Assembly (NCBI GenBank): GCA_022703155.1
Contig: JAKLEH010000004.1
Location: 1-46,579, forward strand
DNA from: Patescibacteria group bacterium
GTDB taxonomy: Bacteria; Patescibacteriota; Patescibacteriia; 2-12-FULL-60-25
Reading direction: 5' to 3'
Length of the DNA: 46,579 bases
Within the stretch, counting starts at the first letter, position 1. The number at the start of each line of letters is the position of its first letter. The position numbers and the translations under genes are program-made. Of this stretch, positions 1-46,579 are shown one piece after another. Below the pieces are notes generated by a model. The model saw nothing but the letters and a program-made list of their open reading frames with translations. It ran no database searches and had not been told where the DNA came from.

Positions 1-1
1 T

Positions 2-1147
2 ACCGAAAGGCGCGACAGCGTGACCACGGCCGTGGCCGACAGCAAATTCACGTCGCGGTTCCTGTTCATTTTGGACAGGGTGGCGCCGTACGTGCAGCGC
101 AGCCTGCAGATCAAGCTGGAACAAGGGACTTCTGACGAGCGGCACTCGGCCGCTTTGGACGAGGTCTTCAGCCTGTTCAGCGCGCGCTACGACAAATCCG
201 CGCCGCCGCCCGGCCAAGACACCAAGGACAAAACGACAACCCCTCCGGAAATCGTGATTCCGCCGCCGGACGACAAGCACCCGCTCGCGCTCGAAGCGCG
301 CCGCGAATACGAAATCGGCGAGACCATCGAGATCGAGGCCAAGGTCCGCAAGGACCTCGCGACCAAGATCGACCTCAAGAACGTCCAGTGGAAGACCGAC
401 CGGTCGCGGGCCGTCAACCCGCAGGTCACGCAAACCGGCATCCGGCTCACGGCCGACGCCATCGGACCGGGTTTGGTGAGCATCGATTTGCCCGGCACGC
501 CCTATAGCGCGACCGTGCACTATTCCGTGGTCTCCAAACGCGAGTTCAAGCTCTCGATCCCGCACGCGACCATTCCCCGAGGTTCGCAAATCTGGGTCAT
601 GGCCGTGCACACCGACAAACTTGTCGGGCCGGTCGAATGGGTCCTGCGCGGAGTCGGCGAAATCGAACGCTCGGGCAACCGGGTGACGTACCACGCGCAA
701 ACCGTGGGCCGGGCCGAAATCCGCGCCCAGGATTCCAGGCGCAAGGACGTGTACGCGACCTGTGACATCACGGTCGAGCCCGTTGACCCCAAGACCTTCC
801 CCATCCGCGACCAGCGGTTCACCGTGGCCACGCACCGCATGGCCAACCACGCGGTGTACTCAAAGCCAGTGACCATGCAGCTTGGCTCGGGCCCCAAACC
901 CGTGCACAAGATGATCGTGAACGTCATGGGCCACGGCTACCAAAGCGCGCTCGAAAGCGGCGACCCTTCGCGGTTCCTGGCGCATGCCATAGCCATGGAG
1001 TACGCGCGCTTCTCGATCTTCGAAATCCAGCCTTTGGAGGAAGGTCGCAGCGACCCGCGCGACGCCGCCACCCTGGCCAACGATGTGCTGACCGAAGGCT
1101 TCAAGCTCATCGCCGAAATTCTGGACCAGGCTAAAGGCAAGAAGTGA
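2..1147 (+). CDS. Hypothetical protein with Ig-like beta domains, 5' end cut by the window
   Basis: The frame is open to the window edge, so the GTG at 20 is probably not the true start and the gene is likely truncated upstream. I recognise no family. Residues ~90-250 (counted from the GTG) alternate short hydrophobic strands with Gly/Pro/Asn turns, as in bacterial Ig-like domains, and no catalytic motif is visible. The last ~100 residues look helical, and the C-terminus is Lys-rich. No signal peptide can be judged because the N-terminus is missing. It ends in TGA and is followed at once by an intrinsic terminator, so it is the last gene of its unit. The function is unknown. Confidence 0.75.
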   Translation, partial: TERRDSVTTAVADSKFTSRFLFILDRVAPYVQRSLQIKLEQGTSDERHSAALDEVFSLFSARYDKSAPPPGQDTKDKTTTPPEIVIPPPDDKHPLALEARREYEIGETIEIEAKVRKDLATKIDLKNVQWKTDRSRAVNPQVTQTGIRLTADAIGPGLVSIDLPGTPYSATVHYSVVSKREFKLSIPHATIPRGSQIWVMAVHTDKLVGPVEWVLRGVGEIERSGNRVTYHAQTVGRAEIRAQDSRRKDVYATCDITVEPVDPKTFPIRDQRFTVATHRMANHAVYSKPVTMQLGSGPKPVHKMIVNVMGHGYQSALESGDPSRFLAHAIAMEYARFSIFEIQPLEEGRSDPRDAATLANDVLTEGFKLIAEILDQAKGKK

Positions 1148-1152
1148 ATCCT

Positions 1153-1179
1153 CAACCCGCATTCATGTGCGGGTTTTTT
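1153..1179 (+). terminator. Intrinsic terminator after the first gene
   Basis: An 8-bp stem (AACCCGCA/TGCGGGTT) with a 6-base loop is followed by six T, starting 6 bases after the stop codon. Confidence 0.9.
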
Positions 1180-1211
1180 GTTTCGCCTCGTTTTGATTTA
1201 TGCGGCGAAAC

Positions 1212-1234
1212 AAAAAAACGCATCTTACGATGCG
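1212..1234 (-). terminator. Intrinsic terminator of the 1241-3010 gene
   Basis: On the minus strand CGCATC-GTAA-GATGCG is followed by seven T, directly after the stop of the leftward gene. With the rightward terminator at 1153 it closes two convergent units. Confidence 0.88.
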
Positions 1235-1240
1235 TCGAGT

Positions 1241-3010
1241 TCAGTCGTCAGACTCCTCTTCTTCGCCCCCGTTCGAGGTTCGCCGTTCGTTGAAGATGCG
1301 TTTGGCTTCGGCTTGGGCTTGGGCCAACGCCGCGCGCACGCCTTGCGACGTCATGCCGTGTTCGGACATGGTCCGCTTGGCTTCCGCGCCATAGGCTCGC
1401 GAAAGCTTGGCCACGTAAGCCCGGAGCTTGAACCGGATCCAACGCTTTTTCGTGGTCTTCTGCAGGCTCAAAGCCTTGCCCGCGCTTTCGGCTTTGACCG
1501 ATTCTTCCTTATAACGGACGCGGATGCCCTCTTTGGCCGCCATAGCCTCCTCGACGGTGCACTTGCCCATCTTCACCAGCACCCGCAACAACGAGTTCAT
1601 GGTGAAAGACGTGAAGGTCCGCGTGTTCTCAACGGTTATGACGTACGCCACCGCCGTCATCAGACGATACAATTCGTCGACGCGCTGCGGCACGGCCGCC
1701 GCGGTCGGCGATTCGCCTTTTGGGCGCGCGCCCGCGGCCTTATTCTCATCATCAGTCGCAACGGCAAGTGTCTGCGGACACGGCTCGGCGGCCGGAGCCG
1801 GATCGTCCGGCACCGTTCCCTCTTGGACGTAACGCACCGCCTCGTTGGCGTATCGTTCGGCCATCTTGATGGCCTTGGCCAATTCGGCCGGCAATTCGGG
1901 GCGCATGCCGCACAGAGCCAAAACGTTGTCGCACAGATGGCGCAAACGCCGTTCGCAGGCCAAAGGCCCCCAAGCTTCGTCGCACAGGTGCGCCAACGCC
2001 CGCTGGTACTGCTCTTCGTCGATGAGTTCGCGGTCGGCCAGATGCGGTCGCGCCACGCCCATGCCGTATTGCTTTTCGAAATCCGACAGGCGCCGTGTGT
2101 CGTCCTTGAGCCCGGCCAAGAGTTTGGGCAACTTGGCCTGCAACGGACCCAAAGTCTGTTGCGCGGATTCGATTGTCTTGTCCCAAGCGTCTTGGCAAGC
2201 CCGTTCGAGCTTGCGGCACGCCTGGACGTGTACGCGGGCCGCGGATACGGCCTGCAGCATCTCGTCGCGCTGATCGGGTTCGCCGCGGTAGGACAAGGCC
2301 CGGAAGATGAACGCGTCCTCGCCCTTTTCGAGCGCCTGGTACGCGTCGTGGATGATGGGCGCGGAAATGTCCATGCGGCCCAGCCATTCCTTCTGCGCCC
2401 GTTCCACGTCGGTCAACACCCGGCGCGCCTGGTCTTCGAATTCGCGCAACGCCACCACCACGCCGTTCAACCCGTCGGCCGCGGCCGACCAATTGAGGTA
2501 GATTTCGCGGTTCATGAGCGGCGCCGCGTCCAGCACCGAACCGATGCTCTCCATGGCGCTGGTCACATGGTCGGCCGTGCGATGCGTGTCCGCGAGTTCG
2601 CAGGCGCACCGGTTGGCCAAACCCATGATGCCGTACATTATGGCCTGCACCGCCTCTTGGGCTTCGTCGACATCGGATTTGGCGATGGCACACATGAGGC
2701 GGGACAAATCCAAAGCCTCGAACAGTTCGTTGAACAGGCGTTCGCCGTGTTCGCCTTGTGACACGAGCGTGTCACGGCACTGTTCCTTAAGGTCCTTGAA
2801 CGTCTCGACCGGCAAAGTCACGTCGACTTCGTCCAGCCGCGTGATGCCCTCCGAGCCGTTGACGGCCGTGAATTTGCTCAAGCCGTCCCGGACCGTGGTC
2901 TTTTCGTAGAGACGAAAGCTGTTTCTGGCCAAACGCGAAGGGTCGCATTTGACGTAGTTCTCCTCGCCCCCAGGACCTATGATCAACACGTAGAAGTTTT
3001 TGGCGGACAT
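1241..3010 (-). CDS. Hypothetical protein, 589 aa
   Basis: No family is recognised. The sequence is mostly helical and charged, with no membrane segments and no signal peptide, so it is probably cytosolic. The middle (~100-400) has the look of a long helical repeat or coiled structure. A Pro/Ala-rich linker at ~380-410 separates it from a basic C-terminal helical part rich in Lys/Arg (~490-560), and the protein ends in a run of Glu/Asp. A strong promoter lies about 85-110 bases upstream, leaving a leader of roughly 75 bases; only a weak ribosome site is visible. It is a single-gene unit closed by its own terminator. Confidence 0.85.
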   Translation of the reverse strand: MSAKNFYVLIIGPGGEENYVKCDPSRLARNSFRLYEKTTVRDGLSKFTAVNGSEGITRLDEVDVTLPVETFKDLKEQCRDTLVSQGEHGERLFNELFEALDLSRLMCAIAKSDVDEAQEAVQAIMYGIMGLANRCACELADTHRTADHVTSAMESIGSVLDAAPLMNREIYLNWSAAADGLNGVVVALREFEDQARRVLTDVERAQKEWLGRMDISAPIIHDAYQALEKGEDAFIFRALSYRGEPDQRDEMLQAVSAARVHVQACRKLERACQDAWDKTIESAQQTLGPLQAKLPKLLAGLKDDTRRLSDFEKQYGMGVARPHLADRELIDEEQYQRALAHLCDEAWGPLACERRLRHLCDNVLALCGMRPELPAELAKAIKMAERYANEAVRYVQEGTVPDDPAPAAEPCPQTLAVATDDENKAAGARPKGESPTAAAVPQRVDELYRLMTAVAYVITVENTRTFTSFTMNSLLRVLVKMGKCTVEEAMAAKEGIRVRYKEESVKAESAGKALSLQKTTKKRWIRFKLRAYVAKLSRAYGAEAKRTMSEHGMTSQGVRAALAQAQAEAKRIFNERRTSNGGEEEESDD

Positions 3011-3093
3011 TTTTTAACCTACTTGTTGGCGGTTTGGAGTCTGTTTGTTTGAAAGGCCGTTCCCGCCCGATAATTCGGACAAGAGGATGACTG

Positions 3094-3122
3094 ACATTAG
3101 CATTTAACGGCCCGTGTGTCAA
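3094..3122 (-). promoter_or_regulatory. Sigma-70-type promoter for the 1241-3010 gene
   Basis: TTGACA (3117-3122, minus) is separated by 17 bases from TAATGT (3094-3099). A TGC directly before the -10 makes it an extended -10. The predicted transcript starts near 3087, giving a leader of ~75 bases. Confidence 0.75.
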
Positions 3123-3136
3123 GCCATGACGAGACG

Positions 3137-3158
3137 CAAAAAAGGCCCGGTTGGGCCT
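3137..3158 (-). terminator. Intrinsic terminator of the 3162-4097 gene
   Basis: On the minus strand AGGCCC-AACC-GGGCCT runs into T residues, starting a few bases after the stop codon. Confidence 0.88.
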
Positions 3159-3161
3159 AAA

Positions 3162-4097
3162 TTAAGGAGACATGCGTTCTGCCTGCCAAGTGCCGATAAG
3201 CTCATGCGGATCCGTGTCCGTGCGCGTGACCGTACCCGACATGAAACCGTTATTGGCGAGCGTGGCTTCGTAGTAAAATTCGCCCTTGTAGAAGTGCACG
3301 TAGCGGCCGTATACCGAACCCACGCCGTCGCCGTCCACGGTCAGATAGCGGCCGTCCTGCACGACCAGCCACGCGTCGCATTCGGATTCGAACGTGGCGC
3401 CGGAAAAACACCAAGCCGCGTCCAAATTCACCACGGCGCGCAGCGGCAACGTTCGGCACAATTCGGGCTGTTGGTCCGGCCAACCGGTTTTAGGCTGGGC
3501 GCAAACCGTAACCGTGGTCTCAGGCTCAACATCCGGATCTTCTGACCAGAACACGTCATACATGACGCTCGGGCGTTGGACGCCGGAATGTTCTTTGCCG
3601 GGCAACGAAAGGATGACCGCAACGGTCGTGTCCGCTATGAACCAATCGTAAGTCGCCGAGACTTCATACGAGCCTTCCTCGTCCGAGCGGTAGGCTTTGG
3701 CCTGAACCGTATCGCAATACCGATCGTCCAAAGCGTTCAGCGGCACGGCCAACTCGTCGGGTTCGGTTTCGCACGTGGCGATCATGATGGCGTTAGGCAA
3801 TGGCTCCGTATCGTCGATGTCCGAATCTGCATCTCGCCCCGCGTCCGCAACCGAAAATCCTGGTTCGCGTTCGACCGGATTGCCCACGACGCCGAATTTG
3901 CGCGAAGCGCCATCTTTTCCCGCGTCCAACTCATCTGACGCGCCAATGGGCTTGCGCTGCGCAGGCGGATATTCGACGTTCATCGTCGGATCGGCGGCGC
4001 CGGCGTCTTGCGCGGCCGCCTCGAACGGCGTGCCGCCGCAACCGAATTCGGACAAAAACACGCCCACGCCCAAACACACGGCAATCGTCTTTCTCAT
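3162..4097 (-). CDS. Probable exported or lipoprotein-like protein of unknown function
   Basis: The start is placed at the ATG at 4095-4097 because GGAG lies 8 bases upstream and the product then begins with a signal sequence: two positives, a hydrophobic stretch, then Phe-Gly-Cys-Gly-Gly at ~20-24. The Cys could be lipidated, but the lipobox is poor (Glu at -3). Residues ~25-100 are a low-complexity Asp/Ala/Pro-rich linker. The rest (~110-311) is beta-rich with several Cys, as in secreted domains, and I recognise no family. The reading frame stays open 75 bases further upstream, but that stretch holds a terminator hairpin. The promoter at 4182 lies before that hairpin, so expression may be attenuated. 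Confidence 0.8.
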   Translation of the reverse strand: MRKTIAVCLGVGVFLSEFGCGGTPFEAAAQDAGAADPTMNVEYPPAQRKPIGASDELDAGKDGASRKFGVVGNPVEREPGFSVADAGRDADSDIDDTEPLPNAIMIATCETEPDELAVPLNALDDRYCDTVQAKAYRSDEEGSYEVSATYDWFIADTTVAVILSLPGKEHSGVQRPSVMYDVFWSEDPDVEPETTVTVCAQPKTGWPDQQPELCRTLPLRAVVNLDAAWCFSGATFESECDAWLVVQDGRYLTVDGDGVGSVYGRYVHFYKGEFYYEATLANNGFMSGTVTRTDTDPHELIGTWQAERMSP

Positions 4098-4134
4098 CTT
4101 CGTTTCTCCGCGCATCTGAAGTCCCAAACGGGAC

Positions 4135-4168
4135 AAAAAAGGAGCGACGAGGCTCACTCGTTCGCTCC
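4135..4168 (-). promoter_or_regulatory. Leader terminator (possible attenuator) before the 4097 start
   Basis: On the minus strand GGAGCGA pairs with TCGCTCC and an inner CGAG pairs with CTCG (11 pairs, one bulge), followed by six T. It sits between a good promoter and the gene it should serve, ~40 bases before the start codon. A second small hairpin (GTCCC/GGGAC) lies between it and the ribosome site. Confidence 0.6.
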
Positions 4169-4181
4169 GCACCTGACTTTA

Positions 4182-4209
4182 ATGATAAATATTTTTTACG
4201 AAATGTCAA
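4182..4209 (-). promoter_or_regulatory. Sigma-70-type promoter upstream of the leader hairpin
   Basis: TTGACA (4204-4209, minus), a 16-base AT-rich spacer, and TATCAT (4182-4187). The predicted start is near 4175, just before the hairpin at 4168. Confidence 0.78.
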
Positions 4210-4221
4210 GGGTCACGATGC

Positions 4222-4255
4222 CAAACAGCAAACTTCAAACAACAAACAGCAAAAA
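4222..4255. repeat. Word repeat, family A (AAACAGCAAA / CAAACAACAAA)
   Basis: Short A/C-rich words AAACAGCAAA, CTTCAAAC and AACAAACAGCAAA are strung together between two genes. The same words recur at 4674, 5901, 20856 and 41115. Confidence 0.7.
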
Positions 4256-4648
4256 TCACCTTACCCACACCTCGCCCAACTGATCTCGACGATTGTCTTT
4301 TGCGTTGCGCAACATGGCGCTGAGGATATCTTTCAACTCTAAAGATTCTTTGATTAATGCCGACACCTGATCGTTACGGTCTGGCACCGCCGTGCGCAAC
4401 AGGCATAGCCAATGAAACGTTTCCTTTGCTTCTTTGCGCGAAATCCTTAATCGCATGACAAAATCTTTTGCGCCCAAAGCGTCATTCGCCTCACGGTAAT
4501 TGGCTCCGACCGACCCCGCCGACCTGACAACTTGCCTAATCAACGAGTCATTAATGGGATTCCGCGACATTTTAACGCAACAATGGATTACGTTTTGCGC
4601 AAAAATCGTCGTACGCTCCTCAAGGTCGAACGGGTGCTTGTTATCCAT
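4256..4648 (-). CDS. Four-helix-bundle protein (23S rRNA intervening-sequence protein family)
   Basis: A 130-residue all-helical protein with the family hallmark Arg-Ser-Ala-Gly-Ser-Val-Gly-Ala-Asn-Tyr-Arg-Glu-Ala near the middle, plus the expected Lys-Glu-Ala-Glu/Lys-like pattern in helix 3. Members form pentamers; some are encoded inside 23S rRNA intervening sequences, but many, as here, are free-standing with no known role. It has no Shine-Dalgarno. It lies between two family-A repeat islands, so the whole block 4222-4708 could be one unit that spreads together (inference). Confidence 0.85.
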   Translation of the reverse strand: MDNKHPFDLEERTTIFAQNVIHCCVKMSRNPINDSLIRQVVRSAGSVGANYREANDALGAKDFVMRLRISRKEAKETFHWLCLLRTAVPDRNDQVSALIKESLELKDILSAMLRNAKDNRRDQLGEVWVR

Positions 4649-4673
4649 ATTGAGTTATTTAATAATCATGATT

Positions 4674-4708
4674 TTTTTTGCTGTTTGGAATTTGCTGTTT
4701 GCTGTTTC
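4674..4708. repeat. Word repeat, family A, opposite orientation
   Basis: TTTGCTGTTTGG, TTTGCTGTTTG and CTGTTT words, inverted relative to the copy at 4222, so the four-helix-bundle gene is bracketed by inverted copies. Confidence 0.7.
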
Positions 4709-4766
4709 ACCCCACCCACATTCACCCGTAACAAAAATCATATCTCTGGTCAATACAAGGGCAATG

Positions 4767-4791
4767 AAAAAAGACCACCTTCAGTGATCTT
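4767..4791 (-). terminator. Intrinsic terminator of pyrB
   Basis: On the minus strand AAGATCAC-TGAAG-GTGGTCTT (one G-U pair) is followed by T residues. The stem overlaps the last codons and the TGA of pyrB. Confidence 0.85.
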
Positions 4792-5812
4792 GAGGATAAT
4801 GCCTCGCCCCTTGTTTGCCCGTCACGAGCGCGAGCAACGCCATGCGCACGTACATGCCGTTCTTGACTTGTGGGAAGTACACGGCGCGTGGATCCGTATC
4901 CACTTCCATGGAGATTTCGTCCACGCGCGGCAGCGGATGCATGAGGATGAACTTGCCGCGTACGGGCGCGCGCGCCAAGGTCTCGGGTGTGATGACGTAC
5001 GAGCCTTTGACCGCTTCGTACGCCTCTACGGTCGGGAAACGCTCCTTTTGCACGCGCGTCACGTACATGACGTTGGTCTCGCCGATCACGTCGTCGAGCC
5101 GATCGTATTCCTCGGGCGCCACGCCGTGGCCGCGCAGCGTGGATATGAGTTCGGGCGGCATGCGCAGTTCGGGCGGCGACACGAACCGGATTTTGACACC
5201 CTCATACAGCGTAAGCAGCCGCGCGAGCGAATGCACGGTGCGTCCGTGCTTGAGGTCGCCCACCATGGTGACCGTCTGGCCGTCGATGCGGCCCAAGTGG
5301 CGCCGGATGGTGTACAGGTCGAGCAGGGCCTGCGTGGGATGCTCGCCCTTGCCGTCTCCGGCGTTGATGACCGGGCACTGCGCATACTTGGCGGCCAAGG
5401 CCACCGAACCTTCGTCCGGATGGCGCAGCACGATGGCTTGGCTGTAGCACGCCAAGGTGCGGATGGTGTCGGGCAAGGTCTCGCCTTTGGACACGCTCGA
5501 GAACTGCATGCCTACGATATCCTTGGCCACGGCGCCCAAAAGCGAAGCGGCCGCGCTGAACGACTGGTGCGTGCGCGTGCTCGGCTCGTAGAACGCCATG
5601 GTCACGATCTTGTTGCGGAGCGTGGAGAATTCCCCGCCCTGGTGCAGCGTCTCGCGGCACGTATCAGCCATGGGAAAGATGTAATCGTCCAAATCCTGGC
5701 GCGAAAACTGGCTGACCGAGAGGATGTGCTTGCCGCGGAATCGACGTTGGATGTCCGGGCTGGTGAACACCAAACGTTCGTCGTGGTCGTCAAAATGTCC
5801 ATGAAAACTCAT
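4781..5812 (-). CDS. pyrB: Aspartate carbamoyltransferase catalytic subunit
   Basis: Condenses carbamoyl phosphate with aspartate, the first committed step of pyrimidine synthesis, in the cytosol. The carbamoyl-phosphate loop Ser-Thr-Arg-Thr is at 78-81, the active-site Lys in SKGETL at 109, His-Pro-Thr-Gln at 158-161, and His-Pro-Leu-Pro-Arg sits near the C-terminus. At 343 aa it is ~30 residues longer than the usual chain, mostly an N-terminal extension. The start is supported by GGGAG 8 bases upstream. A promoter at 5864-5891 leaves a ~45-base leader. No pyrI or dihydroorotase lies beside it; pyrE is 40 kb away in this window. Confidence 0.95.
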   Translation of the reverse strand: MSFHGHFDDHDERLVFTSPDIQRRFRGKHILSVSQFSRQDLDDYIFPMADTCRETLHQGGEFSTLRNKIVTMAFYEPSTRTHQSFSAAASLLGAVAKDIVGMQFSSVSKGETLPDTIRTLACYSQAIVLRHPDEGSVALAAKYAQCPVINAGDGKGEHPTQALLDLYTIRRHLGRIDGQTVTMVGDLKHGRTVHSLARLLTLYEGVKIRFVSPPELRMPPELISTLRGHGVAPEEYDRLDDVIGETNVMYVTRVQKERFPTVEAYEAVKGSYVITPETLARAPVRGKFILMHPLPRVDEISMEVDTDPRAVYFPQVKNGMYVRMALLALVTGKQGARHYPQDH

Positions 5813-5863
5813 ATCGCGTCTCCCGTGCGTTGGCGGATTTCAAAATGGCGAAAGTTCGGGGGT

Positions 5864-5891
5864 ATATTACTCGGAGGGACGGCTGAGTCAA
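5864..5891 (-). promoter_or_regulatory. Probable pyrB promoter
   Basis: TTGACT (5886-5891, minus), a 16-base spacer, and TAATAT (5864-5869). The leader to the pyrB ATG is ~45 bases and contains the GGGAG ribosome site. I see no intrinsic terminator in it. Confidence 0.62.
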
Positions 5892-5900
5892 ATAAACGAC

Positions 5901-5965
5901 AATTTTCAAACAACAAACAGCAAAGTCTGGATGTTTTGCTGTTTGGATCTTACTGTTTGCTGTTT
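5901..5965. repeat. Word repeat, family A, inverted pair
   Basis: CAAACAACAAACAGCAAA is followed ~10 bases later by TTTGCTGTTTGG and CTGTTTGCTGTTT, so the island can fold on itself. It abuts the terminator of the next leftward gene. Confidence 0.75.
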
Positions 5966-5987
5966 AAAAAAACGGCTAAGCCGTTTT
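5966..5987 (-). terminator. Intrinsic terminator of the 5991-7322 gene
   Basis: On the minus strand AAAACGGC-TTA-GCCGTTTT continues into a T tract, 4 bases after the stop codon. Confidence 0.9.
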
Positions 5988-5990
5988 GAG

Positions 5991-7322
5991 TCAGAACTTC
6001 TGCGCCAGCAGCAAGGCTCGCCGTTTGGCTTCGAGCCAATTGTCGCTTTTCATGAGCGCCTCAAGTATGGCCGCTTGGGCAAGCACCGCATGTTTGATGC
6101 GGTGTTCGAGGCCCGCATCGCTGCATCGCAGGACGCGATTTTCAAACGAGAGTATGGCGCCTTCGAGCTGGGCAAAGGCGTCTGACGCCAATGCGCGGTC
6201 AACAATCACGGCATCGCCTTTGCGCAAGGGCTTGAACTTGCCGTGTTCGCGTTCCAGACGCGCGAGCAGCATGGAGAGCGGCGTGATGTACGAACTTTGC
6301 AGCACATGCAGCGCGAACATCCAACTGATGCCGTTGCGCATGCGCTCCATGGCGTCCCCCAAAACCACACGATCACCGCCTGCACAAGCCGCGATGGCCG
6401 CTTGCGCGTCATCGGCCATGTGTTTGGCGTTGTTGCGGAAGGGACGTTCTTGGATGGCCAAGAATTTTTCACGCCACTGCCCCAACTGCGAGGCGAGGCG
6501 CACGAGTTCTTCGGACGAACCTCCGAGGCAATTGCCGATCCTTACAGGACCGACCGCGCCTTTGGGGATGTGCAGATGCAACGCCTTGATGGCTTTGGCG
6601 CTGCTGTATTCGAAGTCGCCAACCGGATGCAGGCTGTACCACGCGTCCCAATACGTAATGAGATGTTCATTAATGGCCGCGTGCGCCTCGATGGTGCGCA
6701 AATCCGTCCGCGCCGCGATGTGCCCGACGTCGCCCCACCGTTCGTTGAGGTGGCCGATGCCCGCGCCCACCCGCATGGCCGCGGCCGGACGGTTGGGGCG
6801 CCCCAACGAGTCGCGGAAATATTCCATTCCGGATTTGGACACGGCTTCGGAAAAACGATCGCGGGCCACGACCTTGCGCGGCGAACGTTTGGCGGACAAC
6901 GCGTCGATGGCCTCGGCGAACGCCGCGTAGGCCGCTTCGCGGTCCTCGGGCGCCACGCTTTTGACGTAGATCAGGTATTGCACATACTGCCGCGCCTTGG
7001 ATTTGAGCGCCTCGAGCTGGTCGAACTCCACCGTGCCGTAACGCTTGTCGATGTGTTCGCCCGCGCGCACCAAATCGTACAAATCCTGATACACCATGTA
7101 CTCGGACTCGCGTTTGGCCGCCTTGCTGGTCCGGCCCAACTCGCGGTTGCGCCGCAGGATGCATCCCGCCTTGATGGTTTCGCCCGTCTTCTTTTTGCCC
7201 GTGGGTTTGAGTTCCACGTCTTGGGTGAGCACGATGTCGCCCCACCGGTAACACAGCCCGGTGATGCGCGCAGTTTGCCCGTGCAACGGAATGACGAATA
7301 CGCGGCCCTGGATTTGCTCCAT
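5991..7322 (-). CDS. Hypothetical protein, 443 aa
   Basis: The start is fixed at 7320-7322 by GGAGG six bases upstream; the 45 extra upstream codons have no such support. No family is recognised. The first ~60 residues are beta-like with many basic residues and could be a small nucleic-acid-binding fold (inference). From ~65 on it is helical and rich in Arg/Lys/Ala, with no membrane segment. There is no catalytic motif I can name. It has its own terminator and stands alone between pyrB and the 7474-8538 gene. Confidence 0.85.
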   Translation of the reverse strand: MEQIQGRVFVIPLHGQTARITGLCYRWGDIVLTQDVELKPTGKKKTGETIKAGCILRRNRELGRTSKAAKRESEYMVYQDLYDLVRAGEHIDKRYGTVEFDQLEALKSKARQYVQYLIYVKSVAPEDREAAYAAFAEAIDALSAKRSPRKVVARDRFSEAVSKSGMEYFRDSLGRPNRPAAAMRVGAGIGHLNERWGDVGHIAARTDLRTIEAHAAINEHLITYWDAWYSLHPVGDFEYSSAKAIKALHLHIPKGAVGPVRIGNCLGGSSEELVRLASQLGQWREKFLAIQERPFRNNAKHMADDAQAAIAACAGGDRVVLGDAMERMRNGISWMFALHVLQSSYITPLSMLLARLEREHGKFKPLRKGDAVIVDRALASDAFAQLEGAILSFENRVLRCSDAGLEHRIKHAVLAQAAILEALMKSDNWLEAKRRALLLAQKF

Positions 7323-7473
7323 GCGATGCCTCCATTTTTGCTGGCTTTTTAAGGGAACGATGCGCCGCACCGTAACAGGTTTCGGATAAAAAATCAAGCC
7401 ACGGACGGTGGCGAATCGCAAGTTGAAAGTGGCAAGCTTCAAGTTGTAATGCAGCAAAAAAATCTAACCGCCA

Positions 7474-8538
7474 TTATGAAGATAGCTTGCGAAGGACCAG
7501 AAACCGATCGTCGCCGACCCAGTCGTCGCCGAGGACGCCGCCGTTCAGGCCGCGCTCGGCACCGTTCCAGTCGAGGCACGGAAACCCCCGAACACCGTCG
7601 GAGTCCGAGAAGGGGGAACCTAAAGCGTAGACGTACGGGGCGTCCACGCGCTGAAGCCGTTTTTCTTCGTCCGCAAACGCCGTGACCCCGGTCCCCGGTG
7701 CCCAGTATTCTTTGGCGAAGGCGAGCAGTTCCCCGAACGTGGCGGGGCGGCAGCCCGCGGCGTCTATGGCTTCGAGGATTTCCTTGGTGGTCAGCCGGTC
7801 CGGATGGTCCGGGTCTTCTGCTTTTTTTTTCGCGACGGTTTCGTCGATGTCGAAGACCTTGGCCGGGCGTCCGGTCTCCCCTCTTTCCTCGGCTTCGGCC
7901 ATCTCCCGCAGCAGTTCCCGGATCTTCCGCGGGTCGTCGAAGCCGACGTCCAGCAAGTTCTTTTCCGTCAACGCGAAATCCCCGACGGGACGCCCTTCGC
8001 GGTATTCGGCGTCCCAGACCCAGTCGAATTTGTAGCCGTCGGCCTTGTCTTTCAGTTCATCCGACGACGGCAAGCCGTTCGGAAAGCTTGGGACGTCATG
8101 GAGAACCACGAGGCCTTCCGGCGCCTCGACCGGCGGGAGCCGGTCGTTGTCCAGCGCGCATTCCAGATTCCCCAGCAGTTTAGCGGCCTCGAGAACGTCC
8201 TTCTTTTGGAGTTTGGGGCCTTTGCGCGCCGCGGCGTTGGCGTACATGCTCTTGGCGTCCGTGGCGCCGTATTTTTCGTAGATTTCCAGCAGCCGGGCGT
8301 GGACCTTGTCGGCGTATTTACGGACTGCGGGTTTCAATTCCTGGCGGCGGGTTTCGAACGAATGGCTGTTTAACGTTAACTCACCCTGCCCTCCCTTAAC
8401 GAGGGAGGGTTCCGATTGTTTAACGACAATTCCCCCCTCGTTAAGAGCTTGCCCTGAGCAAGCGTCCACTCGAGGCGAGTCGAACGGGGAGGATGGCCGG
8501 AGGCCAGGAGAGTTGACGTTTTTGAACGGATTGCCCAT
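7474..8538 (-). CDS. Hypothetical NPF-start protein, paralogue of 24282-25370
   Basis: The start is set at 8536-8538: an extended -10 (TGG-TAGAAT) ends 8 bases before it, so the 6-codon-longer version is unlikely to be transcribed. The protein opens Met-Gly-Asn-Pro-Phe. Residues ~8-65 are a low-complexity linker built from intergenic repeat words. Then comes a domain shared with 24282-25370, including ETRR...VR.YA.K.HAR...EIY.KYGATDA. The C-terminal ~70 residues, rich in Gly/Trp/Asp, resemble the end of the paralogue. No signal peptide or membrane segment is visible. The function is unknown. Confidence 0.85.
   Translation of the reverse strand: MGNPFKNVNSPGLRPSSPFDSPRVDACSGQALNEGGIVVKQSEPSLVKGGQGELTLNSHSFETRRQELKPAVRKYADKVHARLLEIYEKYGATDAKSMYANAAARKGPKLQKKDVLEAAKLLGNLECALDNDRLPPVEAPEGLVVLHDVPSFPNGLPSSDELKDKADGYKFDWVWDAEYREGRPVGDFALTEKNLLDVGFDDPRKIRELLREMAEAEERGETGRPAKVFDIDETVAKKKAEDPDHPDRLTTKEILEAIDAAGCRPATFGELLAFAKEYWAPGTGVTAFADEEKRLQRVDAPYVYALGSPFSDSDGVRGFPCLDWNGAERGLNGGVLGDDWVGDDRFLVLRKLSS
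8382..8490. repeat. Repeat words (families G and H) inside the coding region
   Basis: A hairpin CCCTCCC-TTAACGA-GGGAGGG and a second CCCCTCGTTAAG word (family G) are followed by TTGCCCTGAGCAAGCG and CGAGGCGAGTCGAACGGGG (family H type). They encode most of the N-terminal linker of the 7474-8538 protein in frame. Confidence 0.65.
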
Positions 8539-8546
8539 TTGCTTCC

Positions 8547-8555
8547 ATTCTACCA
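8547..8555 (-). promoter_or_regulatory. Extended -10 promoter, leaderless type
   Basis: TGG-TAGAAT (hexamer 8547-8552, minus) ends 8 bases before the ATG. The 13-base context GTGTGGTAGAATG is identical in front of the paralogue at 25378. Confidence 0.65.
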
Positions 8556-8556
8556 C

Positions 8557-8895
8557 ACCGTTTACGTCTCATGCTTTTTCCACATGAGTATCGTTTTGGT
8601 TCATGGGCAAAAACGCGATTTTCAGGGGCTGTCAAGGGCTGAGACCAAACCATTGAACAAAAAATCATCGTGTCTTGTCGCGGCTGACAGGAACTCAAGA
8701 AACGCGACTGATTCAGACGTCGAAGTCATGCCAAAGGAAACGAGACGGAATATCCGACTGACAAAAACGCAAAAATCGTCCCACATTTTCTGCACAGCGT
8801 TTTCAAAACCCGTGCCACAATCGAATGGACGACGGGAACGCGCCCACGATTCGCCTAGCCACGGCGGATCCAAACGCGGACCGTCACATACCAGC
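8557..8895. other. 340-base gap without a recognised gene
   Basis: Both strands happen to be open across most of it (the reading frame of the rightward gene continues upstream), but the rightward gene's signal peptide begins only at 8896. I see no tRNA, no known RNA family and no terminator. An isolated TGC-CACAAT (8813-8821) could be an extended -10 for the rightward gene. Confidence 0.4.
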
Positions 8896-11235
8896 ATGAT
8901 ACGCGACAAAACGTGCCGTATTCTTTTGATTGCCTGCGCCGTGTCCCTCGCCTTCGGGGCGTGGCCGACGCCGACCGCGCGCGCCGCCCAAAGCCGGGCG
9001 GGCTTGCCCCCGATTTTCATCTCGGAAATCGCGTGGGCCGGCTCTTCGCGCTCCACGGCCGACGAATGGCTCGAGCTGACCAATGCCAGCGACGGGCCAA
9101 TTACCGTGTCCGGTTGGCGCCTCGAGGGCGCGGGAGGCGACAAGGCCATCGGCCTTCCGGCGGGCGCGAGCGTGCCGGCTCGAGGCGCGTTGCTCATCGC
9201 CAACTACGGCGTAGGCGACGCGCGTTCTTCATTGGCCGTGGCGCCGGACGTGGTCACGACCACGGTCTCGCTTTCCAACGACGCGCAACTTATCCGCTTG
9301 TTGGACGCGAATGGCGCGCTTGTGGACCAGGCCGGCGACGGAACCGGTCCGTTCGTCGGTTATTCGTCCGGGGTCAAAGCCAGCATGGTGCGCGTGGATT
9401 ATTCGGTCATGGGCGACGACGCCGCGGCCTGGGCCACGGCTACGACCACGGCCAACATGTCGACCGTGGATTTGGGCACGCCCAAAATCCCGGATGCTTC
9501 ATTCGCCCAGTCCGCAAGCGATAATCCGACCACGACTCCGGAAACGTCACCGGCGTCCACTTCCGTCGACGTTACCGGCTCTGAGGTGACCGACGTCGCC
9601 GATGTCTCACCTCCAGCTGACACGTCGCCATCATCAACAGTCGTTTCGACCGAACCGGAAGCGACCGCAACCGAGGATACGACATCAAGCTCGACCACCG
9701 ACGTCACGCCCACGGTCGAATACGAAGATGCGTCATCATCGTCTTCCGCATTTAATCCGACGCCTACGACTACGACGACAACCGTTGAAAATAACGGCCA
9801 AGAAACGGTTGAACAACCGAACGCTCCATTGCAATCAAACGCAACGACCAACTTGACGTTCGTGCGTCTCAACGAGGCCATGCCCAATCCAGCCGACGGC
9901 AAGGAGTGGATTGAAATCGTGAGCGCCGCGCCTGACCGCGACATCCCGCTGAACGGCTTGGAACTGCACGACGCCGTGGGCCGCGTCATGAACGTCGTCG
10001 GCCGGTTGTCGCCGACTTCGACCTTCGTGGTGGTGGAACTCTCATCGGCCAGGTTCAACAACTCCGGTGACTCGGTATATTTAAAGACTTCCGACGGCAC
10101 GGTCATCGACACCCTGACGTACGCCGAATCGCACGAAGATTGTAGCTGGGCCAGAGACGCGCAGGGCGCTTGGCGCGAAACCACCACGCCCACCAAAGGC
10201 GCGTCCAACGTCATCACGGCGAGCGCCCAAACGACATCTGCGGCGACGTCGGCGTCCGGTTACGAACCCACGACAAACTCAACGGCCAAGGCGACAACCA
10301 AGACGGCCATAAAAAAAACCGCGGCCAAAACCTCAGCCAGTGTCGCCACGACTACGTCCGGCGCCGTTAAACAATCGTCAGCCAAAAAATCCACGACGAG
10401 CGACAAGACGGGGAAGGCCGCCAACGCGACGACCTCGACCAAACAGACGACTAAGGCGGCGGCCGCGAAAACATCGACTAAAAAAACCGTCCCCATCATA
10501 AAATCATCCCTCGATATGCTATCCGACAACGATATCGGCGGCCTGCGCGTGGCCTTGGAAGGCACGGTAGGCAGTCCCCTGCGCCTGGTCTCGGGCCACG
10601 CGTTCGTCTTACTCAACCAACAGGGCCGTGGCCTGATGGTCCGCGTACCCGCTTCGCAAAAACTGCCGTCGTTCGGCGCGGCCATCCGCGTTTCCGGCAC
10701 GCTCAAATTCGATACGCGCGACTTGCCCTACCTCTCAATGGCCAAAGACGACGGCTGGTCCACGTTGCGCCAAGGCCTGGCCGCGCCGCAACCCAAAACC
10801 GACGTGCTGTTGGAAGCGCCGGGCGCGGAGGACGCTTGGGCGTTGGTGGCCGCGAGCGGGACCGTGGCCTCGGTCTCAGGCAAAACCATCATGCTGGCCA
10901 CGGACGGGGCCGACGTGGCCGTACGCATCCGCGCGGGAGTGGCGTACCGCGCTTCGCGGCTCAAAGCCGGCGACACGGTCAGCGTGGTCGGCCTGTTGGA
11001 TACGTCGAGCGACGTGCCGGCGATATTGCCGCGCTTGTCCGACGAGTTGGTCATCGTGGCCCATGCGCCGGAAAAAACGACCGCGTCCACCGCGCCTGCC
11101 GCGCCCCAATCCACGCTGCCCGGATGGGTGCCGTTCGGCGCCGCGGTCTTGGGCGTAGGCGCCATCCAAGGCGCGAAAAGCGTTGGCCAACGCCTAAAAA
11201 AACGAAAAGTTACGGCAAAGGCTTCTGCAACGTGA
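8896..11235 (+). CDS. Secreted, membrane-anchored protein with two lamin-tail domains
   Basis: Residues 1-32 are a signal peptide ending Ala-Arg-Ala, which fixes this start. Residues ~38-170 form a first lamin-tail domain (ISEIAW... EWLELTN opening). A Thr/Ser/Pro-rich linker (~175-315) leads to a second lamin-tail domain (~318-435, LNEAMPNP...EWIEIV). A Lys/Ala/Thr-rich basic linker follows (~440-535), then a beta-rich OB-like domain (~540-735), one hydrophobic segment (~742-760) and a basic tail. Extracellular lamin-tail domains are thought to bind polymers or pair with nucleases; no nuclease is present here. The polybasic stretch would suit binding of DNA or acidic wall polymers (inference). 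Confidence 0.85.
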   Translation: MIRDKTCRILLIACAVSLAFGAWPTPTARAAQSRAGLPPIFISEIAWAGSSRSTADEWLELTNASDGPITVSGWRLEGAGGDKAIGLPAGASVPARGALLIANYGVGDARSSLAVAPDVVTTTVSLSNDAQLIRLLDANGALVDQAGDGTGPFVGYSSGVKASMVRVDYSVMGDDAAAWATATTTANMSTVDLGTPKIPDASFAQSASDNPTTTPETSPASTSVDVTGSEVTDVADVSPPADTSPSSTVVSTEPEATATEDTTSSSTTDVTPTVEYEDASSSSSAFNPTPTTTTTTVENNGQETVEQPNAPLQSNATTNLTFVRLNEAMPNPADGKEWIEIVSAAPDRDIPLNGLELHDAVGRVMNVVGRLSPTSTFVVVELSSARFNNSGDSVYLKTSDGTVIDTLTYAESHEDCSWARDAQGAWRETTTPTKGASNVITASAQTTSAATSASGYEPTTNSTAKATTKTAIKKTAAKTSASVATTTSGAVKQSSAKKSTTSDKTGKAANATTSTKQTTKAAAAKTSTKKTVPIIKSSLDMLSDNDIGGLRVALEGTVGSPLRLVSGHAFVLLNQQGRGLMVRVPASQKLPSFGAAIRVSGTLKFDTRDLPYLSMAKDDGWSTLRQGLAAPQPKTDVLLEAPGAEDAWALVAASGTVASVSGKTIMLATDGADVAVRIRAGVAYRASRLKAGDTVSVVGLLDTSSDVPAILPRLSDELVIVAHAPEKTTASTAPAAPQSTLPGWVPFGAAVLGVGAIQGAKSVGQRLKKRKVTAKASAT

Positions 11236-11263
11236 AAAAAAATTTAAAGATCGCATAAATAAA

Positions 11264-11293
11264 AGCGCCCGTCATGATAGTCGGGCGTTTTTT
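11264..11293. terminator. Bidirectional intrinsic terminator
   Basis: CGCCCG/CGGGCG stem with a 10-base loop, six T on the right and AAAA on the left, between convergent genes ending at 11235 and 11361. Confidence 0.85.
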
Positions 11294-11360
11294 AGGGACG
11301 AGAGATCGCTTCGGCTTTAACCTTATGGCCGCGCGATGGCTGTAGGGTGCCGGCCGTGGT

Positions 11361-12413
11361 TCAGCCTGGGCATTTGGCCAATGGGCGAAAGATGCTTCTG
11401 GACGGTCTAGGCCGTTTTTGTTCCGGAGTGCGCATGGCCACCAACGGTTGCGTTTCGTAATGGATTACCAGTTCCTGCAGCATGCCGCCGATCTCGGACA
11501 AATGCGCGTCCTTGAGTTCCGGGGCCATGGCGAACTTGTCGTACAACAAGCGCTTGCGGCTGGGATTGTCCGCGAATCTGCAAATCAAGCCCGCGAACGG
11601 GACTTTAACCTGCGACCGCATGACCGGTTCCCCGCCTTGACCGATGACCGTGACCGTCACGCTCCCCTTGCCGCGCAAGTCCAATTCGGATTGTTGGAGC
11701 AATAAACCGTGTCTTTTATGGGCTTCCCACACCAGACTCACGAGCGGCGCCAAATCCGAAGCGCGCCCGAACGTGCGCCAAGCTAAAGCGTCGCTTTGGC
11801 GCCAATCCTTAACGTCCGTATAAAACGCGCGGATGCGCGGCAGGAACGCCAAGTAACGCGGATCGTCGCGCCGCACCAAAAAGCCACGGCCTGCTTGCAA
11901 TACTGCGTCATAAGCCCGGCGGAATTCGCGGCGTTCCAGGAACCCGCACACCACCACTGACCACAGCACGTCCATGTCCACGAGGCCGCGGAACCACAGG
12001 CGCCGCCTTGGGTTGCAGATGCGGATCAGGTCGCGGGCCGCGCGCGGCGAAAGCCGGGCCGCCAAACGCCGGAACTGGATGCCAAACTGTTCCGGGTCGC
12101 CGCACCACGGCTTGCGCAAACGCATGAACAGATGTATCAGCCTGTCCGATTGGTTCGTCGCATGCGCATGGTCGATGAGCGCGGCCCAGCATACCGGCTG
12201 TTGGGAAAAACGCGCGGCTATGAATAGCGTGCGCCAATCGCGCGGACGGTCTTGCAAAGCCTTCCGGTAAACCGCGTCCGCCAACCAAGGCGTGCGGCGG
12301 TGCTGCTGCATGTTGCGCGGGTTGTCCAGCACCGCTTCGGCCGCAGCCAACAGAACGTCGTCTTCCGTTTCCTCGTCATCCGCCAAAAGTCTGAATTCCG
12401 AATCACCACTCAT
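11361..12413 (-). CDS. Hypothetical helical protein, 350 aa
   Basis: No family is recognised. The first ~210 residues are alpha-helical and rich in Arg/Trp/Leu, with a spacing (e.g. Trp-Arg...Ala..Phe) that resembles TPR-like helix pairs, but I could not define repeats with confidence. A beta-rich segment lies at ~225-265, and the last ~40 residues are very basic with Pro-Arg. No signal peptide or membrane segment. The promoter at 12456-12484 leaves a leader of ~35 bases, and GGGA precedes the ATG. Confidence 0.82.
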   Translation of the reverse strand: MSGDSEFRLLADDEETEDDVLLAAAEAVLDNPRNMQQHRRTPWLADAVYRKALQDRPRDWRTLFIAARFSQQPVCWAALIDHAHATNQSDRLIHLFMRLRKPWCGDPEQFGIQFRRLAARLSPRAARDLIRICNPRRRLWFRGLVDMDVLWSVVVCGFLERREFRRAYDAVLQAGRGFLVRRDDPRYLAFLPRIRAFYTDVKDWRQSDALAWRTFGRASDLAPLVSLVWEAHKRHGLLLQQSELDLRGKGSVTVTVIGQGGEPVMRSQVKVPFAGLICRFADNPSRKRLLYDKFAMAPELKDAHLSEIGGMLQELVIHYETQPLVAMRTPEQKRPRPSRSIFRPLAKCPG

Positions 12414-12455
12414 GGCCTTGTCCCATCCAGCATGTCCAAAGAGCGTTGTTCAACG

Positions 12456-12484
12456 AGGCTACGCGATTTATGGTTTAGCGTCAA
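12456..12484 (-). promoter_or_regulatory. Sigma-70-type promoter for the 11361-12413 gene
   Basis: TTGACG (12479-12484, minus), 17 bases, TAGCCT (12456-12461). Confidence 0.6.
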
Positions 12485-12524
12485 GGTTCGCGTCTGTTGG
12501 TCGATCATGTTTTTTACTGAGCTC

Positions 12525-12550
12525 CGCCCTGCACCGCATGGTGCAGGGCG
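12525..12550. other. Strong hairpin between two leftward genes
   Basis: An 11-bp perfect stem CGCCCTGCACC/GGTGCAGGGCG with a 4-base loop, ~20 bases after the stop of the 12572-13759 gene. Neither side has a T tract, so it may be a 3'-end stabiliser or a factor-dependent terminator rather than an intrinsic one. Confidence 0.6.
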
Positions 12551-12571
12551 GCGAAACAAAAACCGTCCGCG

Positions 12572-13759
12572 TCAGTACGCGAACGGTATGAAGAATGGCG
12601 CCAGACCCAAAGCCACGCCGCGCGCCGTGTCGCCGTAATCGCACAGCTGCAACGGGGCGTCCGGAAAAACCGCGACCGAAACGTGGCACACCGACTGTAG
12701 GCTGGGTGAGAACTTGGACCCGTCGGCCAATCCCGACCCGCCGTTTTCGTCCGGCTGGTAAGTGCGGACCACGGACGAAGTGCGGACCACCACCGGTTCG
12801 CCGGACAACAACTCGCGCGCCTGCTTGGCCATGGCGAAGAAAACGGCCATATCCGCCACGTTGCCGATCATGGCGCGAATGCATTCGCGATGGTCGATGT
12901 GTCCGTCGCGTACGTTGATGCCCGCGCTGCACGCTATTTGCCGTTTGAGGTCGGCCTGTTCCTCGAACGAACGGTTGGCCGTTCCTGGCATGATGCCGGG
13001 CAATGCCAAAACCCAAAAGCCGGGCTCATGCGATTCTCCGTGGTCCTCGGGTTCGTAAGGCGACAAGGTTTGGTATCCCTTGGGGAAATTCGGTTCGTTC
13101 CACCACCAGGTGGGGTTGACCAAACCCGCGTTTTTCAGGTGCGTCAGCGAAATGTGCGACGGCATGTACCATAACACCGGACCGTAGTATCCAAGTTGCC
13201 GCGCGAACATCTGGAACTTCAGCACCACCTCGTCCTTGGGCAGATTGCGTGGCGGCCCAGGGGCGTGGGCTATCTCCTCTTGCAGCCCGCCGCGTTCTTC
13301 GACCGGCGTACGCGCCACCAAGTCGTCCAAAAAATTCATGGTGCGCATAAAAGCCGCTTGCGCCAAAACCATGGTCTGTTTGGAGTTTGCCGGCGGCACG
13401 ACGGCGGGCGAGGGCTTTTCGCCCGTCGCCGGTTGCCGGAACAAGGTCTGGTACTGCAACGGCAAGAGCTCGCCGATGGCGAACGATCCCCGGCGGCTGA
13501 CCGAGAGCGTACCCTGCCTTTCCCGATGTCCTGTGAAAAATTTCAGCGTGGCCTTATGGTCGCTTTCCTGGCGCGCGTGTTCGGCCGTGGCGTTCGAAGC
13601 CGGCGGCGGCACGCTGGGAACGTTGGCCGTCACCGGGCCGTTCAAAGCTACGGGCAACATCTCCGTACGGTGGCGAACCGCGATCACCCCGGGGTTGGCA
13701 TTGGATTCGTCTTGGGGGGCCGGCGGCGGCTCCCCTGTCAGCCCTTGGTCTTGGGCCAT
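12572..13759 (-). CDS. Hypothetical protein, 395 aa
   Basis: The start is supported by AAGGAG seven bases upstream. Residues ~1-130 are low-complexity and Pro/Ala/Asn-rich. The remaining 260 residues form a globular domain with many Trp, Tyr, His and Cys (e.g. PTWWWNEPNFP at ~215-225, and a stretch RDGHIDHREC at ~280-290 that has the look of a His/Asp metal or active site). I recognise no family. No signal peptide. It is transcribed towards the 11361-12413 gene but separated by a hairpin and a separate promoter. Confidence 0.83.
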   Translation of the reverse strand: MAQDQGLTGEPPPAPQDESNANPGVIAVRHRTEMLPVALNGPVTANVPSVPPPASNATAEHARQESDHKATLKFFTGHRERQGTLSVSRRGSFAIGELLPLQYQTLFRQPATGEKPSPAVVPPANSKQTMVLAQAAFMRTMNFLDDLVARTPVEERGGLQEEIAHAPGPPRNLPKDEVVLKFQMFARQLGYYGPVLWYMPSHISLTHLKNAGLVNPTWWWNEPNFPKGYQTLSPYEPEDHGESHEPGFWVLALPGIMPGTANRSFEEQADLKRQIACSAGINVRDGHIDHRECIRAMIGNVADMAVFFAMAKQARELLSGEPVVVRTSSVVRTYQPDENGGSGLADGSKFSPSLQSVCHVSVAVFPDAPLQLCDYGDTARGVALGLAPFFIPFAY

Positions 13760-13895
13760 TACGCACTCCTTGGTTTGAAGGTTATTTGAAGGTGCTTTTG
13801 CGCAGACGGTTAGTCAATCAGATATCGCCATTTTAATCAATACCTTCGCCCCATCAATCCGGCCAGATTCGGCGTCCGCCAGCATGGGCAAACCC

Positions 13896-13924
13896 TTGAC
13901 AAACATGGATTTTGCCACTACCAT
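13896..13924 (+). promoter_or_regulatory. Sigma-70-type promoter of the 13991-15100 operon
   Basis: TTGACA (13896-13901), 17 bases, TACCAT (13919-13924). The leader is ~60 bases and carries AAGGGG before the first ATG. Confidence 0.72.
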
Positions 13925-13990
13925 CAAAAATAGTTTGGGCCGCTTCCGACGGCACGTTGGACAATCAGCATTGCGCGCAAGGGGTAACAA

Positions 13991-14893
13991 ATGGAAACCG
14001 AAAAATTGAATCGTTTTCTGCAGATTCGCAACGTCGTCGTCCGCTGGATCGTCGGCATCGTCAGCGTGCTCGCGCTGCTGCTCGTGCTTCTGAACATCGC
14101 ACGCATCGGCACGGCTTACTGGATATATTCTGACATTTTCCAGTGGGCCACGGTCAACCTCGGCTTGGACAAGTACCTGGCCATGACCACGGCCACTCTT
14201 CTGACCACCGCGCTGTTGTTCTCCCTGCCGTGGCTCGCGTGGATCTTCCTCTTCGGCAAGCGCCGCACCTACGCCATCCTCGCCATCTCGGCGAGCATCT
14301 GCGTCTTCGGCCTCGTAAACCACTATGCAGGCAAAGACGTCAACTTCGACCGGCGCAACGGCAAGCCGTTGAAGTACTACGCCATGACGCCCGAAGGCGC
14401 GATTTACAGCTTTTCGCCCGGCTTCGACCCGAAGTACGGGGTCGCGTACAAACCGCTGACCCAGCAAGCCATCAACAGTCTTGAGGCTTCTTCTGGACAA
14501 TCCGACAGCGCCGGCATCACGCTCCCGCAGTACCGAGTGTCATACGACCTCTTGAACTACAACTCATTGAAACTCCTAGAAATTGGTTACGCGGAAGGCA
14601 GACTTGAGCCTTACGTCAAGTTCGAGAATTGCAACGGAGACAATTGGCCGACCACAGCCGTAAAATTGCGTTTCCGCAAAAACGAACAAGGGCCGGTCTT
14701 GGCTTCGTGGGACTGGACAAAACCGACATTCGGTTGGAGCGGTTGCGGCGCAACCATCTTCCTGAAGGCAGGAGAAGGCTCCCGACAGCGTTACGTCTTC
14801 GGTCCGGGCGTCTTCGAAGTCGTGGACGCGAAAGACACGGATCACGTCCTCTTTCGTTCGACGGTAGGCGCAGCCATGCGCACCAGCTTATAA
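13991..14893 (+). CDS. Membrane protein with three N-terminal helices and an extracytoplasmic domain
   Basis: AAGGGG seven bases upstream supports the start. Hydrophobic helices lie at ~17-40, ~60-85 and ~88-110. The rest (~115-300) is a soluble, beta-rich domain opening with a Tyr-Tyr-Ala-Met-Thr-Pro-Glu-Gly strand and then Gly-Phe-Asp-Pro-Lys-Tyr-Gly. This layout resembles uncharacterised membrane proteins I have seen in other bacteria, but I cannot name a family. Four Cys in the C-terminal third could form disulphides. It is the first gene of a two-gene operon with the tiny membrane protein at 14921, 27 bases downstream. Confidence 0.82.
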   Translation: METEKLNRFLQIRNVVVRWIVGIVSVLALLLVLLNIARIGTAYWIYSDIFQWATVNLGLDKYLAMTTATLLTTALLFSLPWLAWIFLFGKRRTYAILAISASICVFGLVNHYAGKDVNFDRRNGKPLKYYAMTPEGAIYSFSPGFDPKYGVAYKPLTQQAINSLEASSGQSDSAGITLPQYRVSYDLLNYNSLKLLEIGYAEGRLEPYVKFENCNGDNWPTTAVKLRFRKNEQGPVLASWDWTKPTFGWSGCGATIFLKAGEGSRQRYVFGPGVFEVVDAKDTDHVLFRSTVGAAMRTSL

Positions 14894-14920
14894 TTTCGGC
14901 GACCAAGGAGTACGTCCATC

Positions 14921-15100
14921 ATGCTCTACATCGTTCTGTTTCTCACCGGCTTCATCAGCGCCACCATCTGCATGTACTGGGCCAAAAGGTCCGGCCGCGA
15001 CCCGGTGACGTGGTTCGCCATCGGCTTCCTGCTCAACGGATTCACGTTTCTCGTGATTCGTGAATGCGTCCGCACCGCCCGACTCGCCACGCGCGCTTGA
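14921..15100 (+). CDS. Small membrane protein, 59 aa
   Basis: Begins at ATG 14921 with AAGGAG 10 bases upstream and ends at TGA 15100. It has two short hydrophobic segments (~2-18 and ~31-46) joined by a basic turn (Lys-Arg-Ser-Gly-Arg-Asp-Pro), the layout of a small hairpin membrane protein, with a basic tail. It follows the 13991-14893 gene in the same unit and precedes a terminator, so it probably works with that protein. No family is recognised. Confidence 0.7.
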   Translation: MLYIVLFLTGFISATICMYWAKRSGRDPVTWFAIGFLLNGFTFLVIRECVRTARLATRA

Positions 15101-15140
15101 CCGAACGGCCGCATCGGCCACGGACAAGACCGCTCCGCAG

Positions 15141-15167
15141 CCCCACGCTCTCGCGCGGGGTTTTTTT
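15141..15167 (+). terminator. Intrinsic terminator of the 13991-15100 operon
   Basis: CCCCACGC-TCTC-GCGCGGGG (one mismatch) followed by seven T. Confidence 0.85.
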
Positions 15168-15190
15168 GTACTCAAGATAACAAGCAAAAG

Positions 15191-15214
15191 AAAAACGCCC
15201 TTATGGGCGTTTTT
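15191..15214. terminator. Bidirectional terminator downstream of tRNA-Gly
   Basis: AAAAACGCCC-TTAT-GGGCGTTTTT is a symmetric stem with A and T tracts, so it ends the leftward tRNA transcript and backs up the rightward operon terminator. Confidence 0.85.
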
Positions 15215-15237
15215 CCTGTTGGTCGCGTTCAACGCGA

Positions 15238-15312
15238 TGGAGCGGGTAACGGGAATTGAACCCGTCTCTCGACCTTGGCAAGGTCGCATAATAACCGCTA
15301 TACGATACCCGC
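15238..15312 (-). tRNA. tRNA-Gly(GCC)
   Basis: Minus-strand cloverleaf: acceptor GCGGGTA/TACCCGC, anticodon arm CGACC-TTGCCAA-GGTCG (anticodon GCC), T arm with GGTTCAATTCC, CCA encoded (15238-15240). Confidence 0.95.
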
Positions 15313-15320
15313 GGACTTTG

Positions 15321-15338
15321 GTCGGAGGTCGGAAGTCC
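15321..15338. repeat. Word repeat, family B (GGTCGGA), between promoter and tRNA-Gly
   Basis: GTCGGAGGTCGGAAGTCC lies just upstream of tRNA-Gly, inside its predicted 5' leader. Longer copies are at 21574, 25320, 34563 and 36371. Confidence 0.65.
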
Positions 15339-15366
15339 AAACGGCCGACTCATCCAACGCGAAAGG

Positions 15367-15395
15367 AGAATATCAAAAGGCCGCGGAGCGCGCAA
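15367..15395 (-). promoter_or_regulatory. Promoter for tRNA-Gly
   Basis: TTGCGC (15390-15395, minus), 17 bases, TATTCT (15367-15372) with a TGA extension. Confidence 0.6.
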
Positions 15396-15435
15396 GTCCC
15401 CAAGGGTTATCGACATTCTCGGGGTTGACGGGGTG

Positions 15436-15464
15436 CTGACCCGGGCCCGAGCGGCGCGTAAACT
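15436..15464 (+). promoter_or_regulatory. Probable thymidine kinase promoter
   Basis: CTGACC (15436-15441), 17 bases, TAAACT (15459-15464). The leader is ~22 bases with a full AAGGAGG ribosome site. Confidence 0.5.
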
Positions 15465-15493
15465 AGCGAACGGTGGATAACCAAGGAGGCCAT

Positions 15494-16066
15494 ATGTCAC
15501 GCGGCGAAATCACGGCCCTGGTGGGCTGCATGTCTTCGGGCAAGTCGGGCACGTTAATCGTGCACTTGAAGAAAGCCGCCTACGTCAAAAACCGGCGGCT
15601 CATGCTGTTCAAGCACACCAAGGACAGCCGCTCGGGCGACGACACCGTGGTTTCGCGCGACGGCAAAAGCCACAAGGCCATTGCCGTCAACAACGCCCAG
15701 GAAATCCTGGACCGCGCCAGCGACCTGCCGGAAAAATCCGTGGTCGGCATCGACGAAGTGCAATTTTTCGACGACAGCTTGGTCCATGTGGTGCAGGCTT
15801 TGGCCAACCGCGGCATCGTCGTGTTCTTCTCGGGCCTGGACACGGACTTCCGCGGCGAACCGTTCCGCCTGACCGCCATGTTGATGTCGCGCGCCGACAA
15901 GGTTGAGAGGCAGGACGCGGTCTGTATGGTCTGCGGCGAACGCGCCACTTTGAGCCAACGGCTCATCGACGGCCAACCCGCGCCTTACGACTCGGAAACC
16001 ATCGCCGTTGGCGGCGACGAGATGTACGAAGCGCGCTGCTACAATTGCCACGTCGTGCCGTGCTGA
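15494..16066 (+). CDS. tdk: Thymidine kinase
   Basis: Phosphorylates thymidine with ATP for salvage. P-loop Gly-Cys-Met-Ser-Ser-Gly-Lys-Ser is at 11-18, Asp-Glu-Val-Gln-Phe-Phe (Walker B/lasso region) at ~92-97, and a zinc site is formed by Cys-x-x-Cys at ~144-147 and a second Cys-x-x-Cys near the C-terminus, as in type II thymidine kinases. Length (190 aa) is normal. The start is chosen by AAGGAGG just upstream; the ORF opens 21 bases earlier without support. It stands alone with its own promoter and terminator. Confidence 0.95.
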   Translation: MSRGEITALVGCMSSGKSGTLIVHLKKAAYVKNRRLMLFKHTKDSRSGDDTVVSRDGKSHKAIAVNNAQEILDRASDLPEKSVVGIDEVQFFDDSLVHVVQALANRGIVVFFSGLDTDFRGEPFRLTAMLMSRADKVERQDAVCMVCGERATLSQRLIDGQPAPYDSETIAVGGDEMYEARCYNCHVVPC

Positions 16067-16091
16067 CGCGCCGCCTCCGCCACCCTCTAGT

Positions 16092-16118
16092 ACGGGACTC
16101 CGCGTCCCGTTTTTTTTC
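16092..16118 (+). terminator. Intrinsic terminator of tdk
   Basis: ACGGGA-CTCCGCG-TCCCGT followed by eight T. Confidence 0.9.
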
Positions 16119-16128
16119 ATTCCGAGGG

Positions 16129-16157
16129 TTGCCGCCATGACCACAAACTGTTAGACT
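16129..16157 (+). promoter_or_regulatory. Possible promoter for the structured segment at 16164
   Basis: TTGCCG (16129-16134), 17 bases, TAGACT (16152-16157) with TGT before it. No rightward protein gene follows, only the hairpin-rich segment. Confidence 0.45.
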
Positions 16158-16163
16158 CCAACC

Positions 16164-16260
16164 AGCTCCTTCCATTCCCCCGCCGGCCGAACGGTCTAGC
16201 GGGGAATTCCCCGGATCGAACCGGGGACGCCGAATCCGCGCAAGCGGATTTTGCGTTTTA
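16164..16260 (+). ncRNA. Candidate structured RNA (uncertain strand)
   Basis: Three hairpins in ~60 bases: palindrome GGGGAATTCCCC (16201-16212); TCCCCGG-ATCGAA-CCGGGGA (16208-16227), which shares bases with the first so the two are mutually exclusive; and AATCCGC-GCAA-GCGGATT (16233-16250) with a GNRA loop, followed by a broken T tract. Read on the minus strand the middle loop resembles a tRNA T arm that is one base short, so a decayed tRNA 3' half is the alternative. No known family is recognised. Confidence 0.35.
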
Positions 16261-16265
16261 AACGG

Positions 16266-17201
16266 CTATCTTAATCCGTTGATCAGCACTTCAACCACCA
16301 CGAACGCAATCCAAAAAAACAACAGAGCGAAGCTCTCTTTTTTTGTAAGGGTTCGGCCGGACCGCATGAAATAAAAAAGGATTGCGGCGGCCAACACCAT
16401 GAATACCCCCGTCACAAAAACGATGATCCGCGGAAAAGCGAAGGGAGAGATGATGGCCAGAATGCCTACCACGATGGTGGCATCGGCCAAAACGGTGCCC
16501 AACACGTCGCCTACGGCCATGGAATCGCTGTGGCTTTTTACGGCTTTCAGCGCAAAGAAAAGCTCGGGCATGATGGTCCCCAAACCCACAATCAACATGC
16601 CTATCAATATTTCATTCACTCCCAAGTCGCGCGCCAGAGACGTGGCCGAAGTCACGGTAAAATGGGCGCCCACCAAAAGCATCGATAGGCTCAAAAGCAA
16701 CCAAGCCACGTTTTTGTATCTGTTCCCTAAACGCTTGGAAAAACCGACCCCGTCGGATCCGTTCTTGAAGGCCAGGTAATAAAACAGGCTTCCCGATAGC
16801 ACTAGAGCGCAACCTTCCCAACGCGAGTAATAGCCGTCTCCGCCCAAAACCAACGGCAATATTAGGAGAATCGGATAAACGTAGCTTTCCTTGATGATAT
16901 TGCCGCTTATCCGTATGTTGCGACCCGCCAAAAATACGACCACCGCGAACAAGAGGCTCAGGTCCGCAACATTGGAACCAAACAAAGTCCCCAAACCAAA
17001 ATCCGGCACGCCTTCTAAAGCCGAATTGATGGCGATGAAAGTCTCCGGCAATATCGAAATGACGGCCACCACGATCAAACCGACGACGTATTTCGACAAT
17101 TTATAACCTTCGGCCAGCCTGACCGCGTATTTGGTCGACAAAGTCGCGCCTTTTATCACCAGGAACATCGCGAAAACCATGATTAAGACATTGTTCAACA
17201 T
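16266..17201 (-). CDS. Sodium/calcium exchanger family (CaCA) membrane protein
   Basis: A cation/Ca2+ antiporter in the cytoplasmic membrane: ten or so hydrophobic helices and the two inverted alpha repeats of the family. Alpha-1 lies at ~45-85 (LPETFIAINSALEG..., ending GSNVAD) and alpha-2 at ~205-242 (GTIMPELFFALKA..., ending GTVLAD). The acidic residues of the Pro-Glu motifs that bind the ion are present in both halves. Length 311 aa is usual for YrbG-like members. It has no Shine-Dalgarno. Local GC is lower than in its neighbours. Ion preference cannot be told from sequence. Confidence 0.9.
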   Translation of the reverse strand: MLNNVLIMVFAMFLVIKGATLSTKYAVRLAEGYKLSKYVVGLIVVAVISILPETFIAINSALEGVPDFGLGTLFGSNVADLSLLFAVVVFLAGRNIRISGNIIKESYVYPILLILPLVLGGDGYYSRWEGCALVLSGSLFYYLAFKNGSDGVGFSKRLGNRYKNVAWLLLSLSMLLVGAHFTVTSATSLARDLGVNEILIGMLIVGLGTIMPELFFALKAVKSHSDSMAVGDVLGTVLADATIVVGILAIISPFAFPRIIVFVTGVFMVLAAAILFYFMRSGRTLTKKESFALLFFWIAFVVVEVLINGLR

Positions 17202-17225
17202 ACGAATTGCGCAGTTCTTCCATTA

Positions 17226-17254
17226 TTGCAAACTTACCTTGGTCGCGCTACAAT
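17226..17254 (+). promoter_or_regulatory. Promoter upstream of tRNA-Leu
   Basis: TTGCAA (17226-17231), 17 bases, TACAAT (17249-17254). It is 120 bases before the tRNA; a family-C repeat lies between. Confidence 0.62.
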
Positions 17255-17263
17255 CCGGGCCGT

Positions 17264-17296
17264 GCATATATCCATGCAACATGGAACATGTAGCAT
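17264..17296. repeat. Word repeat, family C (CATGTAGCATAT)
   Basis: CATATATCCATGCAACATGG and AACATGTAGCATATAG words, like the large island at 31926-32075, here in the predicted leader of tRNA-Leu. Confidence 0.5.
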
Positions 17297-17375
17297 ATAG
17301 CACCGATCTTCGGACCGGAGCGTAAGACTCCTGACGCGGTACGTTAAGCGAATCGGTCCAGTGGCTTCAAATCAA

Positions 17376-17459
17376 GCCCGAGTGGCGGAATGGTATACGC
17401 AGCGGACTTAAAATCCGTGGCCGCAAGGCGTGTGGGTTCGACTCCCACCTCGGGCACCA
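17376..17459 (+). tRNA. tRNA-Leu(TAA)
   Basis: Class II cloverleaf with a long variable arm: acceptor GCCCGAG/CTCGGGC, anticodon loop CTTAAAA (anticodon TAA), T arm GGGTTCGACTCCC, CCA encoded (17457-17459). Confidence 0.96.
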
Positions 17460-17543
17460 ACATTTTAAAAAACCAAATTCACAACACCAAGCTCCAAACT
17501 AATTTGATTTTTGGTGATTAAAATTTGGTAATCATTTACGCTT

Positions 17544-17969
17544 ATGTCCCACACCTGCAACAACTTCCTCATGCACTGCATGGATTTCCGTGTCCATAAA
17601 GACATTAAGGCCCTGATGGAGCAGAACGGCTGGATGGGCGATACGGACCTGGTCTCATTGGCCGGCTCGGCCAAGGCCATCGTCTCCCCCGAATCCCAAG
17701 CCGTGGCTTTGCGCCAAATCGAAATCTCAAAAACCCTCCATTCGATGAAGGTCGTGCATCTAATGGCGCACACGGATTGCGGCGCTTACGGCGGCAAAGC
17801 GGCCTTCGCCGACGAACAGGCCGAATACGAAAAGCTGACCGGCGACCTCAAGCAAGCCCGCGACATCGTCAAAAACAAGTGGCCGGACTTGGAGGTCAAA
17901 CTCTCGTTGGCCCACATCGACGAAACCGACGAACACCACCCAAAAATCACGTTTGAAGACATCGCATAA
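17544..17969 (+). CDS. Short beta-carbonic-anhydrase-like protein
   Basis: Carries the zinc and dyad residues of beta-carbonic anhydrases: Cys12-x-Asp14-x-Arg16 and His76-x-x-Cys79 followed by Gly-Ala-Tyr-Gly-Gly, plus the Leu-Ala-Gly-Ser-Ala-Lys strand at ~39-44. At 141 aa it is much shorter than the usual ~200, missing most of the N-terminal helices and part of the C-terminal half, so catalysis of CO2 hydration is not assured; a related zinc-dependent hydrolase role is possible. No Shine-Dalgarno is seen. A single gene with its own terminator. Confidence 0.85.
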   Translation: MSHTCNNFLMHCMDFRVHKDIKALMEQNGWMGDTDLVSLAGSAKAIVSPESQAVALRQIEISKTLHSMKVVHLMAHTDCGAYGGKAAFADEQAEYEKLTGDLKQARDIVKNKWPDLEVKLSLAHIDETDEHHPKITFEDIA

Positions 17970-17972
17970 AAG

Positions 17973-17996
17973 AACCGCCGCAAGGCGGTTTTTTTT
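17973..17996 (+). terminator. Intrinsic terminator of the carbonic-anhydrase-like gene
   Basis: AACCGCC-GCAA-GGCGGTT followed by a T tract, a few bases after the stop. Confidence 0.92.
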
Positions 17997-18063
17997 CGAA
18001 CCGTCATCACGGTGTGAGACGTTTAAGACTTTAGTCCAATAGTCCGTTCTCAAAAAAAACACT

Positions 18064-18116
18064 GGGGCTTCTCCATGTAGCTCGTCGGACTCGCTCCAGT
18101 CGAAATGACCCGACCC
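18064..18116. repeat. Word repeat, family H (ATTTCGACTGGAGCGAG on the minus strand)
   Basis: The minus strand reads TCATTTCGACTGGAGCGAG and then CGAGCTACATGGAGAAGC, the wording of a dispersed intergenic element common in several bacterial groups. It lies in the 340-base gap 17970-18316, where I see no other clear feature apart from the terminator, a 24-codon ORF and a hairpin. Confidence 0.55.
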
Positions 18117-18167
18117 CTGTCATACACCTTATCAAATCCCGTTGTGCTGGCAGAAAGTAACACCCAT

Positions 18168-18242
18168 ATGCTCACCCTCACCTTACTGGTCGCCGCGTCC
18201 GCCTTGGGCAACCGGCTGATCCGGTCATGGACCAAAGCCTAA
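18168..18242 (+). CDS. Possible 24-residue hydrophobic peptide
   Basis: ATG to TAA, encoding a short hydrophobic stretch with a basic end (Asn-Arg-Leu-Ile-Arg). A GCCCCGC/GCGGGGC hairpin follows 12 bases later without a T tract. No clear ribosome site or promoter is visible, so it may be a chance ORF. Confidence 0.25.
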   Translation: MLTLTLLVAASALGNRLIRSWTKA

Positions 18243-18279
18243 AAATACACGGCCCCGCCCAAATCGCGGGGCTTGGCCG

Positions 18280-18308
18280 TTGCGGCCACCCGCGCTTTCG
18301 GGTATCGT
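18280..18308 (+). promoter_or_regulatory. Promoter of the DUF4230 gene, leaderless type
   Basis: TTGCGG (18280-18285), 17 bases, TATCGT (18303-18308), ending 8 bases before the ATG. Confidence 0.6.
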
Positions 18309-18316
18309 AAAGCCAT

Positions 18317-18913
18317 ATGAAATTCGCCAAAATCCTGCTCGCCATAGCCGTTGCCGCGGCTTTATTGGGTTCGGGCGTATATATCGGTTACCGGGCTTTC
18401 AAACCCGCGCCCATGACCACCACGGTCAACGCCCAAGTCATCCTTACGGCCTTGCGCGAACGCGGCTTTTTGGTGACCCAGACCTACATGTTCGACCAGC
18501 CCATCGAAATCAAAAAATCCACGGGCAGCGCCTTTAAGGATTTTTTCGTGGGCCAGACCATCACGGCGCGCGGCGTCATGGAAGTCAACCTTGGAACCGA
18601 CCTCTCCAACCTGACCGCGGACGACATCCGGGTAGAGAACGATAAAATCACAATCGCCATCCCGCCGACCAAAGTCTTCAACGTGCGTCTGGTCGGTCCC
18701 GTGGACGTCAAAAACAACCAAGGGCTCATCAAACGCGTCCTGCAGAACGAAGACGGCTACAACGAAGCGTTGGCCGAACTCTCGCGCGTAGCCGAAGATT
18801 CGGCCAACAAACCCGAATTCAAAGACCGCGCCACCGAACGTGCCGAAGAGGAAATCGCGCGCTTGCTCGGTTATGTGGCACAAGGCAAGGCTGTGGAGGT
18901 TGGGGTGAAATAA
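18317..18913 (+). CDS. DUF4230 family membrane-anchored protein
   Basis: Residues ~5-28 are a single N-terminal membrane helix and the rest is outside the cytoplasm. The DUF4230 features are present: an initial Leu-Arg-Glu-Arg-Gly-Phe-Leu-Val-Thr strand, a central Gly-x-Asp-Leu-Ser-x-Leu type segment (VNLGTDLSNLTADDIRV, ~93-109) and a following Ile-x-Ile-x-Ile-Pro-Pro-x-Lys-Val strand. The C-terminal ~60 residues are charged helix with many Glu/Arg. The family's function is unknown. There is no ribosome site; the -10 lies 8 bases before the ATG. Confidence 0.85.
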   Translation: MKFAKILLAIAVAAALLGSGVYIGYRAFKPAPMTTTVNAQVILTALRERGFLVTQTYMFDQPIEIKKSTGSAFKDFFVGQTITARGVMEVNLGTDLSNLTADDIRVENDKITIAIPPTKVFNVRLVGPVDVKNNQGLIKRVLQNEDGYNEALAELSRVAEDSANKPEFKDRATERAEEEIARLLGYVAQGKAVEVGVK

Positions 18914-18916
18914 AAA

Positions 18917-18931
18917 AAGACCTTGCGGTCT
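18917..18931 (-). terminator. Intrinsic terminator of the 18944-19789 gene
   Basis: On the minus strand AGACC-GCAA-GGTCT is followed by seven T (to 18912). It lies 13 bases after the stop and abuts the convergent DUF4230 gene. Confidence 0.85.
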
Positions 18932-18943
18932 AAGTAGATTCTG

Positions 18944-19789
18944 TCACGGGGCTTCGCGCCCTTTTTTGGCGCGCCGCCGGTCGGCCCGCAACATGGCCGA
19001 TTGCAGGCGCTCGTCGATTTCCGACTGGATGCGGAACTGGGTCAGGCTGTCGGGTGCGCTGCCTTCGTCCATACTGTCCAGATTGAACCCGTACTTGCGG
19101 TACACCTTGTCGCTGATGCGCTGGCGCATGCGCGCGATTTCCTTGATGTATTCCACGTCCTGGGCGCGGCACAGGTGCGGCACTTGGTCTATCCTGACCA
19201 TGACAACCGAACCCTTGGGACGGAAACGATTGAGGATGGCGTCAGGCCTGACGCCGTCCGGCAAGCGCAAAAGAATGCCCCGTTCGCGGAAAAAATCCGC
19301 TACGGGAAAAGATACGTTGGCCGCCGGCGCGGGATCGAAGACGCCGAAGCGTTCGCCGCTTACGGGATGGATGCAGCCGTAAGTGGCCATGCACGCGTCC
19401 TCTTCGCGAATCAATGTCCAGAGGTGCGCAACTTGGACGCGCGTGTCCCATGACACCTCGCCGCACGCGCCATCGCACCCTTGGATTTCGAAATCCTCGA
19501 CTTCGGACACGCCGCAATCCATGGGCGGATACGCCACGGAAAGAAACGGCCCGGACTTTTCCCGGGGCATGGTCGCGATCAAGGTGATTTCCATGCCACC
19601 CGCTTGGGCCTCCAGACACCGCGAATGCCCGTCGGGCAAAACCAACCCGAACTTGACGGTCAAATCGAAGGCGTCGGCCAACAAGTAGGCTTCGACGCCC
19701 TCCGGAAGCTCCTGAGGATCCAAGGGCTTGAACCAATTGACCCGCCGAACGCAATCCGGAGACGCCACGAAATTGTTGCCGAATGCCAT
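18944..19789 (-). CDS. Hypothetical protein, 281 aa
   Basis: GGAGG lies 5 bases before the ATG. No family is recognised. The first two-thirds are beta-rich with eight or so Cys, several in a cluster at ~92-110 (Asp-Cys-Gly...Gly-Cys-Asp-Gly-Ala-Cys-Gly), which could bind metal or form disulphides, yet there is no signal peptide. The last ~80 residues are helical and basic, ending with Arg/Lys-rich sequence. A promoter at 19826-19853 leaves a ~30-base leader. Confidence 0.82.
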   Translation of the reverse strand: MAFGNNFVASPDCVRRVNWFKPLDPQELPEGVEAYLLADAFDLTVKFGLVLPDGHSRCLEAQAGGMEITLIATMPREKSGPFLSVAYPPMDCGVSEVEDFEIQGCDGACGEVSWDTRVQVAHLWTLIREEDACMATYGCIHPVSGERFGVFDPAPAANVSFPVADFFRERGILLRLPDGVRPDAILNRFRPKGSVVMVRIDQVPHLCRAQDVEYIKEIARMRQRISDKVYRKYGFNLDSMDEGSAPDSLTQFRIQSEIDERLQSAMLRADRRRAKKGREAP

Positions 19790-19825
19790 GCTCCCTCCGT
19801 GTGGATGTAAGGAACGGCTTGGCGC

Positions 19826-19853
19826 ATGTTAACACGCCTCACGGGCAAGTCAA
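19826..19853 (-). promoter_or_regulatory. Promoter of the 18944-19789 gene
   Basis: TTGACT (19848-19853, minus), 16 bases, TAACAT (19826-19831) with TGT before it. Confidence 0.68.
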
Positions 19854-19895
19854 TGCCGGGTCTGAAGGTCGGAAAGCCGGATTTTCAGGCCAAAC

Positions 19896-20816
19896 TTACC
19901 TTATGGTGGTCGCCAGCTTTTTCCATGCCGCGGGCAAGATGGCCCACGGGATGATGGAAAGCACCAGCGGCAACAGCACGGACGGCCGCGGGAAGAATTG
20001 CGAGGCCAAAAAGATGGCCAGCGTAAAATTCATGTAGGTCAGCGAAACCGAAGACGTGGCTTTGACGTCATGTTTCTTCCACCAAAAAGCGTAATAACCG
20101 GCCGCATGCAACGCCGCGAAAAACGCGAACAGCAAAACCACCACGCCCAACAACAAAGGCCAATCGCGCGCTTGCGCCAATATGGCTTCCGACTGTTTGG
20201 CTACGGCGCCGGCAATAAGCAGGCCCAAAAGCATGATGGAAATCGGTTTGGTCGCCGGTTTGACCATGACGACCGCCTTGGGCAACAGCTTGCGGAAAGC
20301 CATGGCCAACATGAAAGGCAGAAAGATGACCAAAGCCAACTGTTTGAACATGCCGAGCGCGTCCACGCTGACCGAAGCCCCGTACAGCCAACGCGTGAGC
20401 AACGGGATGCTGAACGGCGCGAGCAGCGACGTGGTCACCGTGAGCACCAAAGCCAACGTCTGCTTGCCGCCCACGACCTCGGCCAAAAGCGGCGCGGTCA
20501 TGCCCACGGGCATGGCGGCCAAAAGGTACAAAGCGAAGCCCAAATCGCCTGCCCAAGAACCGGATACCAGCCACACCAACAGCGGAAAACCCACCAGCAT
20601 CAAAAAATTCGCCCAAAAAAGGTATTTCCAATCCCGCATATGTCCCCCAACCTGTTTGGGATCGATTTTGATGCAGGACAAAAAGAATATGATTTGCAGG
20701 ATGTAAGTATTGCACCAAACCAGCGCCTTGGCCTGCGGCACGAACAGGCCCACAAGAATCGCCGCAAACATCACGAACAGATAGGACTCGGAAAGCCAAC
20801 GGAGAAGACGGGGCAT
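19896..20816 (-). CDS. Bile acid:sodium symporter (BASS/SBF-like) transporter
   Basis: About ten membrane helices over 307 residues in the BASS arrangement. The segment with Ala-Ala-Met-Pro-Val-Gly-Met-Thr-Ala-Pro-Leu (~100-115) matches the conserved unwound helix that, in the family, helps bind Na+ and the organic anion. Close relatives carry bile acids, pantoate or other organic anions; the substrate here is unknown. The start is placed at 20814-20816 because the -10 (TGG-TATCAT) ends 9 bases before it; the longer ORF would begin upstream of transcription and run into repeats. Confidence 0.85.
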   Translation of the reverse strand: MPRLLRWLSESYLFVMFAAILVGLFVPQAKALVWCNTYILQIIFFLSCIKIDPKQVGGHMRDWKYLFWANFLMLVGFPLLVWLVSGSWAGDLGFALYLLAAMPVGMTAPLLAEVVGGKQTLALVLTVTTSLLAPFSIPLLTRWLYGASVSVDALGMFKQLALVIFLPFMLAMAFRKLLPKAVVMVKPATKPISIMLLGLLIAGAVAKQSEAILAQARDWPLLLGVVVLLFAFFAALHAAGYYAFWWKKHDVKATSSVSLTYMNFTLAIFLASQFFPRPSVLLPLVLSIIPWAILPAAWKKLATTIR

Positions 20817-20825
20817 AACGCACCC

Positions 20826-20834
20826 ATGATACCA
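20826..20834 (-). promoter_or_regulatory. Extended -10 promoter of the BASS gene, leaderless type
   Basis: TGG-TATCAT (hexamer 20826-20831, minus) ends 9 bases before the ATG. The -35 is weak. Confidence 0.55.
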
Positions 20835-20855
20835 CGATTTCGTGTATCTTACGGC

Positions 20856-21002
20856 CCAAACAGCAAACAGCAAATTTCAAACAACAAAATTGAGCCTACT
20901 TGCTGTTTGTTGTTTCGATCTCATGCTTGAAACAACAAAGAACAAAATCCAAACGGCAAAAAAAATTAGACTTTGTTGTTTGTTGTTTGAAGTTTGCTGT
21001 TT
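20856..21002. repeat. Large family-A repeat island (two inverted pairs)
   Basis: Two successive inverted pairs of AAACAGCAAA/TTTGCTGTTT and CAAACAACAAA/TTTGTTGTTTG words fill the space between the BASS gene and the ATPase gene. The last copy supplies the ATPase -35 (TTGTTG at 20980-20985). Confidence 0.8.
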
Positions 21003-21008
21003 TATAAT
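20980..21008 (+). promoter_or_regulatory. P-type ATPase promoter, leaderless type, built on a repeat
   Basis: TTGTTG (20980-20985, within the repeat), 17 bases, TATAAT (21003-21008), then six bases to the ATG. Confidence 0.72.
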
Positions 21009-21014
21009 GAACGA

Positions 21015-23612
21015 ATGTCCATCGACCTTTCCCTCTATCGCGGACTTACGTCCGGCCAAGCCGTGGCCCAACGCGCGAAACACGGATCCAACGTCCTGTT
21101 CGAAAAAGAAAAAAAATCTTTTTTTGCCTACGTGCGAGAAGCCTTGGAGGAACCCATGCTTTTGCTGTTACTGGCCACGGCTATTTTGTATTTCGTTTTG
21201 GGCGAGACGTGGGACGGCCTGCTGATGATTACCGGCGTGCTCCTCATGATAGGCATCGACCTATACCAAGAAGCCAAAACCGACAAGGCGCTGGAAGCGC
21301 TCAAAGAGATGTCCGCGCCAACCGTCTCGGTCATCCGCGACGGCAAGTTGCGCACCATTCCAGCCGACCAGTTGGTGAGCGGCGATCTGATGGTGGTTCA
21401 GGAAGGCGACCGCGTGGCCGGCGACGCGGTTTTGCTCGAAGCCGCAAACCTATCGGTAGACGAATCCATGCTGACCGGAGAATCCGAACCGGTTCGTAAG
21501 ACGATGGATACGGTGTCGGGAGTAGGAAGTCATGTTATCGGTAGCCGGAAACCGAAAAGCAGCGGCTCGGTTCCCCGACCTCCGACGTCCGACCTCCGAC
21601 GTCCCGAAGGGCTCGTCTTCGCAGGCACACTGATATTGACCGGACAGGCCGTGGCCCAGGTTACGGCCATCGGAACCGGCACGCGTTACGGCGCCATCGG
21701 CAAACGTTTGGCGCAAACGCAAAGCCGGCCATCGCCCCTGCAAAAAAAGACGGCCAAACTGGTCAAGATTTTCGGCGCCTTGGGCTTGTTGTCGTGTTTG
21801 GCCGTGTTCGGCGTCTCGTATTCGCATGACGGGAACTTGGTCAACGGACTGCTTATCGGTTTGACCTTGGCCATCTCGGTCATCCCCGAGGAATTGCCCG
21901 TGGTCCTGACCGTGTTTTCGGCCATCGGCGCGTACCGCCTGACCAAGCGGCAAGCCCTGGTGCGCGACATCAACATCATCGAGAGCTTGGGCGAAATCAC
22001 CACTCTTTGCACGGACAAAACCGGCACTTTGACCGAAAACCGCATCACGCTGCAGGAAGCGTTGTTCAACGGCGGCTTGCTGAACGCCAATGAGCTGGAA
22101 AAGCGTGGACGCGACTACGCCGAACCCATGGCCTTGGCCCTCCATTCAACCGATCCGCGCGCTTACGACCCCATGGATTTATCGCTCCAATCCGTGGCCG
22201 CTCACGCGGGATTGGATTCGGCCGAGCTGTTGCCCGCCTCGCGCCATGTCCGCGAATACGGCTTTGACCATAAACTCAAATGCCTGGGCCACGTGTGGCG
22301 CAAGAACGGCACCCGGCTTTTGGCCGTCAAAGGTGCGGCCGAAAACATCATAAAAATGTGCGCTCTGGAACCTGAACGCGCCAAGGATCTGCAACAGTCC
22401 GTGGTGGACATGTCTTCCAGGGGGTTGCGCGTCTTGGCCGTGGGCGTGAAAAAATTTCATGACCATGAAAATCCTCCGGAGACTTTGGATGGCGTAGCGG
22501 ATTTGGAATTCGTGGCCTTGTTGGGTTTCAACGACCCGCCGCGCAGCGACGCCAAAAGCGTGGTCCAAGCTTGCCGCCAAGCCGGCATCGCAGTGCGCCT
22601 CATTACCGGGGACCATCCGGAAACCGCTGGATTCATTGCCCAGGCAGTTGGCCTGCCACACCCCAAAAACGTGCTCACGGGCGCGGAAATGGATGTGCTG
22701 GACGACAATGAACTCGCCAAAAAGGTAAAAAAATATTTCGTGTTCGCGCGTATCGTGCCCGAACAAAAAGTCAGAATCGTGGAAGCGCTCCGTTCGAACG
22801 GCGAAATCGTGGCTATGGTGGGCGACGGGGTCAATGACGGGCCGTCACTCAAGGAAGCGGACGTAGGCGTGGCCATGGGCGGCCGCGGCACCAACGTGGC
22901 GCGCGAAGCTTCGGATTTGATTCTGCTCGACGACCGCTTGGCCACGGTCACCCAAGCCGTACGCGACGGCCGCAAGATTTTCGACAACATCCAAAAGGCC
23001 GTGCACTACGTGTTTACGGTGCACGTTTACGTGGTTTTGATGGCGCTGGTCATGCCACTGTTGGGTTTGCCGCCCGTACTCTTGCCCATCCATATCGTGC
23101 TCTTGGAACTCATCATCGACCCGACCTGCGCCATCGTGTTCGAGGCCATCCCGGCCGAAGAAGGCATTATGCAACGCGACCCGCGCGATCCCGAACGCCC
23201 CATCATTTCTAAAAACCGGTATCTGCGCATCATCCTTATTGGCCTGTCCATCTTCATCGTGGCCGGCGGCGCGTACGTCATGGGATTGCGCAATGGATTG
23301 AGCCAGGAGATTTCGCGCGCGTTGGCCATGGCCACCATCCTTTGGTGCAACGTGACCTACGTGCTCTCTTCAACCTCGCGCACCAAAAGCATCTTCAAAT
23401 CGTTGCGCTTTTTGAAGGACCGGACCTTCGTCACGGTGTACGCTGCCCTGATTGCGAGCTTCCTGTGCCTGATTTACGTACCCGGGTTGAACCGCACCTT
23501 CAGTTTCGCGGCCCTGCCCATTTCCCTGTTCGGCCTGGCAATGTTGCTCGGTTTGACCCCGGCCATAATCAACGAATTCTGGAAGTTGTTCACGGCCCGC
23601 AGACGCGCTTGA
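21015..23612 (+). CDS. Cation-transporting P-type ATPase (P2, Ca2+-type)
   Basis: ATP-driven cation pump in the cytoplasmic membrane. The actuator Thr-Gly-Glu-Ser is at 154-157, the TM4 motif Pro-Glu-Glu-Leu-Pro at ~295-299, the phosphorylated Asp in Asp-Lys-Thr-Gly-Thr-Leu-Thr at 334, the nucleotide-domain Lys-Gly-Ala at ~441-443, and Gly-Asp-Gly-Val-Asn-Asp at ~603-608. Ten helices with a full C-terminal set fit the P2 class; Ca2+ or Mn2+ is most likely but not provable. The start is the ATG six bases after TATAAT. Between the TGES strand and the next conserved strand there is an in-frame insertion of ~30 residues containing a family-B repeat. Confidence 0.93.
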   Translation: MSIDLSLYRGLTSGQAVAQRAKHGSNVLFEKEKKSFFAYVREALEEPMLLLLLATAILYFVLGETWDGLLMITGVLLMIGIDLYQEAKTDKALEALKEMSAPTVSVIRDGKLRTIPADQLVSGDLMVVQEGDRVAGDAVLLEAANLSVDESMLTGESEPVRKTMDTVSGVGSHVIGSRKPKSSGSVPRPPTSDLRRPEGLVFAGTLILTGQAVAQVTAIGTGTRYGAIGKRLAQTQSRPSPLQKKTAKLVKIFGALGLLSCLAVFGVSYSHDGNLVNGLLIGLTLAISVIPEELPVVLTVFSAIGAYRLTKRQALVRDINIIESLGEITTLCTDKTGTLTENRITLQEALFNGGLLNANELEKRGRDYAEPMALALHSTDPRAYDPMDLSLQSVAAHAGLDSAELLPASRHVREYGFDHKLKCLGHVWRKNGTRLLAVKGAAENIIKMCALEPERAKDLQQSVVDMSSRGLRVLAVGVKKFHDHENPPETLDGVADLEFVALLGFNDPPRSDAKSVVQACRQAGIAVRLITGDHPETAGFIAQAVGLPHPKNVLTGAEMDVLDDNELAKKVKKYFVFARIVPEQKVRIVEALRSNGEIVAMVGDGVNDGPSLKEADVGVAMGGRGTNVAREASDLILLDDRLATVTQAVRDGRKIFDNIQKAVHYVFTVHVYVVLMALVMPLLGLPPVLLPIHIVLLELIIDPTCAIVFEAIPAEEGIMQRDPRDPERPIISKNRYLRIILIGLSIFIVAGGAYVMGLRNGLSQEISRALAMATILWCNVTYVLSSTSRTKSIFKSLRFLKDRTFVTVYAALIASFLCLIYVPGLNRTFSFAALPISLFGLAMLLGLTPAIINEFWKLFTARRRA
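21574..21604. repeat. Family-B repeat inserted in frame in the ATPase gene
   Basis: CCCGACCTCCGACGTCC repeated as GACCTCCGACGTCC, the reverse complement of GGTCGGA words. It encodes Pro-Arg-Pro-Pro-Thr-Ser-Asp-Leu-Arg-Arg-Pro within the actuator domain. Confidence 0.8.
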
Positions 23613-23622
23613 ACTCGTAATT

Positions 23623-23648
23623 AAAAAGACGCCCTCGCGGGCGTTTTT
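23623..23648. terminator. Bidirectional intrinsic terminator
   Basis: ACGCCC-TCGC-GGGCGT with T tract on the right and A tract on the left, between the convergent ATPase and 23670-23942 genes. Confidence 0.88.
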
Positions 23649-23669
23649 CGTTTCGTTTTTAACGCGAGG

Positions 23670-23942
23670 TCATTCCGCGGCCAACATCTGGGCCCGGTCC
23701 AGCAATTCCTGCAAATCCTGGCGTTCCGCATCCGTACGCCGCATCAAACTCGCCCAAACCTCTTCCAACTCTGCCTTACCCGGCTCATCCGCACCGACTT
23801 TTCGCAGGTCGCGTCCGATATCGGTCAAAACTTCGCGTGCGCCTTCGAGCGTCAAAAACGCCACGCCGATTTCTTTTTGCACGGTTTCGAAGTCGGTTTC
23901 CGGCGCCGGTTCAGTCCGTTTCAGTTCTGGATTGAAGCGCAT
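23670..23942 (-). CDS. Small helical protein, 90 aa
   Basis: Acidic, all-helical, with heptad-like Leu spacing in ~25-85 suggesting a coiled coil or small bundle. It starts one base after the stop of the upstream gene (TGATATG), so the two are translationally coupled and probably act together. No family recognised. Confidence 0.7.
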   Translation of the reverse strand: MRFNPELKRTEPAPETDFETVQKEIGVAFLTLEGAREVLTDIGRDLRKVGADEPGKAELEEVWASLMRRTDAERQDLQELLDRAQMLAAE

Positions 23943-23943
23943 A

Positions 23944-24225
23944 TCAAGAATCCAAATTCCTTAGTTGTTGGGCCATCCACGCCAAACGCGACGAACCCGT
24001 GTGTTGGGCGTTTTTGAGTTGGTCGTGGACCATATGCCCCACGGCCCGCACATGCTCGATGCGCGCGGTGCGCGACCGCACGTCGGCCGCGATGGCCTGC
24101 AACGCCTGTGCGCGGCTGTTGGCCGGCGGCACGGCGGCCGTGCTCCCGGCCGCGGACACGGGCGGCAAAGCCGCGGGTGTTGGACGCCGCGCAGGCAACG
24201 GACGCAAAAACGGATTCATGGGCAT
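23944..24225 (-). CDS. Small NPF-start protein, 93 aa
   Basis: The start is fixed at 24223-24225 by TATAAT six bases upstream; it then begins Met-Pro-Met-Asn-Pro-Phe. Residues ~7-40 are a Pro/Ala/Arg-rich disordered linker and ~42-93 are helical. It shares the Asn-Pro-Phe opening plus linker plan with the proteins at 7474, 24282 and 37601. It is coupled to the 23670-23942 gene and lies 56 bases downstream of its NPF neighbour at 24282-25370. The function is unknown. Confidence 0.75.
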   Translation of the reverse strand: MPMNPFLRPLPARRPTPAALPPVSAAGSTAAVPPANSRAQALQAIAADVRSRTARIEHVRAVGHMVHDQLKNAQHTGSSRLAWMAQQLRNLDS

Positions 24226-24231
24226 GGCGAC

Positions 24232-24260
24232 ATTATAAAACAACGGGCATGAGACAACAA
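24232..24260 (-). promoter_or_regulatory. Promoter of the 23944/23670 gene pair, leaderless type
   Basis: TTGTTG (24255-24260, minus), 17 bases, TATAAT (24232-24237), then six bases to the ATG: the same boxes and spacing as the ATPase promoter. Confidence 0.75.
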
Positions 24261-24281
24261 ACGCGGAGCAATAAACCGGAT

Positions 24282-25370
24282 TCATTTCAAATGACCCACC
24301 AGTCTAAAGGCGATTCCATTTACATTTTCCCCCGGATAAACGTTGAACAACGAAGACAGCCCGCCAGAACGGCCATCTCCACCGTAAACTTTATATTCTC
24401 CATCTAGAACTTTTTCATTGAACCATTCCGCCGATTCGGAGGATGGCTCTCCCCATTCGGGATGATGCAGATTCCCCAACGCATTAAACTCAACCATGCG
24501 TTGCACGGCCACGTCTCCGGGTTTCAAGCCATAAGCACCGGCCAAGGCGGCCATGACTTCCGGTTTGTTCAAATCGTATAGCGAGACGAAAAACCGTGAT
24601 TTTGGATTAAGCCCCCACTTATTTATCAATCTCGCTTTAACCAAGCCTTCAAGAACCGGACTCAAAAATTCTTCGTCATCTTCGTACATCGTGTCGCTAT
24701 TTTCGTATTTCGGCTTTGGACGACCGTCGCACACGACCCAACAACCAGGCAACACCATAAAATCTGGGGGCATTTTTTCAAGGTCGATGTGTCTGACATG
24801 CGGCTTGACCCAACCTTCGGGGCTTTCCTCGGACATGTCGAACGGCGGAAGGTAGTGGAGCTCGAGGCGTTTCCTTTCCCACTCCTCCATCTTTTCCAGC
24901 GTTATCCAGTCCGGCAACGCCGGGACTTCGACGCGGCGCTTGAATTTTGACGAGAGAATCGCTTCTTCCGACGCGTAAAGTTTCTCCTTCTTAACCTCCA
25001 GCTCCATGCCCGGGCCGAATTCCTTGTTGTCGAGCAGGTACGCGAGCTTGCCGAGCAGGGCCATCAGCTCCTTGGCGTCGGCGAGCAAACCCTTTGCCTT
25101 AGCCTCGCCCGCTTTCATCCTTTTCGTCCTCTTGTACATTCCGGCCGCGTCCGTGGCGCCGTATTTGGCGTATATCTCCTTGACGCGGGCGTGAAGCTTT
25201 TCCGCATACGATCGGACTTCGGGGCGGAGGTCGACGCGGCGGGTTTCGTAACTCGGCCCTGGAACTGGGTACTGGGTACCGGGCACTGATTTGGTTGAAT
25301 CCAAAATTCCGGGTCCGTTTCCGACCTCCGACATCCGACTTCCGACCGCGCTTCGCGAGAAGGGATTCAT
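24282..25370 (-). CDS. Hypothetical NPF-start protein, paralogue of 7474-8538
   Basis: Begins Met-Asn-Pro-Phe at 25368-25370, seven bases after TGG-TAGAAT. Residues ~5-43 are a linker encoded by family-B and GGTACTGGG repeat words. From ~44 the [19 protein letters not shown] domain matches the 7474-8538 protein (about half of the residues over the first ~60 positions, by eye), then the two diverge. The middle (~150-260) holds a Pro/Glu/Trp-rich region, and the C-terminal ~70 residues again resemble the paralogue's Gly/Trp-rich end. No signal peptide or membrane segment. The function is unknown. Confidence 0.85.
25320..25347. repeat. Family-B repeat inside the N-terminal linker
   Basis: TCCGACCTCCGACATCCGAC and TTCCGACC words (GGTCGGA family on the minus strand) encode the Val-Gly-Ser-Arg-Met-Ser-Glu-Val-Gly part of the linker. 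A GGTACTGGG-type word follows at 25258-25285. Confidence 0.75.
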
Positions 25371-25377
25371 CCCCCGC

Positions 25378-25386
25378 ATTCTACCA
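25378..25386 (-). promoter_or_regulatory. Extended -10 promoter, leaderless type
   Basis: TGG-TAGAAT (hexamer 25378-25383, minus), seven bases before the ATG, in the same GTGTGGTAGAATG context as at 8547. Confidence 0.65.
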
Positions 25387-25426
25387 CACTGGACTGCCGA
25401 GCATCGTTTGGCTACTGTACCCACAT

Positions 25427-26464
25427 ATGGAGGATGAACGCCTGATTGCGCCCGAGGCGCAGGAAAACGAAGACCGCGTGGATTTGAGCTTGCGGCCCAA
25501 GACTTTGGCCGAATTCATCGGCCAGCCCACGATCAAAGAGAACCTGGGCATCTTTTTGCAGGCGGCCAAAGGGCGCAACGAACCGTGCGAGCATGTGTTG
25601 CTTTACGGACCGCCGGGTTTGGGCAAAACCACTCTGGCCCACGTCATCGCCCGCGAGATGGAGGCCAACATCAAAGTCACGAGCGGACCGGCTTTGGAAC
25701 GCGTGGGCGATTTGGCCGCCATCCTCACCAACCTGGAGGACGGCGACATCCTGTTCGTGGACGAAATCCACCGCATGAACCGCAACATCGAGGAGGTGCT
25801 GTACCCGGCCATGGAGGATTACGCGCTGGACATCGTCATCGGCAAAGGCCCGGCCGCGCGCACGCTGCGCCTGGACCTTAAACGCTTCACGCTCATCGGC
25901 GCGACCACGCGGCTTTCGCTTATGAGCGCGCCTTTGCGCGACCGGTTCGGCGGCATTTACCATTTGAATTTTTACGGGCCGGACGAGATGGCGGCCATCG
26001 TGGAACGCAGCGCGCGTTTGCTGGGCTTGGCCATGGACATGCCGACCGCCGGCGCCATCGCCTCGCGCTCGCGCCGCACGCCGCGCATCGCCAACCGTTT
26101 ATTGAAACGAGTACGCGACTTCGCCCAAGTGCGCACGGCCGGCCAATTGGACCCGGAGACGGTCGCGGCCGCGCTCGAAGCGCTCAACATCGACGCCCGC
26201 GGCTTGGACGAGACTGACCGACGCGGCCTCGCGGCCATCATCGAAAAATTCAACGGCGGCCCCGTGGGCCTTTCCACCTTGGCCGCGGCCATGAGCGAAG
26301 AGATGGACACGCTCGAAGACGTGATCGAACCGTTTTTGTTGCAGGAAGGGTTCATCGCGCGCACGCCGCGCGGCCGCGTGGCTACGGAATTGGCCTACAA
26401 ACATTTGGGCAAACCCATACCGGAACATTTGGCGCAAAACGGGTTGTTTGACAGCCAACAATGA
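25427..26464 (+). CDS. ruvB: Holliday junction branch migration ATPase RuvB
   Basis: Hexameric motor that drives branch migration with RuvA. Walker A Gly-Pro-Pro-Gly-Leu-Gly-Lys-Thr-Thr is at 61-69, Walker B Asp-Glu-Ile-His at 112-115, sensor Gly-Ala-Thr-Thr-Arg at ~163-167 and the Arg finger region Leu-Arg-Asp-Arg-Phe-Gly soon after. The C-terminal winged helix (to ~345) is complete. Length is normal. The start was chosen because homologues begin about 20 residues before the Arg-Pro-Lys-Thr-Leu motif; there is no Shine-Dalgarno. It is divergent from the 24282-25370 gene. No ruvA or ruvC is adjacent. Confidence 0.96.
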
Positions 26465-26475
26465 ACAACCTTCCG

Positions 26476-26575
26476 TCATGCCGAACTCGTTTCGGCATCT
26501 AGCCGCAACTCATCGGGATCCTGAAACAAGTTCAGGATGACACAAGGGGCGACGTAAAGCTGGATCGAGATGACG
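26476..26575. repeat. Word repeat island, family H
   Basis: TCATGCCGAACTCGTTTCGG (a GCCGAA/TTCGGC hairpin) and GATCCTGAAACAAGTTCAGG (a CCTGAA/TTCAGG hairpin) fill the ~140 bases between ruvB and the next gene. Related words lie at 30806-30906. Confidence 0.7.
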
Positions 26576-26593
26576 AAAAGGCACGAAAAGCTG

Positions 26594-26599
26594 TATAAT
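26594..26599 (+). promoter_or_regulatory. Promoter -10 of the 26606 gene, leaderless type
   Basis: TATAAT followed by six bases and ATG. The -35 region (TGACGA at 26571-26576, 17 bases away) is partial. Confidence 0.65.
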
Positions 26600-26605
26600 G
26601 TTTCC

Positions 26606-26866
26606 ATGTTCCCTCTCTATTTCTTCGTTTTGGGATGGCTGGCGTTTTTGGCCATCTTCCTGATCGTGTCCGCGTTCAGCATCCTGCAGATGCTGCGTTA
26701 CGGCTTGGCGCACAAGGTCACATACATGACTACCTTCCTATTCGTGCTCCTCTCGTCCGCCGTGATACTGGGTACGCTCGGCTATTTGGCCACCGTGGAC
26801 CTAAAAGCCGAGGTGGACCTTGGGATATCCAACGCGGGTCTTTACGCACCGGCGTCAGAATTATGA
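26606..26866 (+). CDS. Small two-helix membrane protein, 86 aa
   Basis: Hydrophobic helices at ~3-28 and ~42-63, with a short polar tail outside. The start is fixed by TATAAT six bases upstream; the longer ORF is not supported. Its stop overlaps the next start (ATGA), so it is coupled to the PH-domain protein and probably forms a unit with it in the membrane. No family recognised. Confidence 0.8.
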   Translation: MFPLYFFVLGWLAFLAIFLIVSAFSILQMLRYGLAHKVTYMTTFLFVLLSSAVILGTLGYLATVDLKAEVDLGISNAGLYAPASEL

Positions 26867-27483
26867 TAAACCTCGACAAACTGCCCAACCAATTGCCCGA
26901 CGAAAAAATCACGGGCGTATTTCGGCGCCACCCCATCACCATCTTCGGCATTTACGTGGCGCTCATGGTGATTCTGGTCCTGCCCGTGGCCGCGTACGTG
27001 GTTTTGCATTTGCTGCAGGCTTCGATTTTAGAGAACGAAGGCCAATTCGCCCTGCTCATCATGGGCGTGGGACTGTTCTTCATGTTCGTCATCCTCTTTT
27101 TGTACCAGCACTTTTTGGATTATTGGCTGGACATGTGGATCGTGACCAACCGCCGCATCATCAACATCGAACAACGCGGCTTGTTTTCGCGTACCACCTC
27201 CGAACTCCGCCTGTACCGCGTGCAGGACGTGACGGCCGAGGTCACGGGCTTCGTGCATTCAATGCTGGATTACGGCATGGTGTATGTGCAGACGGCCGGT
27301 GAAAAGGAATATTTCGCGTTCGAGGACGTGCCCCATCCCAACCAAATCGCCAAAGACATTCTGCATCTGGCCGAAGTGGACCGCAGAGAGCATTTGGAAG
27401 AAGCCATGGAAGCCATGGAACAGACGACCGTAGACAAACACGACGACATCCGGCAAAAAGCGGCGCAGCATATAGAACCCTGA
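26863..27483 (+). CDS. Membrane protein with bacterial PH (DUF304-like) domain
   Basis: Starts at the ATGA overlap. Helices at ~28-50 and ~62-85 form a membrane hairpin, followed by a PH-like beta domain (~90-180) that opens Asp-Met-Trp-Ile-Val-Thr-Asn-Arg-Arg-Ile-Ile-Asn-Ile-Glu-Gln and continues ...Glu-Leu-Arg-Leu-Tyr-Arg-Val-Gln-Asp-Val, the classic bPH2 pattern. The C-terminal ~30 residues are an acidic helix. Such proteins are membrane-associated with largely unknown roles. Confidence 0.88.
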   Translation: MINLDKLPNQLPDEKITGVFRRHPITIFGIYVALMVILVLPVAAYVVLHLLQASILENEGQFALLIMGVGLFFMFVILFLYQHFLDYWLDMWIVTNRRIINIEQRGLFSRTTSELRLYRVQDVTAEVTGFVHSMLDYGMVYVQTAGEKEYFAFEDVPHPNQIAKDILHLAEVDRREHLEEAMEAMEQTTVDKHDDIRQKAAQHIEP

Positions 27484-27484
27484 A

Positions 27485-27597
27485 AATACGTAAGATTCAT
27501 AAGATTGGCAACCCAGAATAAAAAACGTAAAGGCAAATATAAAATTTGGGTTATCCCCAAATTTTATGAATCTTATAAATTTTACAAATCTTACAAA
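27485..27597. repeat. Word repeat island, family E (AAGATTCATAAGATT)
   Basis: CGTAAGATTCATAAGATTGG on the left pairs with TTATGAATCTTATAAATTTT and CAAATCTTACAAATC words on the right; inner AAATTTGGG/CCCCAAATTT adds to the fold. It sits between convergent genes and could act as their terminator. Confidence 0.7.
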
Positions 27598-29877
27598 TCA
27601 ACGATACCAAGGCTTTATCTCAATCCCCTTGTAATAATACTTGAGAATTTGGTCCCAGGTTTGGCCTTCGTTGGCTTGGGCGAGCGCGCCCGAGGCCGAC
27701 ATGCCCACGCCGTGGCCCCAGAGTGTCTTGCCGGCGTCCCACGGGACGGTCACGCCTTGGCACCATTCGACTTCTCCGTACCACACCTCTTTCCAACTGC
27801 GCGTGCGTCCGTCCGAGCGCGAAAAGTACGGGGTGATGGCGATTTTGCCGTTATAAGATACGACCATGCCGCGCGTGGCGTCCACGGCCGCGACGATGTT
27901 GGGGCTGCGCGCCTCCTGGCCATAGCCGCGGTACACCTGGTCGTATTTGGCGTCCACGATGAAATATTCGTCCGCGTGTTTGGTGGCGCGCTCCACATGG
28001 TACATGGCGTAGGTGCGCGCGGCCGTAAGCAAGGTCTTTTGGAATTCCATGGGGCTGACGTTTGAAGTTTCGGCGATGCCTTTAAGATAAGTTTCGATCG
28101 GCAATTCATTGATGACCCAAACGTTGCTTGTCTTGGGCGTAAAGCGCAATTCCAGCTTGCCGCGGAACTTGTTGTCGTTGGCGCCGGGCAGCCACGAAAC
28201 CGGCCGCGAGATGTCCGTCATTTCAAGCGGCGAAACGCCGTCCGTGGCCACGGCCACGTAATATTGCGTGGATTGAGAAGTGCAGGCTCCGCTCAACGTA
28301 TAGACGCTGCTGGCGCGGTTGTATTTGACCGTGACCGACTGCCCTGCGCCCACCGAACACACGGCCGAACCGTTTTGCGTCAGGTTCATGCCCGTGGTCA
28401 GGCCGCGCACGACCATGGTGTCGTCGGTCGTAGCGTACAAACCTACGCGGATAATTGGCTCGTTGGGCAGATTGGAAACGTCGACGGTTCCCTGCGACGG
28501 CTGTGTCGGCTGCGACGGTTGGACCGTTTCCGGAGCGATGTAGCCGTCGGCCGTCACCGTAACCGGAATGTCGATGACGCCGCCGGAAACTTCCTGCCCG
28601 TCGGCCTCGAGCGCCAAGCGCACGGTGTACGAACCGCTCTTGGCCGGCGCCTTGACCTTGAAGTCCAGCAGGCTCAGCTGCCCGGGTTCCACGACCGTAC
28701 TCACGTTCTTGGCTTCGGTGCTGGAGGGCCAGGAATCGTGGCGCACCGTAGTGTATCGCGTGCCCAAATTGGGCACCACTTCCTTAAGCTTCAGTGTCAC
28801 GCGGTTCCATACCGCGGTGCCGGAATTTTTGATGCCGTAATTCAAGCTCAAGGTATCGTTGCCCATGACCGAAAAACCGCCACGGGGCTTGAGCAGGAGC
28901 GTGGCCAGATATCTGCCGGATTGGACCGTCGAACCGTTGTTGGCCGTTACGTTCGCCGGCGGGGTGGTCACGAACTGGTCGGGCATGCGCACGCGGATGG
29001 GCAGGTAGAACTGGCTGCCGCTGATGGTCTCCAAACCGTTGACGCGCAACTCGAAGGATTCTGAATATTTGCCCGGGCTCACGGGCGCGCGCAATTCAAA
29101 CGCCACGTTGGCCGTGCGTCCGGGCGCGATGGATTCAGGCAATTTGGCCGCGGCAAAATCCCCGAGCCACGACGTGTCTTTGAAGTTGTTTGACAAAGCG
29201 TACAACGAAACCTTTTCCGTGCCGTCCGTACGCCACGTTTGGTTGCCCGCATTCTTGACGGTCACGCTCAACGTGAGGTGCGCGCCCGGATCGGTCTGCC
29301 ATTCCGTACCGCCGGTTTGCACGTCTTGTGCCTTGTAGGCCGTGGTATTGGCCAAACGGCCGCCAGTCGTGGGTACGGTCGAGGGTTGGACGCTTGACGT
29401 TCCATTCGTCACAGCAGCCGTTTGCCCGCTGACCACGAACGCTATTTCTATGACCGTGTATTTATGCCAAGTCTTGCCGTCGCCCAACAAAAAACGTTGC
29501 GTGTAAGTGCCAGCGCTGGTCGGCGCCTTGACCCAAAACGATGCCGTGGCGATGCTTCCCGGCTTGACGGCTGTTTGACCGATGGACACCAGCTTATCGG
29601 CAGCCAGCCAACTCGAATGCTTCAACGGGCTGCTGGATCCGTAAATGTATAATGAAGTTTTTGACGCTCCGCCGTACCAGGTGTAATCGGTCTGGTTCTT
29701 GATGGATACGAAAATGCGTTTTTCCTCGCCTTTGGCCAGATTGACTTGGGATTTTTCCACGATGGTCAGCGCGTCGGCTTGGGCTGGACCAAATGCAAAA
29801 AGCCATGCCGTAAACCCTCCTGCGACAAGGAGGGACCACAACATGGCCCTTCGGCTAAATAAGCGGCGATATTTCAT
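27598..29877 (-). CDS. Secreted SpoIID/LytB-like protein with NBR1-type Ig domains
   Basis: Signal peptide at 1-35 (basic start, hydrophobic core, Ala-x-Ala site). Three Ig-like domains follow (~37-150, ~180-295, ~310-440), each with the W...W, V.PG, AP..G.Y pattern of NBR1-type Ig folds. After a Pro/Gln-rich linker comes a SpoIID domain (~480-750) with a Glu in the ETSNVSPMEF stretch where SpoIID has its catalytic Glu, then Ala-Ala-Arg-Thr-Tyr-Ala, and His-Gly-Val-Gly-Met-Ser near the end. SpoIID cuts stem-free peptidoglycan during sporulation. Here, without sporulation genes, wall remodelling or cell separation is likely (inference). The start fits the promoter at 29918. Confidence 0.9.
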   Translation of the reverse strand: MKYRRLFSRRAMLWSLLVAGGFTAWLFAFGPAQADALTIVEKSQVNLAKGEEKRIFVSIKNQTDYTWYGGASKTSLYIYGSSSPLKHSSWLAADKLVSIGQTAVKPGSIATASFWVKAPTSAGTYTQRFLLGDGKTWHKYTVIEIAFVVSGQTAAVTNGTSSVQPSTVPTTGGRLANTTAYKAQDVQTGGTEWQTDPGAHLTLSVTVKNAGNQTWRTDGTEKVSLYALSNNFKDTSWLGDFAAAKLPESIAPGRTANVAFELRAPVSPGKYSESFELRVNGLETISGSQFYLPIRVRMPDQFVTTPPANVTANNGSTVQSGRYLATLLLKPRGGFSVMGNDTLSLNYGIKNSGTAVWNRVTLKLKEVVPNLGTRYTTVRHDSWPSSTEAKNVSTVVEPGQLSLLDFKVKAPAKSGSYTVRLALEADGQEVSGGVIDIPVTVTADGYIAPETVQPSQPTQPSQGTVDVSNLPNEPIIRVGLYATTDDTMVVRGLTTGMNLTQNGSAVCSVGAGQSVTVKYNRASSVYTLSGACTSQSTQYYVAVATDGVSPLEMTDISRPVSWLPGANDNKFRGKLELRFTPKTSNVWVINELPIETYLKGIAETSNVSPMEFQKTLLTAARTYAMYHVERATKHADEYFIVDAKYDQVYRGYGQEARSPNIVAAVDATRGMVVSYNGKIAITPYFSRSDGRTRSWKEVWYGEVEWCQGVTVPWDAGKTLWGHGVGMSASGALAQANEGQTWDQILKYYYKGIEIKPWYR

Positions 29878-29917
29878 ATTTGTTTTTTGTTTTAGCCAAA
29901 ATTTCAACCACTCGTAC

Positions 29918-29946
29918 AGCATAGCATTTTTTAAGCGTCTGGTCAA
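29918..29946 (-). promoter_or_regulatory. Promoter of the SpoIID-like gene
   Basis: TTGACC (29941-29946, minus), 17 bases, TATGCT (29918-29923) with TGC before it. The leader is ~35 bases, A-rich, without a Shine-Dalgarno. Confidence 0.7.
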
Positions 29947-29953
29947 CGCCGAA

Positions 29954-30790
29954 TTACGTCAAAAGTTTGACAATTCCATCAAGAAGCTTGCCCGTTTTGT
30001 GATTATATCCGGCCTGAAGCCCATCAAAATCACCCCCGTATTTCCGCATGAGATTTTCCGAATCCACGATATGGGAAACCATAGCGTTAACCGCAAGCGC
30101 ACCGGCTTTACGGCATTGTTCGGACGCAGCCGCTAAAGTCGCTCCACTGTCCGTCATGTCATCCACCAGCAAAACGCGCTTGCCTTGGATTTTTTTGGCA
30201 TCGGACAAGGCCATAAAAGATTTTACGCCTTTGGCCGTGCGTTTCTTTCTGACCAGCGCCGTTCCGGTCCCCAGTTGGCGCGCGAATAGTTTGACCCGAC
30301 CGACGGCTCCATAATCGGGCGCGACCACGACTTCGCTTTGCCGGAAGCCTGACGGCAAGCATGCGGGCGTCATTAAAACGTTTTTCAGCCGGCCGTCGAA
30401 CGCGGCCCTGAATTCCGGGCTATGCGCGTCCAATGTCACGATTTTATCGAACGCCCGCGCCAAAAGCCGCGCCACGAACAACCCGGCCGGCGCTTCGCCT
30501 TTTTTGGTCACGCGGTCCTGTCGTCCGTACGCAATCCACGGGGCCACCAGCGTCAGCTTCTTGGCTCCGGCACGACGCAACGCCTCGGCCAAAAGCAGGA
30601 CGCGGAACAAGGACTCGGGATTTTCTTTTATGTCGGATACGATCGTGGTCCGTGGCGCGGCTTTGGCCGGTCCCATGACTTTCAACTCCCCGGCCCGATA
30701 CCGGTCAACGGTCGCGAACGTCAGCTTTTCGCCTTTGATTTTGGCGAGGGCTTGGACCAAACTTTTTTCGTCTTTGAAACCAATGAACAT
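29954..30790 (-). CDS. prs: Ribose-phosphate pyrophosphokinase (PRPP synthetase)
   Basis: Makes PRPP from ribose 5-phosphate and ATP for nucleotide synthesis. Seen: Gly-Arg-Gln-Asp-Arg at 89-93, Leu-Asp-Ala-His-Ser at 120-124 (normally LDLHS), a Val-Ala-Pro-Asp-Tyr-Gly-Ala strand at ~156-162, and the PRPP loop Asp-Asp-Met-Thr-Asp-Ser-Gly-Ala-Thr at 210-218. At 278 aa it is ~35 shorter than typical and lacks part of the N-terminal region. I chose the second Met because it aligns with family starts; the first Met (30808) lies in a repeat. It feeds pyrE and the phosphoribosyltransferase next door. Confidence 0.88.
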   Translation of the reverse strand: MFIGFKDEKSLVQALAKIKGEKLTFATVDRYRAGELKVMGPAKAAPRTTIVSDIKENPESLFRVLLLAEALRRAGAKKLTLVAPWIAYGRQDRVTKKGEAPAGLFVARLLARAFDKIVTLDAHSPEFRAAFDGRLKNVLMTPACLPSGFRQSEVVVAPDYGAVGRVKLFARQLGTGTALVRKKRTAKGVKSFMALSDAKKIQGKRVLLVDDMTDSGATLAAASEQCRKAGALAVNAMVSHIVDSENLMRKYGGDFDGLQAGYNHKTGKLLDGIVKLLT

Positions 30791-30805
30791 ATGGATCGCT
30801 ATCGT

Positions 30806-30906
30806 CATCCCGAACTCGCAACGCCCGCTGAAGCTTTAGCGTAAGAGGGTTTCAGGATCTAAATTGATTGCTTTCTATCGAGATGCCGAAATGAATTCGG
30901 CATGAC
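30806..30906. repeat. Word repeat island, family H
   Basis: GTCATCCCGAACTCG, a GTTTCAGGATC word and ATGCCGAAATGAATTCGGCAT (hairpin) lie between two leftward genes. The last may end transcription of the 30915-31538 gene. Confidence 0.65.
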
Positions 30907-30914
30907 GATGGGGT

Positions 30915-31538
30915 TTATGGTTTTAACAACTCCACCACCTCGTCGTCGCTGGTTTGCGGGAAGGTTTTGTAAAACTGGCCCACGGCTTCGTAAAAAACCG
31001 GTTCTTCCAAGGCGATGACTTCATCGGTCTCTTTGCGCAGCGCGGCCAGACTGCCGTGCGCGCCGTGCGATACGGCCAACACGATTTTGGAGGCGTGCTG
31101 GTGGCGGGCCGCGGCCACGGCCGCGCGGATGGTCAAACCCGTGGCCACGCCGTCGTCGATGATGACCGCGGTTTTGCCGCGCATGTCGGGCAAGGGTTTG
31201 CCGTCACGGAACTTTTTGACCCTGCGTTCGGCTTCCTTGGTCTCCTTGTCCACGATTTTGTTCAAAACCTCCTGGTCATGCGCGAACCGTTCGGCCTCGT
31301 TCCAAATGGTTTCCCCGGTCTCGGCCAATGCTCCAATGGCGTATTCATCGTGTTCGGGCGCGCCGATTTTACGCGTCACGATGACGCCCAGCGGCAAACC
31401 CAGCGTCTTGGCCACTTCCGCGCCCACCACCACACCGCCGCGCGGCAAAGCGAACAGCAAAACGTCTTGCTTGCCCGCATAGTCCCCCATTTTTTGGGCC
31501 AGCTGCCTGCCGGCGTCGGCCCGATCCTCGAAGGTCAT
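30915..31538 (-). CDS. Phosphoribosyltransferase family protein
   Basis: PRPP loop Val-Ile-Ile-Asp-Asp-Gly-Val-Ala-Thr-Gly-Leu-Thr at ~119-130 and an N-terminal strand Leu-Pro-Arg-Gly-Gly-Val (~31-36), which matches the ComF-unlike stand-alone phosphoribosyltransferases often annotated as 'predicted phosphoribosyltransferase' in bacteria. The base substrate is unknown. A GAGGG lies close to the ATG, and an extended -10 (TGA-TAAAAT) ends eight bases before it, so both initiation modes are possible. It is next to PRPP synthetase but on a separate unit. Confidence 0.88.
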   Translation of the reverse strand: MTFEDRADAGRQLAQKMGDYAGKQDVLLFALPRGGVVVGAEVAKTLGLPLGVIVTRKIGAPEHDEYAIGALAETGETIWNEAERFAHDQEVLNKIVDKETKEAERRVKKFRDGKPLPDMRGKTAVIIDDGVATGLTIRAAVAAARHQHASKIVLAVSHGAHGSLAALRKETDEVIALEEPVFYEAVGQFYKTFPQTSDDEVVELLKP

Positions 31539-31546
31539 ACGCCCTC

Positions 31547-31555
31547 ATTTTATCA
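31547..31555 (-). promoter_or_regulatory. Extended -10 promoter of the phosphoribosyltransferase gene
   Basis: TGA-TAAAAT (hexamer 31547-31552, minus), eight bases before the ATG. Confidence 0.55.
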
Positions 31556-31599
31556 GACCCGACACGTATGGGCCTCTTTCGGTCAAGGGCGACTGGCTT

Positions 31600-31622
31600 A
31601 AAAAAATCCCCGTTACCGGGGA
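31600..31622 (-). terminator. Intrinsic terminator of the 31645-31875 gene
   Basis: On the minus strand TCCCCG-GTAA-CGGGGA is followed by seven T. Confidence 0.9.
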
Positions 31623-31644
31623 CGAATGGATTCGCCGTTCGGTC

Positions 31645-31875
31645 CTAAGCCGGGGTAGAATCCATCTTTTTCTTCTCTTTGTCGTTCTCGCGGCGCTGTT
31701 TGAATTGCGTCGCCGTCTCGGGCATGACTTTGGGTTCGAGCCTGATGTGCGCGACCTCTTCCCCGCCGCGCTTTTCCAGTCCTTGACCGCGCAGGGCGAC
31801 GCGCTGTTGTTGTTCGGCTTGGAACGACGCGGACGCCGGCGCCTGTGTCCTGCCTGGTGCTTCTGTGTTGGCCAT
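31645..31875 (-). CDS. Small charged protein, 76 aa
   Basis: Hydrophilic, rich in Gln/Glu/Lys/Arg, mostly predicted helix or disorder, ending in a Lys-rich stretch. The terminator 23 bases after the stop and a TGC-CATAAT box ~25 bases upstream of the ATG support it as a real unit. No family is recognised. Confidence 0.6.
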   Translation of the reverse strand: MANTEAPGRTQAPASASFQAEQQQRVALRGQGLEKRGGEEVAHIRLEPKVMPETATQFKQRRENDKEKKKMDSTPA

Positions 31876-31925
31876 ATATTTGGTACGCAGCCATTATGGC
31901 ACGGAGTCGGGAGGGGTTCAAATTG

Positions 31926-32075
31926 TCTTGTAGCATGTAACTTGTATCATGTGACAGTGACGGGATTCTGATGCAGGGTGCATAGTACCAACGCCCACTG
32001 TTACGTGATACATGTTACATACCGCTGCCCCTGCTACATGATACAAGTTACATGATACATGCTACATGATATGAT
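31926..32075. repeat. Large word repeat island, family C (ACATGATACATG)
   Basis: TAGCATGTAACTTGTATCAT on the left is matched in reverse complement by CATGATACAAGTTACATG on the right, with further ATACATGTTACAT and ATACATGCTACATGAT words. The right end forms the flippase promoter. Confidence 0.8.
32047..32075 (+). promoter_or_regulatory. Flippase promoter, leaderless type, built on a repeat
   Basis: GTTACA (32047-32052), 17 bases, TATGAT (32070-32075) with TGA before it, seven bases before the ATG. Both boxes lie in repeat words. Confidence 0.62.
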
Positions 32076-32082
32076 ATCCCCC

Positions 32083-33537
32083 ATGAGCACCGCACGAATT
32101 ATCGCTTGGAATACGGGCGTACAGGCCATGGGCAAGGTCGTATCCACGCTGTTCGGCGTGGCCATCATCGCTTTGATGACGCGGTATTTGGGGCAGGAGG
32201 GTTTTGGCTACTATTCCACGGCCAACGCGTTCTTCCAGATTTTGGCCATCGTTTTGGACTTGGGCATCAACGTTACCTTGGTGCAGATGCTGGGCGAACG
32301 CGCGGGCGACGAACCGTACGAAAACCGCGCCGTCTCGGCCACCATGACCTTCCGCATCGTGACGGCCTTCGTGCTGCTCGGCGCCGCGCCGTTCATCGGA
32401 CTGCTCTTCCCCTATGCTTGGGAGGTCAAAGTCGCGCTCTTCGCCATTTGGGTTTCGTTCTTCTCGGCTTCGCTCAATCAGATTGTCATTGGCGTGCAAC
32501 AACGGCACCTCAAAATGTCGGCCGTGGCCATCAGCGAAATCGCCGGACGGGCGGTACTGCTCATCGGCCTTTTCGTGTGTATGGCCATAGGCTGGGGCCT
32601 GATCCCTGTTGTGGTTTTCGTCTCCTTCGGCAGCACGGTCAATTTGGTCATCAATTGGCTGGTGGCACGGCGCTACGCGTCTTTCGAGTGGAATTGGGAC
32701 CCGGCGTTTTGGAAAACCATGCTCGGGCGTTCATGGCCCATCGGGGTCTCGATCCTCTTTAACCTCGCATACTTCAAAGCCGACACTTTCATCCTGTCGC
32801 TCGTCCGGCCGGCGACCGAGGTTGGTTTGTACGGCGCGGCCTATCGCGTGCTGGAGATACTGATAACCTTCCCCTTCATGTTGGCCGGTCTGGTCTTGCC
32901 ACTCATGGCCAACGCCTGGGCCAAAAAAAACGCCGAGCGCTTCAATACGTTGGTCCGACAATCGTTGACCGCCATGGCGCTCATCGCCGTACCCCTAGCC
33001 GCGGGCGTGGCCGTCATCGGAACCCAAGCCATGGTGCTGATCGCAGGCGCGGACTTTGCGGCATCGGGCGACATCCTAAAAATTCTATCCTTGGCCACGG
33101 CCGTGATTTATCTCGGCACGGTTTCGTCGCACGTGGTCGTGGCCGTGAACGCACAACGCAAGATGCTGCCCGTGTATATCGCGGCCGGCGTTCTGACTGC
33201 AGCGGCTTACTTGTGGCTGATCCCGATATACGGCATGTGGGCCGCGGCTTGGCTGACCGTGGCGAGCGAAGTTGTCGTGGCCGCGTCCGCCACCTACATC
33301 ACGCTCAAAGCCGCTCCGCGCGGGTTCGACGGGTGGAACTTTTTGAAAATCCTGTTCGCGGGCGGCGTCATGATGCTGTGCATCCTGCCGCTCAAAAACA
33401 TGTGGCTGCCAATACCCATCCTGACCGGCGCGGCCGTGTATTGCGTTTTGATCCTCATCACCGGCGCGGTCTCGCGCGGCACGCTCAAGGAACTGTTGAG
33501 CGCCAAAAAAGGCGAACCTGTGATTGAAACGCCGTAA
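32083..33537 (+). CDS. Oligosaccharide flippase (Wzx-like, MOP superfamily)
   Basis: Twelve to fourteen hydrophobic helices over 484 residues, with an N-terminal half opening Asn-Thr-Gly-Val-Gln-Ala-Met-Gly-Lys and a Tyr-Leu-Gly-Gln-Glu-Gly-Phe-Gly-Tyr-Tyr loop (~30-38), typical of the polysaccharide-biosynthesis branch. It flips lipid-linked glycans across the cytoplasmic membrane. Together with the O-antigen ligase and SanA-like genes just downstream it marks a surface-glycan locus, although no glycosyltransferase is in the window. The start is set by the -10 box seven bases upstream. Confidence 0.9.
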   Translation: MSTARIIAWNTGVQAMGKVVSTLFGVAIIALMTRYLGQEGFGYYSTANAFFQILAIVLDLGINVTLVQMLGERAGDEPYENRAVSATMTFRIVTAFVLLGAAPFIGLLFPYAWEVKVALFAIWVSFFSASLNQIVIGVQQRHLKMSAVAISEIAGRAVLLIGLFVCMAIGWGLIPVVVFVSFGSTVNLVINWLVARRYASFEWNWDPAFWKTMLGRSWPIGVSILFNLAYFKADTFILSLVRPATEVGLYGAAYRVLEILITFPFMLAGLVLPLMANAWAKKNAERFNTLVRQSLTAMALIAVPLAAGVAVIGTQAMVLIAGADFAASGDILKILSLATAVIYLGTVSSHVVVAVNAQRKMLPVYIAAGVLTAAAYLWLIPIYGMWAAAWLTVASEVVVAASATYITLKAAPRGFDGWNFLKILFAGGVMMLCILPLKNMWLPIPILTGAAVYCVLILITGAVSRGTLKELLSAKKGEPVIETP

Positions 33538-33558
33538 AATTATTATTGTTCACAAAAC

Positions 33559-33642
33559 GTAGAGACGCCATCGGATGGCGTCTCTACCCGCGTTATCCAT
33601 TATTGACAATCGGGTAGAGGCGCAAGATATTGCGCCTCTACC
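33559..33642. repeat. Paired palindromes, family F (GTAGAGACGC)
   Basis: Two near-perfect palindromes: GTAGAGACGCCATC/GATGGCGTCTCTAC (33559-33587) and GGTAGAGGCGCAA/TTGCGCCTCTACC (33613-33642), separated by ~25 AT-rich bases. Palindromes of this wording are known as dispersed repeats in cyanobacteria. Here they could end both convergent genes. Confidence 0.85.
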
Positions 33643-33663
33643 GAATTATTATTTACAAAAAAA

Positions 33664-34344
33664 TCAATCCTGCGTCACCCGACCGTCGCCGTTGAGGTCA
33701 ATTGCTGGACCGAGAAATTTTGGTTTTGGATGCAAGAATTCGACTTGCGCGAAGGCTTTGACGCGCGCCAACCACTCGCGCATGACCACGCGCATCCACC
33801 ACGGATACGCGATGTCCGAAGCCACGCCGTAAACGTCCATGCCCAAGGCGCGGCCAATGTACACGGCGCGTGGCACATGGAAATCCTGCGATACCGCAAT
33901 CAAACTCTTGGCGCCAAACACGTCGCGCGCCCGGTATAAACTGTCGTACGTGTCGAATCCCGCGTGGTCCATGAAGATGTCGGACTCGGGCATGCCTTTG
34001 CCCATCAGATAATCCTTCATGGCTTGGACTTCGTTGTAGGTTTCGGTTCCATGGTCGCCGGTCACGATGATTTTGGGCGCGACTTTTTTATCGTACAACT
34101 CAAAACCTTTATCCAGCCGTTCGCGCAACGCCGGCGACAACGAACCGTTGGGCCGGACAAACGCGCCAAGTATCAAAATCGCCTGCGTGCCCGTGGGTGC
34201 GGTCTGTGCGGTCATGACGTACGGTGCCGACTCTCCGATGATGGCTATGTTGGACAACAACAATATCGCCGCACAAGCGAACGACAGGCCCATTGCGAAC
34301 AATGCCAAACCCCATTTTGTGTTCAATCCGTTCGGCTGACGCAT
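33664..34344 (-). CDS. SanA/YdcF-like DUF218 protein, membrane-anchored
   Basis: One N-terminal membrane helix (~10-33) with the DUF218 domain outside. Motifs: Ile-Leu-Ile-Leu-Gly-Ala (~60), Val-Thr-Gly-Asp-His-Gly (~96-101), Ser-Leu-Tyr-Arg-Ala-Arg-Asp-Val-Phe-Gly, then Ser-Gln-Asp-Phe-His-Val-Pro-Arg-Ala-Val-Tyr-Ile. Family members act in envelope integrity and vancomycin sensitivity (SanA). The C-terminus ends Asp-Leu-Asn-Gly-Asp-Gly-Arg-Val-Thr, a calcium-loop-like DxNxDG motif. It shares a tight divergent promoter region with the O-antigen ligase gene. The start is seven bases after the -10. Confidence 0.9.
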   Translation of the reverse strand: MRQPNGLNTKWGLALFAMGLSFACAAILLLSNIAIIGESAPYVMTAQTAPTGTQAILILGAFVRPNGSLSPALRERLDKGFELYDKKVAPKIIVTGDHGTETYNEVQAMKDYLMGKGMPESDIFMDHAGFDTYDSLYRARDVFGAKSLIAVSQDFHVPRAVYIGRALGMDVYGVASDIAYPWWMRVVMREWLARVKAFAQVEFLHPKPKFLGPAIDLNGDGRVTQD

Positions 34345-34351
34345 ATTGGTC

Positions 34352-34380
34352 AGTATATTCAACCGCCGAAAGTCTGTCAC
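34352..34380 (-). promoter_or_regulatory. SanA-like gene promoter, leaderless type
   Basis: GTGACA (34375-34380, minus), 17 bases, TATACT (34352-34357), then seven bases to the ATG. Confidence 0.72.
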
Positions 34381-34409
34381 ATGACAACCAACCGGATTTT
34401 GGTTAAGCT
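34381..34409 (+). promoter_or_regulatory. O-antigen ligase promoter, near-leaderless
   Basis: ATGACA (34381-34386), 17 bases, TAAGCT (34404-34409), nine bases to the ATG. Its -35 directly abuts the -35 of the divergent SanA-like gene. Confidence 0.62.
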
Positions 34410-34418
34410 AGGGTAATT

Positions 34419-35783
34419 ATGCAACGCTTGCTCAAATACGCGGCCTTCCTCTTGCCGATTGTCCTGCCGATGTACGTTTACCGATTCAACATCGGCCCGT
34501 TGCCAACTACGGTTTTAGAAATTTACGTTTTGGTGTTCATTATCACCTGGCTCATGCTCCGCGTCGGAGGTCGGAGGTCGGATGTCGGAGGGGCCACAGG
34601 CGTTTCGCGTTTCGCGTTACATTTTCCACACCCCTGGCGTTGGCCCCTGTTGGCCTGGCTCGCCGCCACGCTCATCGCGGTCGCGATTGCGCCGGACCGC
34701 TGGGCCGCATTGGGGCATTGGCGCGCGTTCGTATTGGAACCGATTTTGGTGTTTATCGTAATAAACGATTTATTCAAAACCACCCCTAACCCCTCCTCAT
34801 TAAGGAGGGGAATTATCAACGGCATAGGCGTCGTGACGTTGGCCTTGGGCGTTTACGCAGTCATCCAATATTTCACGGGCATCGGAATCCCCTCGCCCTG
34901 GGACGATGCGACGATGCGACGTGCGACCGGCATCTTCGGCTACCCGAACGGCTTGTCTTTGTTCGTGGCGCCGTTCGGTGCCGTGTGTTTCATGGAATGG
35001 ATCAGACGCGTCTGGGAAGGTGACGGGCAATGGCCGCGCCTGTTCTTCCTCTTGGCCACGGCTGCGGCTTTAGTCGCCGAACTGTTGGCCAAATCCATGG
35101 GCGGCATTTTGGCTTTGGGGATCGGCATGGCGCTGGTGCTGATAATCAAAAAAGAAACTCGCAAAATCGGCTATGCGCTATGCGCCATAGGCGCCATAGT
35201 CGCGGTCGCGGTCGCAGTGCGAATTTACACCACCGAATTGCATCCGCAGAACATCGGCGACAACGTCGCCAACTCCAAAAAATGGTCGAGCATGGTGCGC
35301 ACGGTCATCTGGAAAGAATCGGCCCAAATCATCAAAGACCATCCGCTTCTCGGCACCGGTCTGCGCAGTTACCCGACCGCCATCCTCCCCTACCACAAGG
35401 CGACTTGGATGGAAGTCTTTCCGCATCCGCACAACATCGTGCTCATGCTTTGGATTGAGACCGGCCTGCTCGGATTGATTGCTTTTATGTGGATTTGTTG
35501 GACGTGGGCAGTCGTCTGTCGTCGGTCATCAGCTATCAGCCATCAATCGGGGAACGGAATTAGCTCCGACGACAGGCGACTGACGACTGACGACTTGCTT
35601 TGGGTCGTTCCCCTAATCGTTATTTTGACGCACGGAATGGTGGACATGCCCTATTTCAAAAACGATTTGGCCATCCAATTCTGGCTCTTGGCGGCTCTGG
35701 CCACGGCTGCCGGAGGAGTGTATCATCGGACGGTGAATGCTGATAAACGAGACGGGAATAACCAATGGACCAATCACCAATAA
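34419..35783 (+). CDS. O-antigen ligase family protein (WaaL/Wzy_C) with repeat-derived insertions
   Basis: Polytopic membrane enzyme that joins or polymerises lipid-linked glycans. About twelve helices. A large loop at ~270-330 carries His-Pro-Leu-Leu-Gly-Thr-Gly-Leu-Arg-Ser-Tyr-Pro and then Pro-His-Pro-His-Asn-Ile-Val-Leu, the signature of the Wzy_C domain. Three loops are filled by intergenic repeat words read in frame: Val-Gly-Gly-Arg-Arg-Ser-Asp-Val-Gly-Gly (~49-58), Pro-Asn-Pro-Ser-Ser-Leu-Arg-Arg-Gly (~123-131) and a ~28-residue Ser/Asp/Arg-rich loop (~365-392). The last ~15 residues come from a fourth word family. The frame is intact, so the protein is probably made. Confidence 0.9.
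   Translation: MQRLLKYAAFLLPIVLPMYVYRFNIGPLPTTVLEIYVLVFIITWLMLRVGGRRSDVGGATGVSRFALHFPHPWRWPLLAWLAATLIAVAIAPDRWAALGHWRAFVLEPILVFIVINDLFKTTPNPSSLRRGIINGIGVVTLALGVYAVIQYFTGIGIPSPWDDATMRRATGIFGYPNGLSLFVAPFGAVCFMEWIRRVWEGDGQWPRLFFLLATAAALVAELLAKSMGGILALGIGMALVLIIKKETRKIGYALCAIGAIVAVAVAVRIYTTELHPQNIGDNVANSKKWSSMVRTVIWKESAQIIKDHPLLGTGLRSYPTAILPYHKATWMEVFPHPHNIVLMLWIETGLLGLIAFMWICWTWAVVCRRSSAISHQSGNGISSDDRRLTTDDLLWVVPLIVILTHGMVDMPYFKNDLAIQFWLLAALATAAGGVYHRTVNADKRDGNNQWTNHQ
34563..34591. repeat. Family-B repeat inside the ligase gene
   Basis: GTCGGAGGTCGGAGGTCGGA and TGTCGGAGG in tandem, read in frame as Val-Gly-Gly-Arg-Arg-Ser-Asp-Val-Gly-Gly. Confidence 0.85.
34784..34815. repeat. Family-G hairpin repeat inside the ligase gene
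   Basis: CCCCTCCT-CATTA-AGGAGGGG stem preceded by CACCCCTAA. It encodes Asn-Pro-Ser-Ser-Leu-Arg-Arg-Gly. A related word is in 8388-8440. Confidence 0.8.
35511..35594. repeat. Family-L inverted repeat inside the ligase gene
   Basis: GTCGTCTGTCGTCGG on the left pairs with CCGACGACAGGCGAC on the right, followed by TGACGACTGACGAC. An inner CAGCTATCAGCCATCA word completes the island, which is read in frame throughout. Confidence 0.8.
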
Positions 35784-35832
35784 CCAAATATGATTGGCCT
35801 TTGGTAATTGGTTGTTGGTGATTGGTAATTCC
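35757..35832. repeat. Word repeat island, family D (ACCAATAACCAA)
   Basis: ATAACCAATGGACCAATCAC and CAATAACCAAA are mirrored by TTGGTAATTGGTTGTTGG and TGATTGGTAATT. It overlaps the last codons of the ligase and reaches the next start; a second copy is at 41142-41194. Confidence 0.75.
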
Positions 35833-35843
35833 ATTAAAATATT

Positions 35844-36371
35844 ATGAAAACCCCCAAATACCTCATCGCAGGCCTGGCCATTGGCGTTTTATTCGGCGCC
35901 GGTTGCCAAACCGCTAAACCCACGAACACCACGCCCGAACCCAAAGCCCCTGTCGTGGATACGGCCCAGACCCAACCCTCCGCGCAACCGACCTCAACGG
36001 CCCCGAACGCGACCACGACCAAAGCTGACGAGCCGGTCGCCAAACCCGTGGTCAAACCCGCGGCCGAAACCTCCAAACTTCCGACCGGACCGGTGACGGT
36101 TTATGTGGGACAAGGTTGTCCGCACTGCGTACGCGTGGAAGCGCGGGCCTTAGAGACGGGAATGGACAAGAAGATACCCGTCATATTTAAAGAGGTATTC
36201 AACGACCAAGACAACGCGGAAGAATTCATGGGCATCGCCAAACAATGCGGCTTGGACGTCAATAATCTGGGCGTACCCGTAATGTGGGATGGGGCCAAAT
36301 GCACCGAAGGCGAACCGGACATCATAAAATTCATTGACCTGTCCACGCAGGCGTATGCGAAGAGAAAATAG
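35844..36371 (+). CDS. Probable lipoprotein with thioredoxin-like CPHC domain
   Basis: Signal peptide with a lipobox-like Phe-Gly-Ala-Gly-Cys (Cys21). Residues 22-80 are a Pro/Thr/Ala-rich spacer. A glutaredoxin-sized domain (81-175) carries Cys-Pro-His-Cys at 92-95, the active site of DsbA, and Gly-Val-Pro-Val at ~143-146 with the cis-Pro expected opposite it; two more Cys lie at ~135 and ~153. It likely exchanges thiols outside the cytoplasm. No Shine-Dalgarno is seen; TTGTTG and TAAAAT with 17-base spacing lie in and after the repeat, but the -10 ends only 3 bases before the ATG, so this start is not certain. The CPVC membrane protein follows. Confidence 0.82.
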   Translation: MKTPKYLIAGLAIGVLFGAGCQTAKPTNTTPEPKAPVVDTAQTQPSAQPTSTAPNATTTKADEPVAKPVVKPAAETSKLPTGPVTVYVGQGCPHCVRVEARALETGMDKKIPVIFKEVFNDQDNAEEFMGIAKQCGLDVNNLGVPVMWDGAKCTEGEPDIIKFIDLSTQAYAKRK

Positions 36372-36398
36372 TCGGATGTCGAAGGTCGGAGGTCGGAT
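36371..36398. repeat. Family-B repeat supplying a ribosome site
   Basis: GTCGGATGTCGAAGGTCGGA then GGTCGGAT. The GGAGG inside it lies 7 bases before the ATG at 36400. Confidence 0.7.
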
Positions 36399-36399
36399 A

Positions 36400-36906
36400 A
36401 TGAATCCGTTGAAATTCTTCCTCTTTCCTCTTTCCTCCTTGCTCTTTCCTTGGTCGGCACACGCGATCTGCCCGGTTTGCACCGTGGCCGTGGGCATGGG
36501 CGTGGGATTGTCGCGCTGGTTGGGCATAGACGACACCCTGAGCGGCATCTGGATCGGCGGACTCATCGTTTCGTTGACTCTTTGGACCGACGATTGGCTG
36601 GAACGCAAAAACTTCAAAATTTCCGGCCGTTCTTTCGCCGTATTTGCGGCTTACGTCCTGCTGGTGGTCGTGCCTTTGTACTGGTTGGGCATCGCCGGCC
36701 ATCCGTTCAACCGCCTGTGGGGCATGGATAAGCTCATGCTCGGAATGCTGTTCGGCGGAACAGCTTTCGCGTTGGCGGCCTTGGCCTATGACGCGCTCAA
36801 GCGGCGCAACGGCGGCCGCGCTTGGTTCCCGTTCCAAAAAGTCGTCATGCCCGTCGGCGCCCTCGCGATTTTAAGCGCTGCATTTTATTTTATCACTCGA
36901 CATTAA
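36400..36906 (+). CDS. Membrane protein with N-terminal CPVC motif
   Basis: A signal-like first helix (Ala-His-Ala near 23) is followed at once by Cys-Pro-Val-Cys (24-27), then four more helices (~28-42, ~48-64, ~75-97, ~108-128, ~143-165). The CxxC would sit at the outer membrane face. It starts 28 bases after the CPHC lipoprotein, so a shared transcript and a thiol relay between the two are plausible (inference). The family is unknown; it is not DsbB or CcdA by sequence. GGAGG from a family-B repeat precedes the start. Confidence 0.82.
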   Translation: MNPLKFFLFPLSSLLFPWSAHAICPVCTVAVGMGVGLSRWLGIDDTLSGIWIGGLIVSLTLWTDDWLERKNFKISGRSFAVFAAYVLLVVVPLYWLGIAGHPFNRLWGMDKLMLGMLFGGTAFALAALAYDALKRRNGGRAWFPFQKVVMPVGALAILSAAFYFITRH

Positions 36907-36927
36907 TCAACGGCTGATGGCTGAATT

Positions 36928-36958
36928 GGACTTTCGACCATCGACCGTCGACTTTCGC
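36928..36958. repeat. Word repeat, family B variant (CGACCATCGACC)
   Basis: GGACTTTCGACCATCGACC and GTCGACTTTCGC words just before the next start codon, preceded by CGGCTGATGGCTGAATTGG. Confidence 0.55.
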
Positions 36959-36962
36959 CTCT

Positions 36963-37484
36963 ATGCTCCCCGACCTCGATTCCTTCATCCGCAAAGTGGA
37001 TGACATGAAAAAGCAGGACAAGATGGACCTCTCGTCAGACCAGGACCTGAGCATCGCCGTGATGAACCTGGTCAGCATCGAAGAGCATTTCTTCTTCACC
37101 GGCGCCAAACTCGACAAGCCCGAATATTACGATCTGCTCAAAGAGGCGCGCGAGATGCGCAAGGATTTGTTGAAAAAACTCGTAACCGCGCCCGAAGGCG
37201 AAGTCTGGTGCATTTCAAAACACCTGCTGGCCGCGTCCATGCGTTTGATGGAGGTCGGCACCAAACAGTTGGGCATGGGCAGAAAAGAAGAAGCCCAAGA
37301 TTTTTTCAAGAAAGCGTATGAACTCTACAGCCTGTTCTGGGGCTTGAACATGAAACTCGTGGACGCGTCGCAAATCAAATCCATTGACGCGGAAGCGGTC
37401 AACAAGCACGACACGGAAAAGAAAGGCTTTATGGGCAAACTCGGCGATTTGGTGCGCAAAGCCATCGATTGTTGCATCGAATGA
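36963..37484 (+). CDS. Hypothetical helical protein, 173 aa
   Basis: All-alpha, acidic N-terminus, four or five amphipathic helices; no signal peptide or membrane segment. Contains Ser-Ile-Glu-Glu-His-Phe-Phe-Phe (~38-45), a pattern seen in helical-bundle proteins, but I recognise no family. The last ~25 residues are Lys-rich and end Cys-Cys-Ile-Glu. There is no obvious ribosome site. Repeat island E follows, then a bidirectional terminator. Confidence 0.78.
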   Translation: MLPDLDSFIRKVDDMKKQDKMDLSSDQDLSIAVMNLVSIEEHFFFTGAKLDKPEYYDLLKEAREMRKDLLKKLVTAPEGEVWCISKHLLAASMRLMEVGTKQLGMGRKEEAQDFFKKAYELYSLFWGLNMKLVDASQIKSIDAEAVNKHDTEKKGFMGKLGDLVRKAIDCCIE

Positions 37485-37493
37485 GGTGACGTC

Positions 37494-37576
37494 TATAAAG
37501 TTGGAAAGTTCACAATGTTCATAAAGTCAGGTCCCGCAGTACGCTTACGACTTTACAAACTTTATGAACATCACAA
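37494..37576. repeat. Word repeat island, family E (ATGTTCATAAAG)
   Basis: AAAGTTGGAAAGTTCACAAT and GTTCATAAAGTC on the left are mirrored by GACTTTACAAACTTTATGAA and CATCACAAAC on the right, forming a long imperfect hairpin. Confidence 0.7.
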
Positions 37577-37578
37577 AC

Positions 37579-37602
37579 AAAAAAGGCCTCGCGGCCTTTT
37601 TT
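37579..37602. terminator. Bidirectional intrinsic terminator
   Basis: AAAAAAGGCC-TCGC-GGCCTTTTTT serves the convergent genes ending at 37484 and 37601. It overlaps the TAA of the leftward gene. Confidence 0.9.
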
Positions 37603-38350
37603 ATACAAGCTTGAAGCCTAATGCCTTGGCCTTGGGCGCTTCGACTTCGCCTTTGTCCTCGATGTAACGCACGTTGCCGTTGGAATCCACGACATAGCGA
37701 TGCCAACCGCCCACGCCATAAATGATGCCACGGTAATCTTTGCGCGATGTGGCCTCAGCCAAAGCGCCATCGATGGAGTTTTCGCCCCACGAAGGCTGGT
37801 GCCGCTCATACCAATCGCGGCCCTCCATCTCAATCAGCGCATCGATGACGGCTTGGCGGTTGGTCAACAGATTCATGACGTCCAACTTCTCTTTCTGCTC
37901 TTCAACGGTTTCGGCCTGGGATTGCGTGCCTGGAGACGGCGCGTCTTCGTAGTGTTCCGGAGGTCCAAATTTCTCCTCTGGAAATCCGTAATCGGCCAAA
38001 TACGCGCGCAAACCCTTCTCCGGATAACCGTCGCCCACGTATTTGCGCACGAAATCCGCCACGTCGTTAAAACCTTTGGCGCGCAGGTCACGGATCAAAT
38101 CGTCGAAATAATAATCCCAATCCTTAGACGAATTCCAATTTATCGGCACTCTGGACCATAGGCCGTCCATATCCTCGTATTTGTAGCCTTGGCTCAACAG
38201 CCACGCCTCGGCGCAATTGAAAATATTCGTGCCGCGCTGGGAAAACAGCGCCAACACCAGGCTTGTCCGCGCGTCTTTCTCCGAAGCCGTCCGCTCGGCA
38301 CGCGACGCTTCTGGCTTGGAGCTGGTTGGCCTAAAAGGATTTTCCGGCAT
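37601..38350 (-). CDS. NPF-start hypothetical protein, 249 aa
   Basis: Begins Met-Pro-Glu-Asn-Pro-Phe-Arg-Pro, sharing the Asn-Pro-Phe opening and a short Ser/Lys/Glu-rich linker (~8-28) with three other proteins in the window. The globular part (~30-249) is helical and rich in Trp/Tyr/Asp, with no motif I can name. The end (~205-235) has a Gly-Trp-His-Arg-Tyr-Val-Val-Asp strand pair reminiscent of small beta domains. No signal peptide. An extended -10 (TGG-TATAAT) lies 16 bases before the ATG. Confidence 0.83.
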   Translation of the reverse strand: MPENPFRPTSSKPEASRAERTASEKDARTSLVLALFSQRGTNIFNCAEAWLLSQGYKYEDMDGLWSRVPINWNSSKDWDYYFDDLIRDLRAKGFNDVADFVRKYVGDGYPEKGLRAYLADYGFPEEKFGPPEHYEDAPSPGTQSQAETVEEQKEKLDVMNLLTNRQAVIDALIEMEGRDWYERHQPSWGENSIDGALAEATSRKDYRGIIYGVGGWHRYVVDSNGNVRYIEDKGEVEAPKAKALGFKLV

Positions 38351-38366
38351 AGTCTTGTCTGCGCCG

Positions 38367-38375
38367 ATTATACCA
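38367..38375 (-). promoter_or_regulatory. Extended -10 promoter of the 37601-38350 gene
   Basis: TGG-TATAAT (hexamer 38367-38372, minus) with a weak -35; predicted leader of under 10 bases. Confidence 0.62.
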
Positions 38376-38401
38376 CGGGTCCGCCGGCAGACGTACGTCG
38401 T

Positions 38402-39739
38402 CTACAACGAAAACCGTTCGTAATGTATCCGCGTCTTGTCCGCGCCGATCGAAACCAACGCTTTGATGACGGCGTCGGTCATGGGTTTGGGCCCGCACAC
38501 GTAAAAATCCGACGTTTTGAAGTCCGGCGCCAAACGTTGGATCTTTTCCGCGTCGATGAAACCGCGTTCACCGGTCCAAGTTTCATCCCTGCTCACCACG
38601 CAATGCACGGCCAAATTCGGACAAGCGGCCGCCAACTTGTCCAATTCGCCTTTGAACGTCATGTCCGTGCAGGTTTTTGTGCCGAACAGCATGACGACCT
38701 TCTTGCCCTGTTTGGCCAACGACTCGGCCAAGGCGCGGATGGGCGTGATGCCGATGCCGCCGGCAATGAGCACGAATTTGTCGCTTCGGGCCGCGCGTTC
38801 GGTGAACGCACCGTGCGGCCCGTCCAACAACACCTTAGTGCCAGGCTTCAAACCTGAAAGTTCTTTGGTGAAATCGCCTAACTCCTTAAAAGTAAAACGC
38901 AAATGCGCGGCGTTGGGAGCGCACGAAAGGGAAAACGGGTGCGCTTGCCACCAGCGCCGCTTGTCCAAAAACCTGACGATAAAAAATTGGCCGGCGCGCA
39001 CGGGCAAGCGACTGAGGTCGCGGCCCTTCAAATACACCGACCAACAACCACCGCCTTCGGATACGACCGAATCGACCGTAAAACCATGGCGCCAAAAACG
39101 GTAGATTGGCATGGCGAAACGGAAAACGACCAGAAATCCGAACGTTACGGCGTACAGGACCGACCAAAACGCCGCGTACCAGCCGTACATGTCGTCACCT
39201 GATTCGAATTGGTGGCCAATGAACAAGAGCGTGGCCAAATACATCACGAGGTGCGCGTAATACCAAGTCTCGTATTTTAATCTTCCTAAGACGATGACCA
39301 GCGACATCGCGACCAAAGCAAGGAACAAAACCGCGGAAGCGACCGCCTTGGGCACGTCCTCGTAACCGCTGACGAACGCTTGGAACCGGCCGAACCAGGT
39401 ACCGCCGGAAACCGCGGCTTCGCCGGCCACCAGCAGCAACGGATGCGCCACGATGGCCGCAGGAATCGCAAAACCCAAAACGTGGTGGAGGCGCGCGAGC
39501 TTATCCATGCCGAACGTACGGTCCAACCACGGCACGCGGGCGATGAGAATCAATTGCAACAAAATGCCACAGGCTGCCAAAAACGCGAACAGGTTTGCCA
39601 ATGACCTGCAGATCCCGTATGTCGAGCCTTTGAACGCCAATTGCCCCGACCCCGACCACCAACCCGCAAGCGCCGCAATCAACGTGATGGCTAAAACGGA
39701 AAAAATGAAAGCCTTGTCCCAATGTCGCGGTGTCCTCAT
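38402..39739 (-). CDS. Ferric-reductase-like flavocytochrome (FRD/NOX-type)
   Basis: Membrane electron-transfer protein. Six or so helices (~10-215), with His pairs (LHHVLGF...AHPLLL at ~80-100, and YYAHLV...GHQF at ~160-180) that would hold haem. Then an FAD-binding barrel (~225-320) with Ala-Gly-Gln-Phe-Phe and His-Pro-Phe-Ser-Leu, and an NAD(P) domain (~325-446) with Gly-Gly-Ile-Gly-Ile-Thr-Pro and a C-terminal Cys-Gly-Pro-Lys-Pro-Met. It should move electrons from NAD(P)H across the membrane to Fe3+ or O2. The start is eight bases after the -10. Confidence 0.9.
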   Translation of the reverse strand: MRTPRHWDKAFIFSVLAITLIAALAGWWSGSGQLAFKGSTYGICRSLANLFAFLAACGILLQLILIARVPWLDRTFGMDKLARLHHVLGFAIPAAIVAHPLLLVAGEAAVSGGTWFGRFQAFVSGYEDVPKAVASAVLFLALVAMSLVIVLGRLKYETWYYAHLVMYLATLLFIGHQFESGDDMYGWYAAFWSVLYAVTFGFLVVFRFAMPIYRFWRHGFTVDSVVSEGGGCWSVYLKGRDLSRLPVRAGQFFIVRFLDKRRWWQAHPFSLSCAPNAAHLRFTFKELGDFTKELSGLKPGTKVLLDGPHGAFTERAARSDKFVLIAGGIGITPIRALAESLAKQGKKVVMLFGTKTCTDMTFKGELDKLAAACPNLAVHCVVSRDETWTGERGFIDAEKIQRLAPDFKTSDFYVCGPKPMTDAVIKALVSIGADKTRIHYERFSL

Positions 39740-39747
39740 ATGTCCAT

Positions 39748-39776
39748 AGGGTAACGGACCATAGCCTGACTGCCAA
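39748..39776 (-). promoter_or_regulatory. Ferric-reductase-like gene promoter, leaderless type
   Basis: TTGGCA (39771-39776, minus), 17 bases, TACCCT (39748-39753), eight bases to the ATG. Confidence 0.6.
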
Positions 39777-39786
39777 GCCAAAACCC

Positions 39787-39815
39787 TTGACAGACGCGTA
39801 TTTTGGCCACATCGT
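39787..39815 (+). promoter_or_regulatory. Probable promoter of the HIT-like gene
   Basis: TTGACA (39787-39792), 17 bases, CATCGT (39810-39815, poor -10). It lies 11 bases from the -35 of the divergent flavocytochrome gene. Confidence 0.45.
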
Positions 39816-39838
39816 TACCGAGTCAAAAAGGAGGCGAC

Positions 39839-40438
39839 ATGTCACAGTACCCGTCCGCGAACGTCGTCCAAAAAGACATCGAACTTTATTACGACGATGA
39901 CATCGGCAAGGTCATCGTCCCGGGCGAACCCCACAAAGACCGCCGCTACGGCGGGCACCTCATCGTCTTGCCGCGCTACCGTTCGGCGCATTGCATCAGC
40001 ACTTTGCTCTACGAGGACCCCGAAGGTTGGCGCTTCCTGCACCTGCTGTGCGCCCTGACCGCCCAAGCCATGTTGGAAATGTTGCCCTGCCTGAACGGCC
40101 ACAATCCGGACGGGCGCGAAGGCATGGTCAACGTATTCGATGGCGGCAACTGGGGCGTGCACGACGAATCGACAAATCCGCCCAAACCCAAAAGCGGGCG
40201 TTACAAGCGCGTCCACGTCCACATCTACGGCCGTTCGCCGCTCGAACCCAAAGACACGGAACAGGACCGCGCCTTGCATTGGGGCTGGGGCGAAGCCCCG
40301 ACCTTTCCGCGCCACCGTTCGCGCCAGTTGCTCATGGCCCGCCAATTCACGGACGACGAACGGTTCATGATCAAAACGCGGCTGACGGACCTCATCCAAA
40401 TCTACAACATCGTGCCTTCCAAACCTCCAGACCCATAG
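39839..40438 (+). CDS. HIT-like (histidine triad) superfamily protein
   Basis: AGGAGG precedes the ATG. A Gly-Gly-His-Leu-Ile-Val-Leu-Pro-Arg strand (~38-46) and a Val-His-Val-His-Ile-Tyr-Gly-Arg motif (125-132) match the HIT fold, in which the HxHxH triad hydrolyses or transfers nucleotides. Only two His of the triad are visible; the third position is Tyr, so the activity may differ. An Asn-Val-Phe-Asp-Gly-Gly-Asn-Trp-Gly loop precedes it, as in the family. At 199 aa it is longer than most HIT proteins. Confidence 0.78.
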   Translation: MSQYPSANVVQKDIELYYDDDIGKVIVPGEPHKDRRYGGHLIVLPRYRSAHCISTLLYEDPEGWRFLHLLCALTAQAMLEMLPCLNGHNPDGREGMVNVFDGGNWGVHDESTNPPKPKSGRYKRVHVHIYGRSPLEPKDTEQDRALHWGWGEAPTFPRHRSRQLLMARQFTDDERFMIKTRLTDLIQIYNIVPSKPPDP

Positions 40439-40452
40439 ACGGGTCTTTTTTT
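40429..40452 (+). terminator. Intrinsic terminator of the HIT-like gene
   Basis: AGACCC-ATAGAC-GGGTCT followed by T residues; it contains the stop codon. Confidence 0.85.
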
Positions 40453-40461
40453 CTTGACCCT

Positions 40462-40490
40462 TTGACATAATCAAAGCCTTTTCCTATACT
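40462..40490 (+). promoter_or_regulatory. tRNA-Val(GAC) promoter
   Basis: TTGACA (40462-40467), 17 bases, TATACT (40485-40490), 14 bases before the tRNA. Confidence 0.85.
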
Positions 40491-40504
40491 ACGGCCACGT
40501 TTGG

Positions 40505-40580
40505 GACGGCTAGCTCAGTTGGTTAGAGCGTCACATTGACATTGTGAAGGTCAGAGGTTCGACTCCTCTGCCGTCCACCA
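40505..40580 (+). tRNA. tRNA-Val(GAC)
   Basis: Acceptor GGACGGC/GCCGTCC, D arm GCTC/GAGC, anticodon loop TTGACAT (GAC), T arm AGAGG-TTCGACT-CCTCT, CCA encoded. Confidence 0.96.
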
Positions 40581-40581
40581 T

Positions 40582-40612
40582 AAAAAAACAGCGCTTTGGG
40601 CGCTGTTTTTTT
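40582..40612. terminator. Bidirectional terminator between tRNA-Val and the nucleotidyltransferase gene
   Basis: ACAGCGC/GCGCTGT stem with A tract on the left and seven T on the right. Confidence 0.9.
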
Positions 40613-40624
40613 GTAGTCTCAAGT

Positions 40625-41098
40625 TCAAATTTTAGCGTCTAGTTTCCGCGCCTGGTCGACCAATTCTGAACTTGACCGGATTTTGCCGCCGCCCACGTTG
40701 AACACGACCTCGCAGCCGCAATTTTGGCATGTGTCCCATTCGGGAATGTCTTTGGGCTCGGCCCTATCCCCGCCCTTGGCGAAATAGTCGGGCTTGATGG
40801 CCGCGATGGCGCCGCTCACGAACTGCGAACCGTCGTCCCAATACACCACGTAGTCCACGCCTTTGATGCCGTCCACGATTTCCATGCGGTCGGCGCACGG
40901 CATGAATTGGTAACGTTTCTTGCGTTCCAAAAAACCGTCGCCGTTCACGATCACGACGAGCGTCTTGCCCAAATTCTTGGCCTCCAAAATGCAGCGCAGA
41001 TGGCCGACGTGCAACGGATCGAATCCGCCCGAAGTTGCCACGATGGGCCGAGGCAAATCCGGCAACATTGCGAGCAATTTTTCGAGGGTGAGAATCAT
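40625..41098 (-). CDS. Cytidylyltransferase-like nucleotidyltransferase
   Basis: The nucleotidyltransferase signature Gly-Phe-Asp-Pro-Leu-His-Val-Gly-His is at 25-33 and Lys-Gly-Gly-Asp-Arg at 107-111, as in glycerol-3-phosphate cytidylyltransferase and RfaE-type heptose-phosphate adenylyltransferases. Three Cys near 123-128 (Thr-Cys-Gln-Asn-Cys-Gly-Cys) could bind zinc, an addition I do not know from TagD or RfaE. The sugar or polyol substrate is unknown; a role in envelope glycan precursors is plausible. The start is nine bases after the -10 with AAGGA close by; the longer ORF runs into a repeat. Confidence 0.87.
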   Translation of the reverse strand: MILTLEKLLAMLPDLPRPIVATSGGFDPLHVGHLRCILEAKNLGKTLVVIVNGDGFLERKKRYQFMPCADRMEIVDGIKGVDYVVYWDDGSQFVSGAIAAIKPDYFAKGGDRAEPKDIPEWDTCQNCGCEVVFNVGGGKIRSSSELVDQARKLDAKI

Positions 41099-41107
41099 AT
41101 CCTTTTC

Positions 41108-41136
41108 ATGGTAAACAACAAAGCCCCAAACAGCAA
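41108..41136 (-). promoter_or_regulatory. Nucleotidyltransferase gene promoter, built on a family-A word
   Basis: TTGCTG (41131-41136, minus, inside a GCTGTTTG word), 17 bases, TACCAT (41108-41113), nine bases before the ATG. Confidence 0.58.
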
Positions 41137-41141
41137 GAATA

Positions 41142-41194
41142 ACTAATGATCCAATAACCAATAACCAAGGTTGGTCATTGGCGATTGGAACTTC
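41142..41194. repeat. Word repeat island, family D
   Basis: AATGATCCAATAACCAATAA and CCAAGG are mirrored by TTGGTCATTGGCGATTGGAA; it follows the stop of the 41213-42406 gene. A family-A word (41115-41136) adjoins it. Confidence 0.7.
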
Positions 41195-41212
41195 CTCGCG
41201 TCATCGGGTTAT

Positions 41213-42406
41213 TCAGAGCCTCCCCTTCAATTTCTTCTCGAATCTCCATGCGTTGATGCGATTGGAAAAGATGACGGTCAAACCGGCCACGATCGATTCG
41301 GTGGAGCCCACGGCGGCCAATATCCAACCGTTTGACATGAAGCCGAATACGGCGGCCAACATGCCCATGAACGGGGCCATGGACGCGCCTAAAATCAAAC
41401 CCAAACGCGCTGGATTGGTGAAATCTTGAATCAGCGCCATCTTCATGACCGACATCTGTCCCAGTTTGACCTTTTTCTGTTTGACCAACTCGGTCACGTT
41501 CCGCTTGTACATGCCCACGCTCTGGATGGCCGTGGTAAGCGACAGCGCGACGGCGGAAAAACCGAACACCGCGCCGGCCGTCAGGACCAACCCGCGGTGC
41601 AGCAACGGGTCGATCATCAAGGCACCGAACGTGGCGAGGGCGAACACGGGCACCAAAATGAATCCGCGTTTGGCCAACTCCTTCCATGCGAAACCCGAAC
41701 CGCGCAACGCCATGAGCTCGGCCGCTTCGCCCATCAAATCGTCGGCCGAGGCCGCGAACAGTTTGCCGATGCCGCTTGCGTAATGTTCCAGCACGTGCGC
41801 TATCGGACCCACGAACAACAAAGCCTTGATAATCGATTGCGCGATTTCCGTGCGCTCGTTGGCGTTGTCGTTGACCACGCGGTGCACGATGTAATCCACG
41901 GCCAAAGGATAGATGATTTCCGAAAGCTCGGTCATGAGCCGTTGTTCTTTGGCGCCAATGCCTACGTTATCCTCGTCCACCAACACCAGGCGCTTGAAAC
42001 GCAGACGCTCATGTTTGATGATCGAAAGGCCGTCGTCCAAATCCGCGCCCTTGGACGCGGCCAAACGTTTGTCATCGGCCGTGAATACGGGCTGGTGGTT
42101 ATCGCGCAAAAACTGCGGCAACCATGTGAGGATGCAATTCTTCTGCGAATACAACGAGATGTTGCTCACGGCTTGCAGCACGCGCTCCGGCGTATGCGTG
42201 GTGGTGCGCACGCCGATGGCGAAACCTCGGGACAGCAGGTCGCGCAATTCCTCGCGCGTCCCCGGCCTCACCTTGAACAAATAGCGCAACTCGAGCGGCA
42301 AAAATTCGTCCCAATCCACTTCCTGCGGATGCGAAACCACGTCCACTTTATACGTGCCGAGCTTGGACTTAAGCGGCGGTTCGGTTTGGCGTTTGAAAAA
42401 TTTCAT
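41213..42406 (-). CDS. Hypothetical membrane protein, ~397 aa
   Basis: The first ~250 residues are cytosolic-looking, with a beta/alpha domain opening with basic residues and a His-Glu-Arg...Val-Leu-Val-Asp-Glu-Asp segment (~130-150). Then four hydrophobic helices (~255-275, ~280-300, ~335-355, ~358-380) and a basic tail. I recognise no family. The start could be 42404-42406, seven bases after a TAATAT box, or three codons earlier at 42415. A stronger extended -10 lies at 42435, so a short leader is also possible. Confidence 0.82.
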   Translation of the reverse strand: MKFFKRQTEPPLKSKLGTYKVDVVSHPQEVDWDEFLPLELRYLFKVRPGTREELRDLLSRGFAIGVRTTTHTPERVLQAVSNISLYSQKNCILTWLPQFLRDNHQPVFTADDKRLAASKGADLDDGLSIIKHERLRFKRLVLVDEDNVGIGAKEQRLMTELSEIIYPLAVDYIVHRVVNDNANERTEIAQSIIKALLFVGPIAHVLEHYASGIGKLFAASADDLMGEAAELMALRGSGFAWKELAKRGFILVPVFALATFGALMIDPLLHRGLVLTAGAVFGFSAVALSLTTAIQSVGMYKRNVTELVKQKKVKLGQMSVMKMALIQDFTNPARLGLILGASMAPFMGMLAAVFGFMSNGWILAAVGSTESIVAGLTVIFSNRINAWRFEKKLKGRL

Positions 42407-42434
42407 CAGTCCCATATTATTGTTGGCAAAATCG

Positions 42435-42459
42435 ATTATAGCACACGGCGTGCTATCAT
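42435..42459. promoter_or_regulatory. Palindromic divergent promoter region
   Basis: TGC-TATAAT (hexamer 42435-42440, minus) and TGC-TATCAT (hexamer 42454-42459, plus) form an inverted repeat (ATAGCAC-ACGGC-GTGCTAT core). The rightward -10 ends six bases before ATG 42466. Confidence 0.68.
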
Positions 42460-42465
42460 GTGGCC

Positions 42466-43431
42466 ATGTCCAAACCCCAAATCCAACTCCCGCGCGACGA
42501 GGCGCCGCACGCCGATCCGGTCGAGTGGTGGTACGTGACGGCCCAAGGCAAAGGCGACGACGGCAAGCCCTATGCCTTGATGTGCGCGCTGTTCAAAGGC
42601 GGCGTGTTCGGCCTGACTGACGTGTATTTTGCGCACTGGTTCGTGACCGACGTGGACGCGAAAAAATTCACGCCCCATTACAAGGTCTTTTGGCGCGGCG
42701 CCGACACGCTCAAATTCGACCCGGACGGCATCGACGTCAGATTCGGCAAAACGTTCGCCATGTCCAAAACCGACGGCCGCATGCGGTTCGCGACCCAGCA
42801 ATTCGAACTGGACCTCAAACCTTCCAAACCGGCCATGCTGGTCGGCGGCACGGGATTCGTGGATTTAAAAACCTCGACCACGCATTACTACTCACTGACC
42901 CGGCTCAAAGCCGCGGGCAAGATAAAAATCGGCGGTAAAAACGTGGAATTCAAAGGCTTGGCCTGGTTTGACCACCAATGGAGCCCGGCCACGTATAACA
43001 ACGAACACGTCTGGACCTGGTTCTCGTTCCAATTGGACGACGGCACGGACGTGACGTGCTACGAATACGGCCGCAAACAAAAAACCTTGATGGCCACCGT
43101 GTCTTGGCCTGACGGCCGCCAATCCGTGTCGCGCAAACTGTCCATGGCGCCGCTCATGCAACCCTGGACCAGCCATAAGACCGGCACGCGTTATCCGTTG
43201 GATTGGAAAATCTCCATTCCCGACCTGAAGATCGAACTCCTGGCCCAACCCAAAGTCCGCAACCAAGAGATGGTCCACGGACCGTTCCGCTATTGGGAAG
43301 GCCCACTCGAAGCCAGCGGCTCGATCCGCGGACGCGACGTCAAAGGCCACGGCTTCTTGGAAATGAACGGCGTTCCGTCCGGCCGTTCGCCTTTCGCGTT
43401 ATTGAAACGCTTGGTGGCAAAACTGCGATAA
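42466..43431 (+). CDS. Lipocalin-like (CrtC/AttH-type) hydrolase-like protein
   Basis: The CrtC/AttH double-lipocalin fold is recognised by His-Ala-Asp-Pro-Val-Glu-Trp-Trp-Tyr (~15-23), Tyr-Phe-Ala-His-Trp-Phe (~50), Gly-Leu-Ala-Trp-Phe-Asp-His-Gln-Trp (~163-171) and Arg-Tyr-Trp-Glu-Gly near the end. Carotenoid 1,2-hydratase and AttH belong here; carotenoid substrate is unlikely in this genome and the true substrate is unknown. No signal peptide is seen. The start is leaderless, six bases after TATCAT. Confidence 0.87.
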   Translation: MSKPQIQLPRDEAPHADPVEWWYVTAQGKGDDGKPYALMCALFKGGVFGLTDVYFAHWFVTDVDAKKFTPHYKVFWRGADTLKFDPDGIDVRFGKTFAMSKTDGRMRFATQQFELDLKPSKPAMLVGGTGFVDLKTSTTHYYSLTRLKAAGKIKIGGKNVEFKGLAWFDHQWSPATYNNEHVWTWFSFQLDDGTDVTCYEYGRKQKTLMATVSWPDGRQSVSRKLSMAPLMQPWTSHKTGTRYPLDWKISIPDLKIELLAQPKVRNQEMVHGPFRYWEGPLEASGSIRGRDVKGHGFLEMNGVPSGRSPFALLKRLVAKLR

Positions 43432-43434
43432 GCC

Positions 43435-43463
43435 TGGACATCCGACCGACGATTAAATATCAT
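43435..43463 (+). promoter_or_regulatory. tRNA-Val(TAC) promoter
   Basis: TGGACA (43435-43440), 17 bases, TATCAT (43458-43463), 12 bases before the tRNA. Confidence 0.7.
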
Positions 43464-43475
43464 GTTGCGCACCAA

Positions 43476-43552
43476 GGACGCCTAGCTCAGTTGGTTAGAG
43501 CATCTCGTTTACACCGAGAGGGTCGGGGGTTCGAGTCCCTCGGCGTCCACCA
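43476..43552 (+). tRNA. tRNA-Val(TAC)
   Basis: Acceptor GGACGCC/GGCGTCC, anticodon arm TCTCG-TTTACAC-CGAGA (TAC), T arm GGGTTCGAGTCCC, CCA encoded. Confidence 0.96.
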
Positions 43553-43569
43553 TCGCGTTAAACGCGACC

Positions 43570-43602
43570 ATCCCCCTTCGCGATAAGCTTCGGGGGATTT
43601 TT
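43570..43602 (+). terminator. Intrinsic terminator after tRNA-Val(TAC)
   Basis: ATCCCCC/GGGGGAT stem with a 15-base loop and a T tract. Confidence 0.75.
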
Positions 43603-43617
43603 GTTTAGACCAAGAAT

Positions 43618-43646
43618 TTAAAAAGCCGCCCCTTGGTGGGGGCGGC
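43618..43646 (-). terminator. Intrinsic terminator of the helicase gene
   Basis: On the minus strand GCCGCCCC/GGGGCGGC is followed by T residues, 12 bases after the stop. Confidence 0.88.
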
Positions 43647-43657
43647 GAGAAGAGAGT

Positions 43658-45700
43658 TCAATAATCCAATAGGTCCCGCCTGATCATTTCCAATCCCTGG
43701 TTGTGCAGGGTTTGGACGCGATGCGGACTGGTCATGAGGATGTTGTCCGCGATATTCTGGCACGAGTGCTCCTCGCCCTCTTCGAAGCCGTAACGCAACC
43801 TGACTATCCAAAGCTCGAGGTCTTCGTCCTGTTCTTGGGCCAAGATTTCGCGCACGCGGCGGATTTGGCGCACCAAGTCCACTACTTCCTCCAACCCGTC
43901 CTCGCCGTCCGGCCTCTCCCCCAGCGCGAACCACATCTCACGGAAACGTTCGCACTCGTTCTCGTTCGAGGGCGGCCCGGAAGCGGTGGCTTCGCGCACG
44001 GCCAAACGATCGTGTTCGCAATCGTCATGGCAACACCTGTCGGCCAAAAGCAGGTTGGCCGCGCCCTCGGGGAACAGGCGCGACAGCATCTTGAGGTACA
44101 TGGCCGACACCGGCCGATAGCCCAAATGCCGCATCAGATGGTCGGCCCGGCCCGTAAACAGCTCGTGCCTAAAGAGCAGGTTGCGGAAACGGTTGAACGA
44201 AAGCGGCTGCCGCGGATCGTATTCCGGATGCGACATGAGCACTGTCCGGGCTTGCGCGTCGTCCTTCCGGTCGAGCAGCGGCTTCTCCACGCGGTGCACC
44301 AGCAGGATACGCGATTTGAGCTCCACCTCCTTGACCGGATGCGCGCGCGGATGGCGTTCGAGTTTGTGGACTTCGTAATGGCCGTGGCTGGTCGGTTTGG
44401 CGCCCAACAGGTCACCGGCTTCGTACTCCTCCAAATCCGGCGCGAGCAGCTCCATGGGCATGATGGGCGGCTTGACCAGGTCGCGCGGCACGATCATGAA
44501 GATGCGTGCCTCGGAATCGCCGTCACGGGTCAACACGCGGCAAAACTTTTGCGTGGACTTGACCATGGAAACCGAAGGCGCCAAATCGATGAGCAGCTTG
44601 CAATGCGGCGAATCCCAACCTTCGACCAAGACGTTGACCGAAACCAAGGTGTCGATCACGTCCTTCTCGAAGCATTCGAGCAGCCGTTCGCGTCCCGGCG
44701 TCTCGCCCAAGATGAGCGCGGGCGCGGGCGCGATGCGCGGCCGGTGCGTTTGCAGGTATTTGACCAGGTCGTACGCCTGTTGCCGCGAGGCGCAGGTGAT
44801 GAGCGCCGGGGTGCGCCGGTTTTCCTCGTTGTAACGGAAATCCTCCACGGCCTTGAAGAATGGCGCGCCCGACATGAGGCGCCCCAGCGTCTCTTCCTGG
44901 TAATCGCCTTTTTCGATTTGGATGACCGAGCCGTCCGCGTCCACCTCCGCGACCCACACCCTGAGCGGCGCGAGCAGTTCCATGCCGATGGCCTCTTGGA
45001 GCGAGAGCTCGTGGACGAGCGCGGGAAAAAACCTGGCCAAAGCACGGCACGCGTCGTAATTGGGCGTGGCCGTCAGTGCCAACCGCACGGCCATGGGGTC
45101 GAAGGCGCACTTGAGGTAATCCAAGCGGAATTGCGTCATGGCGTGATGCGCCTCGTCCGCGATGACCAAGCCGGAACCGGCGATGGCCGGCGGCACGCAA
45201 CCCGCCCGATGGCGGCGATTCATCATTTCATACGTGGTCACGTTCACGCCGAACGGCACGACTTCTTCGTATTCTCCCGTGAACCGGCCTACCAACACCT
45301 GGGGCAGCTGCTCGCGCAAACTGCGGCAAGCCTGCTCCACCAGCGTAAGCGTATTGGTTATGAACGTGGTCGTAAGCCCGGTGCGGGCGATGAGGTACCC
45401 GGCAATCACGGTCTTGCCCGTGCGGGGCGGAAGGATGATGCGGCCGTAATTGGAGAAGTCTTCGGCCTTGACCGAACACTCCCGCAAAAAATCGGCCAAA
45501 TCTTCGAACACGCCCGTTTGGATGGGGCGCAATTCGCGCGTGGACCGCAACACGTCCTGGGTCACCGAGTCGTCCAAGCGCATGGTCGCGCTGATGAGGC
45601 GGCTGGCCATGGGCGCGTCGATCTGGTCCGGCAAAAGGCGCACTTCGCAAGCCGTGGCGCCGCCTCCAGGACGGTCGCCGTCAAGGTGTTTTAGGGCCAT
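43658..45700 (-). CDS. Superfamily 2 helicase with C-terminal sigma-70 region-4-like domain
   Basis: DNA/RNA-dependent ATPase motor of the ResIII/XPB-like kind. Motif I Pro-Pro-Arg-Thr-Gly-Lys-Thr is at 91-97, motif II Asp-Glu-Ala-His at 182-185, motif III Thr-Ala-Thr-Pro at 210-213, and motif VI-like Gln-Lys-Phe-Cys-Arg-Val-Leu near 388. Past the helicase core (~450-620) is a region with Cys/His pairs (CCHDDCEH at ~566-573) that may bind zinc. The last ~48 residues read Leu-Arg-Tyr-Gly-Phe-x-x-Gly-Glu-Glu-His... Asn-Ile-Ala-Asp... Arg-Val-Gln-Thr-Leu...Gly-Leu, closely matching the helix-turn-helix of sigma-70 region 4. The start has AGGTG five bases upstream. Confidence 0.9.
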   Translation of the reverse strand: MALKHLDGDRPGGGATACEVRLLPDQIDAPMASRLISATMRLDDSVTQDVLRSTRELRPIQTGVFEDLADFLRECSVKAEDFSNYGRIILPPRTGKTVIAGYLIARTGLTTTFITNTLTLVEQACRSLREQLPQVLVGRFTGEYEEVVPFGVNVTTYEMMNRRHRAGCVPPAIAGSGLVIADEAHHAMTQFRLDYLKCAFDPMAVRLALTATPNYDACRALARFFPALVHELSLQEAIGMELLAPLRVWVAEVDADGSVIQIEKGDYQEETLGRLMSGAPFFKAVEDFRYNEENRRTPALITCASRQQAYDLVKYLQTHRPRIAPAPALILGETPGRERLLECFEKDVIDTLVSVNVLVEGWDSPHCKLLIDLAPSVSMVKSTQKFCRVLTRDGDSEARIFMIVPRDLVKPPIMPMELLAPDLEEYEAGDLLGAKPTSHGHYEVHKLERHPRAHPVKEVELKSRILLVHRVEKPLLDRKDDAQARTVLMSHPEYDPRQPLSFNRFRNLLFRHELFTGRADHLMRHLGYRPVSAMYLKMLSRLFPEGAANLLLADRCCHDDCEHDRLAVREATASGPPSNENECERFREMWFALGERPDGEDGLEEVVDLVRQIRRVREILAQEQDEDLELWIVRLRYGFEEGEEHSCQNIADNILMTSPHRVQTLHNQGLEMIRRDLLDY

Positions 45701-45756
45701 TTTTCACCTGTGTTTTTTCAAAGAGCGCGTCTCGTTTGACTGCCGGCTGACCGTTC

Positions 45757-45785
45757 AGCTAACAACAAAAAAACCATTTTGTCAA
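45757..45785 (-). promoter_or_regulatory. Probable helicase promoter
   Basis: TTGACA (45780-45785, minus), 17 bases, TTAGCT (45757-45762, weak -10; TAGCTG at 18 bases is an alternative). The leader is ~50 bases. Confidence 0.5.
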
Positions 45786-45923
45786 ACGTATCCCGCACGG
45801 CTGCGTGACACAAGAAACAGGCGGTTGGCCTTGATTAAATGCATCGGATTGGGCAAGGTTGTGCGGCTCGCAAGCTTCGCGTTCCTTCTCACCAACCCCT
45901 TCCGGGGTCAAGGCGGACAAGCC

Positions 45924-46559
45924 ATGAACGAACAGGAAATCCTGGGCATGCTCGGCAAAGTCGGCGCGGTCATCACCAACAGCCATGTGGTTTACACCTC
46001 GGGCAAGCACGGTTCGGCCTACGTCAACAAAGACGCGGTCTATCCGTACACGGCCATCACTTCGCGTTTGTGCCGCAACATCGCCAAACGTTTTTTGGAC
46101 GAACAGGTGGAAGCCGTGATCGCGCCGGCCATCGGCGGCGTGATCCTGGCGCAATGGACCGCATATCGCCTCTACAAATTCCGCATGCGCGAAGTCCTGG
46201 CATTGTATGCGGAAAAGGCGGATGACGCGTTCGTCATCAAACGCGGCTACGACAAGCTTATCGCCGGCAAACGCGCGCTCGTGGTCGAGGACGTGCTGAC
46301 CACGGGCGGTTCGGTCAAAAAAGTCGTGGACGCCGCGCGCCAGGCCGGCGCTTTGGTGGTGGGCGTGGGCGCGCTCTGCAACCGCGGCGGGCTCACGGCC
46401 CAAACCCTGGGCGTAGCGCGCCTCGAAGCCCTGGTCAGCGTCAAGCTCGACGCCTGGGACGCGGCCGATTGCCCGCTTTGCGCGCGCAACGTGCCCATCA
46501 ACGCCAGCGTGGGCAAAGGCCGCGAATTCCTGGAACGGCAACAAAGACCTCAGACGTGA
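45924..46559 (+). CDS. pyrE: Orotate phosphoribosyltransferase
   Basis: Couples orotate and PRPP to give OMP in pyrimidine synthesis. The PRPP loop Val-Val-Glu-Asp-Val-Leu-Thr-Thr-Gly-Gly-Ser is at ~114-124, the catalytic loop Lys (Glu-Lys-Ala-Asp) at ~94, and an N-terminal Tyr-Thr-Ser-Gly-Lys-His (~24-29) matches the orotate-binding start. At 211 aa it is normal in length. A Cys-x-x-Cys near the end (Asp-Cys-Pro-Leu-Cys, ~191-195) is found in some bacterial PyrE proteins. The start at 45924 follows AAGGCGG weakly; no promoter stands out in the 220-base gap upstream, which otherwise holds only the divergent helicase promoter. Confidence 0.93.
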   Translation: MNEQEILGMLGKVGAVITNSHVVYTSGKHGSAYVNKDAVYPYTAITSRLCRNIAKRFLDEQVEAVIAPAIGGVILAQWTAYRLYKFRMREVLALYAEKADDAFVIKRGYDKLIAGKRALVVEDVLTTGGSVKKVVDAARQAGALVVGVGALCNRGGLTAQTLGVARLEALVSVKLDAWDAADCPLCARNVPINASVGKGREFLERQQRPQT

Positions 46560-46579
46560 CGGTCCGCATCGGGCCGTTT

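Follow-up and report, generated by a model that had tools for sequence, protein, structure and literature searches.

The 46,579-nucleotide stretch of patescibacterial DNA (the window; contig G000:C34 of a 1.23 Mb genome in 55 contigs, 98% complete) carries a gene for a 680-residue protein (P0001; 43658-45700, minus strand, start ATG, stop TGA) in which a superfamily 2 (SF2) motor is followed by a tail resembling region 4 of sigma-70 factors. Region 4 is classically the part of sigma that docks on promoters and on RNA polymerase. The locus raises two questions, namely whether the resemblance is genuine and, if so, to what the tail might bring the motor.

The gene and its surroundings

Third-position GC reaches 0.805 on the minus strand, in line with the neighbouring genes, so the antisense 663-residue open reading frame at 43703-45694 on the plus strand is dismissed as a shadow. 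By eye, a promoter-like TTGACA-17-TTAGCT lies upstream of the gene (45757-45785, minus strand), and directly past the stop codon stands a hairpin resembling an intrinsic terminator, GCCGCCCC..GGGGCGGC with T5 behind it (43620-43646, minus strand). The gene is solitary and its surroundings are ordinary chromosomal, with a converging tRNA-Val(TAC) on one side (43476-43552, plus strand) and a divergent pyrE on the other (45924-46559, plus strand; orotate phosphoribosyltransferase-like, named from its own sequence). No operon partner emerged when the family loci were compared, as no neighbouring gene recurs among them; nor was a defence-gene neighbourhood found around the fusion gene, and no pbe or dnd neighbours were noticed. 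Comparison with an empty site was impossible, as pyrE is present in just one of eight genus mates and the neighbourhood there differs. Elsewhere in the window, Pfam matches nothing in a 400-residue protein (41213-42415, minus strand) that, read by eye, seems to have membrane segments close to its C-terminal end. In one proteobacterial MAG, a SNF2/DUF3670 helicase gene (L070:3161-6022, plus strand) directly follows the family member.

The motor

The motor core spans residues ~55-400 (44501-45538, minus strand) and is defined by Pfam, Foldseek and invariant motif columns. Pfam places ResIII at residues 56-214 (E = 1.7e-9) and Helicase_C at 292-388 (E = 3.1e-5), both above their cut-offs. The earlier note on this DNA had proposed a complete SF2 motor with motifs at residues 91-97, 182-185 and 210-213, and these positions are exact: the minus strand encodes the Walker A motif PPRTGKT (residues 91-97, 45410-45430), DEAH (182-185, 45146-45157) and TATP (210-213, 45062-45073), to which a motif VI, QKFCR (384-388, 44537-44551), can be added. 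Walker A, DEAH, TAT, motif VI and the two RecA-like domains are those of a ResIII-type SF2 helicase or translocase. The motif columns are invariant in an alignment of 15 full-length relatives (34-66% identity), and the motor is intact.

The best structural matches of the motor are RadD (YejH; 8h5y, 7.4e-16), TFIIH XPB (RAD25; ~1e-14, 7.8e-15) and SauUSI (7e-14). RadD and XPB have the same two-RecA-domain SF2 core, but their accessory parts are unmatched in the window protein, and the sigma-4 tail is the latter's own addition. Among profiles, PbeA of the PbeABCD phosphorothioation defence system is the best in PADLOC (3e-14) and the Dnd-linked restriction helicase TIGR04095 the best in NCBIfam (3.6e-11), followed by XPB (3.1e-9) and RadD (2.5e-8). 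PbeA joins an N-terminal PLD domain to its ResIII motor, whereas Pfam finds no PLD in the window protein and the PbeA match is confined to the motor segments. No nuclease domain was found in the window protein; PbeA likewise has no PD-(D/E)XK nuclease (PMC6459918). NCBIfam equivalog cut-offs are missed by far, with 32.7 of 720 bits for RadD and 35.9 of 610 bits for XPB. Judged by these similarities, the motor probably works like those of the RadD, XPB and PbeA types and belongs to none of them.

A middle domain (residues ~463-592; 43925-44314, minus strand) is conserved in the family, has no Pfam family and is apparent by eye also in the distant relatives L046, L050 and L118. It contains a Cys/His cluster, CCHDDCEH (residues 556-563; 44012-44035, minus strand), that had been taken to suggest a zinc module. 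The cluster exists, but it is not conserved among relatives, the 66%-identical sister included, and we have therefore dropped the zinc reading.

The tail as region 4

The tail of ~75 residues at the C-terminus, with its upstream spacer (residues 598-680; 43661-43909, minus strand), was delimited by model and profile. On its own it is inconspicuous: Pfam Sigma70_r4 (PF04545) gives no hit in the window protein, and NCBIfam sigma models on residues 631-675 attain E = 0.0084 at best. A profile made from RpoD sequences only barely separates the tail from shuffled sequence (11.4 bits against 10.3 for the best shuffle). These values are what might be expected if generic helices resembled region 4 by chance, and as far as sequence goes the window tail cannot decide its own identity; its relatives settle the question. 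A family profile combining the relatives' RpoD region 4 with other family tails, with the window protein and its sister left out, scores the window tail at 24.0 bits, while none of 2000 shuffles exceeds 10.9. Full-length relatives match Sigma70_r4 with E values of 6.9e-15 (L096), 1.7e-14 (L009), 7.7e-14 (L008), 4.9e-13 (L011), 2.1e-11 (L007), 3e-11 (L065), 9.5e-10 (L061), 1.8e-9 (L010) and about 5-8e-7 (L044 and L045); all of these, together with L056, are above the Pfam cut-off. Tail-less homologues and a tail made of mere generic helices, which the earlier note had named as grounds for abandoning the idea, are thus not what the relatives present.

Structure prediction points the same way. 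The AlphaFold2 model of the tail, folded with the family alignment as input and hence in part dependent on the sequence evidence, has a pLDDT of 91.4 and contains helices at residues 600-621, 628-637, 647-655 and 659-679. The best 50 PDB matches listed for it are all sigma region 4, whether free, bound to -35 DNA or as part of holoenzyme, and sigma-4/beta-flap-tip chimeras are included. The best match has an E value of 0.012 and a probability of 1.00, and superposition on 1ku7 (sigma-4 on -35 DNA) yields 1.2 A over 50 columns. The predicted fold is therefore that of region 4, helix-turn-helix included. The tail yielded a region 4 fold in the prediction and no Sigma70_r4 match in Pfam. The suggestion that the last ~48 residues follow the region 4 pattern stands as to homology and needs amending in two details: the turn of the helix-turn-helix is longer by one residue than in RpoD, and the homology extends ~25 residues further upstream.

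The strong family tails take their best scores from RpoD and RpoS models, and the L063 tail matches the RpoD model with 98.9 bits, the spacer before region 4.1 included. Since the strong tails score best on these models and keep the spacer, the module derives from a primary-type sigma factor such as RpoD/SigA. Sigma70_r2 and Sigma70_r3 have no Pfam match in the window protein or its relatives, and with regions 2 and 3 missing, in contrast to primary sigma factors, the fusion protein is not itself a sigma factor.

A rare family with one architecture

A tree of the motors (38 rows) unites 21 tailed proteins in a single clade with support of 100/100, so the fusion is conserved in homologues. Its hosts are Patescibacteria (Uhrbacteria included), Myxococcota and other proteobacterial MAGs, and in nearly all family members a tail of equal length occupies the same position. 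None of 103 tail-less SF2 relatives (80 viral sequences from IMG/VR and 23 others) has a sigma-4 domain. Because of the profile score, the structural matches, the 100/100 clade and the domain-free tail-less relatives, SF2 plus region 4 is one conserved architecture, and the window tail is, by sequence and by predicted fold, homologous to sigma region 4. At the level of the family, the relatives' E values, the profile and the structural matches refute chance resemblance, which for the window tail itself we regard as extremely improbable.

The gene stands alone, and its distribution is sparse and patchy. Of nine genomes in the genus a single one has the fusion. At class level, about 12 of 381 genomes contain a full-length family member, and at phylum level 8 of 380 yield some match at E <= 1e-20, tail-less ones among them. 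The tailed L046 (G067) falls outside the main clade, beside its tail-less sister L050, where a second capture of the tail or its loss is possible. A motor-less remnant (L056:1309-2238, plus strand; G127:C41), which retains the middle domain and a clear sigma-4 tail beside ABC transporter genes, fits gain and loss of the family.

A phage source was rejected, since none of the 80 SF2 relatives from IMG/VR carries the tail; a tblastn search against phages and plasmids matched the motor alone, never across more than 80% of the query, and the viral L033 proved to be a spurious short match. Mis-binned contigs, as an explanation of Myxococcota and proteobacterial members, were rejected for L061, L062, L070 and L072 by GC: these loci lie at 69-71%, unlike the patescibacterial loci at 43-62%, and for that reason the four members look resident in their genomes.

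Distant relatives from the same phylum hold other C-terminal modules in the slot of the tail, INT_rpt repeats for example, which points to a slot that behaves as an exchangeable targeting module. Among SF2 motors of the wider group, L047, L048 and L117 show C-terminal 'W.GW..FLG' repeats in the sigma-4 slot; INT_rpt is found in L047 and L048.

Divergence of the tail

Mean pairwise identity is 51% for the motor and 25% for the tail, and the window protein and its sister are 76% identical in the motor and 40% in the tail. By these figures the tail evolves faster than the motor. The sister's tail scores 2.4 bits against the family profile, and in L057, L058, L064 and L069 sequence similarity is almost gone.

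Residues R584, E585, R588 and Q589 (E. coli numbering) are the canonical contacts with the -35 element. The window tail has P, H, Q and T at these positions, and because none of the four contacts is kept it probably no longer targets the canonical -35 hexamer. Over 24 tails, R584 is present in 9, E585 in 10, R588 in 12 and Q589 in 15, and all four are kept in four (L063, L044, L045 and L096); some family tails may, to judge from these residues, still read -35-like DNA. Retained more often than these contacts are the RFG[IL] loop and the hydrophobic core, with F or Y at 563 in 18 of the 24 tails and a hydrophobic residue at 598 in 23. The loop and the core residues are linked to beta-flap binding.

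What the tail may do for the motor

The reading that we prefer, with a probability of roughly 0.45, is that of a stand-alone accessory dsDNA translocase with a captured primary-type sigma-70 region 4 as its targeting helix-turn-helix, acting in a defence or repair setting. The tail would recruit the motor by gripping DNA and positioning the ATP-driven domains, which would then travel along the duplex and strip or remodel bound material. The target sequence of the tail would have drifted between lineages, and the setting would be genome defence or repair, as opposed to that of a housekeeping transcription factor. DNA targeting is favoured because the motor is defence-helicase-like, C-terminal modules are swapped, the tail evolves fast and sigma-type helix-turn-helix modules have precedents. 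A rare, patchy gene in ordinary chromosomal surroundings and with no conserved neighbour also speaks for it. On the other side, the full RpoD-like residue set in L063, L044, L045 and L096, with its four -35 contacts, argues that promoter reading or polymerase binding has been retained in these four, and neither a nuclease domain nor a defence-gene neighbourhood was found. The defence role in particular leans on profile similarity of a widespread motor type.

The precedents come from defence proteins. BrxL and a larger DndH variant are ATP-driven and hold sigma-related modules that the authors describe as helix-turn-helix, DNA-binding parts (PMC12839542, PMC10853773). DndH, however, is a HerA-FtsK motor, not SF2, and in its variant and in BrxL the module is internal or N-terminal, whereas the tail here is C-terminal. 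BrxL for its part is an AAA+ protein, not SF2. MzaA, the 'sigma factor' of the MZA anti-phage system, has a C-terminal region 4 close to the family tails (98.1 bits in L063), but the match covers the L063 tail only and its total score falls well short of the 800-bit cut-off, shared neighbours were not seen, and the NCBIfam MzaA profile has no match in the window protein.

Alternatively, the sigma-4 tail could dock on the beta-flap and bring the translocase to initiating or stalled RNA polymerase, in the manner of RapA, HelD, Mfd or XPB; the earlier note had likewise thought of recruitment to promoters or polymerase, perhaps for coupling repair to transcription or for remodelling polymerase. 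This is a credible possibility, though not one on which we would rely. The strong tails score best on RpoD and RpoS models and keep the spacer before region 4.1, the loop and core outlast the -35 contacts, and the chimeras with the beta-flap tip among the structural matches fit docking as well. Motors of RNA polymerase are a known theme (PMC7749167, PMC8666675, PMC8501970). Docking sits less easily with the strong divergence of the window and sister tails, and one would expect a polymerase factor with a housekeeping role to be distributed less patchily.

Were the tail to bind polymerase, the fusion would work like RapA, HelD and Mfd, none of which is known to have a sigma-4 domain. Mfd has TRCF and RNA polymerase-interaction domains that Pfam does not find in the window protein. 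It is missing from seven of seven fusion-bearing genomes (among 96 relatives), but nearly all relatives are without it (Fisher p = 1). Across the family's 41 genomes, G000 among them, no TRCF domain scores above the Pfam cut-off; because this holds with or without the fusion, the absence of Mfd is uninformative, and replacement of Mfd by the fusion was discarded as an explanation. The more specific proposal that the translocase displaces sigma-4 from the beta-flap with its own region 4 and opens, clears or recycles transcription complexes seems to us possible, though less likely than not. If true, a single protein with a captured sigma fragment would do the work of Mfd or RapA, or of XPB within TFIIH.

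A further reading would have the tail as the vestige of an old capture that, in several lineages including that of the window, now has no target and only stabilises or auto-inhibits the motor. The nearly vanished similarity in L057, L058, L064 and L069, the loss of all four contacts in the window tail and a tail identity half that of the motor all suit it. We nevertheless judge it unlikely, as the fold is still predicted confidently (pLDDT 91), nearly all members keep a tail of constant length and place, and several tails match region 4 almost perfectly.

Novelty and significance

No publication on an SF2/region 4 fusion was found in the literature searched, which included few subscription journals and no database domain architectures. 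The parts are known, and within that literature their combination appears undescribed. The remark that the protein is unlike any SF2 fusion holds within the same bounds, with the reservation that sigma-type helix-turn-helix modules are known from other defence-related proteins (PMC10853773, PMC12839542, MzaA).

Other unusual region 4 proteins came to light in passing. Three patescibacterial proteins of ~450 residues (L148:1105-2496, minus strand; L122:691-2031, plus strand; L152:263-1663, minus strand) combine Sigma70_r4 and RNA_pol_A_CTD, far above cut-offs, and are possible regulators made from two RNA polymerase docking parts. In another Patescibacterium (L151:1313-2539, plus strand), an N-terminal Sigma70_r4 is joined to HARE-HTH. 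Locus L150 (G034:C2:455000-473000) holds, within 12 kb, two ResIII-type SF2 helicases (551 and 783 residues) and a sigma-like protein (409 residues), as well as a 763-residue protein whose N-terminus is rich in Cys and whose residues 138-188 match Sigma70_r4.

The conserved fusion of region 4 to an XPB/RadD-like motor provides a defined family in which translocases aimed by a piece of sigma, at DNA or at RNA polymerase, can be tested. It also shows sigma region 4 put to use beyond sigma factors, in bacteria whose genomes are very small.
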